Of a stretch of 63,980 nucleotides of DNA, positions 1 to 63,980 are shown one piece after another (the first letter of the stretch is position 1; each line of letters starts with the position of its first letter). The position numbers and the translations under genes are program-made. Location of the stretch: NCBI RefSeq assembly GCF_902652685.1, contig NZ_CACRUY010000030.1, positions 1 through 63,980 of the forward strand, given 5' to 3'. Below the pieces are notes generated by a model, which saw only the letters and a list, made by a program, of their open reading frames with translations, did no database searches and was not told the DNA's origin. Source of the DNA: Mycobacterium sp. Marseille-P9652 (GTDB lineage: Bacteria; Actinomycetota; Actinomycetes; Mycobacteriales; Mycobacteriaceae).

Positions 1-1019
1 CGGCAGTCGCTGCGCGAGGCCGACCGGCTCCGGCGCCGCGACTGCCGTCCCGGCCACGCCGCGACCGCTTGCCGGGCGGCACCGCGCTCGACAGCCTGGA
101 CGAGCCGGAGCCCGACGGTTCGGGCGGTTCCGGCTGGCGAGACGTGGTGTCCCGGGTGACCGGGATCGCGGGCAAGCGCTCCGGCTACGAGCAGGAACTG
201 CGCGCCCGGATCCGCAAGCCGGTGGGTGCCGCGTTCCCGATCGCGGTGCTGAACCTGAAGGGCGGGGTCGGCAAGACGGCGGCCGTGGAGGCGCTGGGCT
301 CGAGCTTTGCCCATGTGCGCGACGACCACGTCGTGGCCGTCGACATGGACGCCGGGGACCTGGTGGAGCGGCACGGCCGCCGCAACCCGCTGAACATGGC
401 GGACCTGCTGGCCGACGACAAGGTGACCCAGTACAGCGACGTCCGGGCGCACACGTTCATGAACAGCCTGGGCTTCGAGGTGCTCGGCCCTCCCGACTAC
501 GCGCGCACCGACTGGCGGCCCGAGCGTCGCGACGTCGCCCGGGCGCTGTCGATCCTGCGCAACCACTATTCGGTGGTGCTGGTCGACTGCGTCAAGGAGC
601 TCAATTCGCCGGTGATGGAGGCGGTGCTGCCGGAGTCTCATGCGCTCGTGGTGGTGACCAGCACCGCGCTCGACGCGGTTCGCAAGACCAGAACCTCGCT
701 GGAGTGGTTGCACCACAACGGGTATCGCCGGCTGTTGAGGTCGACGGTTCTCGTGATCAACCATGTGCAACCCGGGAAGGTCGACGATGTCGCCGCCAAG
801 GAACTCGAGCTGTTGTCCGCTCGGGTGGCGGCAACGGTGGTGCTGCCCTTCGACCGGCACGTCCACGAGGGCAAGCAGATCTCGCTGGACCGGATGAGCA
901 AGGAGAGCAGGCGCAGCTATCTGGAGATGGCGGCCGTGCTGGCCGACATGTTCCCGGGCACGTCCGCGGAGCGCGCCCCGCGCGTCGTCGCCGCTCGCCC
1001 GCCGCGCCGTCCCGCCTGA
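1..1019 (+). CDS. ParA/MinD-like ATPase, 5' end outside window
   Basis: The frame is open from base 3, so the gene begins upstream; a TTG at 69 is only an internal candidate. The first visible residues are rich in Pro, Arg and Ala. A P-loop ATPase domain follows, with a deviant Walker A KGGVGKT (bases 259-279), a VDMDAGD segment and a VVLVDC strand. This fits the SIMIBI ParA/MinD class and resembles the MinD-like ATPases with proline-rich N-termini associated with mycobacterial ESX loci (EspI type). No ESX gene is visible here, so a secretion role is inference. It ends 23 bases before gatB on the same strand. The fold is secure; the substrate and partner are unknown. Confidence 0.8.
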
Positions 1020-1042
1020 CGAGCACCTTTAGACTCGACGGC

Positions 1043-2554
1043 ATGACTGTTGCCGCCGGCGCCGAGCTGATGGACTACGACGACGTCATCGAGCGTTTTG
1101 ACCCGGTGCTCGGGCTCGAGGTGCACGTCGAGCTGTCCACCGCGACGAAGATGTTTTGCGGCTGCTCCACGAAGTTCGGCGGCGAGCCCAACACCCAGGT
1201 GTGCCCGGTGTGCCTGGGGCTGCCCGGGTCGTTGCCGGTGCTCAACCAGGCCGCGGTCGAGTCGGCGATCCGGATCGGGCTGGCGCTCAACTGCGAGATC
1301 GTGCCGTGGTGCCGGTTCGCCCGCAAGAACTACTTCTACCCGGACATGCCGAAGAACTACCAGATCTCGCAGTACGACGAGCCGATCGCGATCAACGGCT
1401 ACCTCGACGTGCCGCTGGAGGACGGCAGCACCTGGCGGGTCGAGATCGAGCGCGCGCACATGGAAGAGGACACCGGCAAGCTGACCCACCTGGGCAGCGA
1501 GACCGGCCGGATCCACGGCGCGACCACGTCGCTGCTCGACTACAACCGCGCCGGCGTGCCGCTCATCGAGATCGTCACCAAGCCCATCGTCGGGACCGGC
1601 GAGAAGGCGCCGCAGATCGCCCGCGCCTACGTGACGGCGCTGCGAGACCTGCTGCGCGCCTTGGATGTTTCCGACGTCCGCATGGATCAGGGCTCGATGC
1701 GCTGCGACTCCAACGTCTCCCTCAAGCCGAAGGGGGCGGCCGAGTTCGGCACGCGCACGGAGACCAAGAACGTGAACTCGCTGAGAAGCGTCGAGGTCGC
1801 CGTGCGCTACGAGATGCAGCGCCAGGCCGCCGTTCTGGCCTCCGGTGGCCGAATCACGCAGGAGACCAGACACTTTCACGAGGCCGGCTACACCAGCCCC
1901 GGCCGCACCAAGGAAACCGCGGAGGACTACCGCTACTTCCCCGAGCCCGACCTGGAACCCGTCGCGCCCAGTCGCGAGCTGGTCGATCGGCTGCGCGAGA
2001 CGATCCCCGAACTGCCGTGGTTGAGCCGCAAGCGGATTCAGGACGAGTGGGGCGTTTCCGACGAGGTGATGCGCGATCTCGTCAACGCCGGCGCCGTCGA
2101 CCTGGTGATCGAGACCGTCAAGCACGGCGCGCCCAGCGAGCAGGCGCGCGCCTGGTGGGGCAACTTCCTCGTGCAGAAGGCCAACGAGGCCGGCATCGCG
2201 CTGGACGAGCTGGCCATCACCCCCGCGCAGGTCGCCGCGGTGATCGCGCTGGTCGACGAGGGCAAGCTGTCCAACAAGCTGGCCCGCCAGGTGGTCGAGG
2301 GCGTGCTGGCCGGGGAGGGCGAGCCGGACCAGGTGATGGCGGCGCGCGGCCTGGAACTGGTGCGCGACGACTCCGTCACCCAGGCCGCCGTCGACGAGGC
2401 CCTGGCCGCCAATCCCGATGTGGCCGAGAAGATCCGGGGCGGCAAGGTGGCCGCCGCGGGCGCGATCGTCGGCGCGGTGATGAAGGCGACCCGCGGGCAG
2501 GCGGACGCCGCCCGGGTGCGCGAGCTGGTCCTGGCGGCCTGCGGGCAGGGCTGA
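1043..2554 (+). CDS. gatB: Aspartyl/glutamyl-tRNA(Asn/Gln) amidotransferase subunit B
   Basis: 503 residues, the usual GatB length. GatB is the kinase subunit of GatCAB, which converts Glu-tRNA(Gln) and Asp-tRNA(Asn) to the amides using ammonia from GatA. The N-terminal half has the signature [10 protein letters not shown], a Cys-rich stretch (FCGC, then CPVCLG) and the [13 protein letters not shown] motif. The C-terminal third is the helical/YqeY-like tRNA-binding region. The ATG at 1043 was chosen because it sits just after the upstream gene; an ATG at 1070 is an alternative. A GltX and a tRNA-Gln lie elsewhere in the window, consistent with the indirect Gln-tRNA pathway. Confidence 0.97.
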
Positions 2555-2624
2555 GCCGCCCTCGCGAGACGCACAGTCGGCGCAAAAACGCCCGGGACCG
2601 CTCCCGCGGACTCATGATGTTGAC

Positions 2625-3191
2625 GTGGTCGACGAAACCTTCGAGGACCTGATGGCCATGCTCGACGGCCCGGCGTTCGTGGTGACGACCCAGGCCGACG
2701 GCCAGCCGTCGGGCTGCCTGATCGGCTTCGCCACCCAAACCAGCGTCCAGCCGCCGAGTTTCATGGCCGTCCTGCCCCGCAGCAGCCACACCTGCGAGGT
2801 GGCCCGCCGGTCCGGGCACCTGGCGGTTCACGTGCTGGCGCAACGCCAGACCGCCCTGGCCGAACTGTTCGACGGCGAACCGGACGCGCTGGCCGGTCCC
2901 TTCAAACGCTGCTCGTGGCGTGCGGGCCCGTGCGGGATGCCGATCCTCGACGACGCGATCGCATGGTTCGTCGGCAGGGTGGCCCACTGGATCGACATCG
3001 GCGATCACGTGGCCTTCATCATGGAACCGGTCGCGGGGTGGGCCCCGGAAAGCGACGACGACGTGCTCTACCTCTTCGACCTCGAGGACGCCGGCCCGGG
3101 CCAGGAGACGCCCGAGCGGTTCGTCCTGCACAAGCCGGCCGCCGAGCCGCGCAAGTACGGCCTGCGGTTCACCCTCGAGGGGCCCGTCTAG
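2625..3191 (+). CDS. Flavin reductase-like FMN-binding protein
   Basis: 188 residues from a GTG start. The sequence resembles the flavin-reductase-like FMN-binding split-barrel family: an early FVVTTQADGQPSGCLIGF strand pair, then QPPSFMAVLPRSSHT and a mid-domain LAVHVLAQRQ segment. It matches the position and type of the putative oxidoreductase gene next to gatB in M. tuberculosis (Rv3007c, from memory). Such proteins reduce or bind FMN using NAD(P)H; the physiological partner cannot be read from the sequence. It follows gatB by 70 bases and converges with lppZ. Confidence 0.8.
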   Translation: MVDETFEDLMAMLDGPAFVVTTQADGQPSGCLIGFATQTSVQPPSFMAVLPRSSHTCEVARRSGHLAVHVLAQRQTALAELFDGEPDALAGPFKRCSWRAGPCGMPILDDAIAWFVGRVAHWIDIGDHVAFIMEPVAGWAPESDDDVLYLFDLEDAGPGQETPERFVLHKPAAEPRKYGLRFTLEGPV

Positions 3192-3243
3192 GCCCGATCG
3201 CCCGGCTCCTCAGCGGGCCGACACGGCCCGCATCGTCGCCGGG

Positions 3244-4365
3244 CTAGGTCTTGTCGTCGTTGTTGCGCGGGAAGCCGCCGCCCTGCGGGAACAGCGGGAA
3301 CACCACGTCGTCGAGCTTCTCGGCGTCCCCGGCGGTCTTGTTGACCGTTGCGCCCCAGACGTTTCCGTCCGGCGACATGCGTAGCGCCCACGCGTGCGCG
3401 TGGGTGTCCTTGCGGACGACGTCGGGCTCGCCCGTCACCGCACCGGTCGACGGGGCGAGGCGAACGGCGACCGTCAGCTTGGTGTTGATCAGGTTGACCA
3501 GAACGGTGCCGTCCATCGCCGCGCAACCGGCCACGCCCGGCTTGTCCGGCCACGTCCACACCGTCGAGACCTCCGAGGTCTTGGTGATGCGCTGCAGCCG
3601 GTCGGCCGTGGGGGTCCGGTCGGCGACGTAGAGCGAGCCGTCGACGGGGTCGGTGCACAGCCCGCCGCCGGCACCGACGCCGGACAACGCGGTCGTCGGC
3701 GGCGCCTGCCCGATGGTCGTCGGCTGCTCGATGCGCAGCACCTTGCCCGCCAACGACTTCGGGTCGGCAGCCATCGCCGGGTTGCCCGCGTCGCCCGTCA
3801 TGACCACCAGCGTGGTCGGACTGGTGAAGATCAGCGCCCCGGTGTTCCCGGTGGCGCCCTTCGGGATGCCGGTCAGGATGTCCTTCGGGATGTCGCCGTC
3901 GGCGATGCGGATGACCCGGTTGTCGGTCGGCGTGCTGATGTAGGCGTACATCAGGCGGTCCTGGTTGTAGGTGGGCGACAGCACGATGTCCATCAGCCCG
4001 CCGTCGCCGGACGGGTCGACCGGGATGACCACCTTCACCTTCGGTTCGGCGTTGACGGCGATCTCCTTGACGGCCCCGGTGGTGCGTTCGGCGACCAGTG
4101 CGGTTTTGCTGTCGGGGCCCATGATGAGTCCGCTGGTGCTCTCCAGGCAGCCCTGCATCACGCCCGGGGCCGGGCACGCCTTCGGAAACGGTGTGGGCGG
4201 CAACGGCGGCGGCGGGGGAGGCGTCGAGCTGGGCTGCGGCTTGAGCTCGGGAGCGGTGGTGAACGGCTGGGACGCCGCGTCGTTGAACCGCGCGCACCCG
4301 CTCGACGCCAGCACGACCGCGCACAGCGCGGCGAGCCCGCGTGCGACCGACCGCCGTATCCGCAT
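3244..4365 (-). CDS. lppZ: Putative lipoprotein LppZ, sugar-dehydrogenase-like propeller
   Basis: 373 residues. The start at 4365 gives a lipoprotein signal: positive N-terminus (MRIRRSVARG), hydrophobic core and ASSGC with the acylated Cys at residue 24. A Pro-rich linker follows, then a domain resembling glucose/sorbosone dehydrogenase-type beta-propellers (repeated LMDIVLSPTYNQD, VVMTGDAG and LYVADR strands). Expected on the outer face of the plasma membrane. An upstream in-frame ATG at 4440 would bury the signal and was rejected. It corresponds to Rv3006/lppZ by content and position. Enzymatic activity is unproven. Confidence 0.88.
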   Translation of the reverse strand: MRIRRSVARGLAALCAVVLASSGCARFNDAASQPFTTAPELKPQPSSTPPPPPPLPPTPFPKACPAPGVMQGCLESTSGLIMGPDSKTALVAERTTGAVKEIAVNAEPKVKVVIPVDPSGDGGLMDIVLSPTYNQDRLMYAYISTPTDNRVIRIADGDIPKDILTGIPKGATGNTGALIFTSPTTLVVMTGDAGNPAMAADPKSLAGKVLRIEQPTTIGQAPPTTALSGVGAGGGLCTDPVDGSLYVADRTPTADRLQRITKTSEVSTVWTWPDKPGVAGCAAMDGTVLVNLINTKLTVAVRLAPSTGAVTGEPDVVRKDTHAHAWALRMSPDGNVWGATVNKTAGDAEKLDDVVFPLFPQGGGFPRNNDDKT

Positions 4366-4595
4366 GACCGACAGGCTACGGACAGGGCGGGCGTCGCCGC
4401 CACACGCCCGGGTCGCGTGCCTCGAGACGCTGACCGGCACGGGTACCGTCCGGCGCCGCTTTTCGGCAGCGCGGAACCGCCGGTGCGGCGATTTGGGGCC
4501 ATTTTGGCCCGGTTTGGCGCGCTCGCGGCAATTGAGGCGGCGAAAGCGCCGGTCAATACGCGGATTCAGGACCTTTTGCCCTTACCCTGACACCC

Positions 4596-5453
4596 GTGAC
4601 CAGTCAACCGCATGACGCACATTGGCAGCGGCCCGGCGAATCGCCGCCGCCGACCCCGGGTCGCCCCGCCTCGGCGCGCGTGGTCGACCCCGAAGACGAC
4701 CTGACGCCGGTCGGGTATCCGGGCGACTTCGGGACCACCACCGTCATCCCGTACCAGGACCCCGGTCAGGCCCACGGCACCGGATCCTCCCCGTACAACG
4801 TCCTCGATCACCAGGAACCGCTGCCGTACGTACAGCCGGCGTCGCCGGCGCAGGCGGCGCCCATCTCGGCCACCGAGCCCACCCACATCGACGGCGATGA
4901 GGACCGCGATCGGACGCCCGCCGGCGGGCGCCGCGGCACCCAGCACCTGGGTTTGCTGGTGCTGCGCGTCGGGTTGGGCGTCGTGCTGGCCGCGCACGGC
5001 CTGCAGAAGCTGTTCGGCTGGAGCGGCAGCGGGGGCGTGACCGGGCTGCGCAACTCCCTGTCGGACGTCGGCTACCAGCACGCCGACGTGCTGGCATATG
5101 TCAGCGCGGGCGGCGAGCTCGTGGCGGGTGTCCTGCTGGTGCTGGGGCTGTTCACCCCGGTGGCCGCCGCCGGGGCGCTGGCGTTCCTGATCAACGGCCT
5201 GCTGGCGACCGTCTCGGGCAACTCGCGCGGGCATGCGTTGTCCTACTTCCTGCCGCAGGGGCACGAGTACCAGATCACCCTGATCCTGCTCGCCGCGGCC
5301 GTGATCCTCTGCGGGCCCGGGCGCTACGGCCTGGACGCCGGGCGGGGTTGGGCCCATCGACCGTTCATCGGGTCGTTCGTGGCCCTGCTCGCCGGCATCG
5401 CCGCCGGCGTCGGCGTGTGGATCCTGCTCAACGGCGTCAACCCGATCGCCTGA
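4596..5453 (+). CDS. DoxX-family integral membrane protein
   Basis: 285 residues from a GTG. The first ~105 residues are Pro/Asp-rich, hydrophilic and probably disordered. The DoxX-like domain follows, with about four membrane segments, starting at LGLLVLRVGLGVVLAAHG and containing the typical HGLQKLFGW and GxxLPxG-like region near ALSYFLPQGHEY. The C-terminus is a final hydrophobic helix. In mycobacteria, DoxX proteins have been linked to a membrane oxidoreductase complex with superoxide dismutase; that role here is inference. It is the counterpart of Rv3005c. Confidence 0.88.
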   Translation: MTSQPHDAHWQRPGESPPPTPGRPASARVVDPEDDLTPVGYPGDFGTTTVIPYQDPGQAHGTGSSPYNVLDHQEPLPYVQPASPAQAAPISATEPTHIDGDEDRDRTPAGGRRGTQHLGLLVLRVGLGVVLAAHGLQKLFGWSGSGGVTGLRNSLSDVGYQHADVLAYVSAGGELVAGVLLVLGLFTPVAAAGALAFLINGLLATVSGNSRGHALSYFLPQGHEYQITLILLAAAVILCGPGRYGLDAGRGWAHRPFIGSFVALLAGIAAGVGVWILLNGVNPIA

Positions 5454-5457
5454 GCCG

Positions 5458-5835
5458 TCACTGATACGGGTTGGGCACCCGTCCCGCGCTCGCCTCGGTC
5501 AGCTCCGGCAGCGTCGCGAACGTCACCGCCGGCAGGCGCAGCTCGCCGCCGTCCTTGAGGCGGGCCCGCGCCCAGTTGCCGCGGTGGAAGCGCAGCCCGT
5601 CGATGTCCTCCCAACGGACCGTGCGGCTCTTGAACAGCGTGCGAACTGTCACGCCCTCGCCGTCGGCCACGGTGCGCAGCCGGACGATCAGCGCCGACAG
5701 CGCGACGGGGATGATCAGCAGCGGCACCGACGCCGGCCACACCAGGACCGGGATCAGCAATCCCAGGGTCAGATAGCCGACGGCGAGGTGCGCCATGGGG
5801 GAAACCTTGATCACGACGGGTGAGGCAGTAACCAC
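5458..5835 (-). CDS. cfp6: PH-domain low-molecular-weight antigen Cfp6
   Basis: 125 residues. Two hydrophobic segments (AVGYLTLGLLIPVLVW and VPLLIIPVALSALIV) are followed by a small bacterial PH-like domain with the typical VRTLFKSRTVRWEDIDGL and LRLPAVTF strands. It corresponds by length, layout and position to M. tuberculosis Cfp6 (Rv3004), found in culture filtrate. Molecular function is unknown. It converges with the DoxX gene with 4 bases between stops and is divergent from the ilv leader region. Confidence 0.85.
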   Translation of the reverse strand: MVTASPVVIKVSPMAHLAVGYLTLGLLIPVLVWPASVPLLIIPVALSALIVRLRTVADGEGVTVRTLFKSRTVRWEDIDGLRFHRGNWARARLKDGGELRLPAVTFATLPELTEASAGRVPNPYQ

Positions 5836-5910
5836 CCACGCATCATCCCACCCGCGCGAACGGGCGGCGGATTTGACGGCTGAGCTGTGCGAAGGCTACC
5901 TTCGGACACT

Positions 5911-5970
5911 ATGGATACCGCCGGAAAGCCCGGGATGCTCGTAGTAATCAGTCGGCGCGTTGGTGCCTGA
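5911..5970 (+). CDS. Leader peptide of the ilv operon
   Basis: A 19-codon ORF from ATG 5911, or 11 codons from the in-frame ATG at 5935 (MLVVISRRVGA), ends in TGA at 5968-5970. It carries the run Leu-Val-Val-Ile and a later Val, which are the products of the downstream enzymes. A -10-like TACCTT at 5897-5902 lies just before ATG 5911, so leaderless initiation is possible. The pattern matches branched-chain leader peptides of actinobacterial ilvB operons. Too short to prove by sequence alone, but codon content, position and the following terminator agree. Confidence 0.75.
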   Translation: MDTAGKPGMLVVISRRVGA

Positions 5971-6046
5971 CTAGCTTCGTCAGCATTCCGCAGCGATCCA
6001 GCACCAACGCGACCCTCGTACAGCAGCCAGCTGACGGGGGTTTTTT
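5956..6046 (+). promoter_or_regulatory. Transcription attenuator upstream of ilvB
   Basis: Three pairings are visible. (a) 5956-5966 pairs perfectly over 11 bp with 6001-6011; its left arm lies inside the leader peptide. (b) Terminator: 6013-6019 plus 6021-6024 pairs with 6030-6040 (one bulged A, one G-U), loop AGCCA, then six T at 6041-6046. (c) Antiterminator: 5975-5984 can pair with 6030-6039 (two G-U), destroying the terminator. A ribosome stalled at the Val-Val-Ile codons would leave 5975-5984 free for (c); one reaching the stop at 5970 would cover it and allow (b). The mechanism is inferred. Confidence 0.75.
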
Positions 6047-6097
6047 CTTGCGTACGAGACTGTCGAACTTAAGACCAAGAGGACAAGAGGACTTCAC

Positions 6098-9509
<3,412 letters not shown>

Positions 9510-9540
9510 TCTTCGGACGCCGAGCGGTCGGCGAATGGGG

Positions 9541-9864
9541 TTACAGCACCCGGTATCCCATGTCGCCGAGCGCCCGGGCGGGGGATCTGCCGTCGGCACT
9601 GCCGGGCAACTTGTGCTCGGACACGATCTGCAGCGCCTCGCCGCCGGTCACCCCGTACAGCGCCGTCGAAACGGGATCCTCGGGCGGAGCGGGTGGGCTC
9701 TGAATGCTGACCGCCCACATCGATTTCGAGGCCGCGACGATTCGGTATCCGCACAACGGCGGATCCACTTCGTACAGTTCGAGGTCGCCAACGGCGAACA
9801 GGGGTGCGACCGTGTTCGGCACCGACCCGATCCGTCGCGCCGTGCCGATGACGTCGCCGGCCAC
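9541..9864 (-). CDS. Small hypothetical protein downstream of wrbA-like gene
   Basis: 107 residues from GTG 9864, which begins 6 bases after the stop of the upstream flavoprotein gene, suggesting co-translation. Sequence features include LFAVGDLELYEVDPPLCGYRIV, a Trp/Pro-rich middle and a C-terminus ending ALGDMGYRVL. I do not recognise a family. Composition is protein-like rather than the Arg/Ala-rich pattern of shadow frames, and no plus-strand gene competes. The start is uncertain because the frame is also open upstream inside the neighbouring gene. Confidence 0.5.
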   Translation of the reverse strand: MAGDVIGTARRIGSVPNTVAPLFAVGDLELYEVDPPLCGYRIVAASKSMWAVSIQSPPAPPEDPVSTALYGVTGGEALQIVSEHKLPGSADGRSPARALGDMGYRVL

Positions 9865-9869
9865 GATCG

Positions 9870-10469
9870 TCAGCCCGCCAGGTGACCGGCGATCGAAACC
9901 ACCCGGCGCGCAAGGTGGTCCAGCGCATTCTCGGTGGCCTCGTCGCACTGGTCGATGTTGTGGTGCGTCGACACCAAGCTCACCCCGTACGGGTTGCCGT
10001 CGACGAACTTCACCGGGTCGGTGTATCCGGGCGGCACGATGATGCCGCCGAAATGCATCAGCGTGATGTAAAGGCTGAGCAGCGTGGTCTCCTGACCGCC
10101 GTGCAGGGTGTTGGACGACGTGAAGGCCGCGTAGACCTTGTCTGCCAGCTTGCCCTGCGCCCAGAAGCCGCCCAGCGAGTCCAGGAACGCCCGCAATTGC
10201 GCTGCGGGAGAACCGAAGCGGGTGGGGGAGCCGAAGATCACCGCGTCCGCCCACACGATGTCGTCGCCGGTGGCCGCGGGAAGGTCCTTTGTCGCTTCGT
10301 AATTCGCGGTCCACGCCGGGTTGTGCGCGAACGATTCCGGCTGCTGGGTTTCGGCGACGTGCCGGAGGCGGACCTCGGCGCCGGCCGACTCGGCCGTCGC
10401 GGCGACGCGCCGCGCCATCGAGGTGCCGTGTCCCGTCGCGGAGTAGTAGATGACAGCCAGTTTCGTCAC
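9870..10469 (-). CDS. NAD(P)H:quinone oxidoreductase, WrbA/flavodoxin family
   Basis: 199 residues from GTG 10469. The N-terminal flavodoxin FMN-phosphate loop YYSATGHGTSMA matches the (S/T)xTGxT-like loop. Other WrbA landmarks are ADAVIFGSPTRFGSPAAQLRAF, the KVYAAFTSSNTLHGGQETT loop and the HFGGIIVPPGY segment. Family members make two-electron quinone reductions with FMN and NAD(P)H, protecting against redox cycling. The longer frame to 10661 runs towards serA and lacks the family start, so it was rejected. It is divergent from serA, with 146 bases between starts. Confidence 0.88.
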   Translation of the reverse strand: MTKLAVIYYSATGHGTSMARRVAATAESAGAEVRLRHVAETQQPESFAHNPAWTANYEATKDLPAATGDDIVWADAVIFGSPTRFGSPAAQLRAFLDSLGGFWAQGKLADKVYAAFTSSNTLHGGQETTLLSLYITLMHFGGIIVPPGYTDPVKFVDGNPYGVSLVSTHHNIDQCDEATENALDHLARRVVSIAGHLAG

Positions 10470-10615
10470 GGCGTCATCGTAAGCCGGGGCCGGGTGCGCC
10501 CACCGCGGGAAGCCCGGCCGGAGACTCCTGTGGCGGATGTGGTTCGCCGATCGCGCGGTGTCCGCCGCGACGACGGCGACGCGAACGCCCCGATGGCAGC
10601 CGATAGTCTGTCCGG

Positions 10616-12202
10616 GTGAATCTGCCTGTTGTATTGATCGCCGACAAACTCGCCCAATCAACCGTCGCAGCGCTGGGAGACCAGGTCGAGGTGCGCTGGG
10701 TGGACGGGCCGGACCGCGAGAAGCTGCTGGCGGCGGTTCCCGAGGCCGACGCGCTGCTGGTGCGCTCGGCGACCACCGTCGACGCCGAGGTGCTCGCCGC
10801 GGCGCCCAAGCTCAAGATCGTCGCCCGCGCCGGGGTGGGGCTGGACAACGTCGATGTGGACGCCGCCACCGAGCGCGGTGTGCTCGTGGTGAACGCCCCC
10901 ACGTCGAACATCCACAGCGCCGCCGAGCATGCCCTGGCCCTCCTGCTGGCCGCCGCCCGCGAGATCCCGGCCGCCGACGCCTCGCTGCGCGCCCACACCT
11001 GGAAGCGGTCGTCGTTCTCCGGCACCGAGATCTTCGGCAAGACGGTCGGTGTCGTGGGCCTGGGCCGCATCGGCCAGCTGGTCGCCCAGCGCCTGGCGGC
11101 CTTCGGCGCCGACCTGATCGCCTACGACCCCTACGTGTCGCCGGCCCGCGCCGCGCAGCTGGGCATCGAACTGTTGTCCCTCGACGACGTGCTGGCGCGC
11201 GCCGACTTCATCTCCGTGCACCTGCCGAAGACCCCGGAGACCGCCGGGCTGATCGGCAAGGAGGCGCTGGCGAAGACCAAGCCGGGGGTCATCATCGTCA
11301 ACGCCGCCCGGGGCGGGCTCGTGGACGAGGCGGCGCTGGCGGAGGCGATCGGCAGCGGCCACGTGCGCGCGGCCGGCCTCGACGTGTTCGCCAAGGAGCC
11401 GTGCACCGACAGCCCGCTGTTCGAGCTGCCGCAGGTGGTGGTCACGCCGCACCTGGGCGCGTCCACAGCCGAGGCGCAGGACCGCGCGGGCACGGACGTC
11501 GCCGCGAGCGTGAAGCTGGCGCTCGCCGGTGAATTCGTGCCCGATGCGGTCAACGTCGGCGGCGGGGTGGTCAACGAGGAGGTGGCCCCCTGGCTGGACC
11601 TGGTGACCAAGCTGGGCGTGCTGGCCGCCAAGCTGTCCGACGGGCCCCCGGTTTCGCTGTCCGTCCAGGTGCGTGGCGAGCTGGCATCCGAAGACGTTGA
11701 GATCCTGAAGCTTTCGGCGCTGCGGGGGCTGTTCTCGGCCGTCATGGACGGTCCGGTGACCTTCGTCAACGCGCCGGCTTTGGCGGACGAGCGTGGCGTC
11801 ACCGCCGAAATCGCCACGGCCACCGAGAGCCCCAACTACCGAAGCGTCGTCGAGGTGCGGGCCGTCGCCCCCGACGGCTCCTCCGTCACCGTCGCCGGGG
11901 CGCTTTCCGGGCCGCAGCAGGTGGAGAAGATCGTGCAGATCAACGGCCGCCACTTCGACATGCGCGCCGAGGGCACCAACCTGGTCATCAACTACCACGA
12001 CCAGCCCGGCGCGCTGGGCAAGATCGGCACCCTGCTGGGCGGTGCGTCGGTGAACATTCACGCTGCGCAGCTGTCGGAGGACGCCGAGGGCCCGAGCGCG
12101 ACGATCGTGCTGCGCCTCGACCGGGACGTGCCCGAGGACGTGCGGTCGGCGATCGCGGCGTCGGTCGGCGCGAACAAGCTCGAGGTGGTTGATCTGTCGT
12201 GA
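10616..12202 (+). CDS. serA: D-3-phosphoglycerate dehydrogenase
   Basis: 528 residues, the long actinobacterial form. It oxidises 3-phosphoglycerate, the first step of serine synthesis. Domains: substrate-binding (residues 1-~100 and ~285-315), nucleotide-binding with VGLGRIGQLVAQRL, the active-site ARGGLVDEAAL and HLGASTAEAQ regions, an intervening domain (~320-450), and a C-terminal ACT domain (NLVINYHDQPGALGKIG) that senses serine. GTG 10616 was chosen from the immediate LPVVLIADKL domain start. Ortholog of Rv2996c. Confidence 0.97.
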   Translation: MNLPVVLIADKLAQSTVAALGDQVEVRWVDGPDREKLLAAVPEADALLVRSATTVDAEVLAAAPKLKIVARAGVGLDNVDVDAATERGVLVVNAPTSNIHSAAEHALALLLAAAREIPAADASLRAHTWKRSSFSGTEIFGKTVGVVGLGRIGQLVAQRLAAFGADLIAYDPYVSPARAAQLGIELLSLDDVLARADFISVHLPKTPETAGLIGKEALAKTKPGVIIVNAARGGLVDEAALAEAIGSGHVRAAGLDVFAKEPCTDSPLFELPQVVVTPHLGASTAEAQDRAGTDVAASVKLALAGEFVPDAVNVGGGVVNEEVAPWLDLVTKLGVLAAKLSDGPPVSLSVQVRGELASEDVEILKLSALRGLFSAVMDGPVTFVNAPALADERGVTAEIATATESPNYRSVVEVRAVAPDGSSVTVAGALSGPQQVEKIVQINGRHFDMRAEGTNLVINYHDQPGALGKIGTLLGGASVNIHAAQLSEDAEGPSATIVLRLDRDVPEDVRSAIAASVGANKLEVVDLS

Positions 12203-12251
12203 AGCGCGCCGGCGACGATGCAGAACGACGTGATGAGGAGGAGCGGCGCCG

Positions 12252-13262
12252 ATGAAGTTGGCCGTTATCGCCGGCGACGGGATCGGGCCGGAGGTCGTGG
12301 GCGAGGCGGTCAAAGTTCTGGACGCCGTGCTGCCGGGCGTCGAGAAGACCGACTACGACCTCGGTGCCCGGCGCTATCACGCGACGGGTGAGCTGCTGCC
12401 CGACTCCGTGCTCGGCGAGCTGCGCGAGCACGACGCCATCCTGCTCGGGGCGATCGGCGATCCGTCGGTGCCGAGCGGCGTGCTCGAGCGAGGCCTGTTG
12501 CTGCGCCTGCGTTTCGAGCTCGACCACCACGTGAATCTGCGGCCGGCGCGGCTGTATCCCGGGGTGAGCAGTCCGCTCGCCGGCAATCCGGACATCGACT
12601 TCGTCGTCGTCCGCGAGGGAACCGAAGGGCCCTACACCGGCACCGGCGGCGCCATCCGCGCCGGGACGCCTCACGAGGTCGCCACCGAGGTCAGCCTGAA
12701 CACGGCGTTCGGCGTGCGGCGGGTGGTGGTCGACGCGTTCGAGCGCGCTCGGCGGCGCCGCAAGCACCTGACCCTCGTGCACAAGAACAACGTGCTCACG
12801 TTCGCCGGGAAGCTGTGGACGCGCATCGTTTCCGAGGTCGGTCGCGACTACCCCGACGTCGAGGTCGCCTACCAACACGTCGACGCCGCCACCATCTTCC
12901 TCGTCAACGACCCGGGGCGCTTCGACGTGATCGTCACCGACAACCTGTTCGGCGACATCATCACCGACCTCGCCGCGGCGGTGTGCGGCGGAATCGGCTT
13001 GGCCGCCAGCGGAAATATCGACGCGACGCGGACCAACCCGTCGATGTTCGAGCCGGTGCACGGCAGTGCGCCCGACATCGCCGGTCAGGGCGTCGCCGAT
13101 CCGACCGCCGCCATCATGTCGGTGGCGCTGCTGCTCGCGCACCTGCACGAGGACGACGCCGCTACGAGGGTGGACCGGGCCGTCGCACATTATCTGGCGA
13201 CGCGTGGGAACGAACGGCGCGCCACCACCGATGTCGGCGAACGGATTGCCGCCGCGCTCTAG
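12252..13262 (+). CDS. leuB: 3-isopropylmalate dehydrogenase
   Basis: 336 residues. It oxidises and decarboxylates 3-isopropylmalate with NAD+ in leucine synthesis. Motifs: [14 protein letters not shown] at the N-terminus, [22 protein letters not shown] substrate-binding region, [11 protein letters not shown], and the metal/NAD loop [27 protein letters not shown]. It lies 49 bases after serA with a GGAGG RBS and is probably co-transcribed. The 3' 101 bases overlap the antisense end of the convergent MFS gene. Confidence 0.97.
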
Positions 13263-14478
13263 TCTCCAGTCCGGGTGGCAGCAGCCGGGCGGGCACCAAG
13301 GGCACTGCCAGCAGCGGGAAGACGCCGCACAGCAGCCAGGCCGGCGGGTACGTCGCCGCGCCGATCAGGCCGCCGAAGATCGGCGGTCCCGCGGCGGCCA
13401 CCACCCGCTGGGTGGTGTTCTGGATGCCCAGCGCGCGTCCGCTCCAGAACGGTCCCGCGAATTCGGTGATGGCCGTTGCCTCCAACCCGTTGTCGAGTTG
13501 AGCGATCACCGATACGACGACCATCATCGGCGCCTGCCACCACGAATTGATGAAGTCGGCCCAGGCCAGCAGGAAGAGCGTCACCGCCGCGGCCGCGCTG
13601 ATGAGCCGGACCGGTCGCATCCGCGAGCCCACCCGGTCCGACCAGCGGCCCACCATGATCCGCCCGAGCGCACCCAGCAGCTGCGAGAGCGTGACGAGGC
13701 CGCCGGCGGCCGCCACCGACCAGTGCAGATTCCGGATCAGCCACACCAGCATGAACGTCACGGTGACCGTCTGAGGCATCATCATCAGCCCCGCCACCCC
13801 GTGAATTCGCCAGAGCACCAACGATCCCCGGTACGGGCTGGCGAGTTCGAGGTCGCTGGCCGCCTCCCGGCGTTTCCGCGGCGGGTCCACGATGCCGACC
13901 ACGGCGGCAAGCGCGCCCACCCCGCAGGCCACGGCCGGAAACGTCAGCCCGGCGCGGGTCCCGTGTTCGGCCAGCTCGGGAATCACCAGCGCGCCCAACG
14001 CGATTCCCAGGGGCTGGGCGGTCTGGCGGAAGCCCATCGCCAGCCCCCGCTGGTGCGGGGGGAACCAGCCGGACACCAGCCGGCCGCCCGCGGTGTTGCA
14101 ACTGGCCGCCGCCATCCCGCCGAGGAACAGATAGACGCCCGTGAGCACCATCGAATGAGCGCACGCGGCGGCATAGGCCGCCGCCGCGGTGAGTGCGGAA
14201 CCCGCCGCCATCACCACGCGCTCGCCCACGCGGTCGAGCACGTAGCCCCACGCGACCAGCGTGGCGACCATGCCCCAGCTCGGCATCGACGACAACAGAC
14301 CGGCCTCGTCGAGCGGGATGCCGCGCTCGCTCTGCAATTCCGGGATCAGAAAGGCGACGCCGTTGATGAAGAGGAAGGAACTCGCCGTCACCAACAGCGA
14401 CAGCAGCATGATCCGCCAGCGCCCGGCCGAGCTGAGTTGCACCTCGGCGCCCGCGTGAGCGCCCGTGTCCGCCGGCAT
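13162..14478 (-). CDS. Major facilitator superfamily transporter
   Basis: 438 residues, about 12 hydrophobic segments, beginning [22 protein letters not shown]. The cytoplasmic loop after TM2 carries the MFS-like [15 protein letters not shown] motif, and the second half has a related [17 protein letters not shown] loop, supporting the 6+6 pseudo-repeat. Substrate unknown. ATG 14478 was picked because the longer frame runs hydrophilic sequence antisense to the next gene. The last ~33 residues are read through antisense leuB. Counterpart of Rv2994. Confidence 0.85.
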
Positions 14479-14562
14479 CAGCCAATGCTGGCACACGCCG
14501 CGATAACCGCTGGTGAGGCGCTGTGCGAGGTCGCGAATCACCCGCCGACTAGGCTCAAACAA

Positions 14563-15360
14563 ATGCGCCTCGGTCGAATCGCCAGCCCGGACGGTGTCGC
14601 CTTCGTCAGCATCGAGGGCGAACCGGGCGACGCCTCCGCAATGACGGCCCGCGAGATCGCCGAGCACCCGTTCGGCACACCGACGTTCACCGGCCGCTCG
14701 TGGCCGCTCGCCGACGTCCGGCTGCTGGCACCCATCCTGGCCGGCAAGGTCGTGTGCGTCGGGAAGAACTACGCCGACCACATCGCCGAGATGAGCGAAC
14801 TGACGGGCCCGGCGCCGGCCGATCCGGTGATCTTCCTCAAGCCCAATACCGCGATCATCGGACCGAACGCGCCGATCCGGTTGCCGGCCAACGCATCACC
14901 GGTGCACTTCGAGGGGGAGCTGGCCGCCGTCATCGGCAGGCCGTGCAAGGACGTCCCCGCCGCCCGCGCCGCCGAGAACATCCTCGGGTACACGATCGCC
15001 AACGACGTGTCGGCGCGCGACCAGCAGAAGGCCGACGGCCAGTGGACCCGGGCCAAGGGGCACGACACGTTCTGTCCGATGGGACCGTGGATCGTCACCG
15101 ATGTCGACCCGTCGGACCTCGAACTGCGCACCGACGTCAACGGCGACGTCAAGCAGAACAGCCGGACGTCGCTGATGATTCACGACGTCGGCGACATCAT
15201 CGAGTGGATCTCGGCCGTGATGACCCTGCTGCCCGGGGACCTGATTCTCACCGGAACCCCGGCGGGCGTCGGCCCCATCGAGGACGGAGACACCGTCTCC
15301 GTCACGATCGAGGGCATCGGCACGCTGTCGAATCCGGTGGTACGCAAAGGAAAGTCGTGA
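14563..15360 (+). CDS. Fumarylacetoacetate hydrolase family protein
   Basis: 265 residues. The FAH catalytic fold is clear: [36 protein letters not shown], the metal-binding [22 protein letters not shown] and the C-terminal [14 protein letters not shown]. Family members hydrolyse or decarboxylate acylpyruvates, or isomerise HHDD-type compounds, in aromatic or keto-acid metabolism; the substrate here is not determined. The stop overlaps the gltX GTG by 4 bases (GTGA), so the two are translationally coupled. Counterpart of Rv2993c. Confidence 0.9.
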
Positions 15361-16823
15361 CCGCACCCACCGACGTCCGAGTCCGGTTCTGCCCGTCGCC
15401 CACCGGCACGCCCCACGTCGGGATGGTGCGCACGGCGCTGTTCAACTGGGCCTACGCGCGACACACCGGCGGCACCTTCGTGTTTCGCATCGAGGACACC
15501 GACTCCCAGCGCGACACCGAGGAAAGCTACCTGGCGCTGCTCGACGCGCTGCGCTGGCTCGGCCTGGACTGGGACGAGGGCCCGGAGGTCGGCGGGCCGT
15601 ACGGCCCGTACCGGCAGTCGGAGCGCCGGGAGATCTACCGCGACGTGGTGGCCAGGCTGCTCGAGACCGGTGAGGCCTACCACGCCTTCTCGACGCCCGA
15701 GGAGGTCGAGGCCCGGCACGTCGCGGCGGGCCGCAACCCCAAGCTGGGCTACGACAACTTCGACCGCGACCTGACCGATGCGCAGCGCGCGGCCTACCTG
15801 GCCGAGGGCCGCCAGCCGGTGGTGCGCCTGCGGATGCCCGACGAGGACCTCTGGTGGGACGACCTGGTGCGCGGCACCACCTCGTTCGCCGCGGGCACCA
15901 TGCCCGACTTCGCGCTGACGCGGGCCAACGGAGAACCGTTGTACACGTTGGTCAACCCGGTCGACGACGCGCTGATGAAGATCACCCACGTGCTGCGCGG
16001 CGAGGACCTGCTGCCGTCGACGCCGCGCCAGCTCGCGCTGTATCAGGCGCTGATCCGGATCGGCGTCGCGGAGCGCACACCGCAGTTCGCCCACCTGCCA
16101 ACGGTGTTGGGCGAGGGCACCAAGAAGCTGTCCAAGCGCGACCCGCAGTCGAATCTGTTCGCGCACCGCGACCGCGGCTTCATCCCCGAGGGGCTGCTGA
16201 ATTACCTTGCGCTGCTGGGGTGGGCGATCGCTGACGACCACGACATCTTCAGCCTCGACGAGATGGTGGCCGCCTTCGACGTCGTCGACGTCAACTCGAG
16301 CCCCGCCCGGTTCGACCAGAAGAAGGCCGACGCGCTCAACGCCGAGCACATCCGCATGCTCGACCCCGCGGATTTCGCGGGCCGGCTGCGCGACTACTTG
16401 GACGTCCACGGATACCGCCTCGGTCTCGACGACCAGGCGTTCGCCACCGCCGCTGACCTCGTGCAGACCCGCATCGTGGTGCTCGCGGACGCCTGGGACC
16501 TGCTCAAGTTCCTCAACGACGACGAGTACGCGATCGACCCGAAGGCGGCCGCCAAGGAGCTGGGCCCGGACGCGGGTGCCGTCCTCGACGCGGCCCTGGC
16601 CGCGCTCGAGGGTGTGGGGGACTGGACGACGGCCCACATCGAGACGGCCCTCAAAGCCGCGCTCATCGAGGGTCTCGCGCTCAAGCCGCGCAAGGCGTTC
16701 GGCCCGATACGCGTGGCCGTCACCGGAACCACGATCAGCCCGCCGTTGTTCGAATCGTTGGAATTGCTGGGCCGCGACCGCAGCCTGGGGCGGTTGCGCG
16801 ATGCCCGCGACGAGGCCCGCTGA
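15357..16823 (+). CDS. gltX: Glutamyl-tRNA synthetase
   Basis: 488 residues, class I. It charges tRNA-Glu, and in bacteria without GlnRS also tRNA-Gln, supplying GatCAB. The HIGH-like signature is [20 protein letters not shown] near the N-terminus; the KMSKS-like loop is KKLSKRD near residue 260. The C-terminal anticodon-binding helical domain follows. GTG 15357 overlaps the upstream stop. Cognate tRNA-Gln and tRNA-Glu genes lie directly downstream, a compact arrangement shared with M. tuberculosis. Confidence 0.97.
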
Positions 16824-16928
16824 TTTTTTGGTAGTCTGCTCTGCGGCCGCCGACGGCGGGCCACAGCGGTTCAAGGGCGCTCAATCGGCCCGCGAAAGCG
16901 GTTGTGACCTGCGGTTATAGGCCGACAA

Positions 16929-17003
16929 TGGGGTATGGTGTAATTGGCAACACAGCTGATTCTGGTTCAGCCATTCTAGGTTCGAGTCCTGGTACCCCAG
17001 CCA
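16929..17003 (+). tRNA. glnU: tRNA-Gln (CUG anticodon)
   Basis: The cloverleaf folds by eye. Acceptor stem 16929-16935 pairs with 16993-16999 over 7 bp; D-arm with GTAATTGGCAAC; anticodon stem GCTGA/TCAGC around loop TTCTGGT (anticodon CTG); T-arm CTAGG-TTCGAGT-CCTGG. The discriminator is G17000 and CCA is encoded at 17001-17003. Likely charged through the Glu-tRNA(Gln) route of GltX plus GatCAB. Confidence 0.96.
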
Positions 17004-17083
17004 AATCTCGACCGAGGCGGACCGATGCAGGCGATTAGGTGGGCTTTCCGCCGTCGGCTATGCTGACACCTCGGATCAGTTCT

Positions 17084-17156
17084 GGCCCCGTCGTCTAGCG
17101 GCCTAGGACGCCGCCCTCTCACGGCGGTAGCGTGGGTTCGAATCCCATCGGGGCTA
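17084..17156 (+). tRNA. gluT: tRNA-Glu (CUC anticodon)
   Basis: The cloverleaf folds by eye. Acceptor stem 17084-17090 pairs with 17149-17155 (first pair G-U); D-arm GTCTAGCGGCCTAGGAC; anticodon stem CCGCC/GGCGG with loop CTCTCAC (anticodon CTC); T-arm GTGGG-TTCGAAT-CCCAT. The discriminator is A17156 and CCA is not encoded. It follows tRNA-Gln and ends before a strong hairpin terminator. Confidence 0.96.
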
Positions 17157-17172
17157 CAAAACTGGCGAGCAG

Positions 17173-17217
17173 CGCAAATCACCCATTTCGGCACCGAAAT
17201 TGGGTGATTTGCGTTTT
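17173..17217 (+). terminator. Hairpin terminator after tRNA-Glu
   Basis: A perfect 13-bp stem (17173-17185 with 17201-17213) encloses an inner 6-bp stem TTTCGG/CCGAAA with a two-base loop, followed by TTTT at 17214-17217. This is a classical intrinsic terminator, unusual in mycobacteria for its length and T tract. It ends the tRNA transcript and also lies just beyond the stop of the convergent PPOX gene. Confidence 0.85.
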
Positions 17218-17238
17218 CTCGGTGTCGAAGGCCCGGGA

Positions 17239-17739
17239 CTATTGCGCGGCCGGCGCCGTCGACCCGCCCACCGGCATCGGTGGCAGGCCCAGCTTGCGGT
17301 GATCCCACGAACGCGCCCGGCGGGGCACGATGCGCACGCACACCCGCTTGTTCATCATCTGCTCGACGAACGGCTTCATGTCGTCGCTGTAGGGGCCCGT
17401 ATAGCGTTCGAAGACGCTGACGCCGACGCGGTGCGAGACGTCGGGGTCGTCGACGATCTCCGCGACCCCCTCGAACGACACGCCCCGCAGCGTGTCGTAG
17501 GTGTTGCCGTCCTCGATGAGGAAACTCACGCGCGGGTCCCGCTTGAGGTTGACCGCCTTCTGCGACTTGGCTTTGGTCTCCAGCCAGATCTCGCCGTCGA
17601 CGACGGCGTACCACATCGCGGTGAGGTGAGGCTGGCCGTCGGGGCCCACGGTGGCCAGCGTGCCCGTGCGGCTCTTCACGACGAAATCGGCAATCTCGTC
17701 CTCGGACATCACAATGCTCGCGCGCTGATTCGTTCCCAT
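17239..17739 (-). CDS. PPOX-class, probable F420-dependent, protein
   Basis: 166 residues. The split beta-barrel of the pyridoxamine-phosphate-oxidase superfamily is recognisable: TGTLATVGPDGQPHLTAMWYAVVDGEIWLET, then KSQKAVNLKRDPRVSFLIEDG and GVSFEGVAEIVDD. This pattern (KxxKxxNLxRDPRV) is typical of actinobacterial F420-binding members, and the counterpart Rv2991 belongs to that group. The F420 biosynthesis gene fbiD is also in this window. Substrate unknown. Confidence 0.87.
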   Translation of the reverse strand: MGTNQRASIVMSEDEIADFVVKSRTGTLATVGPDGQPHLTAMWYAVVDGEIWLETKAKSQKAVNLKRDPRVSFLIEDGNTYDTLRGVSFEGVAEIVDDPDVSHRVGVSVFERYTGPYSDDMKPFVEQMMNKRVCVRIVPRRARSWDHRKLGLPPMPVGGSTAPAAQ

Positions 17740-17875
17740 CGCGTCAGTGTGTCAGGTGGCGCGCGACGCGTGCGCACTGACGGCTTCGAGTCTGCAGGCG
17801 TGGCATCCACACTGCGGCCAGCGCGCCCGGGTCGCGGGTAGCAGCGCGCTGAGCGCAGTCTGGACGCCGCGAAAT

Positions 17876-18577
17876 CTAGAGCCGGCGCGTCAGCGCCTCG
17901 GAGGCCGACAACAGGTCGGCGGCCCAGCGTGCACCCGGGCGCCGGCCGATGCGGTCGACGGGCCCCGACACCGATATGGCGGCGATCACGGCACCGCGCG
18001 CGTCACGCACCGGAGCCGACACGCTGGCCACGCCGGGCTCGCGCTCGGCCACGCTCTGCGCCCAGCCGCGCCGCCGCACGTCGGCCAGGGCCCGGTCGGT
18101 GAATTTCGCCGACGGCAGCACGGCCTTCTGGGTGGCGGCGTCGCTGTAAGCCAGCAGCACCTTGGCCCCCGAACCCGCCGTCATCGGCAACCGCGCCCCG
18201 ACCGGAACGGTATCGCGAAGGCCGGCAGCCGGTTCCAGGGCGGCGATGCACACCCGCGAGGTCCCCTCTCGGCGGTACAGCTGCACGCTTTCCCCGGTCG
18301 TCTCCCGCAGCAGGGGAAGCACCGCCGCGCTCGCGGCGAGCAGGGGGTCGTTCACCCGCGCGGCCAATTCGGTGACGGCGGGACCGAGGCGCCAGCGGCC
18401 CTCGTCGTCGCGCGTCAGCAGGCGGTGGACTTCCAGGGCGGCGGCCAACCGGTATGCGGTGGCCCGGGGCAGGGCGGTGCGCTCACACAGTTCGGCCAGC
18501 GCACAGGGCGATTCCGCGACCGTGTGCAGCACCACGACGGCTTTGTCGAGGACGCCGATGCCGCTATGCTGTCTCAT
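17876..18577 (-). CDS. IclR-family transcriptional regulator
   Basis: 233 residues. N-terminal winged helix-turn-helix (residues ~5-65: VLDKAVVVLHTVAESPCALAEL...LPRATAYRLAAALEVHRLL) and a C-terminal effector-binding domain (VQLYRREGTSRVCIAALEP, GARLPMTAGSGAKVLLAY). It is divergent from leuC with 66 bases between starts, and operator-like repeats lie in that gap and over its own start codon, so control of leuCD and itself is likely. Counterpart of Rv2989. The ligand is unknown; a leucine-pathway intermediate is plausible. Confidence 0.92.
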   Translation of the reverse strand: MRQHSGIGVLDKAVVVLHTVAESPCALAELCERTALPRATAYRLAAALEVHRLLTRDDEGRWRLGPAVTELAARVNDPLLAASAAVLPLLRETTGESVQLYRREGTSRVCIAALEPAAGLRDTVPVGARLPMTAGSGAKVLLAYSDAATQKAVLPSAKFTDRALADVRRRGWAQSVAEREPGVASVSAPVRDARGAVIAAISVSGPVDRIGRRPGARWAADLLSASEALTRRL

Positions 18578-18607
18578 AAGAAGATATTAGCGTCTCATAT
18601 TATGAGA
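18572..18607. promoter_or_regulatory. Putative IclR operator between iclR and leuC
   Basis: A perfect palindrome TCTCAT-ATT-ATGAGA lies at 18593-18607. A third TCTCATAA half-site begins at 18572, 21 bases from the equivalent position at 18593 (two helical turns), and overlaps the iclR start codon. The AT-rich site stands out in a ~70% GC background and is placed to block the iclR start and sit ~37 bases before leuC. Binding by the divergent IclR protein is inferred. Confidence 0.65.
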
Positions 18608-18643
18608 TGACAGCCGAAATCACCGAATAGGGGCGAATTCGAG

Positions 18644-20092
18644 ATGGGGTCCGACACCCAAGCGGCCGGCCGGCCGCGCACGTTGGCCGAGAAGGTCTGG
18701 GACGACCACGTTGTGGTGCGCGGCGGGGACTCGGGGCAAGCCGATGCCCCCGACTTGATCTACATCGACCTGCATCTGGTCCACGAGGTCACCAGCCCGC
18801 AGGCTTTCGACGGCCTGCGCCTGGCCGGCCGCCCGGTGCGGCGCCCGGATCTCACTCTGGCCACCGAGGACCACAACGTGCCCACGATCGACATCGACAA
18901 GCCGATCGCCGATCCGGTGTCGCGCACCCAGGTCGAGACGCTGCGGCACAACTGCGCCGAATTCGGCATCCGCCTCTACCCGATGGGCAACATCGACCAG
19001 GGCATCGTGCACGTGGTGGGGCCCCAATTGGGCCTCACCCAACCGGGAATGACGATCGTGTGTGGCGACAGCCACACCTCGACGCACGGCGCTTTCGGCG
19101 CACTGGCGATGGGGATCGGCACCTCGGAGGTCGAGCACGTGCTGGCCACGCAGACCTTGCCGCTGCGGCCGTTCAAGACGATGGCTGTCAACGTCGACGG
19201 GCGCCTGCCCGCCGGGGTCACCGCCAAGGACATCATCTTGGCGCTCATCGCGAAGATCGGCACCGGCGGCGGGCAGGGCCACGTCATCGAATACCGCGGC
19301 AGCGCCATCGAATCGCTGTCCATGGAAGGGCGCATGACGGTGTGCAACATGAGCATCGAAGCCGGCGCCCGGGCGGGCATGGTCGCGCCCGACGACGTGA
19401 CCTACGAATACCTGCGCGGCCGGCCGCACGCCCCGACGGGCGCGGAGTGGGACGCGGCGATGGCGTACTGGCGTCAGCTCCGCACCGACGACGGCGCCGA
19501 GTTCGACACCGAGGTCTATCTCGACGCCACCGCGCTGAGCCCGTTCGTCACGTGGGGCACCAACCCGGGCCAGGGGGTGCCGCTGTCGGCGGCCGTCCCG
19601 GACCCCGAATTGATGCCGGACGACGGCGAGCGCCAGGCCGCGGAGAAAGCCTTGGCGTACATGGACCTTCGCCCGGGGACGCCGATGCGCGACATCGGCG
19701 TCGACGCGGTGTTCGTCGGGTCGTGCACCAACGGTCGTATCGAGGACCTGCGCGCGGTGGCGGACATCCTGCGCGGGCGCACGGTGGCCCCCGGGGTGCG
19801 GATGCTCGTGGTCCCCGGTTCCATGCGGGTGCGGGCCCAGGCCGAAGCCGAAGGGCTGGGCGAGGTTTTCACCGCCGCCGGTGCCGAGTGGCGGCAGGCG
19901 GGGTGCTCGATGTGCCTCGGCATGAACCCCGATCAGCTGGCGCCGGGGGAGCGGTGCGCCGCGACGTCCAACCGCAACTTCGAAGGGCGGCAGGGCAAAG
20001 GCGGGCGCACGCACCTCGTGTCGCCGGCGCGCGCCGCGGCGACGGCGGTGCGGGGAACGCTTTCCGCGCCGGATGATCTGAACTCCAACTGA
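18644..20092 (+). CDS. leuC: 3-isopropylmalate dehydratase large subunit
   Basis: 482 residues. With LeuD it isomerises 2-isopropylmalate to 3-isopropylmalate using a [4Fe-4S] cluster. Cluster cysteines are C361 (GSCTNGR) and C421/C424 (CSMCLG). Other aconitase-family motifs are [42 protein letters not shown] and [24 protein letters not shown] 18644 follows the probable IclR operator. leuD starts 20 bases downstream. Confidence 0.97.
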
Positions 20093-20112
20093 CCCGAGAA
20101 GCGAGGACGACG

Positions 20113-20709
20113 ATGGAACCCTTTCGCACCCATACCGGCATCGGCGTGCCGCTGCGGCGGTCCAATGTGGATACCGATCAGATCATCCCCGCGGTGTATT
20201 TGAAGCGCGTGACGCGCACCGGATTCGAGGACGGCTTGTTCGCCACATGGCGGTCCGATCCGTCATTCGTGCTCAACCTCAGCCCGTTTGACCGCGGCTC
20301 GGTTCTGGTCGCGGGACCCGATTTCGGCACCGGCTCGTCGCGCGAGCATGCGGTGTGGGCGCTCATGGACTATGGGTTCCGGGTGGTTATCTCGTCTCGG
20401 TTCGGAGACATTTTCCGGGGCAACGCCGGCAAGGCGGGCCTGCTGGCGGCCGAAGTCTCGCAAGACGGGGTTGAACTTCTGTGGAAGCTCATCGAGCAGA
20501 GCCCGGGCTTGGAAATCACTGTCAATCTTCAAGATCGAAATGTCACCGCCGGAACGACGGTGCTGCCGTTCAAGATTGATGACCACACCGCCTGGCGATT
20601 GCTCGAAGGGCTCGACGATATAGGCCTTACGCTGCGGAAACTCGATCGGATCGAGTCGTTCGAGGCGGCGCGTCCGGCGTGGAAACCGCGCACGCTGCCC
20701 GCTTCCTGA
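20113..20709 (+). CDS. leuD: 3-isopropylmalate dehydratase small subunit
   Basis: 198 residues. This is the swivelling domain partner of LeuC. Motifs: [15 protein letters not shown] at the N-terminus and the substrate-binding loop [16 protein letters not shown]. Same operon as leuC (20-base gap with GAGGA RBS). The 3' half has somewhat lower GC and more AT-ending codons than the neighbours, continuing into the hupB upstream region. Confidence 0.96.
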
Positions 20710-20921
20710 CGGGCCTGGCCGCCCCGAAATTTCTTGTTGGTCGGCTAAGTAAACCGGCCGAATTCGAGTCCGCCACCTGCCAAGCGCGGCAACCGGATTG
20801 CGAAAATTTCTGTCCGGTGACCGTGAAATTGCGCGTGGCTCTTGGAAATTTGCTGGGTAAGGGTTTACCGTGTCCTCTAGTCGGTTCCCAATAACGAGGA
20901 CCACTGGCTTGGAGGGTTCGG

Positions 20922-21560
20922 ATGAACAAAGCTGAGCTTATCGACGAGCTCACACAGAAATTGAAGACTGACCGACGGCAGGCGACCCTCGCCGTCGAGA
21001 ATGTCGTGGACACCATTGTGCGCGCGGTGCACAAGGGGGACAGCGTCACGATCACCGGATTCGGTGTGTTCGAGCAGCGGCGGCGCGCGGCGCGAGTGGC
21101 CCGCAACCCGCGCACCGGCGAGACGGTGAAGGTGAAGCCGACGTCGGTCCCGGCGTTCCGTCCCGGTGCCCAATTCAAAGCGGTTGTGTCTGGCGCACAG
21201 CGCCTCCCGTCGGAAGGACCTGCAGTGAAACGTGGTTCGAGCGGCGGCACTGCTGCCAAGAAGACCGCAGCCAAGAAGTCTCCGGCCAAGAAGGCCGCAG
21301 CCAAGAAGGCCCCGGCCAAGAAGGCCGCGACCAAGGCGCCGGCGAAGAAGGCCGCGACCAAGGCTCCGGCCAAGAAGGCGGCGCCGGCGAAGAAGGCGGC
21401 GACCAAGGCTCCGGTCAAGAAGGCGGCGACCAAGGCCCCGGCCAAGAAGACCGCTGCCAAGAAGGTGGCCACCAAGGCTCCGGCGAAGAAGGCCGCCAGC
21501 AAGGCTCCGGCCAAGAAGGCTGCGGCCAAGAAGACGACCGCGCGCCGCGGCCGCAAGTAA
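20922..21560 (+). CDS. hupB: DNA-binding protein HU homolog with basic tail
   Basis: 212 residues. Residues 1-~90 are a canonical HU fold ([55 protein letters not shown]). Residues ~105-212 are a Lys/Ala/Pro tail built from imperfect [12 protein letters not shown] repeats, like eukaryotic histone H1. This is the mycobacterial nucleoid protein HupB/HLP, which compacts DNA and has reported roles in iron response. GGAGG precedes ATG 20922. The tail repeats are nearly identical at DNA level and prone to length change. Confidence 0.97.
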
Positions 21561-21578
21561 GGGGCAGTAACCGAATCC

Positions 21579-21620
21579 ACGCGAATACCCTTCGGGCGCA
21601 GGCCCGGGGGGTATTCGCGT
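21579..21620. terminator. Bidirectional hairpin between hupB and mutT1
   Basis: A perfect 12-bp inverted repeat (21579-21590 with 21609-21620, sequence ACGCGAATACCC) with a GC-rich, partly self-pairing 18-base loop. It lies 19 bases after the hupB stop and ends 2 bases before the convergent mutT1 stop. There is no T run on either side, so it is a mycobacterial-type hairpin terminator or 3'-end stabiliser serving both genes. Confidence 0.7.
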
Positions 21621-21621
21621 G

Positions 21622-22563
21622 CTAGGCCCGCACGTTGGCGGCCAGTGCGCCCCCGATGTGATCGGCCGCCACCAGTCGGCCGGCCGTCAACGACAGCACC
21701 CAGGTGCTGCCCTTGTGGTTGCGCGACTTGTCCGGGCGCACACCGTCCCGTTTGCACCACCACTCGATCAGGTCCGGGATCACCTTGCCCTGCGTGCAGA
21801 TCACCGGAGTGCCGTCGTGCGCGGCGATGTCCAGCACTCGCTGGCGACCGCGTTTGGGATTCTTGGCGTACGACTCCTCGGTGAGGGTGGGTTCGTTGTG
21901 GACCGTCACGCCCAACTCCTCGGCGAGCGGCTCCACCGTCTGGTGGCAGCGCACCCGGTCGGCCGCGTAGACCTCCGAGGCGCCGAAGGCCAGCAGTTGT
22001 GGCACCAGAGCCTCCGCCTGCGCGCGTCCCCTCTTGTCCAACGGCCGCATGGAGTCGTCGCCGGAAAAGCGTGACTTACTTCCGGCCGTGCCGTGCCGCA
22101 CCACCAATACGGTATGCGTGTCGGCCGGGTGTTTGGCAAAGTGCCGCAGCATCTTCCGGTCGTGCGGGTAGCTGAGCCGGCCCATCGCGTCGTCGATCGG
22201 CAGCCAGATCAGCTCGTCGACCTCTTTACCCGGAGCGAACTCTCCGCCGGTGCTGCGCGCCGACCAGTAAGACACCTTCTTGACGCCCAAATCGATCGGA
22301 TACGTCACCATGTCCAGCCGGCGGCCGAGGATCGACCGGTGGCCCGTCTCCTCCCACACCTCCCGCACCGCGGCCACGGGCGCGGTCTCGCCAGGGTCGA
22401 GCTTGCCCTTGGGCAGCGACCAGTCGTCGTACCGGGGGCGGTGGATCACCGCGATCTCGAGCCCCGGGTTGTCCGATGCGCCCGGGCGCCACAGCACGGC
22501 GCCCGCCGCATGCACGATCCGGCTGCCCGGGCGCCGAGCGGCGGACGAGTTCTGGTTTGGCAC
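21622..22563 (-). CDS. mutT1: MutT1: Nudix hydrolase fused to histidine phosphatase
   Basis: 313 residues in two domains. The N-terminal Nudix box is [22 protein letters not shown] (G-x5-E-x7-REVWEE-x-G, near residues 55-77). The C-terminal phosphoglycerate-mutase-like domain begins [18 protein letters not shown]. The M. tuberculosis ortholog (Rv2985) is known to hydrolyse 8-oxo-dGTP/GTP and further products, sanitising the nucleotide pool; the fused phosphatase is a mycobacterial speciality. Lies 71 bases downstream of ppk1 on the same strand. Confidence 0.95.
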
Positions 22564-22634
22564 CTCAACTCCTGCAGGTCAATTCGCCGCGACCGCAAAC
22601 GGTCGCGGATCTGGCCGTAGCTCACCGGACGGCG

Positions 22635-24827
22635 TCAGGGGCTGCGGTGCCGCTCCATCATCGACACCTGGTGGTCGCGCACGGTGTGTCCCTCCTGCGG
22701 CGAAGCCGTCCACTGCCCGTCGGGTCCGAGCTCCCAGCACCGGGTCGCCGGATCCAGCGCGGACTCGAACAATTCGTCCAGGTACGCGGTAAGCCTGGGG
22801 TCTTTCACCTGCACCAGCGCCTCGACGCGCCGGTCGAGGTTGCGGTGCATCATGTCGGCGCTGCCGATCCAGAACTCGTTGATCCGATCGAAATGCATGA
22901 TCCGCGAGTGTTCCAGGAAGCGGCCGAGGATCGAGCGCACGGAGATGTTCTCCGAGAAGCCCTCAGCGCCGGGGCGAAGGGCGCAGATGCCCCGCACCAC
23001 GACCTCGACCCGCACACCGGCCTGCGAGGCGCGGTAGAGCGCGTCGATGACCTGCTCGTCGACCAGAGCGTTCATCTTCAGGCGGATTCGGCCGCCGCCG
23101 CTCTCGCTGTGCGCGGCGACCTCCCGCTCGACGCGTTCGATGATCCCGGTGCGGATCCCGTGCGGTGCGACAAGGAGATTGCGGTACGACACCTTGCGCG
23201 AGTAGCCCGTGAGCGAGTTGAACAGGTCGGTCAGGTCGGCGCCGATCTCGGGGGACGCGGTCAACAGGCCGACGTCCTCGTACAGGCGCGCCGTCTTGCC
23301 GTTGTAGTTGCCGGTGCCAATGTGGCAGTAGCGCCGGATCGTCGACCCCTCACGGCGCACCACCAGGCAGGTCTTGCAGTGCGTCTTGAGCCCGACGTAC
23401 CCGTAGACCACATGCACGCCGGCTTGTTCCAGTTCACGCGCCCAGCGGATGTTGGCCTGTTCGTCGAAGCGGGCCTTGATCTCGACCAAGGCCACCACCT
23501 GCTTGCCGGCCTCGGCGGCGTTGATCAGTGCCCGCACGATCGGCGAGTCACCGGACGTGCGGTACAGCGTCTGCTTGATCGCCAGCACGTTCGGGTCGGC
23601 GGCGGCCTGCTCGATGAAGCGCTGCACGCTGGTGGAGAACGAGTCGTACGGATGATGAAGCAGCACATCGCCTTCGCGCAGCGTCGCGAAGATGCTCCGC
23701 GGTGTCTCGCGGTCGGCGAAGGCGGGATGGGTGTCGGGGACCCAGGCCACATCCTTTAGGGCAGGCCGGTCGATGCCGTAGATCTGCCACAGCGACGAGA
23801 GGTCGAGCAGTCCGGGAACCTCGATGACGTCGCCCGGGTGGACGTCGAGTTCGCGCAGCAGCAGTTCCAGCATGCTCTCGGTCATGTCGTCGGCGATCTC
23901 GAGTCGCACCGGCGAGCCGAATCTCCTGCGCGCCAGTTCCCGTTCCAGCGCCTGCAACAGGTCCTCGTCGCGGTCCTCTTCGACCTCGTAGTCGGCGTTG
24001 CGGGTGATGCGGAACGCGTGATGCTCGACGATCTCCATGCCCGGGAACAGCGTGGGGAGGAAGGCGGCGATCAGTTCTTCCGTCGGCAGATAGCGGACCA
24101 CGGCCAGCCCGTCGGCGTCGTCGCCCGCGGGCGATCGAAGCTCGACGAAGCGATCGACGTTGTTGGGCACCTTCACTCGGGCGAAGTGCTGACCGCCGTC
24201 CTCGGGTTGCCGCACGGTCACCGCCAGGTTCAGGCTGAGGCCGCTCACGAACGGGAACGGATGGGCGGGGTCGACGGCCAGCGGGGTCAGGACCGGGAAC
24301 ACCTGCTCCATGAAGTAAGTGGACAGGTCCTCCTGCTCGGCCTCGGTCAGGTCGGCCCACGTGACGATGAGGATGCCTTCCTCGGCGAGCGCGGGGCGCA
24401 CCGAATCCAGGAACACGCGCGCGTGCCGGGTCGCGATGCGTTGCGTCTGTTCGCCGATCAGCGCCAGCTGCTCGCGCGGCGTGAGGCCGTCGGCCGACCG
24501 GACCGAGAGGCCCATCTCGTCGCGGCGTTTCAGGCCGGCGACGCGAACCATGTAGAACTCGTCCAGGTTCGAGGCGAAGATGGCCAGGAACTTGGCGCGC
24601 TCCAGCAGGGGCAGCGAGTTGTCCGCGGCCAGCGCCAGGACGCGCGCGTTGAAGTCGAGCCAGCTCAGTTCGCGATTGAGGTAGCGGTCCTCCGGCAGTT
24701 CATCGATGATGGCGGCGGGCGTGGCCGCGGGAGGGGCCGCCAGCGCCGAGTCGCCCGTCTGCCAGATGCTCCCGTCGGGACGCGCCTCAGCTTCGATTTC
24801 GGTCACCCAGAGATCATGGCGTATCAC
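22635..24827 (-). CDS. ppk1: Polyphosphate kinase 1
   Basis: 730 residues from GTG 24827; GTG 24806 ([10 protein letters not shown]) is an equally plausible start. It transfers the gamma phosphate of ATP reversibly to polyphosphate. The N-domain starts [21 protein letters not shown]; the catalytic core has HPYDSF, the phosphohistidine in [20 protein letters not shown] (H~502) and a second His region [27 protein letters not shown]. In mycobacteria PolyP feeds the stringent and stress responses. Next to mutT1 as in M. tuberculosis. Confidence 0.96.
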
Positions 24828-24913
24828 CCGGTCGCGCGGCTAGCGCGGGACGGACATCCATGCGCCGTTGGGGTGGTGTTCACCGCGACGACAGGTTTGC
24901 TGACGCCGCCCCG

Positions 24914-25570
<657 letters not shown>

Positions 25571-25690
25571 TCATCCTGCCAGCGCCGCCGCGCTGGCGAT
25601 CGTTGGGCCGCTGCCGTCCCCAGACCGCGAGACGTAAACGTTGGCGACCCTCGTCGGCGCGTCTTCGCAAACGATTACGTGTCGTGGAGC

Positions 25691-25711
25691 CGCGCTCGCG
25701 ATCGTCGCGGG
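25691..25711. repeat. Partial copy of REP-like element
   Basis: A 21-base sequence (cgcgctcgcgatcgtcgcgg plus g) is repeated exactly at 25746-25766, where it is the right half of the full element at 25719-25763. It is therefore a tandem half-copy lacking the left arm, lying in the fbiD/gpsA divergent gap. Confidence 0.7.
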
Positions 25712-25718
25712 CCCGATG

Positions 25719-25763
25719 GCGACGACCCGCATCGCCCGGCTTCGCCGCGCTCGCGATCGTCGC
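25719..25763. repeat. REP-like palindromic element, copy 1
   Basis: A 45-base element with inverted ends GCGACGA / TCGTCGC and an inner imperfect hairpin around CGGC-TTC-GCCG. Related copies occur at 28048-28088 (inverted) and 51642-51686. It sits in the 266-base gap between divergent fbiD and gpsA. Shared core: gacccgc..cgcccggc, then t-cgccgcgc, then tgcgat or tcgcgat. Confidence 0.75.
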
Positions 25764-25830
25764 GGGTGACTGCCGGGCGGGGCCTGATCTAGGGTGTAGC
25801 GGCTGCATGCACGAAGAGATGGGGTGGCGA

Positions 25831-26862
25831 ATGGCCGGCACGATGCCCACGTCAACGGGCGCCGTCGCGGTGATGGGTGCGGGCGCCTGGGGGACGGCGC
25901 TGGCCAAGGTGCTCGTTGATGCGGGGGGACCAGAGGCCGGGGTCAGGCTGTGGGCCCGCCGGCCCGACGTTGCCGAGCAGATCGCGACCACCCGGTACAA
26001 CCCCGACTACCTGCCGGGCACGCTGCTGCCGACCGGCATCCACGCCACCGCCGATGCCGGGGAGGCGCTCGGCGGCGCGACCACGGTGCTGATGGCGGTG
26101 CCGGCGCAGACGCTGCGGGCGAACCTGGAGCATTGGGCGCCGCTGCTGGCCGACGGCGCGACACTGGTCAGCCTGGCCAAGGGCATCGAGCTGAGAACGT
26201 TGATGCGCATGAGCCAGGTCATCGTGTCGGTGACCGGCGTCGACTCGGATCAGGTCGCGGTGATCTCCGGACCCAACCTCGCATCGGAGATCGCCGAATG
26301 CCAGCCCGCCGCCACGGTCGTCGCGTGCAGCGACTCGGGCCGCGCGGTCGCGCTGCAGCGCATGCTCAACAGCGGGTACCTCCGCCCGTACACCAACAGC
26401 GACGTCGTCGGCACCGAGGTCGGCGGCGCGTGCAAGAACGTCATCGCGCTCGCCTGCGGGATGGCCGCGGGCGTCGGGCTCGGCGAGAACACCGCGGCCG
26501 CCATCATCACCCGAGGCCTGGCGGAGATCATGCGGCTGGGAATAGCGCTCGGGGCCAAGGGGGCGACGCTCGCCGGACTGGCCGGGGTGGGTGACCTGGT
26601 GGCGACGTGCACGTCGCCGTACTCACGCAACCGCTCGTTCGGCGAACGGCTGGGCCGCGGCGGGACCATGGAGTCGGCCATGCAGGCCCGGGACGGGCAC
26701 GTCGTCGAGGGCGTGACGTCCTGCGAGTCGGTGCTCGCGCTGGCATCGAGTTACGACGTCGAGATGCCGCTCACCGATGCCGTGCACCGGGTCTGCCACA
26801 AGGGACTCTCGGTGGACGAGGCGATGGCCCTGCTCCTGGGCCGCAGCACCAAGCCCGAGTGA
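25831..26862 (+). CDS. gpsA: Glycerol-3-phosphate dehydrogenase [NAD(P)+]
   Basis: 343 residues. It reduces dihydroxyacetone phosphate to sn-glycerol 3-phosphate for phospholipids. Motifs: [17 protein letters not shown] (Rossmann), [13 protein letters not shown], the catalytic-Lys region [17 protein letters not shown] and [20 protein letters not shown]. Three in-frame ATGs (25807, 25819, 25831) exist; 25831 (MAGT) was chosen because M. tuberculosis GpdA2 starts MAG and a purine-rich AGAGATGGGG lies just upstream. ddlA follows after 65 bases. Confidence 0.95.
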
Positions 26863-26927
26863 CGAAACCGCAGCTCGCGGGCCGCGATCCGACTCCTGGC
26901 CCCGACACCCGGTAGCCTCTGAAGGTT

Positions 26928-28046
26928 GTGAAGCCCAGCGACCGGTCGAGCCGCGTGCGCGTGGCCGTCGTCTTCGGCGGTCGCAGCAACGAGCACGCCA
27001 TCTCCTGTGTGTCCGCGGGCAGCATCCTGCGCAACCTCGACCCCGGGCGGTTCGACGTGACCGCCATCGGCATCACGCCGCAGGGGTCCTGGGTGCTCAC
27101 CGACGGCGACCCGGACGCGTTGGCGATCACCGACCGGCAGCTGCCCGGGGTGACGGCCGACTCGGGAACCGAGCTCGCCCTGCCGGCCGACCCGGTGCGA
27201 AGCGGTCAGTTGGTGTCGTTGCAGCCCGGCGCGGGCGAGGTGCTGGCGTCCGTCGACGTGGTGTTCCCGGTGCTGCACGGCCCCTACGGCGAGGACGGCA
27301 CGCTGCAGGGCCTGCTCGAACTCGCCGGTGTGCCCTATGTCGGAGCCGGCGTGCTGGCCAGCGCCGCCGGCATGGACAAGGAGTTCACCAAGAAACTGCT
27401 GGCCGCCGAGGGGCTGCCGGTCGGCGCGCATGCGGTGTTGCGGCCGAACCGGCCGGCGCTGCATCCCGAGGAGCGCGAACGCCTCGGCCTGCCGGTGTTC
27501 GTCAAGCCCGCGCGCGGCGGCTCGTCGATCGGCGTCAGCCGCGTGACGAGTTGGGACGAGCTTCCCGCCGCGGTGGCGGAAGCTCGCCGCCACGACCCGA
27601 AGGTGATCGTGGAGGCGGCGATCAACGGCCGCGAGTTGGAGTGCGGTGTGCTCGAAATGCCCGACGGCTCCGTCGAAGCCAGCACGGTGGGGGAAATCCG
27701 GGTGGTCGGTGTGCGCGGCCGCGAGGACTCGTTCTACGACTTCGCGACCAAGTACCTCGACGACGTCGCCGAACTCGACGTGCCCGCGAAGGTCGACGAC
27801 GAGATCGCCGACGCCGTGCGCCAGTTGGCGATTCGGGCGTTCAGGGCCATCGACTGCCAGGGCCTGGCCCGGGTCGACTTCTTCCTCACCGAGGAGGGCC
27901 CGGTGATCAACGAGATCAACACGATGCCCGGCTTCACCACGATTTCGATGTTCCCGCGGATGTGGGCGGCCAGCGGCGTCGACTATCCCACGCTGCTGGC
28001 GACCATGGTCGAGACCGCGCTGGCCCGGGGCGTCGGCCTGCGCTAG
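26928..28046 (+). CDS. ddlA: D-alanine-D-alanine ligase
   Basis: 372 residues from GTG 26928. It makes D-Ala-D-Ala for peptidoglycan and is the target of D-cycloserine. ATP-grasp features: [16 protein letters not shown] at the N-terminus, [33 protein letters not shown], and the metal-binding [23 protein letters not shown]. Its terminal codons and stop lie inside a 14-base repeat that recurs 53 bases later at the end of the convergent gene (see findings). Ortholog of Rv2981c. Confidence 0.97.
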
Positions 28047-28102
28047 CGGCGATCGCGAGCGCGGCGCAGCCGGGCGAGGCGGGTCGCCGCCTGCGCTAGC
28101 GG
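28036..28102. repeat. 14-bp direct duplication flanking REP-like element
   Basis: gcctgcgctagcgg occurs exactly at 28036-28049 and 28089-28102. The copies directly abut the REP-like element between them. Each includes the palindrome CGCTAGCG, which supplies the ddlA TAG on one strand and the DUF3515 gene TAG on the other. This looks like a target duplication from insertion of the element, or a recombination product. Confidence 0.75.
28048..28088. repeat. REP-like palindromic element, copy 2 (inverted)
   Basis: A 41-base copy in the opposite orientation to copies 1 and 3, with inverted ends GGCGA / TCGCC. Compared with the others, both ends are shortened by about two bases, so pairing is preserved. 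The inner tttcgccg loop is changed to gcgccg. It separates the convergent ddlA and DUF3515 genes. Confidence 0.75.
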
Positions 28103-28659
28103 GCCGGCGCGGGGTCGATCGGGACGGCCGCCATCGTGTGGTCGATCACCTCGGAGACCTGCTGGATCGGCGTGGGCCCCGATCCCGACGGCAGGGTGAG
28201 CGCCACGTACACCGGCCGGTCCACCGTGTACCAGACGGATCGCCCTGCGTCCCCGGCGGACTCGCGTTCGGTCTCGAACCACTGCACCTTGTCGACCACC
28301 TGAATCGGGGATCCGACGACGAAGGCGCCGGGCCGGTCAAGGCCGCAGCGCAGCACCACCGGCTCGCCCCGGCCGTCGGTCCGCCAGGCGGTGGCGCCCG
28401 GTGGCGCGGGCGCGGCGATGGGGACCCGCCGATAGTCCCCGAGCCGCTGCGGCAGCGCCGCCGACAAGGCCTGGCAGGCGGGGCTTCCCGCCTGGGGCGC
28501 CGCAACGGCGGAGACGGTGACCTGTGACGGCGCCGCGCGGGTCGCGGCGATCACGAGGACGATCCCGACGGCGACGACCGCCACGGCTATCGCCGCGATG
28601 ATGACCGCGCGGGGCGGTCCCGCGTCGGAGTCCCGGCCGGTATCGGGGTCGATCGTCAC
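28096..28659 (-). CDS. DUF3515 family membrane-anchored protein
   Basis: 187 residues from GTG 28659, preceded by a GGAGG RBS. A hydrophilic N-terminus of ~17 residues leads into one transmembrane helix (AVIIAAIAVAVVAVGIVLVIAAT), with the rest presumably outside the membrane. The extracytoplasmic domain (ACQALSAALPQRLGDYRRV, VLRCGLDRPGAF, VDKVQWFETE, VWYTVDRPVYVALTLP) matches the actinobacterial DUF3515 pattern; counterpart Rv2980. Function unknown. It is divergent from thiL and convergent with ddlA. Confidence 0.85.
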   Translation of the reverse strand: MTIDPDTGRDSDAGPPRAVIIAAIAVAVVAVGIVLVIAATRAAPSQVTVSAVAAPQAGSPACQALSAALPQRLGDYRRVPIAAPAPPGATAWRTDGRGEPVVLRCGLDRPGAFVVGSPIQVVDKVQWFETERESAGDAGRSVWYTVDRPVYVALTLPSGSGPTPIQQVSEVIDHTMAAVPIDPAPAR

Positions 28660-28776
28660 CGCCCGCGCACCTCCTACAGTCACTGCGGGTCCGCTCGCGC
28701 GGCAGGGCACCAACTTACCCCGGGCCGAGCGGCCGTATCGTGGCCTCACACAACCGGACCGCGCGGAGGAGGCGGC

Positions 28777-29745
28777 GTGCGCGACGACACACCGGGCCGG
28801 CCACCGACGCTGCACGAGGTGGGCGAGTTCGGCGTCATCGATCGCCTGGTGCGCGGCCGTGGTCAGCCCGCTGCGGTTTTGCTCGGGCCCGGTGACGACG
28901 GCGCAATGGTCGCGGCGGGGGATGGCCGCGTCGTGGTGTCCACCGACATGCTCGTGCAGGACCGGCATTTCCGGTTGGACTGGTCGACCCCGGGCGAGGT
29001 CGGCCGCAAGGCCATCGCCCAGAACGCCGCCGACATCGAGGCGATGGGCGCACGGCCCTCCGCCTTCGTGGTCGCCTTCGGTGCCCCCGGTGACACGGCG
29101 GCCGAGCTGGTCGACGCGCTGGTCGACGGGATGTGGGACGAGGCGGGGCTGGTGGGCGCCGGCATCGCCGGCGGCGACCTCGTCAGCTGTCCGCAGTGGG
29201 TGATCTCGGTGACGGTGCTGGGCGACCTGGGCGGCCGGGCGCCCGTGCTGCGTTCCGGGGCGAAGGCTGGCTCCGTGATCGCCGTCGCGGGCGAGCTGGG
29301 CCGCTCCGCCGCCGGATATACGTTGTGGCACAACGGGATCGAGGGTCACGACGACCTGCGCCGCCGCCACGTGGTGCCACGCCCGCCCTACGGCCAGGGC
29401 GCCGTGGCCGCGGCCGCCGGGGCCGAGGCGATGATCGACGTCTCGGACGGTCTGATCGCCGACCTGCGCCACGTCGCCGACGCCTCGGGGGTCGGCATCG
29501 ACCTGTCCACCGCGGCGCTGGCCGCCGACCGCGACGCGCTCGCCGGGGCGGCCGGCGCGGCCGGCGTCGACCCCTGGTCGTGGGTGCTGGGTGGGGGCGA
29601 AGACCACGCGCTGGTGGCCTCTTTCGCCGGTCCGGCGCCGGCCGGCTGGCGACCCGTCGGGCGGGTTGTCGACGGACCGGCGCGAGTGCTCGTCGACGGC
29701 GACGAGTGGAACGGCTACGCGGGCTGGGAATCGTTCGGTGGTTAG
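28777..29745 (+). CDS. thiL: Thiamine-monophosphate kinase
   Basis: 322 residues from GTG 28777 with a GGAGGAGG RBS. It phosphorylates thiamine monophosphate to the coenzyme ThDP, which IlvB also needs. PurM-like fold motifs: [39 protein letters not shown], the metal-binding ISDG-like [19 protein letters not shown] and the C-terminal [13 protein letters not shown]. The next gene starts 9 bases after it. Confidence 0.96.
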
Positions 29746-29754
29746 GGTTACGCG

Positions 29755-30045
29755 GTGACCGTCTACGCCATCGCCCAGCTGAGGTTCACCGACCGAGCGG
29801 CCTACGACCGGTACCAGGCGAAGTTCATGGACGTCTTCCGCCGTCACGCCGGCACGCTGCTGGCCGCCGACGAATCACCCGAGGTGATCGAGGGGCATTG
29901 GGACCGCGAGAAGCTCGTGCTGATGTCGTTCCCGGACGAGGCGGCGTTCCGGAAGTGGGCGCAATCGCCGGAGTATCAGGACATCTCCCGCGACCGGCGG
30001 GCGGGCGCCGACACGGTGGTGCTCCTGGTCAAAGGGCTGCGGTGA
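29755..30045 (+). CDS. DUF1330-type small protein
   Basis: 96 residues. It has the ferredoxin-like alpha/beta pattern of DUF1330: [72 protein letters not shown]. Function unknown; this fold is common in small monooxygenase-like proteins. It lies between thiL and ung and overlaps the ung start by 4 bases (GTGA), so it is translated with ung. I do not recall it at this site in M. tuberculosis. Confidence 0.82.
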
Positions 30046-30725
30046 CCGCCCGGCCGCTCGGCGAACTCGTCGAGCCGGGCTGGGCGGCCGCGCTGGAGCC
30101 CGTGGCCGACCAGGTCGCCCGGATGGGACAGTTCCTGCGGGAGGAGATCGCCGCGGGCCGCCGCTATCTGCCCGCCGGCCCGAACGTCCTGCGCGCCTTC
30201 ACCTTTCCGTTCAACGACGTCCGGGTTCTGATCGTCGGGCAGGACCCGTACCCGACCCCCGGACACGCTGTGGGACTGAGCTTCTCGGTCGCCCCGGACG
30301 TGCGCCCGCTGCCGCGCAGCCTGGCCAACATCTTCGACGAGTACGCCGCCGACCTGGGGCACCCCCAGCCGGCCTGCGGTGACCTGACGCCGTGGGCGCA
30401 GCGCGGGGTGATGCTGTTGAACAGGGTGCTCACCGTGCGCCCCAGCAATCCCGCGTCGCACCGCGGCAAAGGGTGGGAGGCGGTCACCGAGTGCGCCATC
30501 CGGGCGCTGGTCGCGCGCTCGCAGCCGCTGGTGGCGATCCTGTGGGGACGAGACGCGTCGACGCTCAAACCCATTCTTGCGGAGGGCAATTGCGTGGCCA
30601 TCGAGTCCCCGCATCCCTCGCCGCTGTCCGCCTCTCGGGGGTTCTTCGGGTCGCGCCCGTTCAGCCGCGCCAACGAACTGTTGACGGGCATGGGCGCCGA
30701 CCCCATCGACTGGCGGCTGCCGTGA
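30042..30725 (+). CDS. ung: Uracil-DNA glycosylase
   Basis: 227 residues, exactly the M. tuberculosis length. It removes uracil from DNA, important in a high-GC genome prone to cytosine deamination. Family 1 motifs: catalytic water-activating loop [21 protein letters not shown] (Asp ~68), [16 protein letters not shown], and the C-terminal [21 protein letters not shown] with the catalytic His. GTG 30042 overlaps the upstream stop. Confidence 0.97.
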
Positions 30726-30757
30726 AGTAGAGCACGCCGCGCTCCTCGACGAGTGAC

Positions 30758-31588
30758 TCACGACCCCGGGAAGTTGACGTCCTTGGTGACGGACTTCCAC
30801 TCTTCGATCGACGACGACAGCGCGGCGAGCTTGTCGCGCATGGCCTTGAGCACGTCGCGGCCCAGCAGCAGCCGCAGCGGGGGCTCGTCGAGCGTCGTGA
30901 CCATCAACACGGCCTCGGCGACCTTCTTCGGGTCACCGGGAAGATGATCGGCGAACTGCTTGATCAGGTCCTTGCGCGCGGCCACGTCGACGTAGTCGGC
31001 GATCGGCGTGGCCGACTCCTTCATCGATCGCGTCGCCCAGTCGGTGCGGAAAGCGCCCGGCTCGATGGCGGTCACTTTGATCCCCAGCGGCCGCACCTCG
31101 GTGGCGAGCGCCTCGGTGATCGCCTCCAACGCGAACTTCGTCGACGAGTAATACGCGTTGGGCGGGTTGGCGACCAGGCCGGTCATCGAGGACATGTTGA
31201 TGATGTGCCCGGAGCGGCGGGCGCGCATCGCCGGCAGCACCGCCTTGATCATGTTGACCGCGCCGAAGTAGTTGACCTCGAACAGCTTTCGGACCTCGGC
31301 GTCCTCGCCCTCCTCGACGGCGGACAGGTAGCCGTGGCCGGCGTTGTTGACCAGGACGTCGATGCCGCCGAACGCCGCTTCGGCCGCCGACACGGCCGCC
31401 GCGATCTGCCCGGGGTCCGTCACGTCGAGCGCGACGGCGAGCGCGCGGTCACCGAACTCGTCGGTGAAGTCGCGCACCGAGTCGGCGCGGCGCGCGGTCA
31501 CCACCGCGCTGTGGCCCGCTTCCAAACCGGCGCGGGCGATTTCGCGACCGAAGCCGGTCGAGCATCCGGTGATGAGCCAGCGCGCCAT
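30758..31588 (-). CDS. Short-chain dehydrogenase/reductase
   Basis: 276 residues, classical SDR: cofactor loop WLITGCSTGFGREIARAG, VLVNNAGHGYLS, catalytic Ser in INMSSMTG and YxxxK as YYSSTKFALEA. The residue after the second strand (TARRADS) suggests NADP preference. The C-terminal ~60 residues give the extended 276-residue form seen in retinol/steroid-type SDRs. It is the last gene of a four-gene minus-strand operon with DUF1214, sulfotransferase and SnoaL genes; it begins one base after the DUF1214 stop region. Substrate unknown. Confidence 0.88.
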   Translation of the reverse strand: MARWLITGCSTGFGREIARAGLEAGHSAVVTARRADSVRDFTDEFGDRALAVALDVTDPGQIAAAVSAAEAAFGGIDVLVNNAGHGYLSAVEEGEDAEVRKLFEVNYFGAVNMIKAVLPAMRARRSGHIINMSSMTGLVANPPNAYYSSTKFALEAITEALATEVRPLGIKVTAIEPGAFRTDWATRSMKESATPIADYVDVAARKDLIKQFADHLPGDPKKVAEAVLMVTTLDEPPLRLLLGRDVLKAMRDKLAALSSSIEEWKSVTKDVNFPGS

Positions 31589-31589
31589 C

Positions 31590-32834
31590 TCAGGCCGATC
31601 CTTCCGGCAGGCGCCGCAGATACGCGGCGCGCCGGTCGGCGAGTTGCGCGGCCCGCTCCTGCGGGCTGACGCGGGGCAGGTGGCCCACCTCGGCGTCGAG
31701 CCGGTCCAGCTTGACCACCCGCCCGCGCGCGCCGAGGTCTTCGCGGGGACCCGCCCCGCCGAATTCGGCCATGCGCAGGGTCAGGATGCCCTCGCACAGG
31801 CCGTCGGAGTCGATCCAGTTGGCCGTGCCCGGATCGGTCGGGGCGATGACGTAGGTGTAGCTGCCGTCCTCGTTGGCCAGCGACTGCGCCTTGTTGAGGC
31901 TGCCGGTGCGGTCGAGGATGTCCAGCGTGGTGCCCCAGATGTTGCTCAGCGGCACCGTGAAGTATTCGGCGCCGCCGTCGTTGAGGTCCACCACGAACGC
32001 CTCGTCGGGCGCGAGATCGAAGCGGCCCATCACATAGACCTGGTTGCGGATCGCGCCGACCTTGTCGGCCGACCAGGCCAGGTCGAAGTGGTTGGGGGGC
32101 ATCTTGTACACGCCGTGGCTGAGCTTGCCGGTGAAGTTGGCGAAGTAGTCCATCATCGCCGCGGTGGCCTCGGCCTGCTCGTCAAGCGTGCGCGCCGCGG
32201 AAGCCGGTGGCCCGCCGAGCCGTTGCACCTCAAGGTGATTGGGGTCGTCCCGGCCCCAGTCCAGCAGCACGTCGCGGATGTAGAACTCGTGCGCCGCGGG
32301 CGTGGTCTGCACGTGGTTGGGCCGCCCGCCCGCCGGGTCGGCGTCCACGGTGATGGTGAAGCTGCCGTCGGAGTCGACCTGCATGGTGCGCCCGTTGAGC
32401 ACGTCGACCGTGCCCATGTGCGCGTCCCAGAGGGTGAAGTAGTTCTCGGTCATGCGATGCTCGCCGACCCGGCCATGGATTTCGTAGCGTTCGTCGCCGG
32501 AGATCGGGATCACCCGGTACACGCTGTCGGGATTGTCGATGCCCCACCGTGATCCGGGGATGCGCCGGCCGTCCACGGGGTGCGCCAGCCGGGTGATGCA
32601 CGTGACTTTGGGTCGCAGCTTGTCCTGATTGGACGACCACATCGCCGCCGAGAACATCACCTCGGCGAACGCGTCGTCGAACCGCTCCCGCATCGCCTGC
32701 GACGCCTTGGCCCGGCCCAGCCAGGTCTCGGCCACCGTTTGATAGGCGGCCTTGACGACGGGGTGCTCGGTCAGCTCGAGCGCGGCCAATTCCTGTTCGT
32801 GCTGCGATGCTGTCGCGACGGGGTCATCAGGCAT
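31590..32834 (-). CDS. DUF1214-containing protein
   Basis: 414 residues from ATG 32834, which follows an AAGGAG RBS and overlaps the sulfotransferase stop by 8 bases; the in-frame ATG at 32861 is less likely. An N-terminal helical region (residues ~10-60) leads to beta-rich sequence. Recognisable DUF1214-like parts are RYEIHGRVGEHRMTENYFTLWD, DGSFTITVDADP and SNIWGTTLDILDRTGSLN. Family function is not established. Its place between SDR and sulfotransferase genes suggests a shared lipid or steroid-like substrate, which is inference. Confidence 0.75.
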   Translation of the reverse strand: MPDDPVATASQHEQELAALELTEHPVVKAAYQTVAETWLGRAKASQAMRERFDDAFAEVMFSAAMWSSNQDKLRPKVTCITRLAHPVDGRRIPGSRWGIDNPDSVYRVIPISGDERYEIHGRVGEHRMTENYFTLWDAHMGTVDVLNGRTMQVDSDGSFTITVDADPAGGRPNHVQTTPAAHEFYIRDVLLDWGRDDPNHLEVQRLGGPPASAARTLDEQAEATAAMMDYFANFTGKLSHGVYKMPPNHFDLAWSADKVGAIRNQVYVMGRFDLAPDEAFVVDLNDGGAEYFTVPLSNIWGTTLDILDRTGSLNKAQSLANEDGSYTYVIAPTDPGTANWIDSDGLCEGILTLRMAEFGGAGPREDLGARGRVVKLDRLDAEVGHLPRVSPQERAAQLADRRAAYLRRLPEGSA

Positions 32835-34011
32835 GCGCTGCTCCTTCGATGTACTGTCCAAAGCGCTTGTGATACAGGGTGAATCGCTCGTCGACCTGCT
32901 CTGGGCGCAGGCCGTAGGCCGGTAGGTCGTAGGGCGGGCGCGCCGCCTCGCGGGGGCGCCCGGCCAGCCAGCGCCGCATCGCGCCCTCCGCCTCGGCCGT
33001 CAGCGGAAGCCCGACGGCGTCATAGACGCGGGCGACCTGGCCGATCGGGTCGGCGACCGCGTCGTCGAAGCCGATGTCGGTGACCCGGTCATCGTCATCG
33101 GGCCAGCCGTCGCGCGTCGTCATCGCCCGGTCGTTGGTCCAGCCCATCCGCTCGAGCCACTGCGCGCCCACCCGGTGCGGATCGACAACGTCGGCGTGCA
33201 TCGCGTGCAGGGTGGCGTTCAGGCTGGCCCCCGACGCGATCGTGGTGCGCGGATCGCGATGCATGTGCACGATGTGCAGGCCGGGGAACCGCGCGCGCAG
33301 GGAGTCCAGGTAGCCCAGGTGCGCCGGCGATTTGAGCACCCAGCGTTGCCCATGCACCCCGCGCCGGCGCTTCTGCCACTGCAGGAATTGCAGCATGCGA
33401 TGCAGGTGGTCGTAGGCGGGGGTGAAGTCCTGCGTGTCGAGCCAGGATCGGTAACGGGGAAGGTGCGCACCGGATTCCGGGACGTGGGACAGGAACGCGT
33501 CGGCCAGGAAGACGATCTCCTCCTCGGCCTCCCGCGCGTACATCGGATGGATGGCGAACACATCGGGTGCCAGCTCGCGCGACTTCGCTTCCCGCGCTTC
33601 GCTGATGGCGATCCGCGGATCCTCCCCGCCGAATTGGTAGTCCAGCCTGGGCGCGACCTCGACGACCTCCCAGCCGTAGGCGCAGACGAAGCGCGGGTCG
33701 GCGGCGAGCAGCCGCTGCAGCAGGGTGGTGCCGCTGCGCATCATCCCGACCACGACGATGGGCGGGGCGACGCGCTCGTCGAGGATCTCCGGGTGGCGGC
33801 GTACCCACTCCTGGGTGCGCAGCCGCATGCGCAGGCTGTGCACGATCCCCGAGCGCAGGATGTGCACGCCGACGGCATTGAGGTCGGCGCTCGCGTAGTC
33901 GTCGAGCAACACCCCCAGCGGCCCTTCGAATTCGCCCGGCCCCCAGTCGCTGAGACCCTCCTTGCGCTGGGCGCTCGCCAGCACGGCGGGCAGGTCGAAC
34001 GGGCCGTCCAT
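32827..34011 (-). CDS. Sulfotransferase family protein
   Basis: 394 residues. The PAPS 5'-phosphosulfate loop is PIVVVGMMRSGTTLLQRLLA (near residues 85-104). The 3'-phosphate site is the LHIVHMHRDPRTTIASGASL segment, with conserved Arg and Ser. The N-terminal 80 residues and C-terminal YHKRFGQYI resemble the large actinobacterial Sulfotransf_3 group. It would transfer sulfate from PAPS to a hydroxyl acceptor; mycobacteria use such enzymes for sulfated glycolipids. The acceptor is unknown. It is 4 bases after the SnoaL gene in the same operon. Confidence 0.88.
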   Translation of the reverse strand: MDGPFDLPAVLASAQRKEGLSDWGPGEFEGPLGVLLDDYASADLNAVGVHILRSGIVHSLRMRLRTQEWVRRHPEILDERVAPPIVVVGMMRSGTTLLQRLLAADPRFVCAYGWEVVEVAPRLDYQFGGEDPRIAISEAREAKSRELAPDVFAIHPMYAREAEEEIVFLADAFLSHVPESGAHLPRYRSWLDTQDFTPAYDHLHRMLQFLQWQKRRRGVHGQRWVLKSPAHLGYLDSLRARFPGLHIVHMHRDPRTTIASGASLNATLHAMHADVVDPHRVGAQWLERMGWTNDRAMTTRDGWPDDDDRVTDIGFDDAVADPIGQVARVYDAVGLPLTAEAEGAMRRWLAGRPREAARPPYDLPAYGLRPEQVDERFTLYHKRFGQYIEGAAHA

Positions 34012-34015
34012 GCGC

Positions 34016-34459
34016 TCAGAACTTCAGATGCCGGCTGACGTCGCCGACCTGGTCGACGAACATGGTGCGGCTGTCGAACCGCCAGGCGCCCTCCACCCGG
34101 TGGAAGGTGTCCTTGTAGTGCCCGGTCACGATCACCTGCAGCGGCAGGTCGGGGGTGGCCTGGGTGACGCAGTAGTACGACGTGCTGCGGGCGGTCCCCG
34201 CGGCCTCGTCGATGTGCAGTTGCACGTTGGTGGTGTTGTGCTTGGTCTTGGGGGTGCCGTCTTCGTAGATGCGCGTGGCCATCTCATACATCTCGCGCAC
34301 GCGGGCGGCGCCGGCGAACACCGTCTCCGGTGGTCCGTTCTCCACGCCGCAGATGCGGCCGTGCTCGAAGAGCCGGGCGACACCGTCCAGGTCGCCACCA
34401 TCGAGAAGCTCGGCGTAGGTGTAGATCAGGTTCGTGATTTCTGTTGCGCTGTCACTCAT
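34016..34459 (-). CDS. SnoaL-like / NTF2-fold protein
   Basis: 147 residues from ATG 34459 (MSDSATE); a GTG/ATG 18 bases upstream gives a weaker start. The NTF2-like cone fold shows as ITNLIYTYAELLDGGDLDGVARLFEHGRIC, VREMYEMATRIYEDGTPKTKHNTTNVQLHI and the terminal RVEGAWRFDSRTMFVDQ. Members of this family include small isomerases, hydrolases and dehydratases acting on hydrophobic substrates. First gene of the four-gene operon, so it is the closest to the divergent promoter region. Confidence 0.85.
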   Translation of the reverse strand: MSDSATEITNLIYTYAELLDGGDLDGVARLFEHGRICGVENGPPETVFAGAARVREMYEMATRIYEDGTPKTKHNTTNVQLHIDEAAGTARSTSYYCVTQATPDLPLQVIVTGHYKDTFHRVEGAWRFDSRTMFVDQVGDVSRHLKF

Positions 34460-34509
34460 GTGGACCACCCGTCGCACCCTGTTCCGCCGCTGCCGCGAAC
34501 AATGGTGGC

Positions 34510-34545
34510 AGAACCGGTCGAATTTACATAGAACCGACTATTTAC
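34510..34545. promoter_or_regulatory. Operator-like direct repeats in divergent promoter
   Basis: AGAACCGgTCgaATTTAC begins at 34510 and AGAACCGaCTATTTAC at 34530, exactly 20 bases apart. They form the most AT-rich part of the gap between the divergent snoaL-like and mycofactocin-type SDR genes. The spacing of two helical turns fits a dimeric regulator, but no regulator gene is adjacent. Confidence 0.5.
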
Positions 34546-34625
34546 TCTTGATCCGATGACCACGCCGCCGCCCCGCTGGTGGCCTTCGCCGAGCAAGAGA
34601 CCGGCACGAGGTTGGAGGTGTAGCC

Positions 34626-35447
34626 ATGGGTGAACTCGACGACAAGGTCGCCGTCGTCACCGGTGCGGCGCGCGGCCAGGGCCGCAGCCACGCGGTGGCC
34701 TTTGCCGAGCAGGGCGCCGACATCATCGCCGTGGACATCTGCGCGGACATCGACGCGATTCCCTACCCGCTGGGCTCCAAATCGGATCTCGACGAGACCG
34801 CCCGGCTGGTCGAAGCCGCGGGCCGCAGGGTAGCACCCGTCGTCGCCGACGTCCGCGACCTGGCGCAACTGGAGGCCGCGGTGCAAAGCGGCATCGACGA
34901 CGTCGGGGAGGTGGACATCGTCGTCGCCAACGCCGGGGTGGTGGCGATCGGTGACCCCGAAGCCCACTCCGAACCGGTGTTCAACACGATCGTCGACACC
35001 AACCTCAAGGGCGTGTGGCACACGTTGCTGGCGACGGTGCCCTCGATCATCCGCAAGGGCCGGGGCGGGTCGGTCGTATTGGTGAGTTCGTCGCAGGGGC
35101 TGACCGGCCGGGGCGGCGACGGCAGCGCGGCGATGTTCGCCTATGCCGCGTCCAAGCACGGCGTGGTGGGGTTGATGCGGTCGGCGGCCAACGCCTACGC
35201 GCCGCACAAGATTCGGGTCAACTCGGTGCACCCGAGCGGCGTCATGACGCCGATGATCCTCAACGACTTCGTCGTCAACCGGATGCTCGAGAACCCCAAC
35301 CCGGCCGTCTCGCAGATGCTGCTGCCCGACGTGCCGCTGGTCGAGGCGCAAGACGTGACGGAAGCGGTGTTGTGGCTGGTCGGTCCCCGTGCCCGCTACG
35401 TGACGGGCGTGTCGATACCCGTCGACGCCGGGCACGTCGTGATGTAG
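34626..35447 (+). CDS. Mycofactocin-coupled SDR-type dehydrogenase
   Basis: 273 residues. Classical SDR motifs: VTGAARGQGRSHAVAFAEQGAD, VVANAGV, catalytic Ser in VVLVSSSQG, YAASKHG. It has the diagnostic insertion after the second strand (CADIDAIPYPLGSKSDLDETARLVEAAGRR) that marks mycofactocin-associated SDRs, which hold a non-exchangeable NAD and pass electrons to the peptide cofactor mycofactocin. An alcohol dehydrogenase role is therefore likely. GGAGG precedes ATG 34626. It is divergent from the sulfotransferase operon. Confidence 0.92.
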   Translation: MGELDDKVAVVTGAARGQGRSHAVAFAEQGADIIAVDICADIDAIPYPLGSKSDLDETARLVEAAGRRVAPVVADVRDLAQLEAAVQSGIDDVGEVDIVVANAGVVAIGDPEAHSEPVFNTIVDTNLKGVWHTLLATVPSIIRKGRGGSVVLVSSSQGLTGRGGDGSAAMFAYAASKHGVVGLMRSAANAYAPHKIRVNSVHPSGVMTPMILNDFVVNRMLENPNPAVSQMLLPDVPLVEAQDVTEAVLWLVGPRARYVTGVSIPVDAGHVVM

Positions 35448-35465
35448 CCCCGGACCAAAACCTGA

Positions 35466-35660
35466 CTAGCCCCGGACGACCTTGCCGGCCTTGATGCACG
35501 ACGTGCACACGTTGAGACGCTGCTTGTTGCCGCCCGGACGCGTCGCGGCGTGCACCGTCTGGACGTTCGGGTCCCACCGGCGGCTGGTGCGGCGGTGGGA
35601 GTGCGACACCGACTTGCCGAAGCCGGGGCCTTTCCCGCAGATGTCGCACACAGCGGCCAT
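35466..35660 (-). CDS. rpmB: 50S ribosomal protein L28
   Basis: 64 residues. L28 landmarks: MAAVCDICGKGPGFGKSVSHSHRRTSRRWDPNVQ and the C-terminal NVCTSCIKAGKVVRG. The two CxxC pairs (CDIC and CTSC) make this the zinc-binding C+ paralogue rather than the zinc-starvation C- form. AGGAGCTTG lies upstream of ATG 35660. It is convergent with the mycofactocin-type SDR and divergent from the FakA-like gene. Confidence 0.96.
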   Translation of the reverse strand: MAAVCDICGKGPGFGKSVSHSHRRTSRRWDPNVQTVHAATRPGGNKQRLNVCTSCIKAGKVVRG

Positions 35661-35935
35661 GGTTCAAGCTCCTCAAAAAATCGGGGGTCCGGCGACGTGA
35701 CCGGGATGGCCCGGGTCCATCCGGGCTTTCCCAGGATACCGACTCCTTCGGCTACCGCCAAAACGGTCAAACAGCGGACGGCGACTGTCGGGCTGGATGG
35801 CTACGCTCGGTGGGCTCGTCGGGGTGGCCGAGCGCAAGCCGTCGGGCGGGTCGCCGGGCTACGCTGGCGCCCACCGGGTGCCGGTTTTCTAGGAGGTGGG
35901 TCACACTGGGCGAGCCGGAACGCGCCTTGGATGCG

Positions 35936-37576
35936 GTGACCCTGCGCGACTGGGCGCACACCGCCGTCAGCGACCTGATCACGCACATCGACGAGATCAA
36001 CCGCCTCAACGTCTTCCCGGTCGCCGATTCGGACACCGGCGCCAACATGCTGTTCACCATGCGCTCGGCGCTCGCCGAGGCCAACGCCAGGGCGAACTCC
36101 GACGGCGGGTGCGTGGCCCGCGCCGCGGCGGCCCTGTCGGCCGGCGCGCTCAACGGCGCCCGCGGCAACTCGGGTGTGATCCTGTCCCAGATCCTGCGCG
36201 GCATCGCCGACGTCACCGCGACCGCGGCGGCCGAGCGGGGCGGTGAGCTCCCCGACATCGACACCGGCACCCTCGCGGCGGGGCTGCAACGCGGCGTCGA
36301 CCTGGTCATCGCCTCGATGGGCGGCGAGGAGGTGCCGGGAACCATCGTGTCGGTGCTGCGCGCCGCCGCGGAAGCCGTTGCGGCCACCGCCGCCGACGGC
36401 CTGGTCCAGGCGGTCACGGCCGCGGGCGACGCGGCGGTGGTGGCGTTGGAGAAGACCACCGAGCAGCTTGACGTGCTCGCCGACGCCGGCGCCGTCGACG
36501 CGGGTGGCAGGGGGCTGCTGGTCCTGCTCGACGCGCTGCGCTGCACCCTGGCCGGGCAGGCACCCGCGCGGACCGTGTACCAGCTGTCGCCGCGCGCGGA
36601 GCAGCCGCAGGCCCCCGCCGACCGGCCGACGCCGCAGTTCGAGGTGATGTACCGGCTGGACGGGTGCTCGGCCGCGGCGGCGGACACGCTGCGGGACAGG
36701 CTCGGCGAGCTGGGCGACTCCGTGGCCATCGCGGCCGCACCGTCGACCACTGGCACCTATTCGGTGCACGTGCACACCGACGACGCCGGCGCCGCCGTCG
36801 AGGCGGGCCTGGCGGCCGGGCGGCCCACCCGGATCGTCATCTCGGCCCTGGGTTCGAGCGCCGCGGGCCTGCCCGCGGGCGGCTGGACGCGGGAGCGGGC
36901 GGTGCTCGCGGTCGTGGACGGCGACGGCGCCGCGGAGCTGTTCGCCGGTGAGGGGGCCAACGTGCTGCGCCCCGAACCCGACACCGGCGTCAGCGCCCAC
37001 CAGCTGATGCGGGCCGTGGTCGACACCGCCGCCGCGCAGGTGATGGTCCTGCCCAACGGCTACGTGCCCGCCGAGGAACTCGTGGCCGGCTGCACCGCGG
37101 CCATCGGCTGGGGCATCGACGTGGTGCCGATACCGACCGGGTCGATGGTCCAGGGGCTGGCCGCGCTGGCCGTGCACGAGAACGGCCGGCCGGCCGTCGA
37201 CGACGGCTACACCATGGCCCGTGCGGCCGGCGCGGCGCGGCACGGATCCGTGCGCATCGCCGTCGAGAGCGCGCTGACCTGGGCGGGGCGCTGCAAGGCG
37301 GGCGACGGCCTGGGCATCGCGGGCGACGAGGTGCTGATCGTGGCCGACGACGCGGTCGGGGCGGCGATCGGACTGCTCGACCTGCTGCTGGCCTCCGGCG
37401 GTGACCTGGTGACGGTGCTCGTCGGCGCCGGGTTCGAGGCGGATCCGCAGTCGCCCGACGAGGCCACGCTCAACGACATCCTCGAAGAGCACATGCACGA
37501 CCACCATCCGGGAACCGAGCTGATGACCTACCGCACCGGCCACCACGGTGACGCGTTGCTGATCGGGGTCGAGTAG
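35936..37576 (+). CDS. DAK2-domain, FakA-like kinase
   Basis: About 546 residues. The N-terminal DhaL/DAK2 kinase domain (WAHTAVSDLITHIDEINRLNVFPVADSDTGANMLFTMRSA) contains the nucleotide/metal motif VADSDTGANM; NGARGNSGVILSQILRG follows. The C-terminal half is the FakB/DegV-like part of fatty-acid kinase subunit A (FEVMYRLDG, GTYSVHVHTDDAG). FakA phosphorylates fatty acids bound to FakB. The start is unsettled: GTG 35936 is used; TTG 35927 is possible, and a perfect AGGAGG at 35891-35896 points to CTG 35906. Counterpart of Rv2974c/Rv2975c, here as one intact gene. Confidence 0.85.
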   Translation: MTLRDWAHTAVSDLITHIDEINRLNVFPVADSDTGANMLFTMRSALAEANARANSDGGCVARAAAALSAGALNGARGNSGVILSQILRGIADVTATAAAERGGELPDIDTGTLAAGLQRGVDLVIASMGGEEVPGTIVSVLRAAAEAVAATAADGLVQAVTAAGDAAVVALEKTTEQLDVLADAGAVDAGGRGLLVLLDALRCTLAGQAPARTVYQLSPRAEQPQAPADRPTPQFEVMYRLDGCSAAAADTLRDRLGELGDSVAIAAAPSTTGTYSVHVHTDDAGAAVEAGLAAGRPTRIVISALGSSAAGLPAGGWTRERAVLAVVDGDGAAELFAGEGANVLRPEPDTGVSAHQLMRAVVDTAAAQVMVLPNGYVPAEELVAGCTAAIGWGIDVVPIPTGSMVQGLAALAVHENGRPAVDDGYTMARAAGAARHGSVRIAVESALTWAGRCKAGDGLGIAGDEVLIVADDAVGAAIGLLDLLLASGGDLVTVLVGAGFEADPQSPDEATLNDILEEHMHDHHPGTELMTYRTGHHGDALLIGVE

Positions 37577-37578
37577 CC

Positions 37579-39798
37579 GTGGTGTCGCTGTCCGACCGCC
37601 TGGACTTCGTGGTGGGCGCCAAGGCCGCCGACCAACTCGACGAGGAGCTTGGCATCCGGACCGTCGACGACCTGCTCCGCCACTACCCGCGCAGCTACAG
37701 CGAGGGCGCCACCCGGTGGGACGCCGACGACCAGCGCCCGCCGGCCGGCGAGCACATCACGATCGTCGACACGATCGCCGAAACGAAGACCTGGCCGATG
37801 AAGAAGACCCCCAAGAGGGACTGCCACCGCATCACCCTCGGCACCGGCCGCAACAAGGTCACCGCGACCTTCTTCAACGCCAACTACCTGAAGAAGGACC
37901 TGATCAAGGGCACCAAGGTGATGCTGTCGGGGGAGGTCGGGTTCTTCAACAACGTCATGCAGCTGACGCACCCGGCGTTCCTCATCCTCGACTCCCCGGA
38001 CGGAAAGAACCGCGGCACCAGCTCGCTGAAGAACATCGCGATCGCCTCGCAGTCCACCACCGGTGAGGTGCAGATGGCGGAGTTCGAGCGGGCCTTCTTC
38101 CCGATCTACCCGGCGACCACCAAGGTGCAGAGCTGGGACATCTTCCGGTGCGTGCGCCAGGTGCTCGACGTCCTGGATCCGATCGACGATCCGCTGCCCG
38201 CCGAACTGCTGAGCCGCCACGGCCTGGTGGCCGAGGACCGCGCGCTGCGCGACATCCACCTCGCCGAAGACGAGCCGGCGCGCAGGCGGGCCCGCGAGCG
38301 GTTGACCTTCGACGAAGCGGTCGGGCTGCAGTGGGCGCTGGTGGCCCGCCGGCACAGCGAGCTGTCGGAATCGGGACCCGCGGCCCCGCCGCGCCCCGAC
38401 GGTCTGCGCGCGGAACTGTTGCAGCGCTTGCCCTTCGAGCTGACCGGCGGGCAGCGGGAGGTGCTCGACGTGTTCGCCGAGGAGCTCTCGGCGATCCGGC
38501 CGATGAACCGCCTGCTCCAGGGCGAGGTCGGTTCGGGTAAAACGATCCTCGCCGTCCTGGCGATGCTGCAGCTGGTCGACGCCGGCTACCAGTGTGCGCT
38601 GCTCGCGCCCACGGAAGTGCTTGCCGCACAACATCTTCGGTCGATCACCGACGTCCTCGGCCCGCTGGCGATGGCCGGCCAGCTGGGTGGTGCCGACAAC
38701 GCAACCGGGGTCGCGCTGCTCACCGGGTCGATGACGGCCGCCCAGAAGAAGCAGGTGCGCGACGAGGTGGCGAGCGGTCGGGCCGGCATCGTCGTCGGCA
38801 CCCACGCGCTGCTGCAGGACGCGGTGGAATTCCACAATCTGGGCATGGTGGTGGTTGACGAACAACACCGCTTCGGCGTCGAACAGCGGGACCAGTTGCG
38901 CGCCAAGGCCCGTCGCGGTGTCACCCCCCACCTGCTGGTCATGACGGCCACGCCGATACCCCGCACTGTGGCCCTGACCGTCTACGGCGACCTGGAGACA
39001 TCGACGCTGCGCGAGCTGCCGCGCGGACGCCGGCCGATCACCAGCAACGTCATCTTCGTCAGCGACAAACCCGCCTGGCTCGACCGCGCCTGGCGGCGCA
39101 TCACCGAGGAGGTCGCCGCCGGCCGCCAGGCGTACGTGGTGGCGCCCCGCATCGACGAGAGCGACGAGCCGCAGAAGGAGGACCCGAACGCCCGGCCGTC
39201 GGAGACCGCCGAGGGCCTCTATGCGCGGCTGCGTTCCGGCGAGCTGGCGAACGTGCGGCTGGGGCTGATGCACGGGCGGCTGCCCGCGGACGAAAAGGAC
39301 GCGGCCATGGCCGCATTCCGGGCGGGCGACATCGACGTGCTGGTGTGCACCACCGTCATCGAAGTGGGCGTCGACGTCCCCAACGCCACCGTCATGCTGG
39401 TGATGGACGCCGACCGCTTCGGCATCAGCCAGCTCCACCAGTTGCGCGGCCGCATCGGGCGCGGCGAGCACGCCAGCCTCTGCCTGCTGGCGACCCGGGT
39501 CCCGCCGGGGTCGGGTGCGGGCAGGCGGCTCACCGCCGTCGCGGGCACCCTGGACGGGTTCGCCCTCGCCGACCTCGACCTCAAGGAGCGGCGAGAGGGA
39601 GATGTGTTGGGCCGCAACCAGTCCGGGCGCGCCTTCAATCTCAAGTTACTGTCGCTGGCCGACCACCGCGAGGTCATCGAGACCGCGCGGGCCTTCGCCG
39701 TCGACGCCTACGAGAAGAACCCGTCGGACCCCGGATTGGCACAGCTGGCGGCGCAGTTCACCCAGGCCGACCGCATCGAATACCTGGACAAGGCGTGA
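37579..39798 (+). CDS. recG: ATP-dependent DNA helicase RecG
   Basis: 739 residues. It reverses stalled forks and migrates branched DNA. An N-terminal wedge/OB domain (~60-180) precedes superfamily 2 helicase motifs: GEVGSGKTILAVLAML (I), APTEVLAAQHL (Ia), VVDEQHRFGVEQR (II, DEQH), MTATPIPRT (III), VCTTVIEVGVDVPNATVM (V) and QLHQLRGRIGRGEH (VI). Starts 2 bases after the FakA-like stop. Its TGA overlaps the next GTG by 4 bases. Confidence 0.97.
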   Translation: MVSLSDRLDFVVGAKAADQLDEELGIRTVDDLLRHYPRSYSEGATRWDADDQRPPAGEHITIVDTIAETKTWPMKKTPKRDCHRITLGTGRNKVTATFFNANYLKKDLIKGTKVMLSGEVGFFNNVMQLTHPAFLILDSPDGKNRGTSSLKNIAIASQSTTGEVQMAEFERAFFPIYPATTKVQSWDIFRCVRQVLDVLDPIDDPLPAELLSRHGLVAEDRALRDIHLAEDEPARRRARERLTFDEAVGLQWALVARRHSELSESGPAAPPRPDGLRAELLQRLPFELTGGQREVLDVFAEELSAIRPMNRLLQGEVGSGKTILAVLAMLQLVDAGYQCALLAPTEVLAAQHLRSITDVLGPLAMAGQLGGADNATGVALLTGSMTAAQKKQVRDEVASGRAGIVVGTHALLQDAVEFHNLGMVVVDEQHRFGVEQRDQLRAKARRGVTPHLLVMTATPIPRTVALTVYGDLETSTLRELPRGRRPITSNVIFVSDKPAWLDRAWRRITEEVAAGRQAYVVAPRIDESDEPQKEDPNARPSETAEGLYARLRSGELANVRLGLMHGRLPADEKDAAMAAFRAGDIDVLVCTTVIEVGVDVPNATVMLVMDADRFGISQLHQLRGRIGRGEHASLCLLATRVPPGSGAGRRLTAVAGTLDGFALADLDLKERREGDVLGRNQSGRAFNLKLLSLADHREVIETARAFAVDAYEKNPSDPGLAQLAAQFTQADRIEYLDKA

Positions 39799-40508
39799 AC
39801 CGGAAGCTGTTGTTGTGGCTGACGTTCGCGGCGATCGTCGCGTTGCTCGTCGCATACCAGACGCTCGGGTCGACGGCCGCCAGGCGCGCCCAGGAGTACG
39901 CCGCGCGCGCCGACGTCCCGACGGTGGCCCCCGGCGCCGACGTGCTGGCGGGCGTCGCCGTCGTCCCGCTGCGGCTGCACCGCTTCGACTACCTCCGCGC
40001 GGCGTTCGGCGACGCCTGGGACGACGACAACGACGCCCCGCTCGGGCACAACGGCTGCGACACCCGCGACGACATCCTCAACCGGGACCTCGTCGACAAG
40101 ACCTACGTGTCGGTCAAGCGCTGCCCCGACGCGGTGGCGACCGGCACGCTGCACGACCCGTACACGAACAAGACCATCGCCTTCCAGCGCGGCGCCAAGG
40201 TCGGCGAGGCGGTGCAGATCGACCACATCGTCCCGCTGGCCTACGCCTGGGACATGGGCGCCTACGGCTGGCCGGCGCCCGAGCGGTTGCGTTTCGCCAA
40301 CGACCCGGCCAACCTGCTCGCCGTCGACGGACAGGCCAACCAGGACAAGGGCGATTCGCCGCCCGCGCAGTGGATGCCGCCCAACACCGCGTTCGCCTGC
40401 CAGTACGCCGTGCAGTTCATCGCCGTGCTGCGCGGCTACCAGTTGCCGGTGGACCAGCCGTCGGCGGGCGTGCTGCGCGAGGCCGCGGCTACCTGCCCGA
40501 CGAGCTAG
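39795..40508 (+). CDS. Membrane-anchored or secreted HNH-type nuclease
   Basis: 237 residues. An N-terminal signal anchor ([22 protein letters not shown]) is followed by an extracytoplasmic domain. The His-Asn-His style core of GmrSD/DUF1524-like nucleases is visible: [31 protein letters not shown], then [22 protein letters not shown]. Such proteins are predicted nucleases outside the membrane. Counterpart of Rv2972c. The GTGA overlap with recG implies co-translation although the two act in different compartments. It converges with the aldo-keto reductase with a 20-base overlap. Confidence 0.85.
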
Positions 40509-41370
40509 TGGTGGCCGGCGGCTCGCCGAGGCCGTTGAAGGTGTTCGGGTCCGGGCGCAGCCGGGTGCCGTCGTCGAGCCCGTTGATCGCGTCCATGTGC
40601 TCGGCGGCCAGCTCGAAGTCGAAGACGTCGAGGTTGCCGGCGATGTGCTCGGGATTGGCCGACCGGAAGATGACCGAGTTCCCCAGTTGCAGGTTCCACC
40701 GCAGCAGCACCTGCGCGGGGGTTTTGCCGTACTCGCCGGCGACGGCGCCGACCGTCGCGTTGTCCATCAGCTTGCCCAGCGCGAGCGGCGTGTAGGACTG
40801 CGTGACGACGTCGTGCTGAGCGTTCGCCTTGCGCAGCTCCGCCTGGTTGAGCAGCGGGTGCAGCTCGATCTGGTTGACCGCCGGCGTGACGAAGGTGAGT
40901 TCGCTGACGTTGGTGAGGTGCTCCTCGGTGAAGTTCGAGACACCGATCGACCGGGCGTGGCCCTCGCCCCGGGACTGGATCAGGCCGCCGAAGGCGTCGA
41001 CGTACCTGCCGAGCGACGGCGCGGGCCAGTGGACCAGGTAGAGGTCGACGTAGTCGAGCCCGAGGCGCTCCAGGCTGGCCGTGCAGGCCTCCTGCGCCTT
41101 GGTGAAACCCTGGTCGGGCACGTCGAGCTTGGTGGTGACGAACACCTCGGCACGCGGGATACCGGACGCCGCGATCGCGCGGCCCACGGCGGCCTCGTTC
41201 CCGTACGCGGAGGCGGTGTCGATCAGCCGGCACCCCAGCTCCAGCGCCGCCGAGACGGCGCGCTCGGCCTCGTCCTCGGACAGGTCTGCGACACCGAGGC
41301 CGAGTGCGGGCATCGTGTTCTCGTCATTCAGAGCTATGGACGGTACGACAACGCCCTTGTCGCCAGTCAA
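40489..41370 (-). CDS. Aldo/keto reductase (Rv2971 type)
   Basis: 293 residues. AKR catalytic tetrad: Asp and Tyr in [12 protein letters not shown], Lys in VTTKLD, His in [13 protein letters not shown] site near the C-terminus ([20 protein letters not shown]). It ends [20 protein letters not shown]. tuberculosis Rv2971 is a close match and has been described as essential; it reduces dicarbonyl-type aldehydes. It is second in a two-gene operon, 6 bases after the upstream paralogue. Confidence 0.92.
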
Positions 41371-41376
41371 CGTCGA

Positions 41377-42240
41377 TCACCTGCCTGTGGGATTGAAGGT
41401 GCGTGGGTCCGGACCAAGCCGAGTTCCGTCATCGAGCGAGGCAATCGACGCCATGTCGTCGGGACTGAGTTCGAAATCGAACACGTCGAAGTTGCTCGCA
41501 ATCCTTGAGGGGTTCACCGACTTGGGGATCACGATATTACCGAGCTGGATATGCCACCTAATCAACACCTGCGCGGGCGTCCGACCCTTTTCCTCGGCGA
41601 GTGCGGTGATCGACGGGTGATCGAGCAGGGCGCCCCGGCCCAGCGGCGCCCAGGCTTCGGTGGCGATGCCGCGCTGGGCGTGCACCTCCCGCAGCTCCCG
41701 CTGGGGAAACCGCGGATGCAATTCGATCTGGTTGACCGCGGGGACGATGCCGGTGGCGTCGATGAGCATCGTCAGGTGCTCGGGCTCGAAGTTGCTGACG
41801 CCGATCGACCGGATACGGCCCTGGTCGCGCAGGTGAGCGAACGCCTTGAAGGTGTCAACGAACCGGTTGAGGGCGGGCACCGGCCAGTGGATGAGGTAAA
41901 GGTCGAGGTAGTCCACCCCGAGCCTGGCCAGGCTGGCGTCGAAGGCGGCAAGCGTGCTGTCGTAGCCCTGGTCGGCATTGCGCACCTTGGTCACCACGTA
42001 AAGTTGGTCGCGCGGCACACCGGAATCGGCGAGCGCGCGCCCCGTCTGGAGTTCGTTGCCGTAGGCCGCGGCGGTGTCGACATGCCGGTATCCGACGCGG
42101 AGCGCGGCACCGACCACCCGCTCGGTGTCCGCCGGCGGGACCTGGAAGACTCCGAGCCCGACGGCAGGAATGGAATTACCGTCGTTCAGGGCGACGAAGC
42201 GTTGCTCCGAGGACCGGGAGGACTGGGAGGAATTGCCCAT
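41377..42240 (-). CDS. Second aldo/keto reductase, tandem paralogue
   Basis: 287 residues. Same fold and length as its neighbour: tetrad in YRHVDTAAAYGNE, VVTKVR and YLIHWPVP; cofactor region LQLGNIVIPKSVNPSRIASN, where the canonical Lys-Ser of NADP binding is retained, unlike the Phe-Arg-Ser of the downstream copy. Both share the unusual tail DGTRLGPDPRTFNPTG. It looks like a tandem duplicate that diverged. Its ATG overlaps the divergent lipN ATG within CATG at 42238-42241. I do not recall it in M. tuberculosis at this site. Confidence 0.9.
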   Translation of the reverse strand: MGNSSQSSRSSEQRFVALNDGNSIPAVGLGVFQVPPADTERVVGAALRVGYRHVDTAAAYGNELQTGRALADSGVPRDQLYVVTKVRNADQGYDSTLAAFDASLARLGVDYLDLYLIHWPVPALNRFVDTFKAFAHLRDQGRIRSIGVSNFEPEHLTMLIDATGIVPAVNQIELHPRFPQRELREVHAQRGIATEAWAPLGRGALLDHPSITALAEEKGRTPAQVLIRWHIQLGNIVIPKSVNPSRIASNFDVFDFELSPDDMASIASLDDGTRLGPDPRTFNPTGR

Positions 42241-43357
42241 GACGAAGAGTCTGCCAGGCGTGACGAAACTCGATTCCGGCGAAAAGCGCGTGCCGATGCG
42301 CCTGATCAGCCGCGTGCAGGGCGCGGTCACCGGCGTCGGCCTCAAGGTCATCCCGTGGATCCCCACACCCGCGAAGCGGGCCCTGTTCGGCGGCCGGTCG
42401 GTGGTCATCGACGGCAACACGCTCGACCCGGCGCTGCAGCTGATGCTGTCGACCGCGCGCTCGATCGGCATCGACGGCCTGGTCGTCGACGACGACCCGG
42501 CCGCCTCCCGGGAGCGGATGCGCCGGATGTGCCTGGAGCTTCCCGGCCCGCAGATCCATGTCGAGGTCGACGACCTCTCGCTGCCCGGGCCGGCCGGCGA
42601 CCTGCCGGCGCGGCACTACCGCCCCCCGCACGGCGACGCCGCCCCCCTGCTGGTCTTCTACCACGGTGGCGGCTGGGCGATCGGAGACCTCGACACCCAC
42701 GACGCGCTGTGCCGGCTCACCTGCCGCGACGCCGGCATCCACGTGCTCTCGATCGACTACCGGCTGGCGCCCGAACACCCCGCGCCGGCCGCGCTGGAGG
42801 ACGCGTACGCGGCGTTCACGTGGGCGTATGAGCACGCCGGTGAGCTCGGCGCGGCGCCCGGGCGCGTGGCCGTCGGCGGCGACAGCGCGGGCGGCAACCT
42901 GGCCGCCGTGGTGTGCCAGCGGGCACGCGACGAGGGCCGCCCGGCTCCCGTCCTGCAGTGGCTCATCTATCCGCGGACCGACTTCACGGGACAGACGCGG
43001 TCGATGAGCCTGTTCGCCCGCGGCTTCCTGCTGACCCGGCGGGACATGGATTGGTTCGAGGCGCAGTACCTCAGGCGGTCCGGCGTCGATCGGACCGACC
43101 CGCGGGTCTCGCCGCTGCTGGCCGATTCGCTGTCGGGCCTGGCCCCCGCGCTCATCACCGTCGCGGGTTTCGATCCGCTGCGCGACGAGGGGGAAAGCTA
43201 CGCCGCGGCACTCCGTGCCGCCGGCACCCCCGTGGACCTGCGCTACATGGGTTCGCTGACCCATGGCTTTGCCAACATGTTCCCCCTGGGTGGTGGCAGC
43301 GCCGCCGGGACGAACGAGATGATTTCGGCCCTGCGGGCGCACCTGAGCCGGGTATGA
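42239..43357 (+). CDS. lipN: Esterase/lipase LipN
   Basis: 372 residues, hormone-sensitive-lipase (family IV) esterase: oxyanion motif VFYHGGGWAIGD, nucleophile GDSAGGN, acid FDPLRDEG and catalytic His in LTHGFANMF. The N-terminal ~90 residues form a cap. The start MTKSLPGV matches M. tuberculosis LipN, so ATG 42239 was kept although it overlaps the divergent start. The enzyme hydrolyses short-chain esters. Ortholog of Rv2970c. Confidence 0.94.
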   Translation: MTKSLPGVTKLDSGEKRVPMRLISRVQGAVTGVGLKVIPWIPTPAKRALFGGRSVVIDGNTLDPALQLMLSTARSIGIDGLVVDDDPAASRERMRRMCLELPGPQIHVEVDDLSLPGPAGDLPARHYRPPHGDAAPLLVFYHGGGWAIGDLDTHDALCRLTCRDAGIHVLSIDYRLAPEHPAPAALEDAYAAFTWAYEHAGELGAAPGRVAVGGDSAGGNLAAVVCQRARDEGRPAPVLQWLIYPRTDFTGQTRSMSLFARGFLLTRRDMDWFEAQYLRRSGVDRTDPRVSPLLADSLSGLAPALITVAGFDPLRDEGESYAAALRAAGTPVDLRYMGSLTHGFANMFPLGGGSAAGTNEMISALRAHLSRV

Positions 43358-43415
43358 CGACGGCGCCGGTAATCTGAAGGCCCGTCCGACCGAGCACCGA
43401 AGGATCAGCGAACCC

Positions 43416-44183
43416 GTGGCCGACAACACGAAACGCCCCCCGCGATTCGACCTCAAGTCCGCCGACCGCAAGTCGGGCCGGCTGATCCAGATCGGCGGCA
43501 CCGCCGTGATCGTGATTTTCGCGGTCGTGCTCGTCTTCTACATCGTGACCTCGCACCACAAGAAGAACAGCGGGGCCACCGGCGCGGGAGACACCGTGCG
43601 GGTCACCTCGAGCAAGGTGGTCAACCAGCCCGGGACCAACAACCCCAAGGCCGTCGTCACCTTCTACGAGGACTTCCTGTGCCCGGCGTGCGGCAACTTC
43701 GAGCGCACCTTCGGCCCGACGGTGTCCAAGCTGATCGACGCCGGCGCGATCGCGGCCGATTACTCGATGGTCGCGATCCTCGACAGCCCCCGGAACCAGG
43801 ACTATCCGTCCCGCGCGGGCGCCGCGGCGGTGTGCGTCGCCGACGAGTCGATCGACGCCTTCCGCCGCTTCCACACCGCGCTGTACAGCGAGGGCATCCA
43901 GCCCAGGGAGGACGGCACCAGCTTCCCCGACAACGCGAAGCTGATCGAGCTCGCCCGCGAGGCCGGCGTGGTGGGCAAGGTGCCCGACTGCATCAACAGC
44001 GGCAAGCACGTGGCGGACGTCCAGGCGGAGGCGGGGAAGGCCGGCATCACCGGGACGCCGACGATCAAGATCAACGGTGAGGTCTACAAGCCCTCCACGC
44101 CCGACGCGCTGGTCGCCAAGATCAAGGAAATCGTCGGCGACGTTCCCGGAATCGACTCCGCCGCCACTCCCGCCGCGTCGTGA
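43416..44183 (+). CDS. DsbA-like membrane-anchored thiol oxidoreductase
   Basis: 255 residues from GTG 43416. A short cytoplasmic N-terminus, one transmembrane helix (AVIVIFAVVLVFYIV) and an extracytoplasmic thioredoxin-like domain with active site CPAC at residues 89-92 (YEDFLCPACGNFE) and cis-Pro in GITGTPTIKING. Members oxidise cysteines of exported proteins. The next gene, VKOR, overlaps its stop and would reoxidise it. Ortholog of Rv2969c. Confidence 0.94.
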   Translation: MADNTKRPPRFDLKSADRKSGRLIQIGGTAVIVIFAVVLVFYIVTSHHKKNSGATGAGDTVRVTSSKVVNQPGTNNPKAVVTFYEDFLCPACGNFERTFGPTVSKLIDAGAIAADYSMVAILDSPRNQDYPSRAGAAAVCVADESIDAFRRFHTALYSEGIQPREDGTSFPDNAKLIELAREAGVVGKVPDCINSGKHVADVQAEAGKAGITGTPTIKINGEVYKPSTPDALVAKIKEIVGDVPGIDSAATPAAS

Positions 44184-44815
44184 CCACGCCGGTGTCAGCA
44201 CCACCCGTCGATCGCGACCTGACACCGGACGCGCGCCTGACCGCGCCCACCCTCAGCGCCTGGTGGGTGCTGATCGCCGGGGCGATCGGCTTGCTGGCGT
44301 CGATGACGCTGACGATCGAGAAGATCGAGATCCTGCGCAATCCGTCGTACGTGCCGTCGTGCAACATCAACCCGATCCTCGCGTGCGGGTCGGTGATGAT
44401 CACGCCCCAGGCCTCGGTGTTCGGCTTCCCCAACCCGCTGCTCGGCATCGTGGGATTCACCGTGGTGCTGGTCACCGGGGTGCTGGCGGTCGCGAAAGTG
44501 CCGCTGCCGCAGTGGTATTGGGTCGGTCTGCTGCTCGGCACGCTGGCCGGTTCGGTGTTCGTGCACTGGCTGATCTTCCAGAGCCTGTACCGCATCGGTG
44601 CGTTGTGCCCCTACTGCATGGTCGTCTGGGCGATGACCATCACCCTGCTCGTGGTGGTCGCGTCCATTTTGGCCCGACCGGCGCTCGAACGCGGGGAATC
44701 CGGTGCGGCGCAACTGGTTTACCAGTGGCGCTGGTCGATCGCCGTGCTGTGGTTCACGGCGGTGGTCCTGTTGATCATGGCGCGGTTCTGGGACTATTGG
44801 TCGACGCTGCTCTAG
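44180..44815 (+). CDS. Vitamin K epoxide reductase family (VKOR) protein
   Basis: 211 residues, about four or five transmembrane helices. VKOR features: [13 protein letters not shown] with the loop cysteines, and active-site CPYC at residues 143-146 ([12 protein letters not shown]). In mycobacteria VKOR replaces DsbB, transferring electrons from DsbA to menaquinone. GTGA overlap with the DsbA gene couples translation. Ortholog of Rv2968c. In M. tuberculosis the pyruvate carboxylase gene follows; here rsmD follows after 10 bases. Confidence 0.94.
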
Positions 44816-44825
44816 CCGGCCCGAG

Positions 44826-45380
44826 ATGACCCGCATCATCGGCGGCGTCGCGGGCGGCCGGCGCATCGCCGTCCCGCCGCGGGGCACCCGCCCTACCACC
44901 GACCGCGTGCGCGAATCGCTGTTCAACATCCTCGAGGCGCGCCGCGACCTGAGTGGGTTGGCCGTCTTGGACCTGTACGCCGGGTCGGGTGCGCTGGGTC
45001 TCGAGGCGCTGTCGCGCGGTGCGGCGTCGGCGTTGTTCGTCGAGTCCGACCAGCGCGCCGCCTCGGTCATCACGCGCAACATCGAAACCCTCGGGCTACC
45101 CGGGGCGACGCTGCGGCGCGGCACGGTGGCGACCGTCCTGGCCGGCGGGACGGGGACGGCCGTCGACCTGGTTGTCGCCGACCCGCCCTACGAGGTGAAC
45201 GCCGATGAGTTCGACGCGGTATTGCGAGCCCTCGGTGACCGGGGCTGGGTGCGTTCGGGGACCGTCGCGGTGGTCGAGCGCGCCGCCGCCAGCGCGCCGC
45301 TGGCCTGGCCGCCCGGCTGGTCGGTGTGGCCGCCGCGGGTGTACGGCGACACCCGTCTGGAGTTGGCGGAATGGACGTGA
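44826..45380 (+). CDS. rsmD: 16S rRNA (guanine966-N2)-methyltransferase RsmD
   Basis: 184 residues. SAM-binding motif I is [20 protein letters not shown] and the catalytic motif [12 protein letters not shown] (DPPY). The N-terminal [32 protein letters not shown] is characteristic of RsmD. It methylates the N2 of a 16S rRNA guanine. coaD follows after 24 bases, an arrangement conserved widely in bacteria. Confidence 0.95.
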
Positions 45381-45404
45381 CCCCGCCGTGTACCGTCGAC
45401 TGCC

Positions 45405-45887
45405 ATGAGCGGCGCAGTATGCCCGGGCTCGTTTGACCCGGTGACATTGGGGCACATCGACGTCTTCGAGCGCGCCGCCGGTCAGTTCGACGAGGTGGTG
45501 GTCGCGATCCTGACCAACCCCGCCAAGAAGGGCATGTTCGACGTCGACGAGCGGATCGCGATGATCGAGGAGTCGACGACCCACCTGCCCAACCTGCGGG
45601 TGGAGGTCGGCAAGGGCCTGGTGGTCGACTTCGTGACGTCGCGGGGGATGACCGCGATCGTGAAGGGTCTGCGCACCGACACCGACTTCGAGTACGAGCT
45701 GCAGATGGCGCAGATGAACAAGCACATCGCCGGTGTCGACACCTTCTTCGTCGCGACGGCGCCCCAATACTCCTTCGTCTCTTCGTCGTTGGCGAGGGAG
45801 GTCGCCTTGTTGGGCGGCGACGTTTCCGCGTTGCTGCCGGAACCGGTGAATCGCCGGATGCGTCTAAAGCTTTCCGGTGACCGCTGA
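45405..45887 (+). CDS. coaD: Phosphopantetheine adenylyltransferase
   Basis: 160 residues, the standard length. It adenylates 4'-phosphopantetheine in coenzyme A synthesis. Nucleotidyltransferase motif: [19 protein letters not shown] (TxGH). Other features: [19 protein letters not shown] and [20 protein letters not shown]. It ends the core-gene run before the less conserved 45.9-49.3 kb region. Confidence 0.97.
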
Positions 45888-45980
45888 GCGGCTCGTCCGC
45901 GCGCGAAAAAACTTGTGTCACCAGGGTTTCTGTAGTCACATCGCGCGGTTTTCTGTCGGTGGTGGTCCCTAGTTTGGGGG

Positions 45981-46080
45981 CATGACTTCTGGTGGCGCGG
46001 GTGTGGAGGCGTTGGCGGCCGCCTGGACACCATCGACGCCGCGCTGGACAAGGCTTTAGGCATTTCCCAACCCCTCAGCG
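45981..46080 (+). pseudogene. Remnant of DUF222/13E12-type gene 5' end
   Basis: ATG 45981 begins MTSGGAGVEALAAA, then shifts frame: continuing in the other frame gives DTIDAALDKALGIS, like the start of mycobacterial 13E12-repeat (DUF222-HNH) proteins. After that the similarity stops. So only about 100 bases of the family's 5' end survive, with a frameshift. The identification is from recognition of this short N-terminal pattern and is tentative. The rest of the 389-base gap up to 46276 holds a hairpin and nothing else I can name. Confidence 0.4.
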
Positions 46081-46183
46081 CTGGCTTGGCGGCGCCCAAT
46101 AGCAGGCCCGCCAGCTATCTCGGCCAAGCTATATACGAAACCGTCACGCCAGGCGTACGGTAAGCGGATCAGGTTAAGGCAGC

Positions 46184-46223
46184 GGTCGTGGCTCGGTCGC
46201 TCTTCGCGTTGCCAGCCACGACC
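46184..46223. repeat. 10-bp perfect inverted repeat in lower-GC region
   Basis: GGTCGTGGCT at 46184-46193 and its complement AGCCACGACC at 46214-46223 enclose a 20-base loop. There is no T run. It may be a hairpin terminator, a 5' leader of the small ORF at 46277, or the end of a lost element. Confidence 0.45.
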
Positions 46224-46276
46224 TCAGTGACCGGATTACAGATCCGCACCTCTACGCACCCGGGTGCCGCACCAGA

Positions 46277-46519
46277 ATGGGCACCACGGTGGTTGCTTTT
46301 GATATGTCTGACAAGCCATTCCCTAACCAGAACGGGCTATGGCACCCCGAACTAAAGGTGACCATGAACGGCACCCACCACAAAGTGCTTGATAGCGAGA
46401 GGCGAGAGCGGACGGAGCAATTGAAAGCGATACTCCGCCGCTTCAACCCGGAGCTCACTGACGAGCATCTGCATGACCTAACCAGGAAAATTCTGCAGCG
46501 GTCTTTGACCGACGACTAA
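46277..46519 (+). CDS. Hypothetical 80-residue protein
   Basis: 80 residues from ATG 46277. Contains LKVTMNGTHHKVLDSERRERTEQLKAILRRFNPELTDEHLHDLTRKILQ: a charged, helical C-terminal half. I do not recognise the family. GC content and codon use (CTA, ATA, AAA, GAA) are clearly lower than neighbouring genes, suggesting horizontal acquisition. Lies where M. tuberculosis carries purU. Confidence 0.5.
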   Translation: MGTTVVAFDMSDKPFPNQNGLWHPELKVTMNGTHHKVLDSERRERTEQLKAILRRFNPELTDEHLHDLTRKILQRSLTDD

Positions 46520-46559
46520 GGCCACTTCGGGCGCACCAAAGCTGCCAGTAGCCGTATCT

Positions 46560-46751
46560 GTGATTGACGCGGGGGTATCCAGCGCCGACCATTACATCGA
46601 CTACGGGACGAATCAGTCGGCCTGCCAGGCTGCCGCCCGGCAGGCAAACGCCGTCGGGACACGCCATTCTTTCTGTTACCGAACGGGGCCGGGGCACTTC
46701 ACGCTGGACTTCGAAGGCGACGAGGAGGAGCATCAACGGCCCGAGGCGTAA
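46560..46751 (+). CDS. Hypothetical 63-residue protein
   Basis: 63 residues from GTG 46560, 40 bases after the previous small ORF. Sequence has HYIDYGTNQSACQAAARQA and SFCYRTGPGHFTLDFEGDEEE, with two Cys and a very acidic tail. No family recognised. It may be real because the residue mix is protein-like and the opposite frame is not compelling, but short length makes this uncertain. Confidence 0.35.
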   Translation: MIDAGVSSADHYIDYGTNQSACQAAARQANAVGTRHSFCYRTGPGHFTLDFEGDEEEHQRPEA

Positions 46752-46760
46752 ACCGCGGCA

Positions 46761-47939
46761 CTAGTGGTGATGGGCGCTGTGATCGTGCTCGTCACCGGCG
46801 TCGGGAGAGCCGCCCATCATGCGCAACATCGGGAGCCCGCCCGAGGTGACGAACCGGGCGACCAGCGCCGCGGCGACCACGAGGAAGGCGATGTTGAGCC
46901 ACGTCGTGTAATTCCACGAGATGCTTGCCTGCATCACCGTGGCGCTGCGCTGCGTCGGAATGAGTCGTGTTGTGCCGAAGAGCAATTCGACGAGATATCC
47001 GGCGGCAACCATGGAGGCGTAGAACGTGCCGAGCAGCGTCAGCATCATCCGCGTGCCGTAATACTTCCGGTAGATGTTCAGGATCGGAACGATCAGCAGG
47101 TCGGCGTAGATGAAGGCGATGACTCCGCCGAAGCTGATGCCCCCGTTCCAGAGCACGGCGGCCAGCGGGACATTGCCGATCGAGCAGACGAACGACACGA
47201 TCGCCACGACGGGGCCCACGATCGGTCCCCACAGCGCCGACCACACCGGGTGATCTGTCAAAAAGAAGACCTGCCAGAACTTTTCGGGCACCCACGCCGC
47301 GATGGCGCCCGCGATCAACAGGCCGATGACGAGATCGCGCAGGATCGCCAGCCACTCCATGACGAACACGTGGGACACGGAGGTGAACCCGGCGGGCGAG
47401 AACAGCCGCCGCCAGAACGGCCCCTGCCCCTGGATCGACATGTCCATCGCGGCATGGCCTTCCATCGATCCGGCGATGCCGCGTTCGGCCTGCTCCCTGG
47501 CGGCGTCGACAAGCCGGGATCGCACGAACAACCGGAACAAGACGGCAAGGAAGACGATCATCAAGGGGCCGCCCACGAATTCCGCGGCGGTGAACTGCCA
47601 CCCCATCAGCAAGGCCAGGATGATGCCCAGCTCCACAACCAGGTTGGTGGAACCGATTTCGAACGCCATGGCGGCGGTGAAGTTGGCACCCTTGCGAAAG
47701 AGCGCCCGCGCCAACGCAACCGCCGCATAGGAGCACGAGGACGACGCCGCCCCCAGCCCGGCCGCCACCGCGAGCGTGCGGGGCCGGTCGTCACCGAGGA
47801 GCGACACGATCGTCGTCCGCCGCACCACCGCCTGGATCACCGCCGACAGCGCGAAGCCGAGGATGAGGGCCCACAGGATCTCCCACGTCATCGAGCCGGC
47901 CAGCGCCAACGCGTGGCCGACCGCCGCCAGCACCGCCAT
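46761..47939 (-). CDS. Permease with His-rich tail (Rv2963/ArsP-like, DUF318)
   Basis: 392 residues from ATG 47939, which follows GGAGG; ATG 47957 is an upstream alternative. About eight to ten membrane segments in two halves, with paired LGAASSSCSYAAVALARALFRKGA and VSFVCSIGNVPLAAVLWNGG motifs. The SCSY and CSIGN cysteines are typical of the ArsP/DUF318 permeases proposed to export metals, metalloids or organoarsenicals. It ends DEHDHSAHHH, a likely metal-binding tail. A CsoR-type operator lies upstream. Counterpart of Rv2963. The transported ion is unknown. Confidence 0.85.
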   Translation of the reverse strand: MAVLAAVGHALALAGSMTWEILWALILGFALSAVIQAVVRRTTIVSLLGDDRPRTLAVAAGLGAASSSCSYAAVALARALFRKGANFTAAMAFEIGSTNLVVELGIILALLMGWQFTAAEFVGGPLMIVFLAVLFRLFVRSRLVDAAREQAERGIAGSMEGHAAMDMSIQGQGPFWRRLFSPAGFTSVSHVFVMEWLAILRDLVIGLLIAGAIAAWVPEKFWQVFFLTDHPVWSALWGPIVGPVVAIVSFVCSIGNVPLAAVLWNGGISFGGVIAFIYADLLIVPILNIYRKYYGTRMMLTLLGTFYASMVAAGYLVELLFGTTRLIPTQRSATVMQASISWNYTTWLNIAFLVVAAALVARFVTSGGLPMLRMMGGSPDAGDEHDHSAHHH

Positions 47940-47989
47940 CGATCCTCCGAGTCGCATCGGCGGCCCCTCACCGCCCTCTCGCCCAACAT

Positions 47990-48006
47990 ATACGGGTGGG
48001 GGGTAT
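47990..48006. promoter_or_regulatory. CsoR/RcnR-type operator-like palindrome
   Basis: On the minus strand the site reads ATAC-CCCCCACCC-GTAT: inverted ATAC/GTAT flanks around a G/C tract of 9 bases, the layout of CsoR-family metal-sensor operators. It is ~50 bases upstream of the permease start, suitable for metal-responsive repression. No CsoR-like gene is in the window, so the regulator would act in trans. Confidence 0.5.
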
Positions 48007-48107
48007 TGGTCAACTCATGCTGAGATGGTGGATAGTCGAAGCGGTATGGAAAGAAGTCATTGCAGATGTGGCCAGCTTGCTGCTCAAACCGCTCTGAAAC
48101 GTTGCAC

Positions 48108-48139
48108 TGCTACGACTAAGCGTGATTAAATACGTAGCA
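48108..48139. promoter_or_regulatory. Inverted repeat upstream of the 48184 gene
   Basis: TGCTACG at 48108-48114 and CGTAGCA at 48133-48139 pair perfectly over 7 bp around an AT-rich 18-base centre. It sits ~45 bases before the next gene's start, where an operator or -10 region would be. Confidence 0.4.
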
Positions 48140-48183
48140 TCCAACAAGACGGCGGCCGGTGTCGCCCGGGCGGGGGTTGAGCG

Positions 48184-49308
48184 ATGTCGTACGACCTGAC
48201 GGTTTACGCGGCCGACGGTCTGCGCGAGAAGCAGTTGGAGGCCCTCGTCGAGTCCATTCCCGGGCTGGCGGTCGGCGACAGCGGCGATCACCGAGTGACC
48301 GTGCTGCGCGGCAAGCGGGAAGCCCACGCGTTCACCGTCTTCGGGCCGCACGAGCTCGAAGCGCGCGACATCCCGGACGACGTGGTGGCCCACGTTCTGG
48401 ACCCCACCACCAGCTGGCACGTCGTCGCGGCGGGCGGCGACACCACCGACGTGCGCCCGGCCCGGCGGTTCGCCAAGGCCCTGGCACACGCCGCGGGCGG
48501 GGTGGCGGTGGACGAGCAGACCGACGACATCCTCGGGCCGAGGCGCATTCGCAAGACCGCCCGTCCGCCCGCCGGCTCCGTCCGGATCCTCGACTTGCGC
48601 TGGTATTCACCCGCGTCGGCGCCTTACGCGCCGAATGCGTGGATCGAAACAGCGAAAAGGTTTCTCCCGGAAGCGCTTCCGCGACGCTTCGGCAACGCCT
48701 ACCCACTCGAGCACCGCCTGGACCGCGACGGGGACGACCGCTTCATCTCCACCTATTGCGACGTAGCCTGGTTCGACGCGACCTTCCCCTGCCTCGACGG
48801 CGGGCTGTACCCCAACGAGTGGGACCGCATCCTCGTCGACCGGCTCAGGTTGGTGGCCGAACCGTTGGAGGATCCGCGCTGGCGCAACACCGTGCGGCGC
48901 TTCTTCGTCGAGTACGCCCGCCGGCGCGGCAGCGTGCTGGCCACGGGGGAGGTGCTGCGCGGCCACCGGCTGTCGGGACCGGCCGATCCGGACTGCGACC
49001 TCAGCGCCTCGCTTCGCGGGCCGGACGGGATCCTGGGTCTGCCGGCGAACCCGATCTGGTGGACGTGGCTCGGCAACGACTACCTGCCCCTGGCCGGGAG
49101 CTTCCTGCCGGCCGGCCAGGCCACCCGGTACGACGAGGGCGCCCTGTACGTCCCGATCGAACGGCCCGCCGACCGTGCGGAGCTGGCGCGGCGTCCCGAC
49201 CCGTTCCCGAAGTGGTTGCGCGCCGTCGCGCTGCCGTCCGCGTGCGGCTTCCGGAGCGTCCCGCACAACGGCCCGGCGGCGATCCGCCCGATCGTCAGCC
49301 GGGTGTGA
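48184..49308 (+). CDS. Hypothetical 374-residue protein
   Basis: 374 residues from ATG 48184. No signal peptide or membrane segment is evident. N-terminal ~100 residues look alpha/beta (LTVYAADGLREKQLEALVESIPG...). The middle is aromatic-rich (ILDLRWYSPASAPYAPNAWIE, ISTYCDVAWFDATFPCLDGGLYPNEWDRI). The C-terminus has WWTWLGNDYLPLAG and PFPKWLRAVALPSACG. I do not recognise the family. Codon use is normal for this genome, so it is a resident gene. It stands alone between the metal permease and sepIVA. Confidence 0.75.
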   Translation: MSYDLTVYAADGLREKQLEALVESIPGLAVGDSGDHRVTVLRGKREAHAFTVFGPHELEARDIPDDVVAHVLDPTTSWHVVAAGGDTTDVRPARRFAKALAHAAGGVAVDEQTDDILGPRRIRKTARPPAGSVRILDLRWYSPASAPYAPNAWIETAKRFLPEALPRRFGNAYPLEHRLDRDGDDRFISTYCDVAWFDATFPCLDGGLYPNEWDRILVDRLRLVAEPLEDPRWRNTVRRFFVEYARRRGSVLATGEVLRGHRLSGPADPDCDLSASLRGPDGILGLPANPIWWTWLGNDYLPLAGSFLPAGQATRYDEGALYVPIERPADRAELARRPDPFPKWLRAVALPSACGFRSVPHNGPAAIRPIVSRV

Positions 49309-49545
49309 CGTGACGCCGGCAAAGGCGCGTGGCGCGCCACCCGGGCTTGCCGGAGGCGACAACGCCACTTGGCTTTCCTATGGTTTCAGGTGTGATGTCA
49401 GGTCAATACCGGCGCAATGCGGCGTGTGACGGATCCCCGCGGGCAAATCTCCGACACACCGGGCCCGCCACCGCTGCCACAGCTGTAACACCAGGCACAC
49501 TGGTAACAACGTAGATTTTTGGCAATACGCCGGGAGGTTTTGGCC

Positions 49546-50283
49546 GTGTATCGAGTCTTTGAAGCGCTGGACGAATTGAGCGCCATCGTGGAAGAAGCCC
49601 GCGGCGTGCCGATGACGGCCGGCTGCGTGGTGCCCCGCGGCGACGTCCTGGAGTTGATCGACGACATCAAGGACGCCATTCCCGGCGAGCTCGATGACGC
49701 CCAGGACGTGCTTGACGCGCGCGACTCGATGTTGCACGACGCCAAGACGCACGCCGACTCCATGGTGTCCTCGGCCACCACCGAGTCGGAGGCGATGCTC
49801 AACCACGCCCGCGCGGAGGCCGACCGGATCCTCTCCGATGCGAAGTCGCAGGCCGACCGGATGGTCGGCGAGGCCCGCCAGCACAGCGAGCGCATGGTCG
49901 GCGAGGCCCGCGAGGAGTCGATTCGCATCGCGACGGCCGCCAAGCGCGAGTACGAGGCCAGCATCAGCCGCGCCCAGGCCGAGGCCGACCGGCTCATCGA
50001 GAACGGAAACATCTCCTACGAGAAGGCCGTCCAGGAGGGCATCAAGGAGCAGCAGCGCCTGGTGTCCCAGAACGAGGTGGTGCAGGCGGCCCACGCCGAG
50101 GCCACGCGGCTCATCGACACCGCTCACGCCGAGTCGGACCGCCTGCGTGGCGAGTGCGACATCTACGTCGACAACAAGCTGGCCGAGTTCGAGGAGTTCC
50201 TCAACGGCACGCTGCGGTCGGTGGGACGCGGACGCCATCAGCTGCGCACCGCGGCCGGCACGCACGACTACGCGACGCGGTAG
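49546..50283 (+). CDS. sepIVA: SepIVA, septum-associated coiled-coil protein
   Basis: 245 residues, same as M. tuberculosis (Rv2927c). Begins MYRVFEALDELSAIVEEARGVPMT, a DivIVA-like N-terminus, followed from ~residue 45 to 220 by a long coiled coil with Ala/Glu/Arg heptads (HADSMVSSATTESEAMLNHARAEADRIL...). SepIVA is an essential DivIVA-like protein needed for division and polar growth. GTG 49546 was chosen because GGGAGG is 9 bases upstream and it matches the family start. Confidence 0.94.
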   Translation: MYRVFEALDELSAIVEEARGVPMTAGCVVPRGDVLELIDDIKDAIPGELDDAQDVLDARDSMLHDAKTHADSMVSSATTESEAMLNHARAEADRILSDAKSQADRMVGEARQHSERMVGEAREESIRIATAAKREYEASISRAQAEADRLIENGNISYEKAVQEGIKEQQRLVSQNEVVQAAHAEATRLIDTAHAESDRLRGECDIYVDNKLAEFEEFLNGTLRSVGRGRHQLRTAAGTHDYATR

Positions 50284-50342
50284 CGCGTCGGGCCGCGGCT
50301 TCGGCCCTGGCTTTGTGTGTATCGCGCCGTAGGATTTCTGTC

Positions 50343-50924
50343 ATGACGCGGCAGCACTCCACCACGGCGCAGCGCCATCCCACTCCCGGACTCACCGTCG
50401 ACATTTCCCGTCTCGGACGGCGTCCAGGCGCGATGGTCACCCTGCGGGAGACTGTGCCCACCCCGTCGCGCATCGGGCTGGACCTGGTCGGGATCGAGGC
50501 CGGCGCCCCGCTGGAGCTCGACCTGCAGCTGCAGTCGGTCTCCGAGGGGGTGCTGGTGACCGGCACGGTCAGCGCGCCGACCGTCGGCGAGTGCGCCCGG
50601 TGCCTGACGCCCCTGACCGGACGCGTGCAGGTCGCGCTGACCGAGCTCTTCGCCTATCCCGACAGCACCACCGAGGCGACCACCGAGGAGGACGAGGTCG
50701 GCCGCATCGTCGACGACACGATCGACCTCGAGCAGAAGATCATCGACGCCGTCGGACTCGAGCTGCCCTTCGCGCCGGTGTGCGCGCCCGACTGCCCAGG
50801 GTTGTGCCCCGAATGCGGCGTCGCGCTGGCGGCCGAGCCCGGTCATCAGCATGAGCGCGTCGACCCGCGGTGGGCCAAGCTGGCGGGGATGTTCCCGCCG
50901 GAGATCTCCCGGGGCGAGAGTTGA
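50343..50924 (+). CDS. YceD/DUF177 family protein
   Basis: 193 residues from ATG 50343. DUF177 pattern: [60 protein letters not shown], then CARCLTP and a distal [13 protein letters not shown] that may bind zinc. It ends [10 protein letters not shown], the typical DPRxxxL tail. YceD is linked to 23S rRNA maturation in plants and bacteria. It overlaps rnc by 4 bases (TTGA), consistent with an rRNA-processing pair. Counterpart of Rv2926c. Confidence 0.92.
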
Positions 50925-51634
50925 CATCACGCCAGGTGCTGCTCGACGCACTCGGGGTCGACCTGCCCGAGGAGCTGCTGTCGCTGGCGTTGACGCACCG
51001 CAGCTACGCCTACGAACACGGGGGCCTGCCCACCAACGAGCGCCTGGAGTTCCTCGGCGACGCCGTCCTCGGCCTGACCATCACCGACGAGCTCTACCAC
51101 CGGCATCCGGACCGCACTGAGGGAGACCTGGCCAAGCTCCGGGCCAGCGTCGTCAACACCCAGGCGCTGGCCGACGTCGCCCGCAAGCTCTCCGACGACG
51201 GGCTCGGCGCCCACCTCCTTCTCGGCCGCGGCGAGGCGAACACCGGCGGCGCCGACAAGTCGAGCATCCTGGCCGACGGCATGGAGTCGCTGCTGGGTGC
51301 CATCTACCTCGAGCACGGCATCGACACGGCGCGCGAGGTCATCCTGCGGCTGTTCGGCGCGCTGCTGGATGCCGCGCCGACGCTCGGCGCCGGCCTCGAC
51401 TGGAAAACCAGCCTGCAGGAGCTCACCGCCGCGCCGAGCATGGGGGCGCCGTCGTACGTCGTGACGTCGACCGGGCCCGACCACGACAAGGAATTCACCG
51501 CGGTCGTGATGGTGATGGACACCGAATACGGGTCCGGGATGGGCCGCTCCAAGAAAGAGGCCGAGCAGAAGGCCGCCGCTGCCGCCTGGAAGGCGCTGGA
51601 CGTCTCGGACACGGCCGGCCAGCCTTCCGGCTGA
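50921..51634 (+). CDS. rnc: Ribonuclease III
   Basis: 237 residues from TTG 50921, inside the stop overlap of the upstream gene; M. tuberculosis Rnc begins at the same place. It cleaves double-stranded RNA, including rRNA precursors. The catalytic signature is [14 protein letters not shown], with [20 protein letters not shown] in the second half of the endonuclease domain. A dsRNA-binding domain follows from ~residue 165 ([22 protein letters not shown]...[21 protein letters not shown]). Confidence 0.96.
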
Positions 51635-51641
51635 ATCGATG

Positions 51642-51686
51642 GTGATGACCCGCCGCGCCCGGCTTCGCCGCGCTTGCGATCATCAC
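51642..51686. repeat. REP-like palindromic element, copy 3
   Basis: A 45-base element of the same length and orientation as 25719-25763, with inverted ends GTGATGA / TCATCAC, where copy 1 has GCGACGA / TCGTCGC: both sides of two base pairs changed together. It fills the 55-base gap between rnc and fpg, ending 3 bases before the fpg ATG. A TGAAT at 51632-51636 recurs at 51687-51691. Confidence 0.75.
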
Positions 51687-51689
51687 TGA

Positions 51690-52550
51690 ATGCCCGAGCT
51701 GCCCGAAGTCGAGGTCGTGCGCCGCGGCCTCCAGACCCATGTCGCGGGCAAGGCGATCACGGCGGTCCGGGTGCATCATCCCCGCGCCGTGCGCCGCCAC
51801 GAGGCCGGGCCCGCCGACCTCACCGCCCGGCTGCTGGGCGCGCGCATCACCGGCACCGACCGGCGCGGCAAGTACCTGTGGCTGCTGCTCGACGACGAGG
51901 ACGGACCCGACACCGCGCTCGTCGTGCACCTCGGCATGAGCGGGCAGATGCTGCTCGGGGAGGTCCCGAGGGCCGACCACGTCAGGATCTCGGCCCTGCT
52001 CGACGACGGCACCGTGCTCGGCTTCGCCGACCAGCGCACGTTCGGCGGGTGGATGCTCGCCGACCTGGTGGACGTCGACGGCAGCGTGGTGCCTGCGCCC
52101 GTCGCGCACCTGGCGCGCGACCCGCTGGACCCGCGGTTCGACACCGCAGCCGTGGTTAATGTGTTGCGGCGCAAGCACTCCGAGATCAAACGCCAGCTCC
52201 TGGACCAGACCGTCGTCTCGGGAATCGGCAACATCTACGCCGACGAGGCGCTCTGGCGCGCGAAGGTGAACGGCGCGCGGATCGCCGACACGCTCAGCCG
52301 TCCCCGGCTCACCGCCGTCCTCGACGCGGCGGCCGAGGTCATGCGCGAGGCGCTGGCGAAAGGCGGGACGTCGTTCGACTCGCTGTACGTCAACGTCAAC
52401 GGGGAGTCGGGGTACTTCGACCGCTCGCTGGACGCCTACGGCCGCGAGGGGCAGAACTGCCGGCGCTGCGGGGCGGTGATGCGCCGGGAGAAGTTCATGA
52501 ACCGCTCGTCGTTCTACTGCCCGCGCTGCCAGCCGCGGCCCCGGGGGTAG
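51690..52550 (+). CDS. fpg: Formamidopyrimidine-DNA glycosylase
   Basis: 286 residues. It excises 8-oxoguanine and FaPy and nicks the abasic site. Start [13 protein letters not shown] places the catalytic Pro2/Glu3 after Met removal. Other landmarks: [22 protein letters not shown] (helix-two-turn-helix), and the C-terminal zinc finger [25 protein letters not shown] with four Cys. Together with mutT1 it forms the oxidised-guanine defence (GO) system. Confidence 0.97.
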
Positions 52551-52557
52551 TGCGGTA

Positions 52558-52637
52558 GTCGAGTGTGAAACGGTGGCTTCGACTGTGAACGTAGGGCGGC
52601 GAATTGGCCGAAACGCCGCCACCACTTCACTCTCGAC
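52558..52637. repeat. Imperfect intergenic inverted repeat
   Basis: 52558-52577 (gtcgagtgtgaaacggtggc) is complementary to 52618-52637 with about 4 mismatches in 20. The intervening 40 bases and the following bases repeat ttcgactgtgaac and ggttcacactgg motifs. It occupies the fpg-osmC gap and may form a hairpin at the fpg 3' end. Confidence 0.5.
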
Positions 52638-52693
52638 GCCACAGGTTCACACTGGAATCCGGCGGCGCACCGGCCTCCCGGTAGAAATGAGCC

Positions 52694-53107
52694 ATGACCG
52701 AACTGTGGGTGGAGCGCACCGGGACCCGCCGCTACACGGGCTATAGCTCGCGCGGCGCGCAGGTGCTCGTCGGCTCGGAGGACGTCGAAGGCGTGTTCAC
52801 GCCCGGCGAGCTGCTGAAGATCGCGCTCGCCGCGTGCAGCGGGATGTCCAGCGACCAGCCGCTCGCGCGCCGGCTCGGCGACGACTACAAGGCGACCATC
52901 AGGGTCTCCGGCGCCGCGGACCGCGAGCAGGAGCGTTACCCGCTGCTCGAGGAGAGCCTAGAGCTGGACCTGTCGGGGTTGTCCGCCGACGAGAAGGAAC
53001 GCCTGCTGACGGTGGTGAACCGCGCGATCGACACGGTCTGCACCGTGGGGCGCACCCTCAAGTCCGGCACCACCGTCAACTTCGGGGTGGCGGATGTCGG
53101 AGCCTGA
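52694..53107 (+). CDS. OsmC family peroxiredoxin-like protein
   Basis: 137 residues. The OsmC/Ohr fold is recognisable: [60 protein letters not shown], with the first catalytic-type Cys in AACSGM and the second in [14 protein letters not shown]. Members reduce organic hydroperoxides by Cys thiols. Overlaps acyP by 14 bases. Counterpart of Rv2923c. Confidence 0.92.
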
Positions 53108-53387
53108 GGTCCGGCTGACGGCCTGGGTGCACGGACAGGTGCAGGGCGTCGGATTCCGCTGGTGGACGCGCAGCCGCGCACTCGAGCAGGGGCTGACCGG
53201 GTATGCGGCCAACCAGGCCGACGGCCGCGTGCTAGTGGTCGCCCAGGGGCCGCGCGAGGGCTGCGAGAGGCTGCTGCAGGCGCTGGAGGGCGGCGACACG
53301 TGGCCGTCCCGGCCCGGGCGGGTCGACAACGTCGTCGCCGACTGGTCGGAGGCGCGCGAGCGATTCGAGGGCTTCGTCGAGCGGTGA
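53094..53387 (+). CDS. acyP: Acylphosphatase
   Basis: 97 residues. Signature [42 protein letters not shown]: Arg in GFRWW and Asn in GYAANQADG are the catalytic pair. It hydrolyses carboxyl-phosphate bonds. The gene starts within the end of the OsmC gene. As in M. tuberculosis (Rv2922A) it lies immediately upstream of smc. Confidence 0.95.
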
Positions 53388-53504
53388 CGCCCTGAGTGAC
53401 GGGTGTGACGCGAGTGGCCCCTGCGCCGACCAGCGAATTTCGGTCCCGGCGACACCCCGCGAGTGGCCGGGACCCGGCGATCTGAGTCGGTAGTCTGGCT
53501 CGCC

Positions 53505-56500
53505 GTGTACCTGAAGAGTCTGACGCTGAAGGGCTTCAAGTCCTTCGCGTCGCCGACGACTCTGCGCTTCGAGCCGGGCATCACCGCGGTGGTCGGCCCC
53601 AACGGCTCGGGCAAGTCGAACGTCGTCGACGCCCTGGCGTGGGTGATGGGCGAGCAGGGGGCGAAGACGCTGCGCGGCGGCAAGATGGAGGACGTCATCT
53701 TCGCCGGCACCTCGTCGCGCGCGCCGCTGGGCCGCGCCGAGGTCACCGTCACGATCGACAACTCCGACAACGCGCTGCCCATCGAGTACTCCGAGGTGTC
53801 GATCACGCGGCGCATGTTCCGCGACGGCGCCAGCGAATACGAGATCAACGGCAGCAGCTGCCGGTTGATGGACGTCCAGGAGTTGCTGAGCGACTCCGGG
53901 ATCGGCCGCGAGATGCACGTCATCGTGGGGCAGGGCAAGCTCGACGAGATCCTGCAGTCGCGACCCGAGGACCGGCGCGCGTTCATCGAGGAAGCCGCCG
54001 GCGTGCTCAAGCACCGCAAGCGCAAGGAAAAGGCCCTTCGCAAACTCGACGCGATGCAGGCCAACCTGGCGCGGCTCACCGACCTGACCACCGAACTGCG
54101 CCGCCAGCTCAAGCCGTTGGGCCGGCAGGCCGAGGTGGCCCGTCGCGCCCAGACCATCCAGGCCGACCTGCGCGACGCCCGGCTGCGGCTGGCCGCCGAC
54201 GACCTGGTCAACCGGCAGACCGAGCGCGACGCCATCTTCGAGGCCGAGGCCGCCATGCGCCGCGAGCACGACGAGGCGGCGGCCCGCCTGGCCCTGGCAT
54301 CCGAGGAGCTGACCGCGCACGAGACCGCCATGGCCGAGCTGTCGGTGCGGGCCGAGTCGGTGCAGCACACCTGGTTCTCGCTGTCGGCGCTGGCCGAGCG
54401 CGTCGGCGCGACCGTCCGCATCGCGAGCGAGCGCGCGCAGCACCTCGACGTCGAGCCGGCGCCCCCCAGCGACACCGACCCCGAGGCGCTGGATGCCGAG
54501 GCCGAGCGCGTGCAGATCGCCGAGCAGGGGCTGCTCGCCGACCTCGCCGAGGCGCGCACCCGGCTGGACGCGGCCCGGGCCGAACTCGCCGAGCGGGAGC
54601 GGGAAGCCGCCGAGGCCGACCGCGCCCACATGGCGGCGGTCCGGGCGGAGGCCGACCGGCGCGAGGGGCTGGCGCGGCTGGCCGGGCAGGTGGAGACCAT
54701 GCGGGCCCGCGTCGACTCGATCGACGACAGCGTCACCCGCCTCTCCGAGCGCATCGAGCAGGCAGCGACCAGGGCCCAGCAGGCGCGGGCGGAGTTCGAG
54801 ACCGTCCAGGGACGCGTCGGCGAGCTGGACCAGGGCGAGATGGGCCTGGACGACCACCACGAGCGGACCGTGGCCGCGCTGCGGCTGGCCGACGAGCGGG
54901 TGGCCGAGCTGCAGGCGGCCGAGCGGGACGCCGAACGCCGGGTGGCGTCGCTGCGGGCCCGCATCGACGCCCTCTCGGTGGGCCTGGAACGCAAGGACGG
55001 CGCGGCCTGGCTCAGCCAAAACCTCGGCGGCGCAGGGCTTTTGGGGCCGATCGCCAAGCTGGTCAAGGTCCGCTCCGGTTACGAGGCGGCGCTGGCCGCC
55101 GTGCTCGGGTCGGCCGCCGACGCGCTGGCCGCCGAGAGCTTCGGGGCGGCCCGGTCCGCGGTCGCCGCGCTCAAGAAGGCCGACGGCGGCCGCGCCGCGC
55201 TGGTCCTGGGCGACTGGCCGGCCGGGCCCGCGGCGCCGCACGACGCGCTGCCCGAGGGCGCGCTGTGGGCGCTCGACCTGGTGGACACCCCGGCACGGCT
55301 GCGCGGGGCGATGACGGCCATGCTCTCCGGCGTCGCCGTCGTCGGCGACCTGAGCGAGGCGCTTGACCTCGTGGCGGCCCGCCCCGAGCTGCGCGCGGTC
55401 ACCCTCGACGGCGACCTGGTCGGGACCGGCTGGGTGAGCGGCGGCTCGGACCGCAAGCTGTCGACGCTCGAGATCACCTCGGAGATCGACAAGGCCGGCG
55501 ACGAGCTGGCCGCCGCCGAGGCCCAGGTGAGCCAGCTGACCGCGGCCCTGTCCGGTGCGCTGACCGAGCAGGCGGCCCGCCAGGACTCCGCCGAGCAGGC
55601 GTGGGCCGCGCTCAACGAATCCGACACCGCCATCTCGGCGATGTACGAGCAGCTCGGCCGGCTCGGGCAGGAGGCCCGCATGGCCGAAGAGGAGTGGGCG
55701 GCCTTGCTCCGGCAGCGCGACGAGCTGGAAGCGGGCCGCGCGCAGACGGTCGACGAGGTCACCGAGCTCGAGACCCGGCTGCGCAACGCCCAGGAGACCC
55801 GGCCCGAGCACGCCGAGGAGCCGGCGGACCGCCAGCGGATCGCCGCGGCCGCCGAGAGCGCCCGCGGCGTGGAGATCGAGGCCCGCCTGGCCGTGCGGAC
55901 GGCGGAGGAGCGGGCCAACGCGGTGCGAGGGCGGGCCGATTCCCTGCGCCGCGCGGCCGCCGCCGAACGCGAGGCGAGGCTGCGCGCCCAGCAGGCCCGG
56001 GAGGCGCGGCTGCGCGCGGCCGCGGTGGCGGCGGCGGTGGCCGACGCCGGGAGGGCCCTGGCGGAGCGGCTGGACCGGGTGGTGGCCGCGGCGTCGCGGA
56101 TCCGGGACGCGCTGGTCGCCGAGCGGCAGCAGCGTTCGGCGGCGATGGCGGCGGTGCGCGACGAGGTCAACGCGCTGAGCGCCCGGGTGGCCACGCTGAC
56201 CGACTCGCTGCACCGCGACGAGGTGGCCAACGCCCAGGCGGCGATGCGGATCGAGCAGCTCGAGCAGATGGTCCTCGAACAGTTCGGGATGGCGCCGGCC
56301 GACCTGATCGCCGAGTACGGCCCGCACGTCGGGCTGCCGCCCACCGAGCTCGAGATGGCCGAGTACGAGCAGGCCCGCGAGCGCGGTGAGCAGGTCGTCG
56401 CGCCCGCGCCCATGCCGTACGACCGGCCGACGCAGGAGCGCCGAGCCAAGCGCGCCGAGCGGGAGCTGGCCGAGCTCGGCCGGGTCAACCCGCTGGCCCT

Positions 56501-57104
56501 CGAGGAGTTCGCCGCGCTGGAGGAGCGCTACAACTTCCTGTCCACCCAGCTCGAGGACGTCAAGGCCGCCCGCAAGGACCTGCTCGACGTCGTCGCCGAG
56601 GTCGACGCCCGGATCCTGCAGGTGTTCAGCGACGCCTTCACCGACGTGGAACGCGAATTCCGCGAGGTTTTCGCCGTGCTGTTCCCCGGCGGCGAGGGCC
56701 GGCTGCGGCTGACCGACCCCGACAACATGCTCACCACCGGCATCGAGGTCGAGGCCCGGCCGCCCGGCAAGAAGATCACCCGGCTGTCGCTGCTGTCGGG
56801 CGGCGAGAAGGCCCTGACCGCGGTCGCGATGCTGGTGGCCATCTTCCGAGCCCGCCCGTCGCCGTTCTACATCATGGACGAGGTGGAGGCCGCGCTCGAC
56901 GACACCAACCTGCGCCGCCTGATCAGCCTGTTCGAGTTGCTGCGGGCCCGCTCGCAGATCCTGATCATCACCCACCAGAAGCCGACGATGGAGGTCGCCG
57001 ACGCGCTGTACGGCGTCACCATGCAGGGCGACGGCATCACCGCGGTGATCTCGCAGCGGATGCGCGGCCAGCAGGTGGAGCAGCTGGTCTCGAGCTCCAA
57101 CTAG
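53505..57104 (+). CDS. smc: Chromosome segregation ATPase SMC
   Basis: 1199 residues from GTG 53505 ([14 protein letters not shown]). It organises and segregates the chromosome with ScpA/ScpB. Walker [15 protein letters not shown] starts at residue 31; coiled coils run from ~160 to 500 and ~660 to 1000; a flexible hinge of ~150 residues lies between them ([34 protein letters not shown]). The C-terminal head has signature [17 protein letters not shown] and Walker [15 protein letters not shown]. Ortholog of Rv2922c, the longest gene in the window. Confidence 0.97.
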
Positions 57105-57120
57105 CGGGTCGCCTTCGGCG

Positions 57121-57179
57121 TTGACTCTGCGTCCTGGGCGACGAAGTGCGAGTAACGCCCGCCGTCAGCGCAGGGTCAA
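57121..57179. repeat. Inverted repeat between smc and ftsY
   Basis: ttgactctgcg (57121-57131) pairs with cgcagggtcaa (57169-57179), 11 bp with one G-U, around a 37-base loop. It begins 17 bases after the smc stop and ends 22 bases before the ftsY start. It could be a 3' hairpin for smc or a 5' leader structure for ftsY; there is no T run. Confidence 0.45.
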
Positions 57180-57200
57180 ACGGCTGGAAGGATCGGCAGC

Positions 57201-58463
57201 GTGTCCCAAGGTCTTTGGATCGCCATCGCGGTCGTCGCTGCCCTGCTCATCGTCGCCGCGCTGGTCTTCGGCCTGGTCCGGTATCGCCGGAGGCGGATCA
57301 GCCTGGCGTCCCAACCGGAGCCCGGGGTCCTGGACCGCCCGCGTGGCTATACGACCTCGTCGGGCATCACCTTCAGCCAGACCGCGCCGCCGGTCGAACG
57401 GATCGACACCACCGGGCTGCCGTCGGTGGGCGACGACGCGACCGTGCCCCGCGACGCGCCGAAGCGCACGATCTCCGACGTCGAACTGCCCGAGACGATC
57501 GCGCCGCCACCCGCCCCCGAGGCTCCCGAGATCGAGGAGATCGCGCCGCCCGAGGGGCGCCTCGAGCGCCTGCGTGGGCGGCTGGCCAAGTCGCAGAACG
57601 CTTTTGGGCGCAGCCTGCTGGGCCTGATCGGCGGCGGTGACCTCGACGAGGACTCGTGGCAGGACGTCGAGGACACTCTGCTGATCGCCGACCTCGGTCC
57701 GGTGGTCACCGAGTCGGTGATGGCGCAGCTGCGCAGCCGCCTGGCCAGCAGCGACGTGCGCACCGCGGCCGACGCCAAGGCCGCGCTGCGCGACGTGCTC
57801 ATCAAGGAGCTGCAGCCCGGCATGGAACGCTCGATCCGCGCCCTGCCGCACGCCGACCGCCCGTCGGTGCTGCTGGTCGTCGGGGTCAACGGCACCGGCA
57901 AGACCACCACCGTCGGCAAGCTGGCCCGGGTGCTGGTGGCCGACGGCCGCCGCGTCGTGCTGGGCGCGGCCGACACCTTCCGGGCGGCGGCCGCCGACCA
58001 GCTGCAGACGTGGGCGTCGCGGGTCGGCGCCGAGGTGGTGCGGGCGCCCGAAGGGGCCGACCCGGCGTCGGTGGCGTACGACGCCGTCGACAAGGGCATC
58101 GCCTCGGGCGCCGACGTGGTCGTCATCGACACCGCCGGTCGGCTGCACACCAAGGTGGGGCTGATGGACGAGCTCGGCAAGGTCAAGCGCGTGGTGAGCA
58201 AGCGGGCCGAGGTCGACGAGGTGCTCCTCGTCCTGGACGCGACGATCGGGCAGAACGGGCTCGCCCAGGCCCGGGTGTTCGCCGACGTCGTCGACATCAC
58301 CGGCGCGGTGCTGACCAAGCTGGACGGAACGGCCAAGGGCGGCATCGTGTTCCGCGTCCAGCAGGAACTCGGGGTGCCGGTCAAGCTGGTCGGGCTGGGG
58401 GAGGGACCCGACGATCTGGCGCCGTTCGAACCGGCGGCGTTCGTCGACGCGTTGCTGGGCTGA
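57201..58463 (+). CDS. ftsY: Signal recognition particle receptor FtsY
   Basis: 420 residues from GTG 57201. N-terminal transmembrane helix (LWIAIAVVAALLIVAALVFGLV) and an acidic/Pro-rich linker, then the NG domain. G1 GVNGTGKTT is at residues 228-236; further motifs are DTFRAAAADQL, DTAGRLHTKVGLMDEL (G3) and LTKLDGTAKGG (G4). It docks SRP-ribosome complexes at the membrane. The transmembrane anchor is an actinobacterial feature absent in E. coli FtsY. Confidence 0.97.
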   Translation: MSQGLWIAIAVVAALLIVAALVFGLVRYRRRRISLASQPEPGVLDRPRGYTTSSGITFSQTAPPVERIDTTGLPSVGDDATVPRDAPKRTISDVELPETIAPPPAPEAPEIEEIAPPEGRLERLRGRLAKSQNAFGRSLLGLIGGGDLDEDSWQDVEDTLLIADLGPVVTESVMAQLRSRLASSDVRTAADAKAALRDVLIKELQPGMERSIRALPHADRPSVLLVVGVNGTGKTTTVGKLARVLVADGRRVVLGAADTFRAAAADQLQTWASRVGAEVVRAPEGADPASVAYDAVDKGIASGADVVVIDTAGRLHTKVGLMDELGKVKRVVSKRAEVDEVLLVLDATIGQNGLAQARVFADVVDITGAVLTKLDGTAKGGIVFRVQQELGVPVKLVGLGEGPDDLAPFEPAAFVDALLG

Positions 58464-58605
58464 CAAGCCCTTACACCGCGAGCGGGACGTTAATACCGCC
58501 GAAACACGACGGCACCATCGCCGAAACACTCATTGCGCATCGTTCTGGATCAGGCCACAGGCGCACGTCTGACGGCCGTTCCCGTGCGACCGGAGGTGAT
58601 AACGA

Positions 58606-60377
<1,772 letters not shown>

Positions 60378-60422
60378 CGGTAGCCGCCGACCGTTGATCG
60401 AACCGGGACGGGCCGGGAGGGC

Positions 60423-62882
60423 GTGAAGCCCGACCGGCCCGAGCCGTCGACGTCGGGGACAGAAAACGCCTGCGAGGCAGCCGATCTGGCTGCCTCGCGG
60501 CGCCGTCTGCTGTCCGAGGGGGCCCGGCTCGAAGCGGCCGAGCTGCGGCAGGCCTGGCTTGAACTGCACGAGTCGTGGCTGGCCGCCAAGGCGGCGGAGA
60601 TCGGGATCACCGAGGGCAGTGGCTTCGCGATCGTCGGGATCGGCGGCCTGGGCCGCCGCGAGCTGCTGCCATACTCCGACCTCGACCTGATGCTCCTGCA
60701 CGACGACAAGCCCGCCGAGGTGCTGGGCAAGGTCGCCGACGGGCTGTGGTACCCGCTCTGGGACGCCAATGTGCGCCTGGACCACAGCGTGCGGACCGTC
60801 CCCGGCGCCCTGGGCGTGGCCAACGCCGACCTCATCGCGGCGCTCGGCATGCTGGACGCCCGCCACATCGCCGGCGACGCGACGCTGTCCGACGAGCTGG
60901 TCGCCGGGGCGCGACGGCAGTGGCGCACGGCGATTCGCTCCCGCATGGACGAGCTCGTCGAGATGACGCAGTCCCGCTGGCAGCGCTGCGGCCGGATCTC
61001 GCAACGGGCCGAGCCGGACCTGAAGTCGGGCCGCGGCGGGCTGCGCGACGTGCAGTTGCTGGACGCGCTGGGCGTCGCGCAGCTCATCGACCGGCGCGGC
61101 ATGGCCAGCCCCGACATGCCGGGCGGGTCGCTGGACGCCGCATACCTGACGATGCTCGACGTGCGCACCGAACTGCACCGGGTGTCCGGCCGCGGGCGGG
61201 ACCTGCTGCTGGCCCAGTTCGCCGACGAGATCAGCGCCGCCCTGCACATCGGGGACCGGTTCGACCTGGCCCGCAAGGTGTCGAGCACCGCCCGCACCAT
61301 CGCCTACCACGCCGAGACCGGGCTGCGCACGGCCGAGAACGCGCTGCCGCGGCGCGGCATCTCGGCGCTGGTGCGGCGGCCGAAGCGCCGGCCGCTCGAC
61401 GAGGGCGTCGTCGAGTACGCCGGTGAGATCGTGCTGGCGCGCGACGCCCACCCCGAGAGCGACGCGGGGCTGGTGCTGCGCGTGGCCGCGGCGTCGGCGG
61501 ACACCGGGCTGCCGATCGGCGCCGGCACGCTGAGCCGCCTGGCCGCCAGCGCACCGGAAATGCCGACCCCGTGGCCGCGCGAGGCGCTGGACGACCTGCT
61601 GGTGGTTCTGTCAGCCGGGCCGACCACCGTCGCGACCGTCGAGGCGCTCGACCGCACCGGGCTCTGGGGCCGGCTGCTGCCCGAATGGGACGCGATCCGC
61701 GACCTGCCGCCCCGCGACGTCGCGCACAAGTGGACCGTCGACCGGCACGTCGTCGAGACCGCCGTCAACGCCGCGCCGCTGTCCACCCGCGTGGCGCGCC
61801 CCGACCTGCTTGCGCTGGGGGCCCTGCTGCATGACATCGGTAAGGGCCGCGGCGTCGACCACTCCGTGCTGGGGGCTGACATGGCCCACCAGATCGGTCC
61901 GCGGCTCGGGGTCGCGCCGGACGACGTCGAGTTCCTCTCCAAGCTCGTTCGCCACCACCTGCTGCTGCCCGTGGTGGCCACCCGAAGCGACCTCAACGAC
62001 CCCAAGACCATCCAGGAGGTGTCGGACGCGCTAGACGGCGACCCCGTGTTGCTGGAGGTGCTGCGGGCCCTCACCGAAGCGGACTCGAAGGCCACCGGGC
62101 CCGGGGTGTGGAGCGAATGGAAGGCGTCGCTTATCGACGACGTCGTGCGCCGCTGCCGCCTGGTGATGGCCGGCGAACCGCTGCCCCAGACCGGACCCAT
62201 TGTGCCGCAAGATCTTTCGCTCATATCCGACCACGGCGTGCGGGTGGAGTTGAATCCCGACGAGAGCGGGCGCTTCCAGGCCATCATGGTCGCGCCCGAC
62301 CAGCGCGGGCTCGTCTCGAAGGCGGCCGCGGTGCTCGGCCTCAACTCGCTGCGCATCCACTCGGCGACGGTGAACACCCACGAGGGCGTCGCGGTCACCG
62401 AGTTCGTGGTGTCGCCAACGTTCGGGTCGCCGCCCGAAACGGGCCTGCTGCGACAACAGTTCACCGGCGCGCTGAAAGGGGACGTCGACGTTCTCGGCGC
62501 GCTGGAGAAGCGGGACAGCGACGCCGTCGCCGCGGCGACCGCGCGCGCCGGCGAGGTGCAGCACGGGGTCCCCGTCACACGGTCGACCGCCCCGCCGCGC
62601 ATCCTGTGGCTGGACACCGCGACCCCGGGCCAGCTCGTCGTCGAAGTGCGCGCGATGGACCGGTTGGGTTTGCTGGCCCTGCTGGCCAGCGCGTTGGAGC
62701 GAGCGCACACCGACATCGGATGGGCCAAAGTCAACACGTTCGGGTCGACGGCCGCCGACGTGTTCTGTGTGACGGTGCCGCCCCACGACGAAGAATCCGC
62801 GCGGGCCGCAATCGAGCAGCACCTGCTGGCCGTCCTGGGCGGGCCGGCGGTCGAGGTGCTCGACGAGCCGGTGGGGGATTAG
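60423..62882 (+). CDS. glnD: PII adenylyl/uridylyltransferase GlnD
   Basis: 819 residues from GTG 60423. Domains in order: nucleotidyltransferase with [21 protein letters not shown] (~residues 65-90), a helical GlnD-linker region, an HD hydrolase domain with [12 protein letters not shown] and [15 protein letters not shown] (~420-490), and two C-terminal ACT domains ([40 protein letters not shown]) that sense glutamine. It modifies and demodifies PII. Starts 46 bases after glnB, completing the amt-glnB-glnD operon. Confidence 0.95.
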
Positions 62883-63079
62883 CTTTTCGCCTCGGACGTC
62901 AGGCGGCGCGCCGCGTCGATGCGGTCCTTGAGCTGCTGACGGGTCGCCGCGGCGATCGGCGGGCCCTCGCAGCGCCGGCGCAGCTCGTTGGGGATCCAGC
63001 CGTGCGGTTTGCCGGTGCGGTGGTGTGCGATGGAGACCAGGGGCCGCACACCCGCAAGCCCGCAATCCGGGCGGCACAC
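62879..63079 (-). CDS. Short ORF, possible remnant of a larger gene
   Basis: 66 residues from GTG 63079, two bases after the stop of the YVTN gene, ending over the glnD stop. The sequence ([16 protein letters not shown]...[18 protein letters not shown]...[15 protein letters not shown]) is protein-like. In M. tuberculosis the convergent gene beside glnD is a ~626-residue protein (Rv2917); this could be its truncated C-terminus, cut off by the YVTN gene. That is inference. Otherwise a small hypothetical protein. Confidence 0.4.
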
Positions 63080-63081
63080 GA

Positions 63082-63980
63082 CTACCCACTGATCACCGAC
63101 ACCGTGCCGCTGAATTCGTTGGTGACGTAGACGTCGCCGGTGGCGGGGTTGACCGCCACCCCGCCCGGAACGCTGCCGACGGAGATGGTGGCGGTGACGG
63201 TGTTGGTGGCGGGGTTGATCACCGACACCGTGTTGTTGCCACCGTTGGTGACGTAGACGTAGCCGGTGGTGGGGTTGACCGCCACCCCGCCCGGATTGGC
63301 GCCGACGGTGATGGGTGATCCGGTGACGGTGTTGGTGGCGGGGTTGATCACCGACACCGTGCCGTCGTGAAGGTTGGTGACGTAGACGTCGCCGCCGGGG
63401 TTGACCGCCATCCCGTACGGACTGTTTCCGACGGTGATGGGTGATCCGGTGACGGTGTTGGTGGCGGGATTGATCACCGACACCGTGTTGCTGCCACCGT
63501 TGGTGACGTAGACGTCGCCGCCGGGGTTGACCGCCATCCCGTACGGTACGCCGAAACCGGTGATGGGTAATCCGGTGACCGTGTTGGTGGCGGGGTCGAT
63601 CACCGACACCGTGCCGCTGACAAGGTGGGCGACGTAGACGTCGCCGCCGGGGTTGACCGCCACGTCGTACGGATTGCCGCCGACGGGGATGGGTGATCCG
63701 GTGACGGTGTTGGTGGCGGGATTGATCACCGACACCGTGCCACTGCCATAGTTGGTGACGTAGACGTCGCCACCGGGGTTGACCGCCACCCCGTACGGAC
63801 CGCTGCCGACGGGGATGGGTGATCCCGTGACCATGTTGGTGGCGGGGTTGATCACCGACACCGTGTTGCTGCCAGTGTTGGTGACGTAGACGTCGCCGCC
63901 TGGGTTGACCGCCACCCCGTACGGACTGTTGAAGCCAGTGATGGTGGTGACGTCTACGTCACCAACACTGGCAGCAACAC
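63082..63980 (-). CDS. YVTN-repeat beta-propeller protein, 5' end outside window
   Basis: At least 278 residues to the GTG at 63915, and the frame is open to the window edge, so the true start is not seen. It is built of about six and a half 42-residue repeats with the pattern [36 protein letters not shown]. This is the YVTN beta-propeller family, usually cell-surface or secreted in actinobacteria and archaea. The last two repeats (nearest the stop) are more diverged ([22 protein letters not shown]). Function unknown. It seems inserted beside glnD. Confidence 0.85.
63100..63935 (-). repeat. Tandem ~126-bp repeats encoding YVTN units
   Basis: The stretch repeats nearly identical 126-base units; strings such as ggtgatgggtgatccggtga and cggggttgatcaccgacacc recur in each. 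DNA identity is high, so the array is recent and likely variable between strains. Confidence 0.85.
63863..63980. repeat. Inverted repeat at the right edge
   Basis: Bases 63863-63894 read in reverse complement are identical to 63949-63980 (32 of 32), with 54 bases between them. The plus strand at the edge therefore starts to encode the same [11 protein letters not shown] repeat in the opposite direction. It continues beyond the window. Either a true inversion of the propeller repeats or a fold-back assembly artefact. Confidence 0.8.

What the first reader, a model, noticed from the sequence alone, without database searches (positions are those of the whole stretch)
5911..6046. Leader-peptide attenuator controlling ilvBNC
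A short ORF with Leu-Val-Val-Ile codons is followed by three mutually consistent pairings: an 11-bp hairpin over the leader peptide end, an intrinsic terminator with a T6 tail, and a competing antiterminator. Classical T-tailed attenuators are rarely described in mycobacteria. Ribosome stalling on branched-chain codons would raise ilvBNC expression. The pairings are seen directly; the mechanism is inferred by analogy with C. glutamicum and enterobacterial ilv leaders.
Basis: partly seen in the sequence, partly recalled or inferred. Interest (0 to 1): 0.7.

Follow-up and report, generated by a model that had tools for sequence, protein, structure and literature searches.

The report
Leader-peptide switch before ilvBNC genes
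This stretch looks like a genuine RNA switch that lets a mycobacterium make more branched-chain amino acids when they run short; such a switch is already published for the tuberculosis bacterium, but comparing relatives suggests that the stalled ribosome itself, rather than a rival RNA hairpin, may keep it open.

Summary
The feature is real and of a known kind: predicted upstream of ilvB in Mycobacterium in 2005 (PMC1262725) and shown by experiment in M. tuberculosis in 2026 (PMC13236596). Leader codons, 11-bp helix and T6 terminator are conserved: 195 of 198 sampled genomes of the genus match; the two helices together covary (0/500 shuffles); both Val codons are the rare GTA in 109 of 109 leaders.
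What I add: I found no conserved antiterminator. Geometry is conserved instead: the four-codon block starts 12-20 nt before a helix whose far end abuts the terminator (0-3 nt). Met in 98 of 99 mycobacterial leaders, 29 of 31 mostly from other genera (limit 19) and 61 of 66 in a class-wide sample (limit widened to 20; 56 of 66 at 19), against 3-4% of shuffles. I infer that helix A docks the stalled ribosome against the terminator and blocks it (about 0.35-0.4). A published rival, a helix sharing bases with the terminator, is not excluded.

The parts
5897..5902 (+). -10-like hexamer TACCTT (inferred); +1 would fall near 5909, two nt before the ATG
   Evidence: A hexamer TACC(G/T)T, TAACGT or TAGCGT was found in 103 of 106 leaders and lies exactly 8 nt before the first ATG in 95 of them. 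No transcript data for this species.
5911..5970 (+). leader peptide uORF MDTAGKPGMLVVISRRVGA, stop TGA 5968-5970; likely nearly leaderless
   Evidence: similar uORFs in relatives.
5938..5949 (+). sensor codons CTC GTA GTA ATC (Leu-Val-Val-Ile)
   Evidence: GTA is 1.2% of Val codons in 37 long ORFs of this window, yet both Val codons are GTA in 109 of 109 mycobacterial leaders.
5956..5966 (+). helix A, 5' arm (overlaps codons Arg-Val-Gly-Ala)
   Evidence: the GCGC at its base begins 17 nt after the start of the codon block in 106 of 109 leaders.
6001..6011 (+). helix A, 3' arm; abuts the terminator
   Evidence: gap to the outermost terminator pair 0 nt in the fold of 109 of 109 leaders, 0-2 nt to the terminator core in 99 of 99 distinct ones.
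6012..6046 (+). intrinsic terminator: 6013-6019:6034-6040, 6021-6024:6030-6033, A6012:U6041, T6 tract 6041-6046
6098..7963 (+). ilvB, acetolactate synthase large subunit (GTG start)
   Evidence: NF005860, 1168.7 bits.
7963..8469 (+). ilvN, acetolactate synthase small subunit (start chosen by me inside the listed ORF 7867-8469)
8496..9509 (+). ilvC, ketol-acid reductoisomerase

Best explanation
It is a translation-dependent transcription attenuator of ilvBNC (confidence 0.93; the number below refers to this). Plenty: the ribosome runs through the rare Leu-Val-Val-Ile codons to the stop codon, its footprint covers the 5' arm of helix A, and the terminator folds and ends transcription near 6046. 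Shortage: the ribosome stalls on the sensor codons and RNA polymerase reads through into ilvBNC. How the stalled ribosome defeats the terminator is inferred. My first choice (about 0.35-0.4) is docking: helix A forms directly in front of the stalled ribosome, and because its far end abuts the terminator it brings the ribosome to the foot of the terminator hairpin, which then cannot close its last base pairs. Without translation, helix A and the terminator simply stack side by side and transcription ends. Shown here: elements, conservation, geometry, and that no conserved antiterminator was found. Shown elsewhere: terminated RNA, uORF translation and codon dependence in M. tuberculosis. Inferred: docking, and all function in this species.
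For: Attenuator: 195 of 198 sampled genomes of the genus, 185 of 185 of good quality, hold the leader; a covariance model of it matches 184 of 201 genomes of the family. Covariation of helix A and terminator. Rare GTA GTA in 109 of 109. The upstream PH-domain gene runs the other way, so on this strand the terminator can only act on ilvB. Proven in M. tuberculosis (PMC13236596). Docking: in the stalled state the terminator's 5' arm is held by upstream RNA to 0.11, 0.03 and 0.06 at ribosome edges 13, 16 and 19, against 0.42-0.43 in shuffles, with 0 of 99 leaders above 0.5; six E. coli leaders reach 0.39-0.82, mostly 0.5-0.8. Codon-helix-terminator geometry in 98/99 and 29/31 leaders and 61/66 (56/66 with the limit) against 2.8, 3.3 and 4.4% of shuffles. 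At the stop codon the assumed ribosome edge reaches index 25 or beyond, so over most of the 5' arm, in 140 of 140 leaders and stays at least 7 nt from the terminator; in the class sample it reaches to within 2 nt of the end of the arm in 61 of 61. Ribosomes near a terminator repress it in E. coli (PMC4824070, passages). In C. glutamicum, loss of the leader start codon cut expression by 80% (Morbach 2000 as told in PMC11857589), so helix A alone does not antiterminate; restoring a helix-base pair (G37A+C77T against C77T, same terminator change) raised AHAS activity from 23.4 to 52.0, and A73G, which spares the terminator, raised it from 13.0 to 40.1 (Table 3).
Against: Docking has no direct test. 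G37A alone, which breaks the same pair in C. glutamicum, did not lower expression (AHAS 20.0 against 13.0). In S. coelicolor, sensor-codon changes had no effect (told in PMC1262725). With no ribosome, or one upstream of the sensor codons, an extended helix A could hold about 1.6-1.8 of the first four terminator bases in mycobacteria, so a shared-base antiterminator is possible for stalling at or before the Leu codon. At edge 22 (stall on the fourth codon) part of helix A is covered and 5 of 99 and 2 of 31 leaders do hold the 5' arm above 0.5; in the class sample 2, 1 and 2 of 66 do so at edges 13, 16 and 19. By the E. coli yardstick of about 27 nt for full termination, many leaders bring even the stop-codon ribosome too close: the stop-to-terminator distance is 17 nt or more with a median of 23 nt in mycobacteria (plus 10 nt, my arithmetic), and the edge comes within 7-11 nt in 44 of 109. 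The ribosome edge (A-site first nt + 13) is an assumption. The E. coli controls are not clean: trpL, leuL and ivbL do not clearly exceed their shuffles. Related sequences are not independent.
Confidence: 0.93

Rival explanations
1. Shared-base antiterminator (the published view for C. glutamicum in detail; for M. tuberculosis a terminator and an anti-terminator that exclude each other): helix A, extended at its foot, takes the first bases of the terminator stem; the stalled ribosome merely leaves helix A free to form.
For: Stated as mutually exclusive structures for M. tuberculosis (the figure was not seen) and as a shared GCC trinucleotide for C. glutamicum. In the window G5954-G5955 can take C6013-C6014 across a bulged A (2 nt). 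Without a ribosome the extended helix holds about 1.8 of the first four terminator bases in mycobacteria. Two Corynebacterium-like loci, L253 and L257, were read by eye as sharing bases. A73G and G37A+C77T in C. glutamicum fit it as well as docking.
Against: With a ribosome on the sensor codons the shared bases are mostly covered or free: 0.76, 0.25 and 0.09 of four bases at edges 13, 16 and 19 in mycobacteria; no core base is held in 91 of 109 mycobacterial and 24 of 31 other leaders. G37A in C. glutamicum did not reduce expression. A helix that antiterminates alone should do so without translation, but the start-codon mutant fell by 80%.
Confidence: 0.27
2. Classical attenuator: 11-bp helix as protector (1:2), a separate antiterminator 5975-5984:6030-6039, and the terminator.
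For: All three pairings can be drawn in this window; a loop-to-terminator antiterminator was also drawn for Corynebacterium ulcerans (PMC10272879).
Against: The pairing fares like shuffles across 67 leaders; a 7-nt complement to the terminator's 3' arm occurs in 3 of 99 leaders; the stretch is deleted in many relatives.
Confidence: 0.05
3. Helix A is a pause or protector hairpin, and the stalled ribosome prevents termination through coupling factors or kinetics that leave no second RNA structure.
For: No conserved alternative stem of more than 5 pairs besides helix A and the terminator; ribosome-RNAP coupling lowers termination in vitro (PMC10135430, passages).
Against: Does not explain why helix A abuts the terminator (0-3 nt) and starts 12-20 nt after the start of the codon block while its loop varies from 3 to 48 nt.
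Confidence: 0.2
4. The hairpin is an ordinary terminator without regulatory role.
For: It has the form of a normal intrinsic terminator.
Against: The neighbouring upstream gene is divergent; the uORF with rare codons and the helix are conserved with it; regulation is proven in M. tuberculosis.
Confidence: 0.01

Closest known systems
M. tuberculosis ilvB1NC attenuator (Eckartt et al. 2026, PMC13236596)
   Same: Operon, position, LVVI uORF with UGA stop, terminator with U-tract; [quoted passage not shown]
   Different: They call the two structures mutually exclusive; I find helix A and terminator side by side and no conserved antiterminator. Their figures could not be seen, only text and legends.
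Candidate ilvB leader peptides and terminators of Corynebacterium, Mycobacterium and Streptomyces (Seliverstov et al. 2005, PMC1262725)
   Same: Same element predicted in the same genus; [quoted passage not shown]
   Different: No codon-helix-terminator geometry in the two of three text parts that I read (figures not seen); here followed into 22 of 29 sampled families.
C. glutamicum ilvBNC three-hairpin attenuator (PMC11857589) and ilvB-II motif (PMC10272879)
   Same: Near-leaderless uORF and a codon run about 19 nt before a helix at the terminator's foot (my count from positions given in the paper).
   Different: There helix and terminator share a GCC trinucleotide; model R1 built from mycobacteria and nine other genera matches none of the 15 genomes of genus g3, which I take to be Corynebacterium from genome size only.
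E. coli pyrBI attenuator
   Same: A ribosome close to the polymerase keeps the terminator from folding (PMC10135430, PMC4824070, passages).
   Different: There the ribosome comes close by translating; here it would be brought close by a fold-back helix.
E. coli trp/thr/ilv-type attenuators
   Same: Leader peptide with regulatory codons, terminator.
   Different: They have an antiterminator that holds the terminator's 5' arm (clear for thrL and ilvL, weaker for others); in nearly all actinobacterial leaders tested the arm is free.

Membership tests
Leader-peptide transcription attenuator | Short translated ORF with codons for the pathway's end products | tested here: met
   LVVI codons present and conserved; translation itself shown only in M. 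tuberculosis.
Leader-peptide transcription attenuator | Intrinsic terminator between uORF and operon | tested here: met
   the simple scan did not report it.
Leader-peptide transcription attenuator | Termination responds to charged tRNA supply | not testable with these tools
   No expression data for this species; shown for M. tuberculosis.
Classical trp-type attenuator | Antiterminator hairpin that competes with the terminator when the ribosome stalls | tested here: not met
   No conserved competitor. Of six E. coli controls thrL and ilvL clearly exceed shuffles at most stall codons, hisL in part (3-9 of 60 shuffles as high), leuL (6-12 of 60), trpL (15-16 of 60) and ivbL (17-46 of 60) do not clearly.
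Mycobacterial ilvB1 attenuator | Leader upstream of ilvBNC with LVVI-type codons and U-tract terminator | tested here: met
C. glutamicum shared-base (fast) attenuator | Helix and terminator share base-pairing nucleotides in the stalled state | tested here: inconclusive
   Window shares up to 2 nt; 91 of 109 leaders share none; depends on the ribosome edge.
Any family of Rfam release 15 | Match to a curated covariance model | tested here: not met
   No match above gathering score in the leader; two chance-level hits at E 0.21 and 3.8.

The most novel reading that the evidence does not exclude
Across Actinomycetes the ilvB attenuator works without an antiterminator: a conserved fold-back helix docks the ribosome stalled on branched-chain codons at the foot of the terminator, so the ribosome itself blocks termination. 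That would be a new variant of attenuation, combining stalling (trp type) with steric blockade (pyrBI type).
Probability: 0.35. Interest if true: 0.75.

Novelty: already known. Interest (0 to 1): 0.42.

Why it matters
As found, it is the known ilvB attenuator in one more mycobacterium. This turns an open point (Seliverstov 2005: mode of regulation not clear; Eckartt 2026: molecular details underexplored) into a test by spacing mutants.

Tried and rejected
(26 of 396 genomes of the phylum match model R1, with stricter filters) measures how narrow the model is, not absence.

Literature that led nowhere: (1 and 0 papers). That the docking idea or the class-wide geometry is not in print rests only on searches of the held open-access library.

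Rows left out and choices made: of 110 mycobacterial loci, 106 were found by pattern, 3 added by a looser pattern, and L128 was left out of the counts because its block reads Leu-Val-Val-Thr. 99 of the 109 are distinct. The 31 leaders called other were picked by eye from the 80 named-genome loci; two of them (L005, L006) are mycobacterial by their titles, so 29 are from other genera. For the class sample I fetched 80 upstream regions, chosen by hand for family spread from the capped list of places that one search printed for 197 genomes, none of them from the window's family; 78 had full length; 66 gave a uORF plus terminator and 12 full-length ones did not. The index limit was 19 and I widened it to 20; 5 of the 61 sit at 20. 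The 5 of 66 that fail are L317, L318, L329, L345 and L346; in some of them I think the script chose the wrong codon block. In one search my script found a uORF plus terminator in only 2 of the 15 g3 loci. The label printed for arm coverage says edge at 28, but the code tested index 25; I report 25. In one search five leaders hold the 7-mer CGTCAGC in the loop region, but only three have a 7-nt complement to their own 3' arm.

Full report
What is there. The window is contig C30 of an unnamed Mycobacterium genome of 5.70 Mb (genus inferred from the matches). Between a divergent PH-domain gene (5458-5835, minus strand) and ilvB-ilvN-ilvC lies the leader. It holds a hexamer TACCTT (5897-5902), a 19-codon uORF (5911-5970), the codons CTC GTA GTA ATC, an 11-bp helix (here helix A, 5956-5966:6001-6011) and a terminator ending in T6 (6012-6046). 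The simple scanner found neither promoter nor terminator.

Conservation in the genus. A DNA search with 5880-6060 matched 195 of 198 sampled genomes and 185 of 185 of good quality. The three misses are two genomes of 63% and 72% completeness and one with 7% contamination. A covariance model of the leader matched 184 of 201 genomes of the family; 15 of the 17 misses are one genus, g3. From 110 fetched mycobacterial loci, 109 leaders were compared. The block reads Leu-Val-Val-Ile or Leu-Val-Val-Leu nearly throughout. Both Val codons are GTA in 109 of 109, although GTA makes up 1.2% of Val codons in 37 long ORFs of this window; the fourth codon is mostly ATT (75 of 109), 3.8% of Ile codons here. 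A hexamer TACC(G/T)T, TAACGT or TAGCGT was found in 103 of 106 leaders and stands 8 nt before the first ATG in 95 of them. With a usual -10 spacing (recalled) the RNA would start about 2 nt before the ATG, much as reported for C. glutamicum (one nt, PMC11857589).

Structure. On 67 aligned leaders (58 mycobacterial, 9 from other genera) helix A and the terminator together form standard pairs in 96.3% of cells against 92.7% in shuffles, with 10 pairs changed on both sides (0/500 shuffles). RNAalifold finds the same two helices and nothing else. A 7-nt complement to the terminator's 3' arm in the loop occurs in 3 of 99 leaders, the window and two near relatives, and the stretch is deleted in many species.

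Is there any antiterminator? I folded partial transcripts with a ribosome stalled on each sensor codon and asked how far the terminator's 5' arm is held by RNA upstream. In six E. coli leaders it is held 0.39-0.82, mostly 0.5-0.8. This is clearly above 60 shuffles for thrL and ilvL at all but their last codons, in part for hisL (3-9 shuffles as high), and not clearly for leuL (6-12), trpL (15-16) or ivbL (17-46); the control is useful but not clean. In 99 distinct mycobacterial leaders the value is 0.11, 0.03 and 0.06 at ribosome edges 13, 16 and 19, against 0.42-0.43 in shuffles; in the 31 other leaders 0.08, 0.03 and 0.12 against 0.35-0.38. The window itself gives 0.27, 0.21 and 0.00. At edge 22 (stall on the fourth codon) the means rise to 0.22 and 0.27, still below shuffles, with 5 of 99 and 2 of 31 above 0.5. 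A scan of all column pairs found no conserved alternative stem longer than 5 pairs.

What is conserved instead. The GCGC at the base of helix A begins 17 nt after the start of the four-codon block in 106 of 109 mycobacterial leaders and 24 of 31 others (14 nt in 3 and 5; 20 nt in one, no GCGC in one). In the folds the gap to the outermost terminator pair is 0 nt in 109 of 109 and 0-3 nt in 31 of 31, while the helix loop ranges from 5 to 47 nt. Requiring a longest stack of at least 6 pairs that starts at index 12-19 and ends within 3 nt of the terminator core, 98 of 99 and 29 of 31 pass, against 2.8% and 3.3% of shuffles. To avoid hand-picking by this feature I located ilvB by protein in 197 genomes of the class, fetched 80 upstream regions chosen for family spread and looked for any branched-chain uORF followed by a terminator: 66 regions qualify, 12 full-length and 2 truncated ones do not. 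Of the 66, 61 have the geometry with an upper index limit of 20, and 56 with the earlier limit of 19, against 4.4% of shuffles for the wider limit. They come from 22 of the 29 families sampled; helix starts at index 13-20, gap 0-3, loop 3-48. The terminator's 5' arm is again mostly free in the stalled state (0.14, 0.09 and 0.14; 2, 1 and 2 of 66 above 0.5; shuffles 0.40). The spacing holds even where the leader peptide stops at or just before the helix start (3 of the 61, and L011, L012, L017, L020 and L061), so it is not only a by-product of the coding sequence.

[quoted passage not shown] Its assumed 3' edge reaches index 25 or beyond, over most of the 5' arm of helix A, in 140 of 140 leaders, and stays 7-44 nt (mycobacteria) and 9-37 nt (others) from the terminator. 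In the class sample it reaches to within 2 nt of the end of the arm in 61 of 61 and stays 7-44 nt away.

Literature. Seliverstov et al. 2005 (PMC1262725; [quoted passage not shown] Eckartt et al. 2026 (PMC13236596; abstract, first parts of sections 10 and 11, and passages) show for M. tuberculosis an abundant ~120-nt terminated RNA, footprints on the uORF, induction by an IlvB1 inhibitor, loss of induction with AAAA for LVVI, and relief of the vulnerability by a leader without the terminator; they state mutually exclusive terminator and anti-terminator. For C. glutamicum, PMC11857589 (parts 1, 3 and 4 of 6 and passages) proposes a helix that shares a GCC trinucleotide with the terminator; PMC10272879 (parts 1-3 of 4) draws a loop-to-terminator antiterminator for C. 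ulcerans. PMC4824070 (passages) reports that a terminator near a stop codon is repressed by the ribosome and reaches its maximum beyond about 27-30 nt. PMC4046766 and PMC10135430 were seen in passages only.

Mechanism. If helix A forms in front of the stalled ribosome, the path from the ribosome to the terminator shortens from 41-74 nt of linear RNA in mycobacteria (from the assumed edge) to about 5-14 nt (from the end of the A-site codon to the helix foot, my arithmetic from index 17) plus a gap of 0-3 nt, inside the range in which ribosomes repress terminators in E. coli. At the stop codon the distance from the codon to the terminator is 17 nt or more, median 23 nt in mycobacteria (plus 10 nt, my arithmetic); this is larger but for many leaders still short of the E. 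coli figure of 27 nt, which speaks against a clean OFF state. Hence docking: the ribosome is the antiterminator and helix A its tether. In C. glutamicum, start-codon loss lowering expression by 80%, the effect of restoring a helix-base pair (G37A+C77T against C77T, AHAS 52.0 against 23.4) and A73G (40.1 against 13.0) fit; G37A alone (20.0 against 13.0) does not, and the lack of effect of codon changes in S. coelicolor (told) remains unexplained. The shared-base model remains open: without a ribosome, or with one just before the sensor codons, an extended helix A can hold about 1.6-1.8 of the first four terminator bases in mycobacteria, falling to 0.76, 0.25 and 0.09 at edges 13, 16 and 19; in the folds from index 14 no core base is held in 91 of 109 and 24 of 31 leaders, the window itself sharing two.

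Limits. All states are minimum-free-energy or ensemble folds of naked RNA with an assumed ribosome edge; no co-transcriptional kinetics. The zero gap owes something to the fold program extending stems by A-U pairs; counted to the terminator core it is 0-3 nt. Sequences are related. Families without detection (7 of 29) were not followed up. The 15 genomes of genus g3 without a model match are taken to be Corynebacterium only from size.

Verdict. Known attenuator, correctly spotted; the antiterminator part of the reading fails; the geometry across Actinomycetes is the part worth pursuing.

Noticed in passing
L162, L173 (mycobacterial leaders): Two leaders carry an extra stretch inside the uORF just before the sensor codons, with the GTAGTAAT block and everything downstream intact.
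   Followed up: no
L128 (genome G075, 3.3 Mb, one contig): A small mycobacterial genome whose sensor block reads Leu-Val-Val-Thr (GTA GTG ACT) with stop TAA; helix arms and terminator remain.
   Followed up: partly
mycobacterial leaders with stop codon at index 48-51 (43 of 109): In one group of mycobacteria the leader peptide runs about 7 codons further (such as ...DAALALCRA), so the stop lies inside the helix loop; the stop-codon ribosome edge lies 7-11 nt from the terminator in 44 of 109 leaders.
   Followed up: partly
window 6015-6021 and 6052-6058: The terminator's CTCGTAC is also complementary to GTACGAG just after the T-tract; conservation not checked.
   Followed up: no
genomes of genus g3: None of 15 genomes of 2.0-3.0 Mb matches the model although ilvB is present; in 2 of the 15 loci (L253, L257) a related leader was seen in which helix and terminator appear to share bases.
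   Followed up: partly
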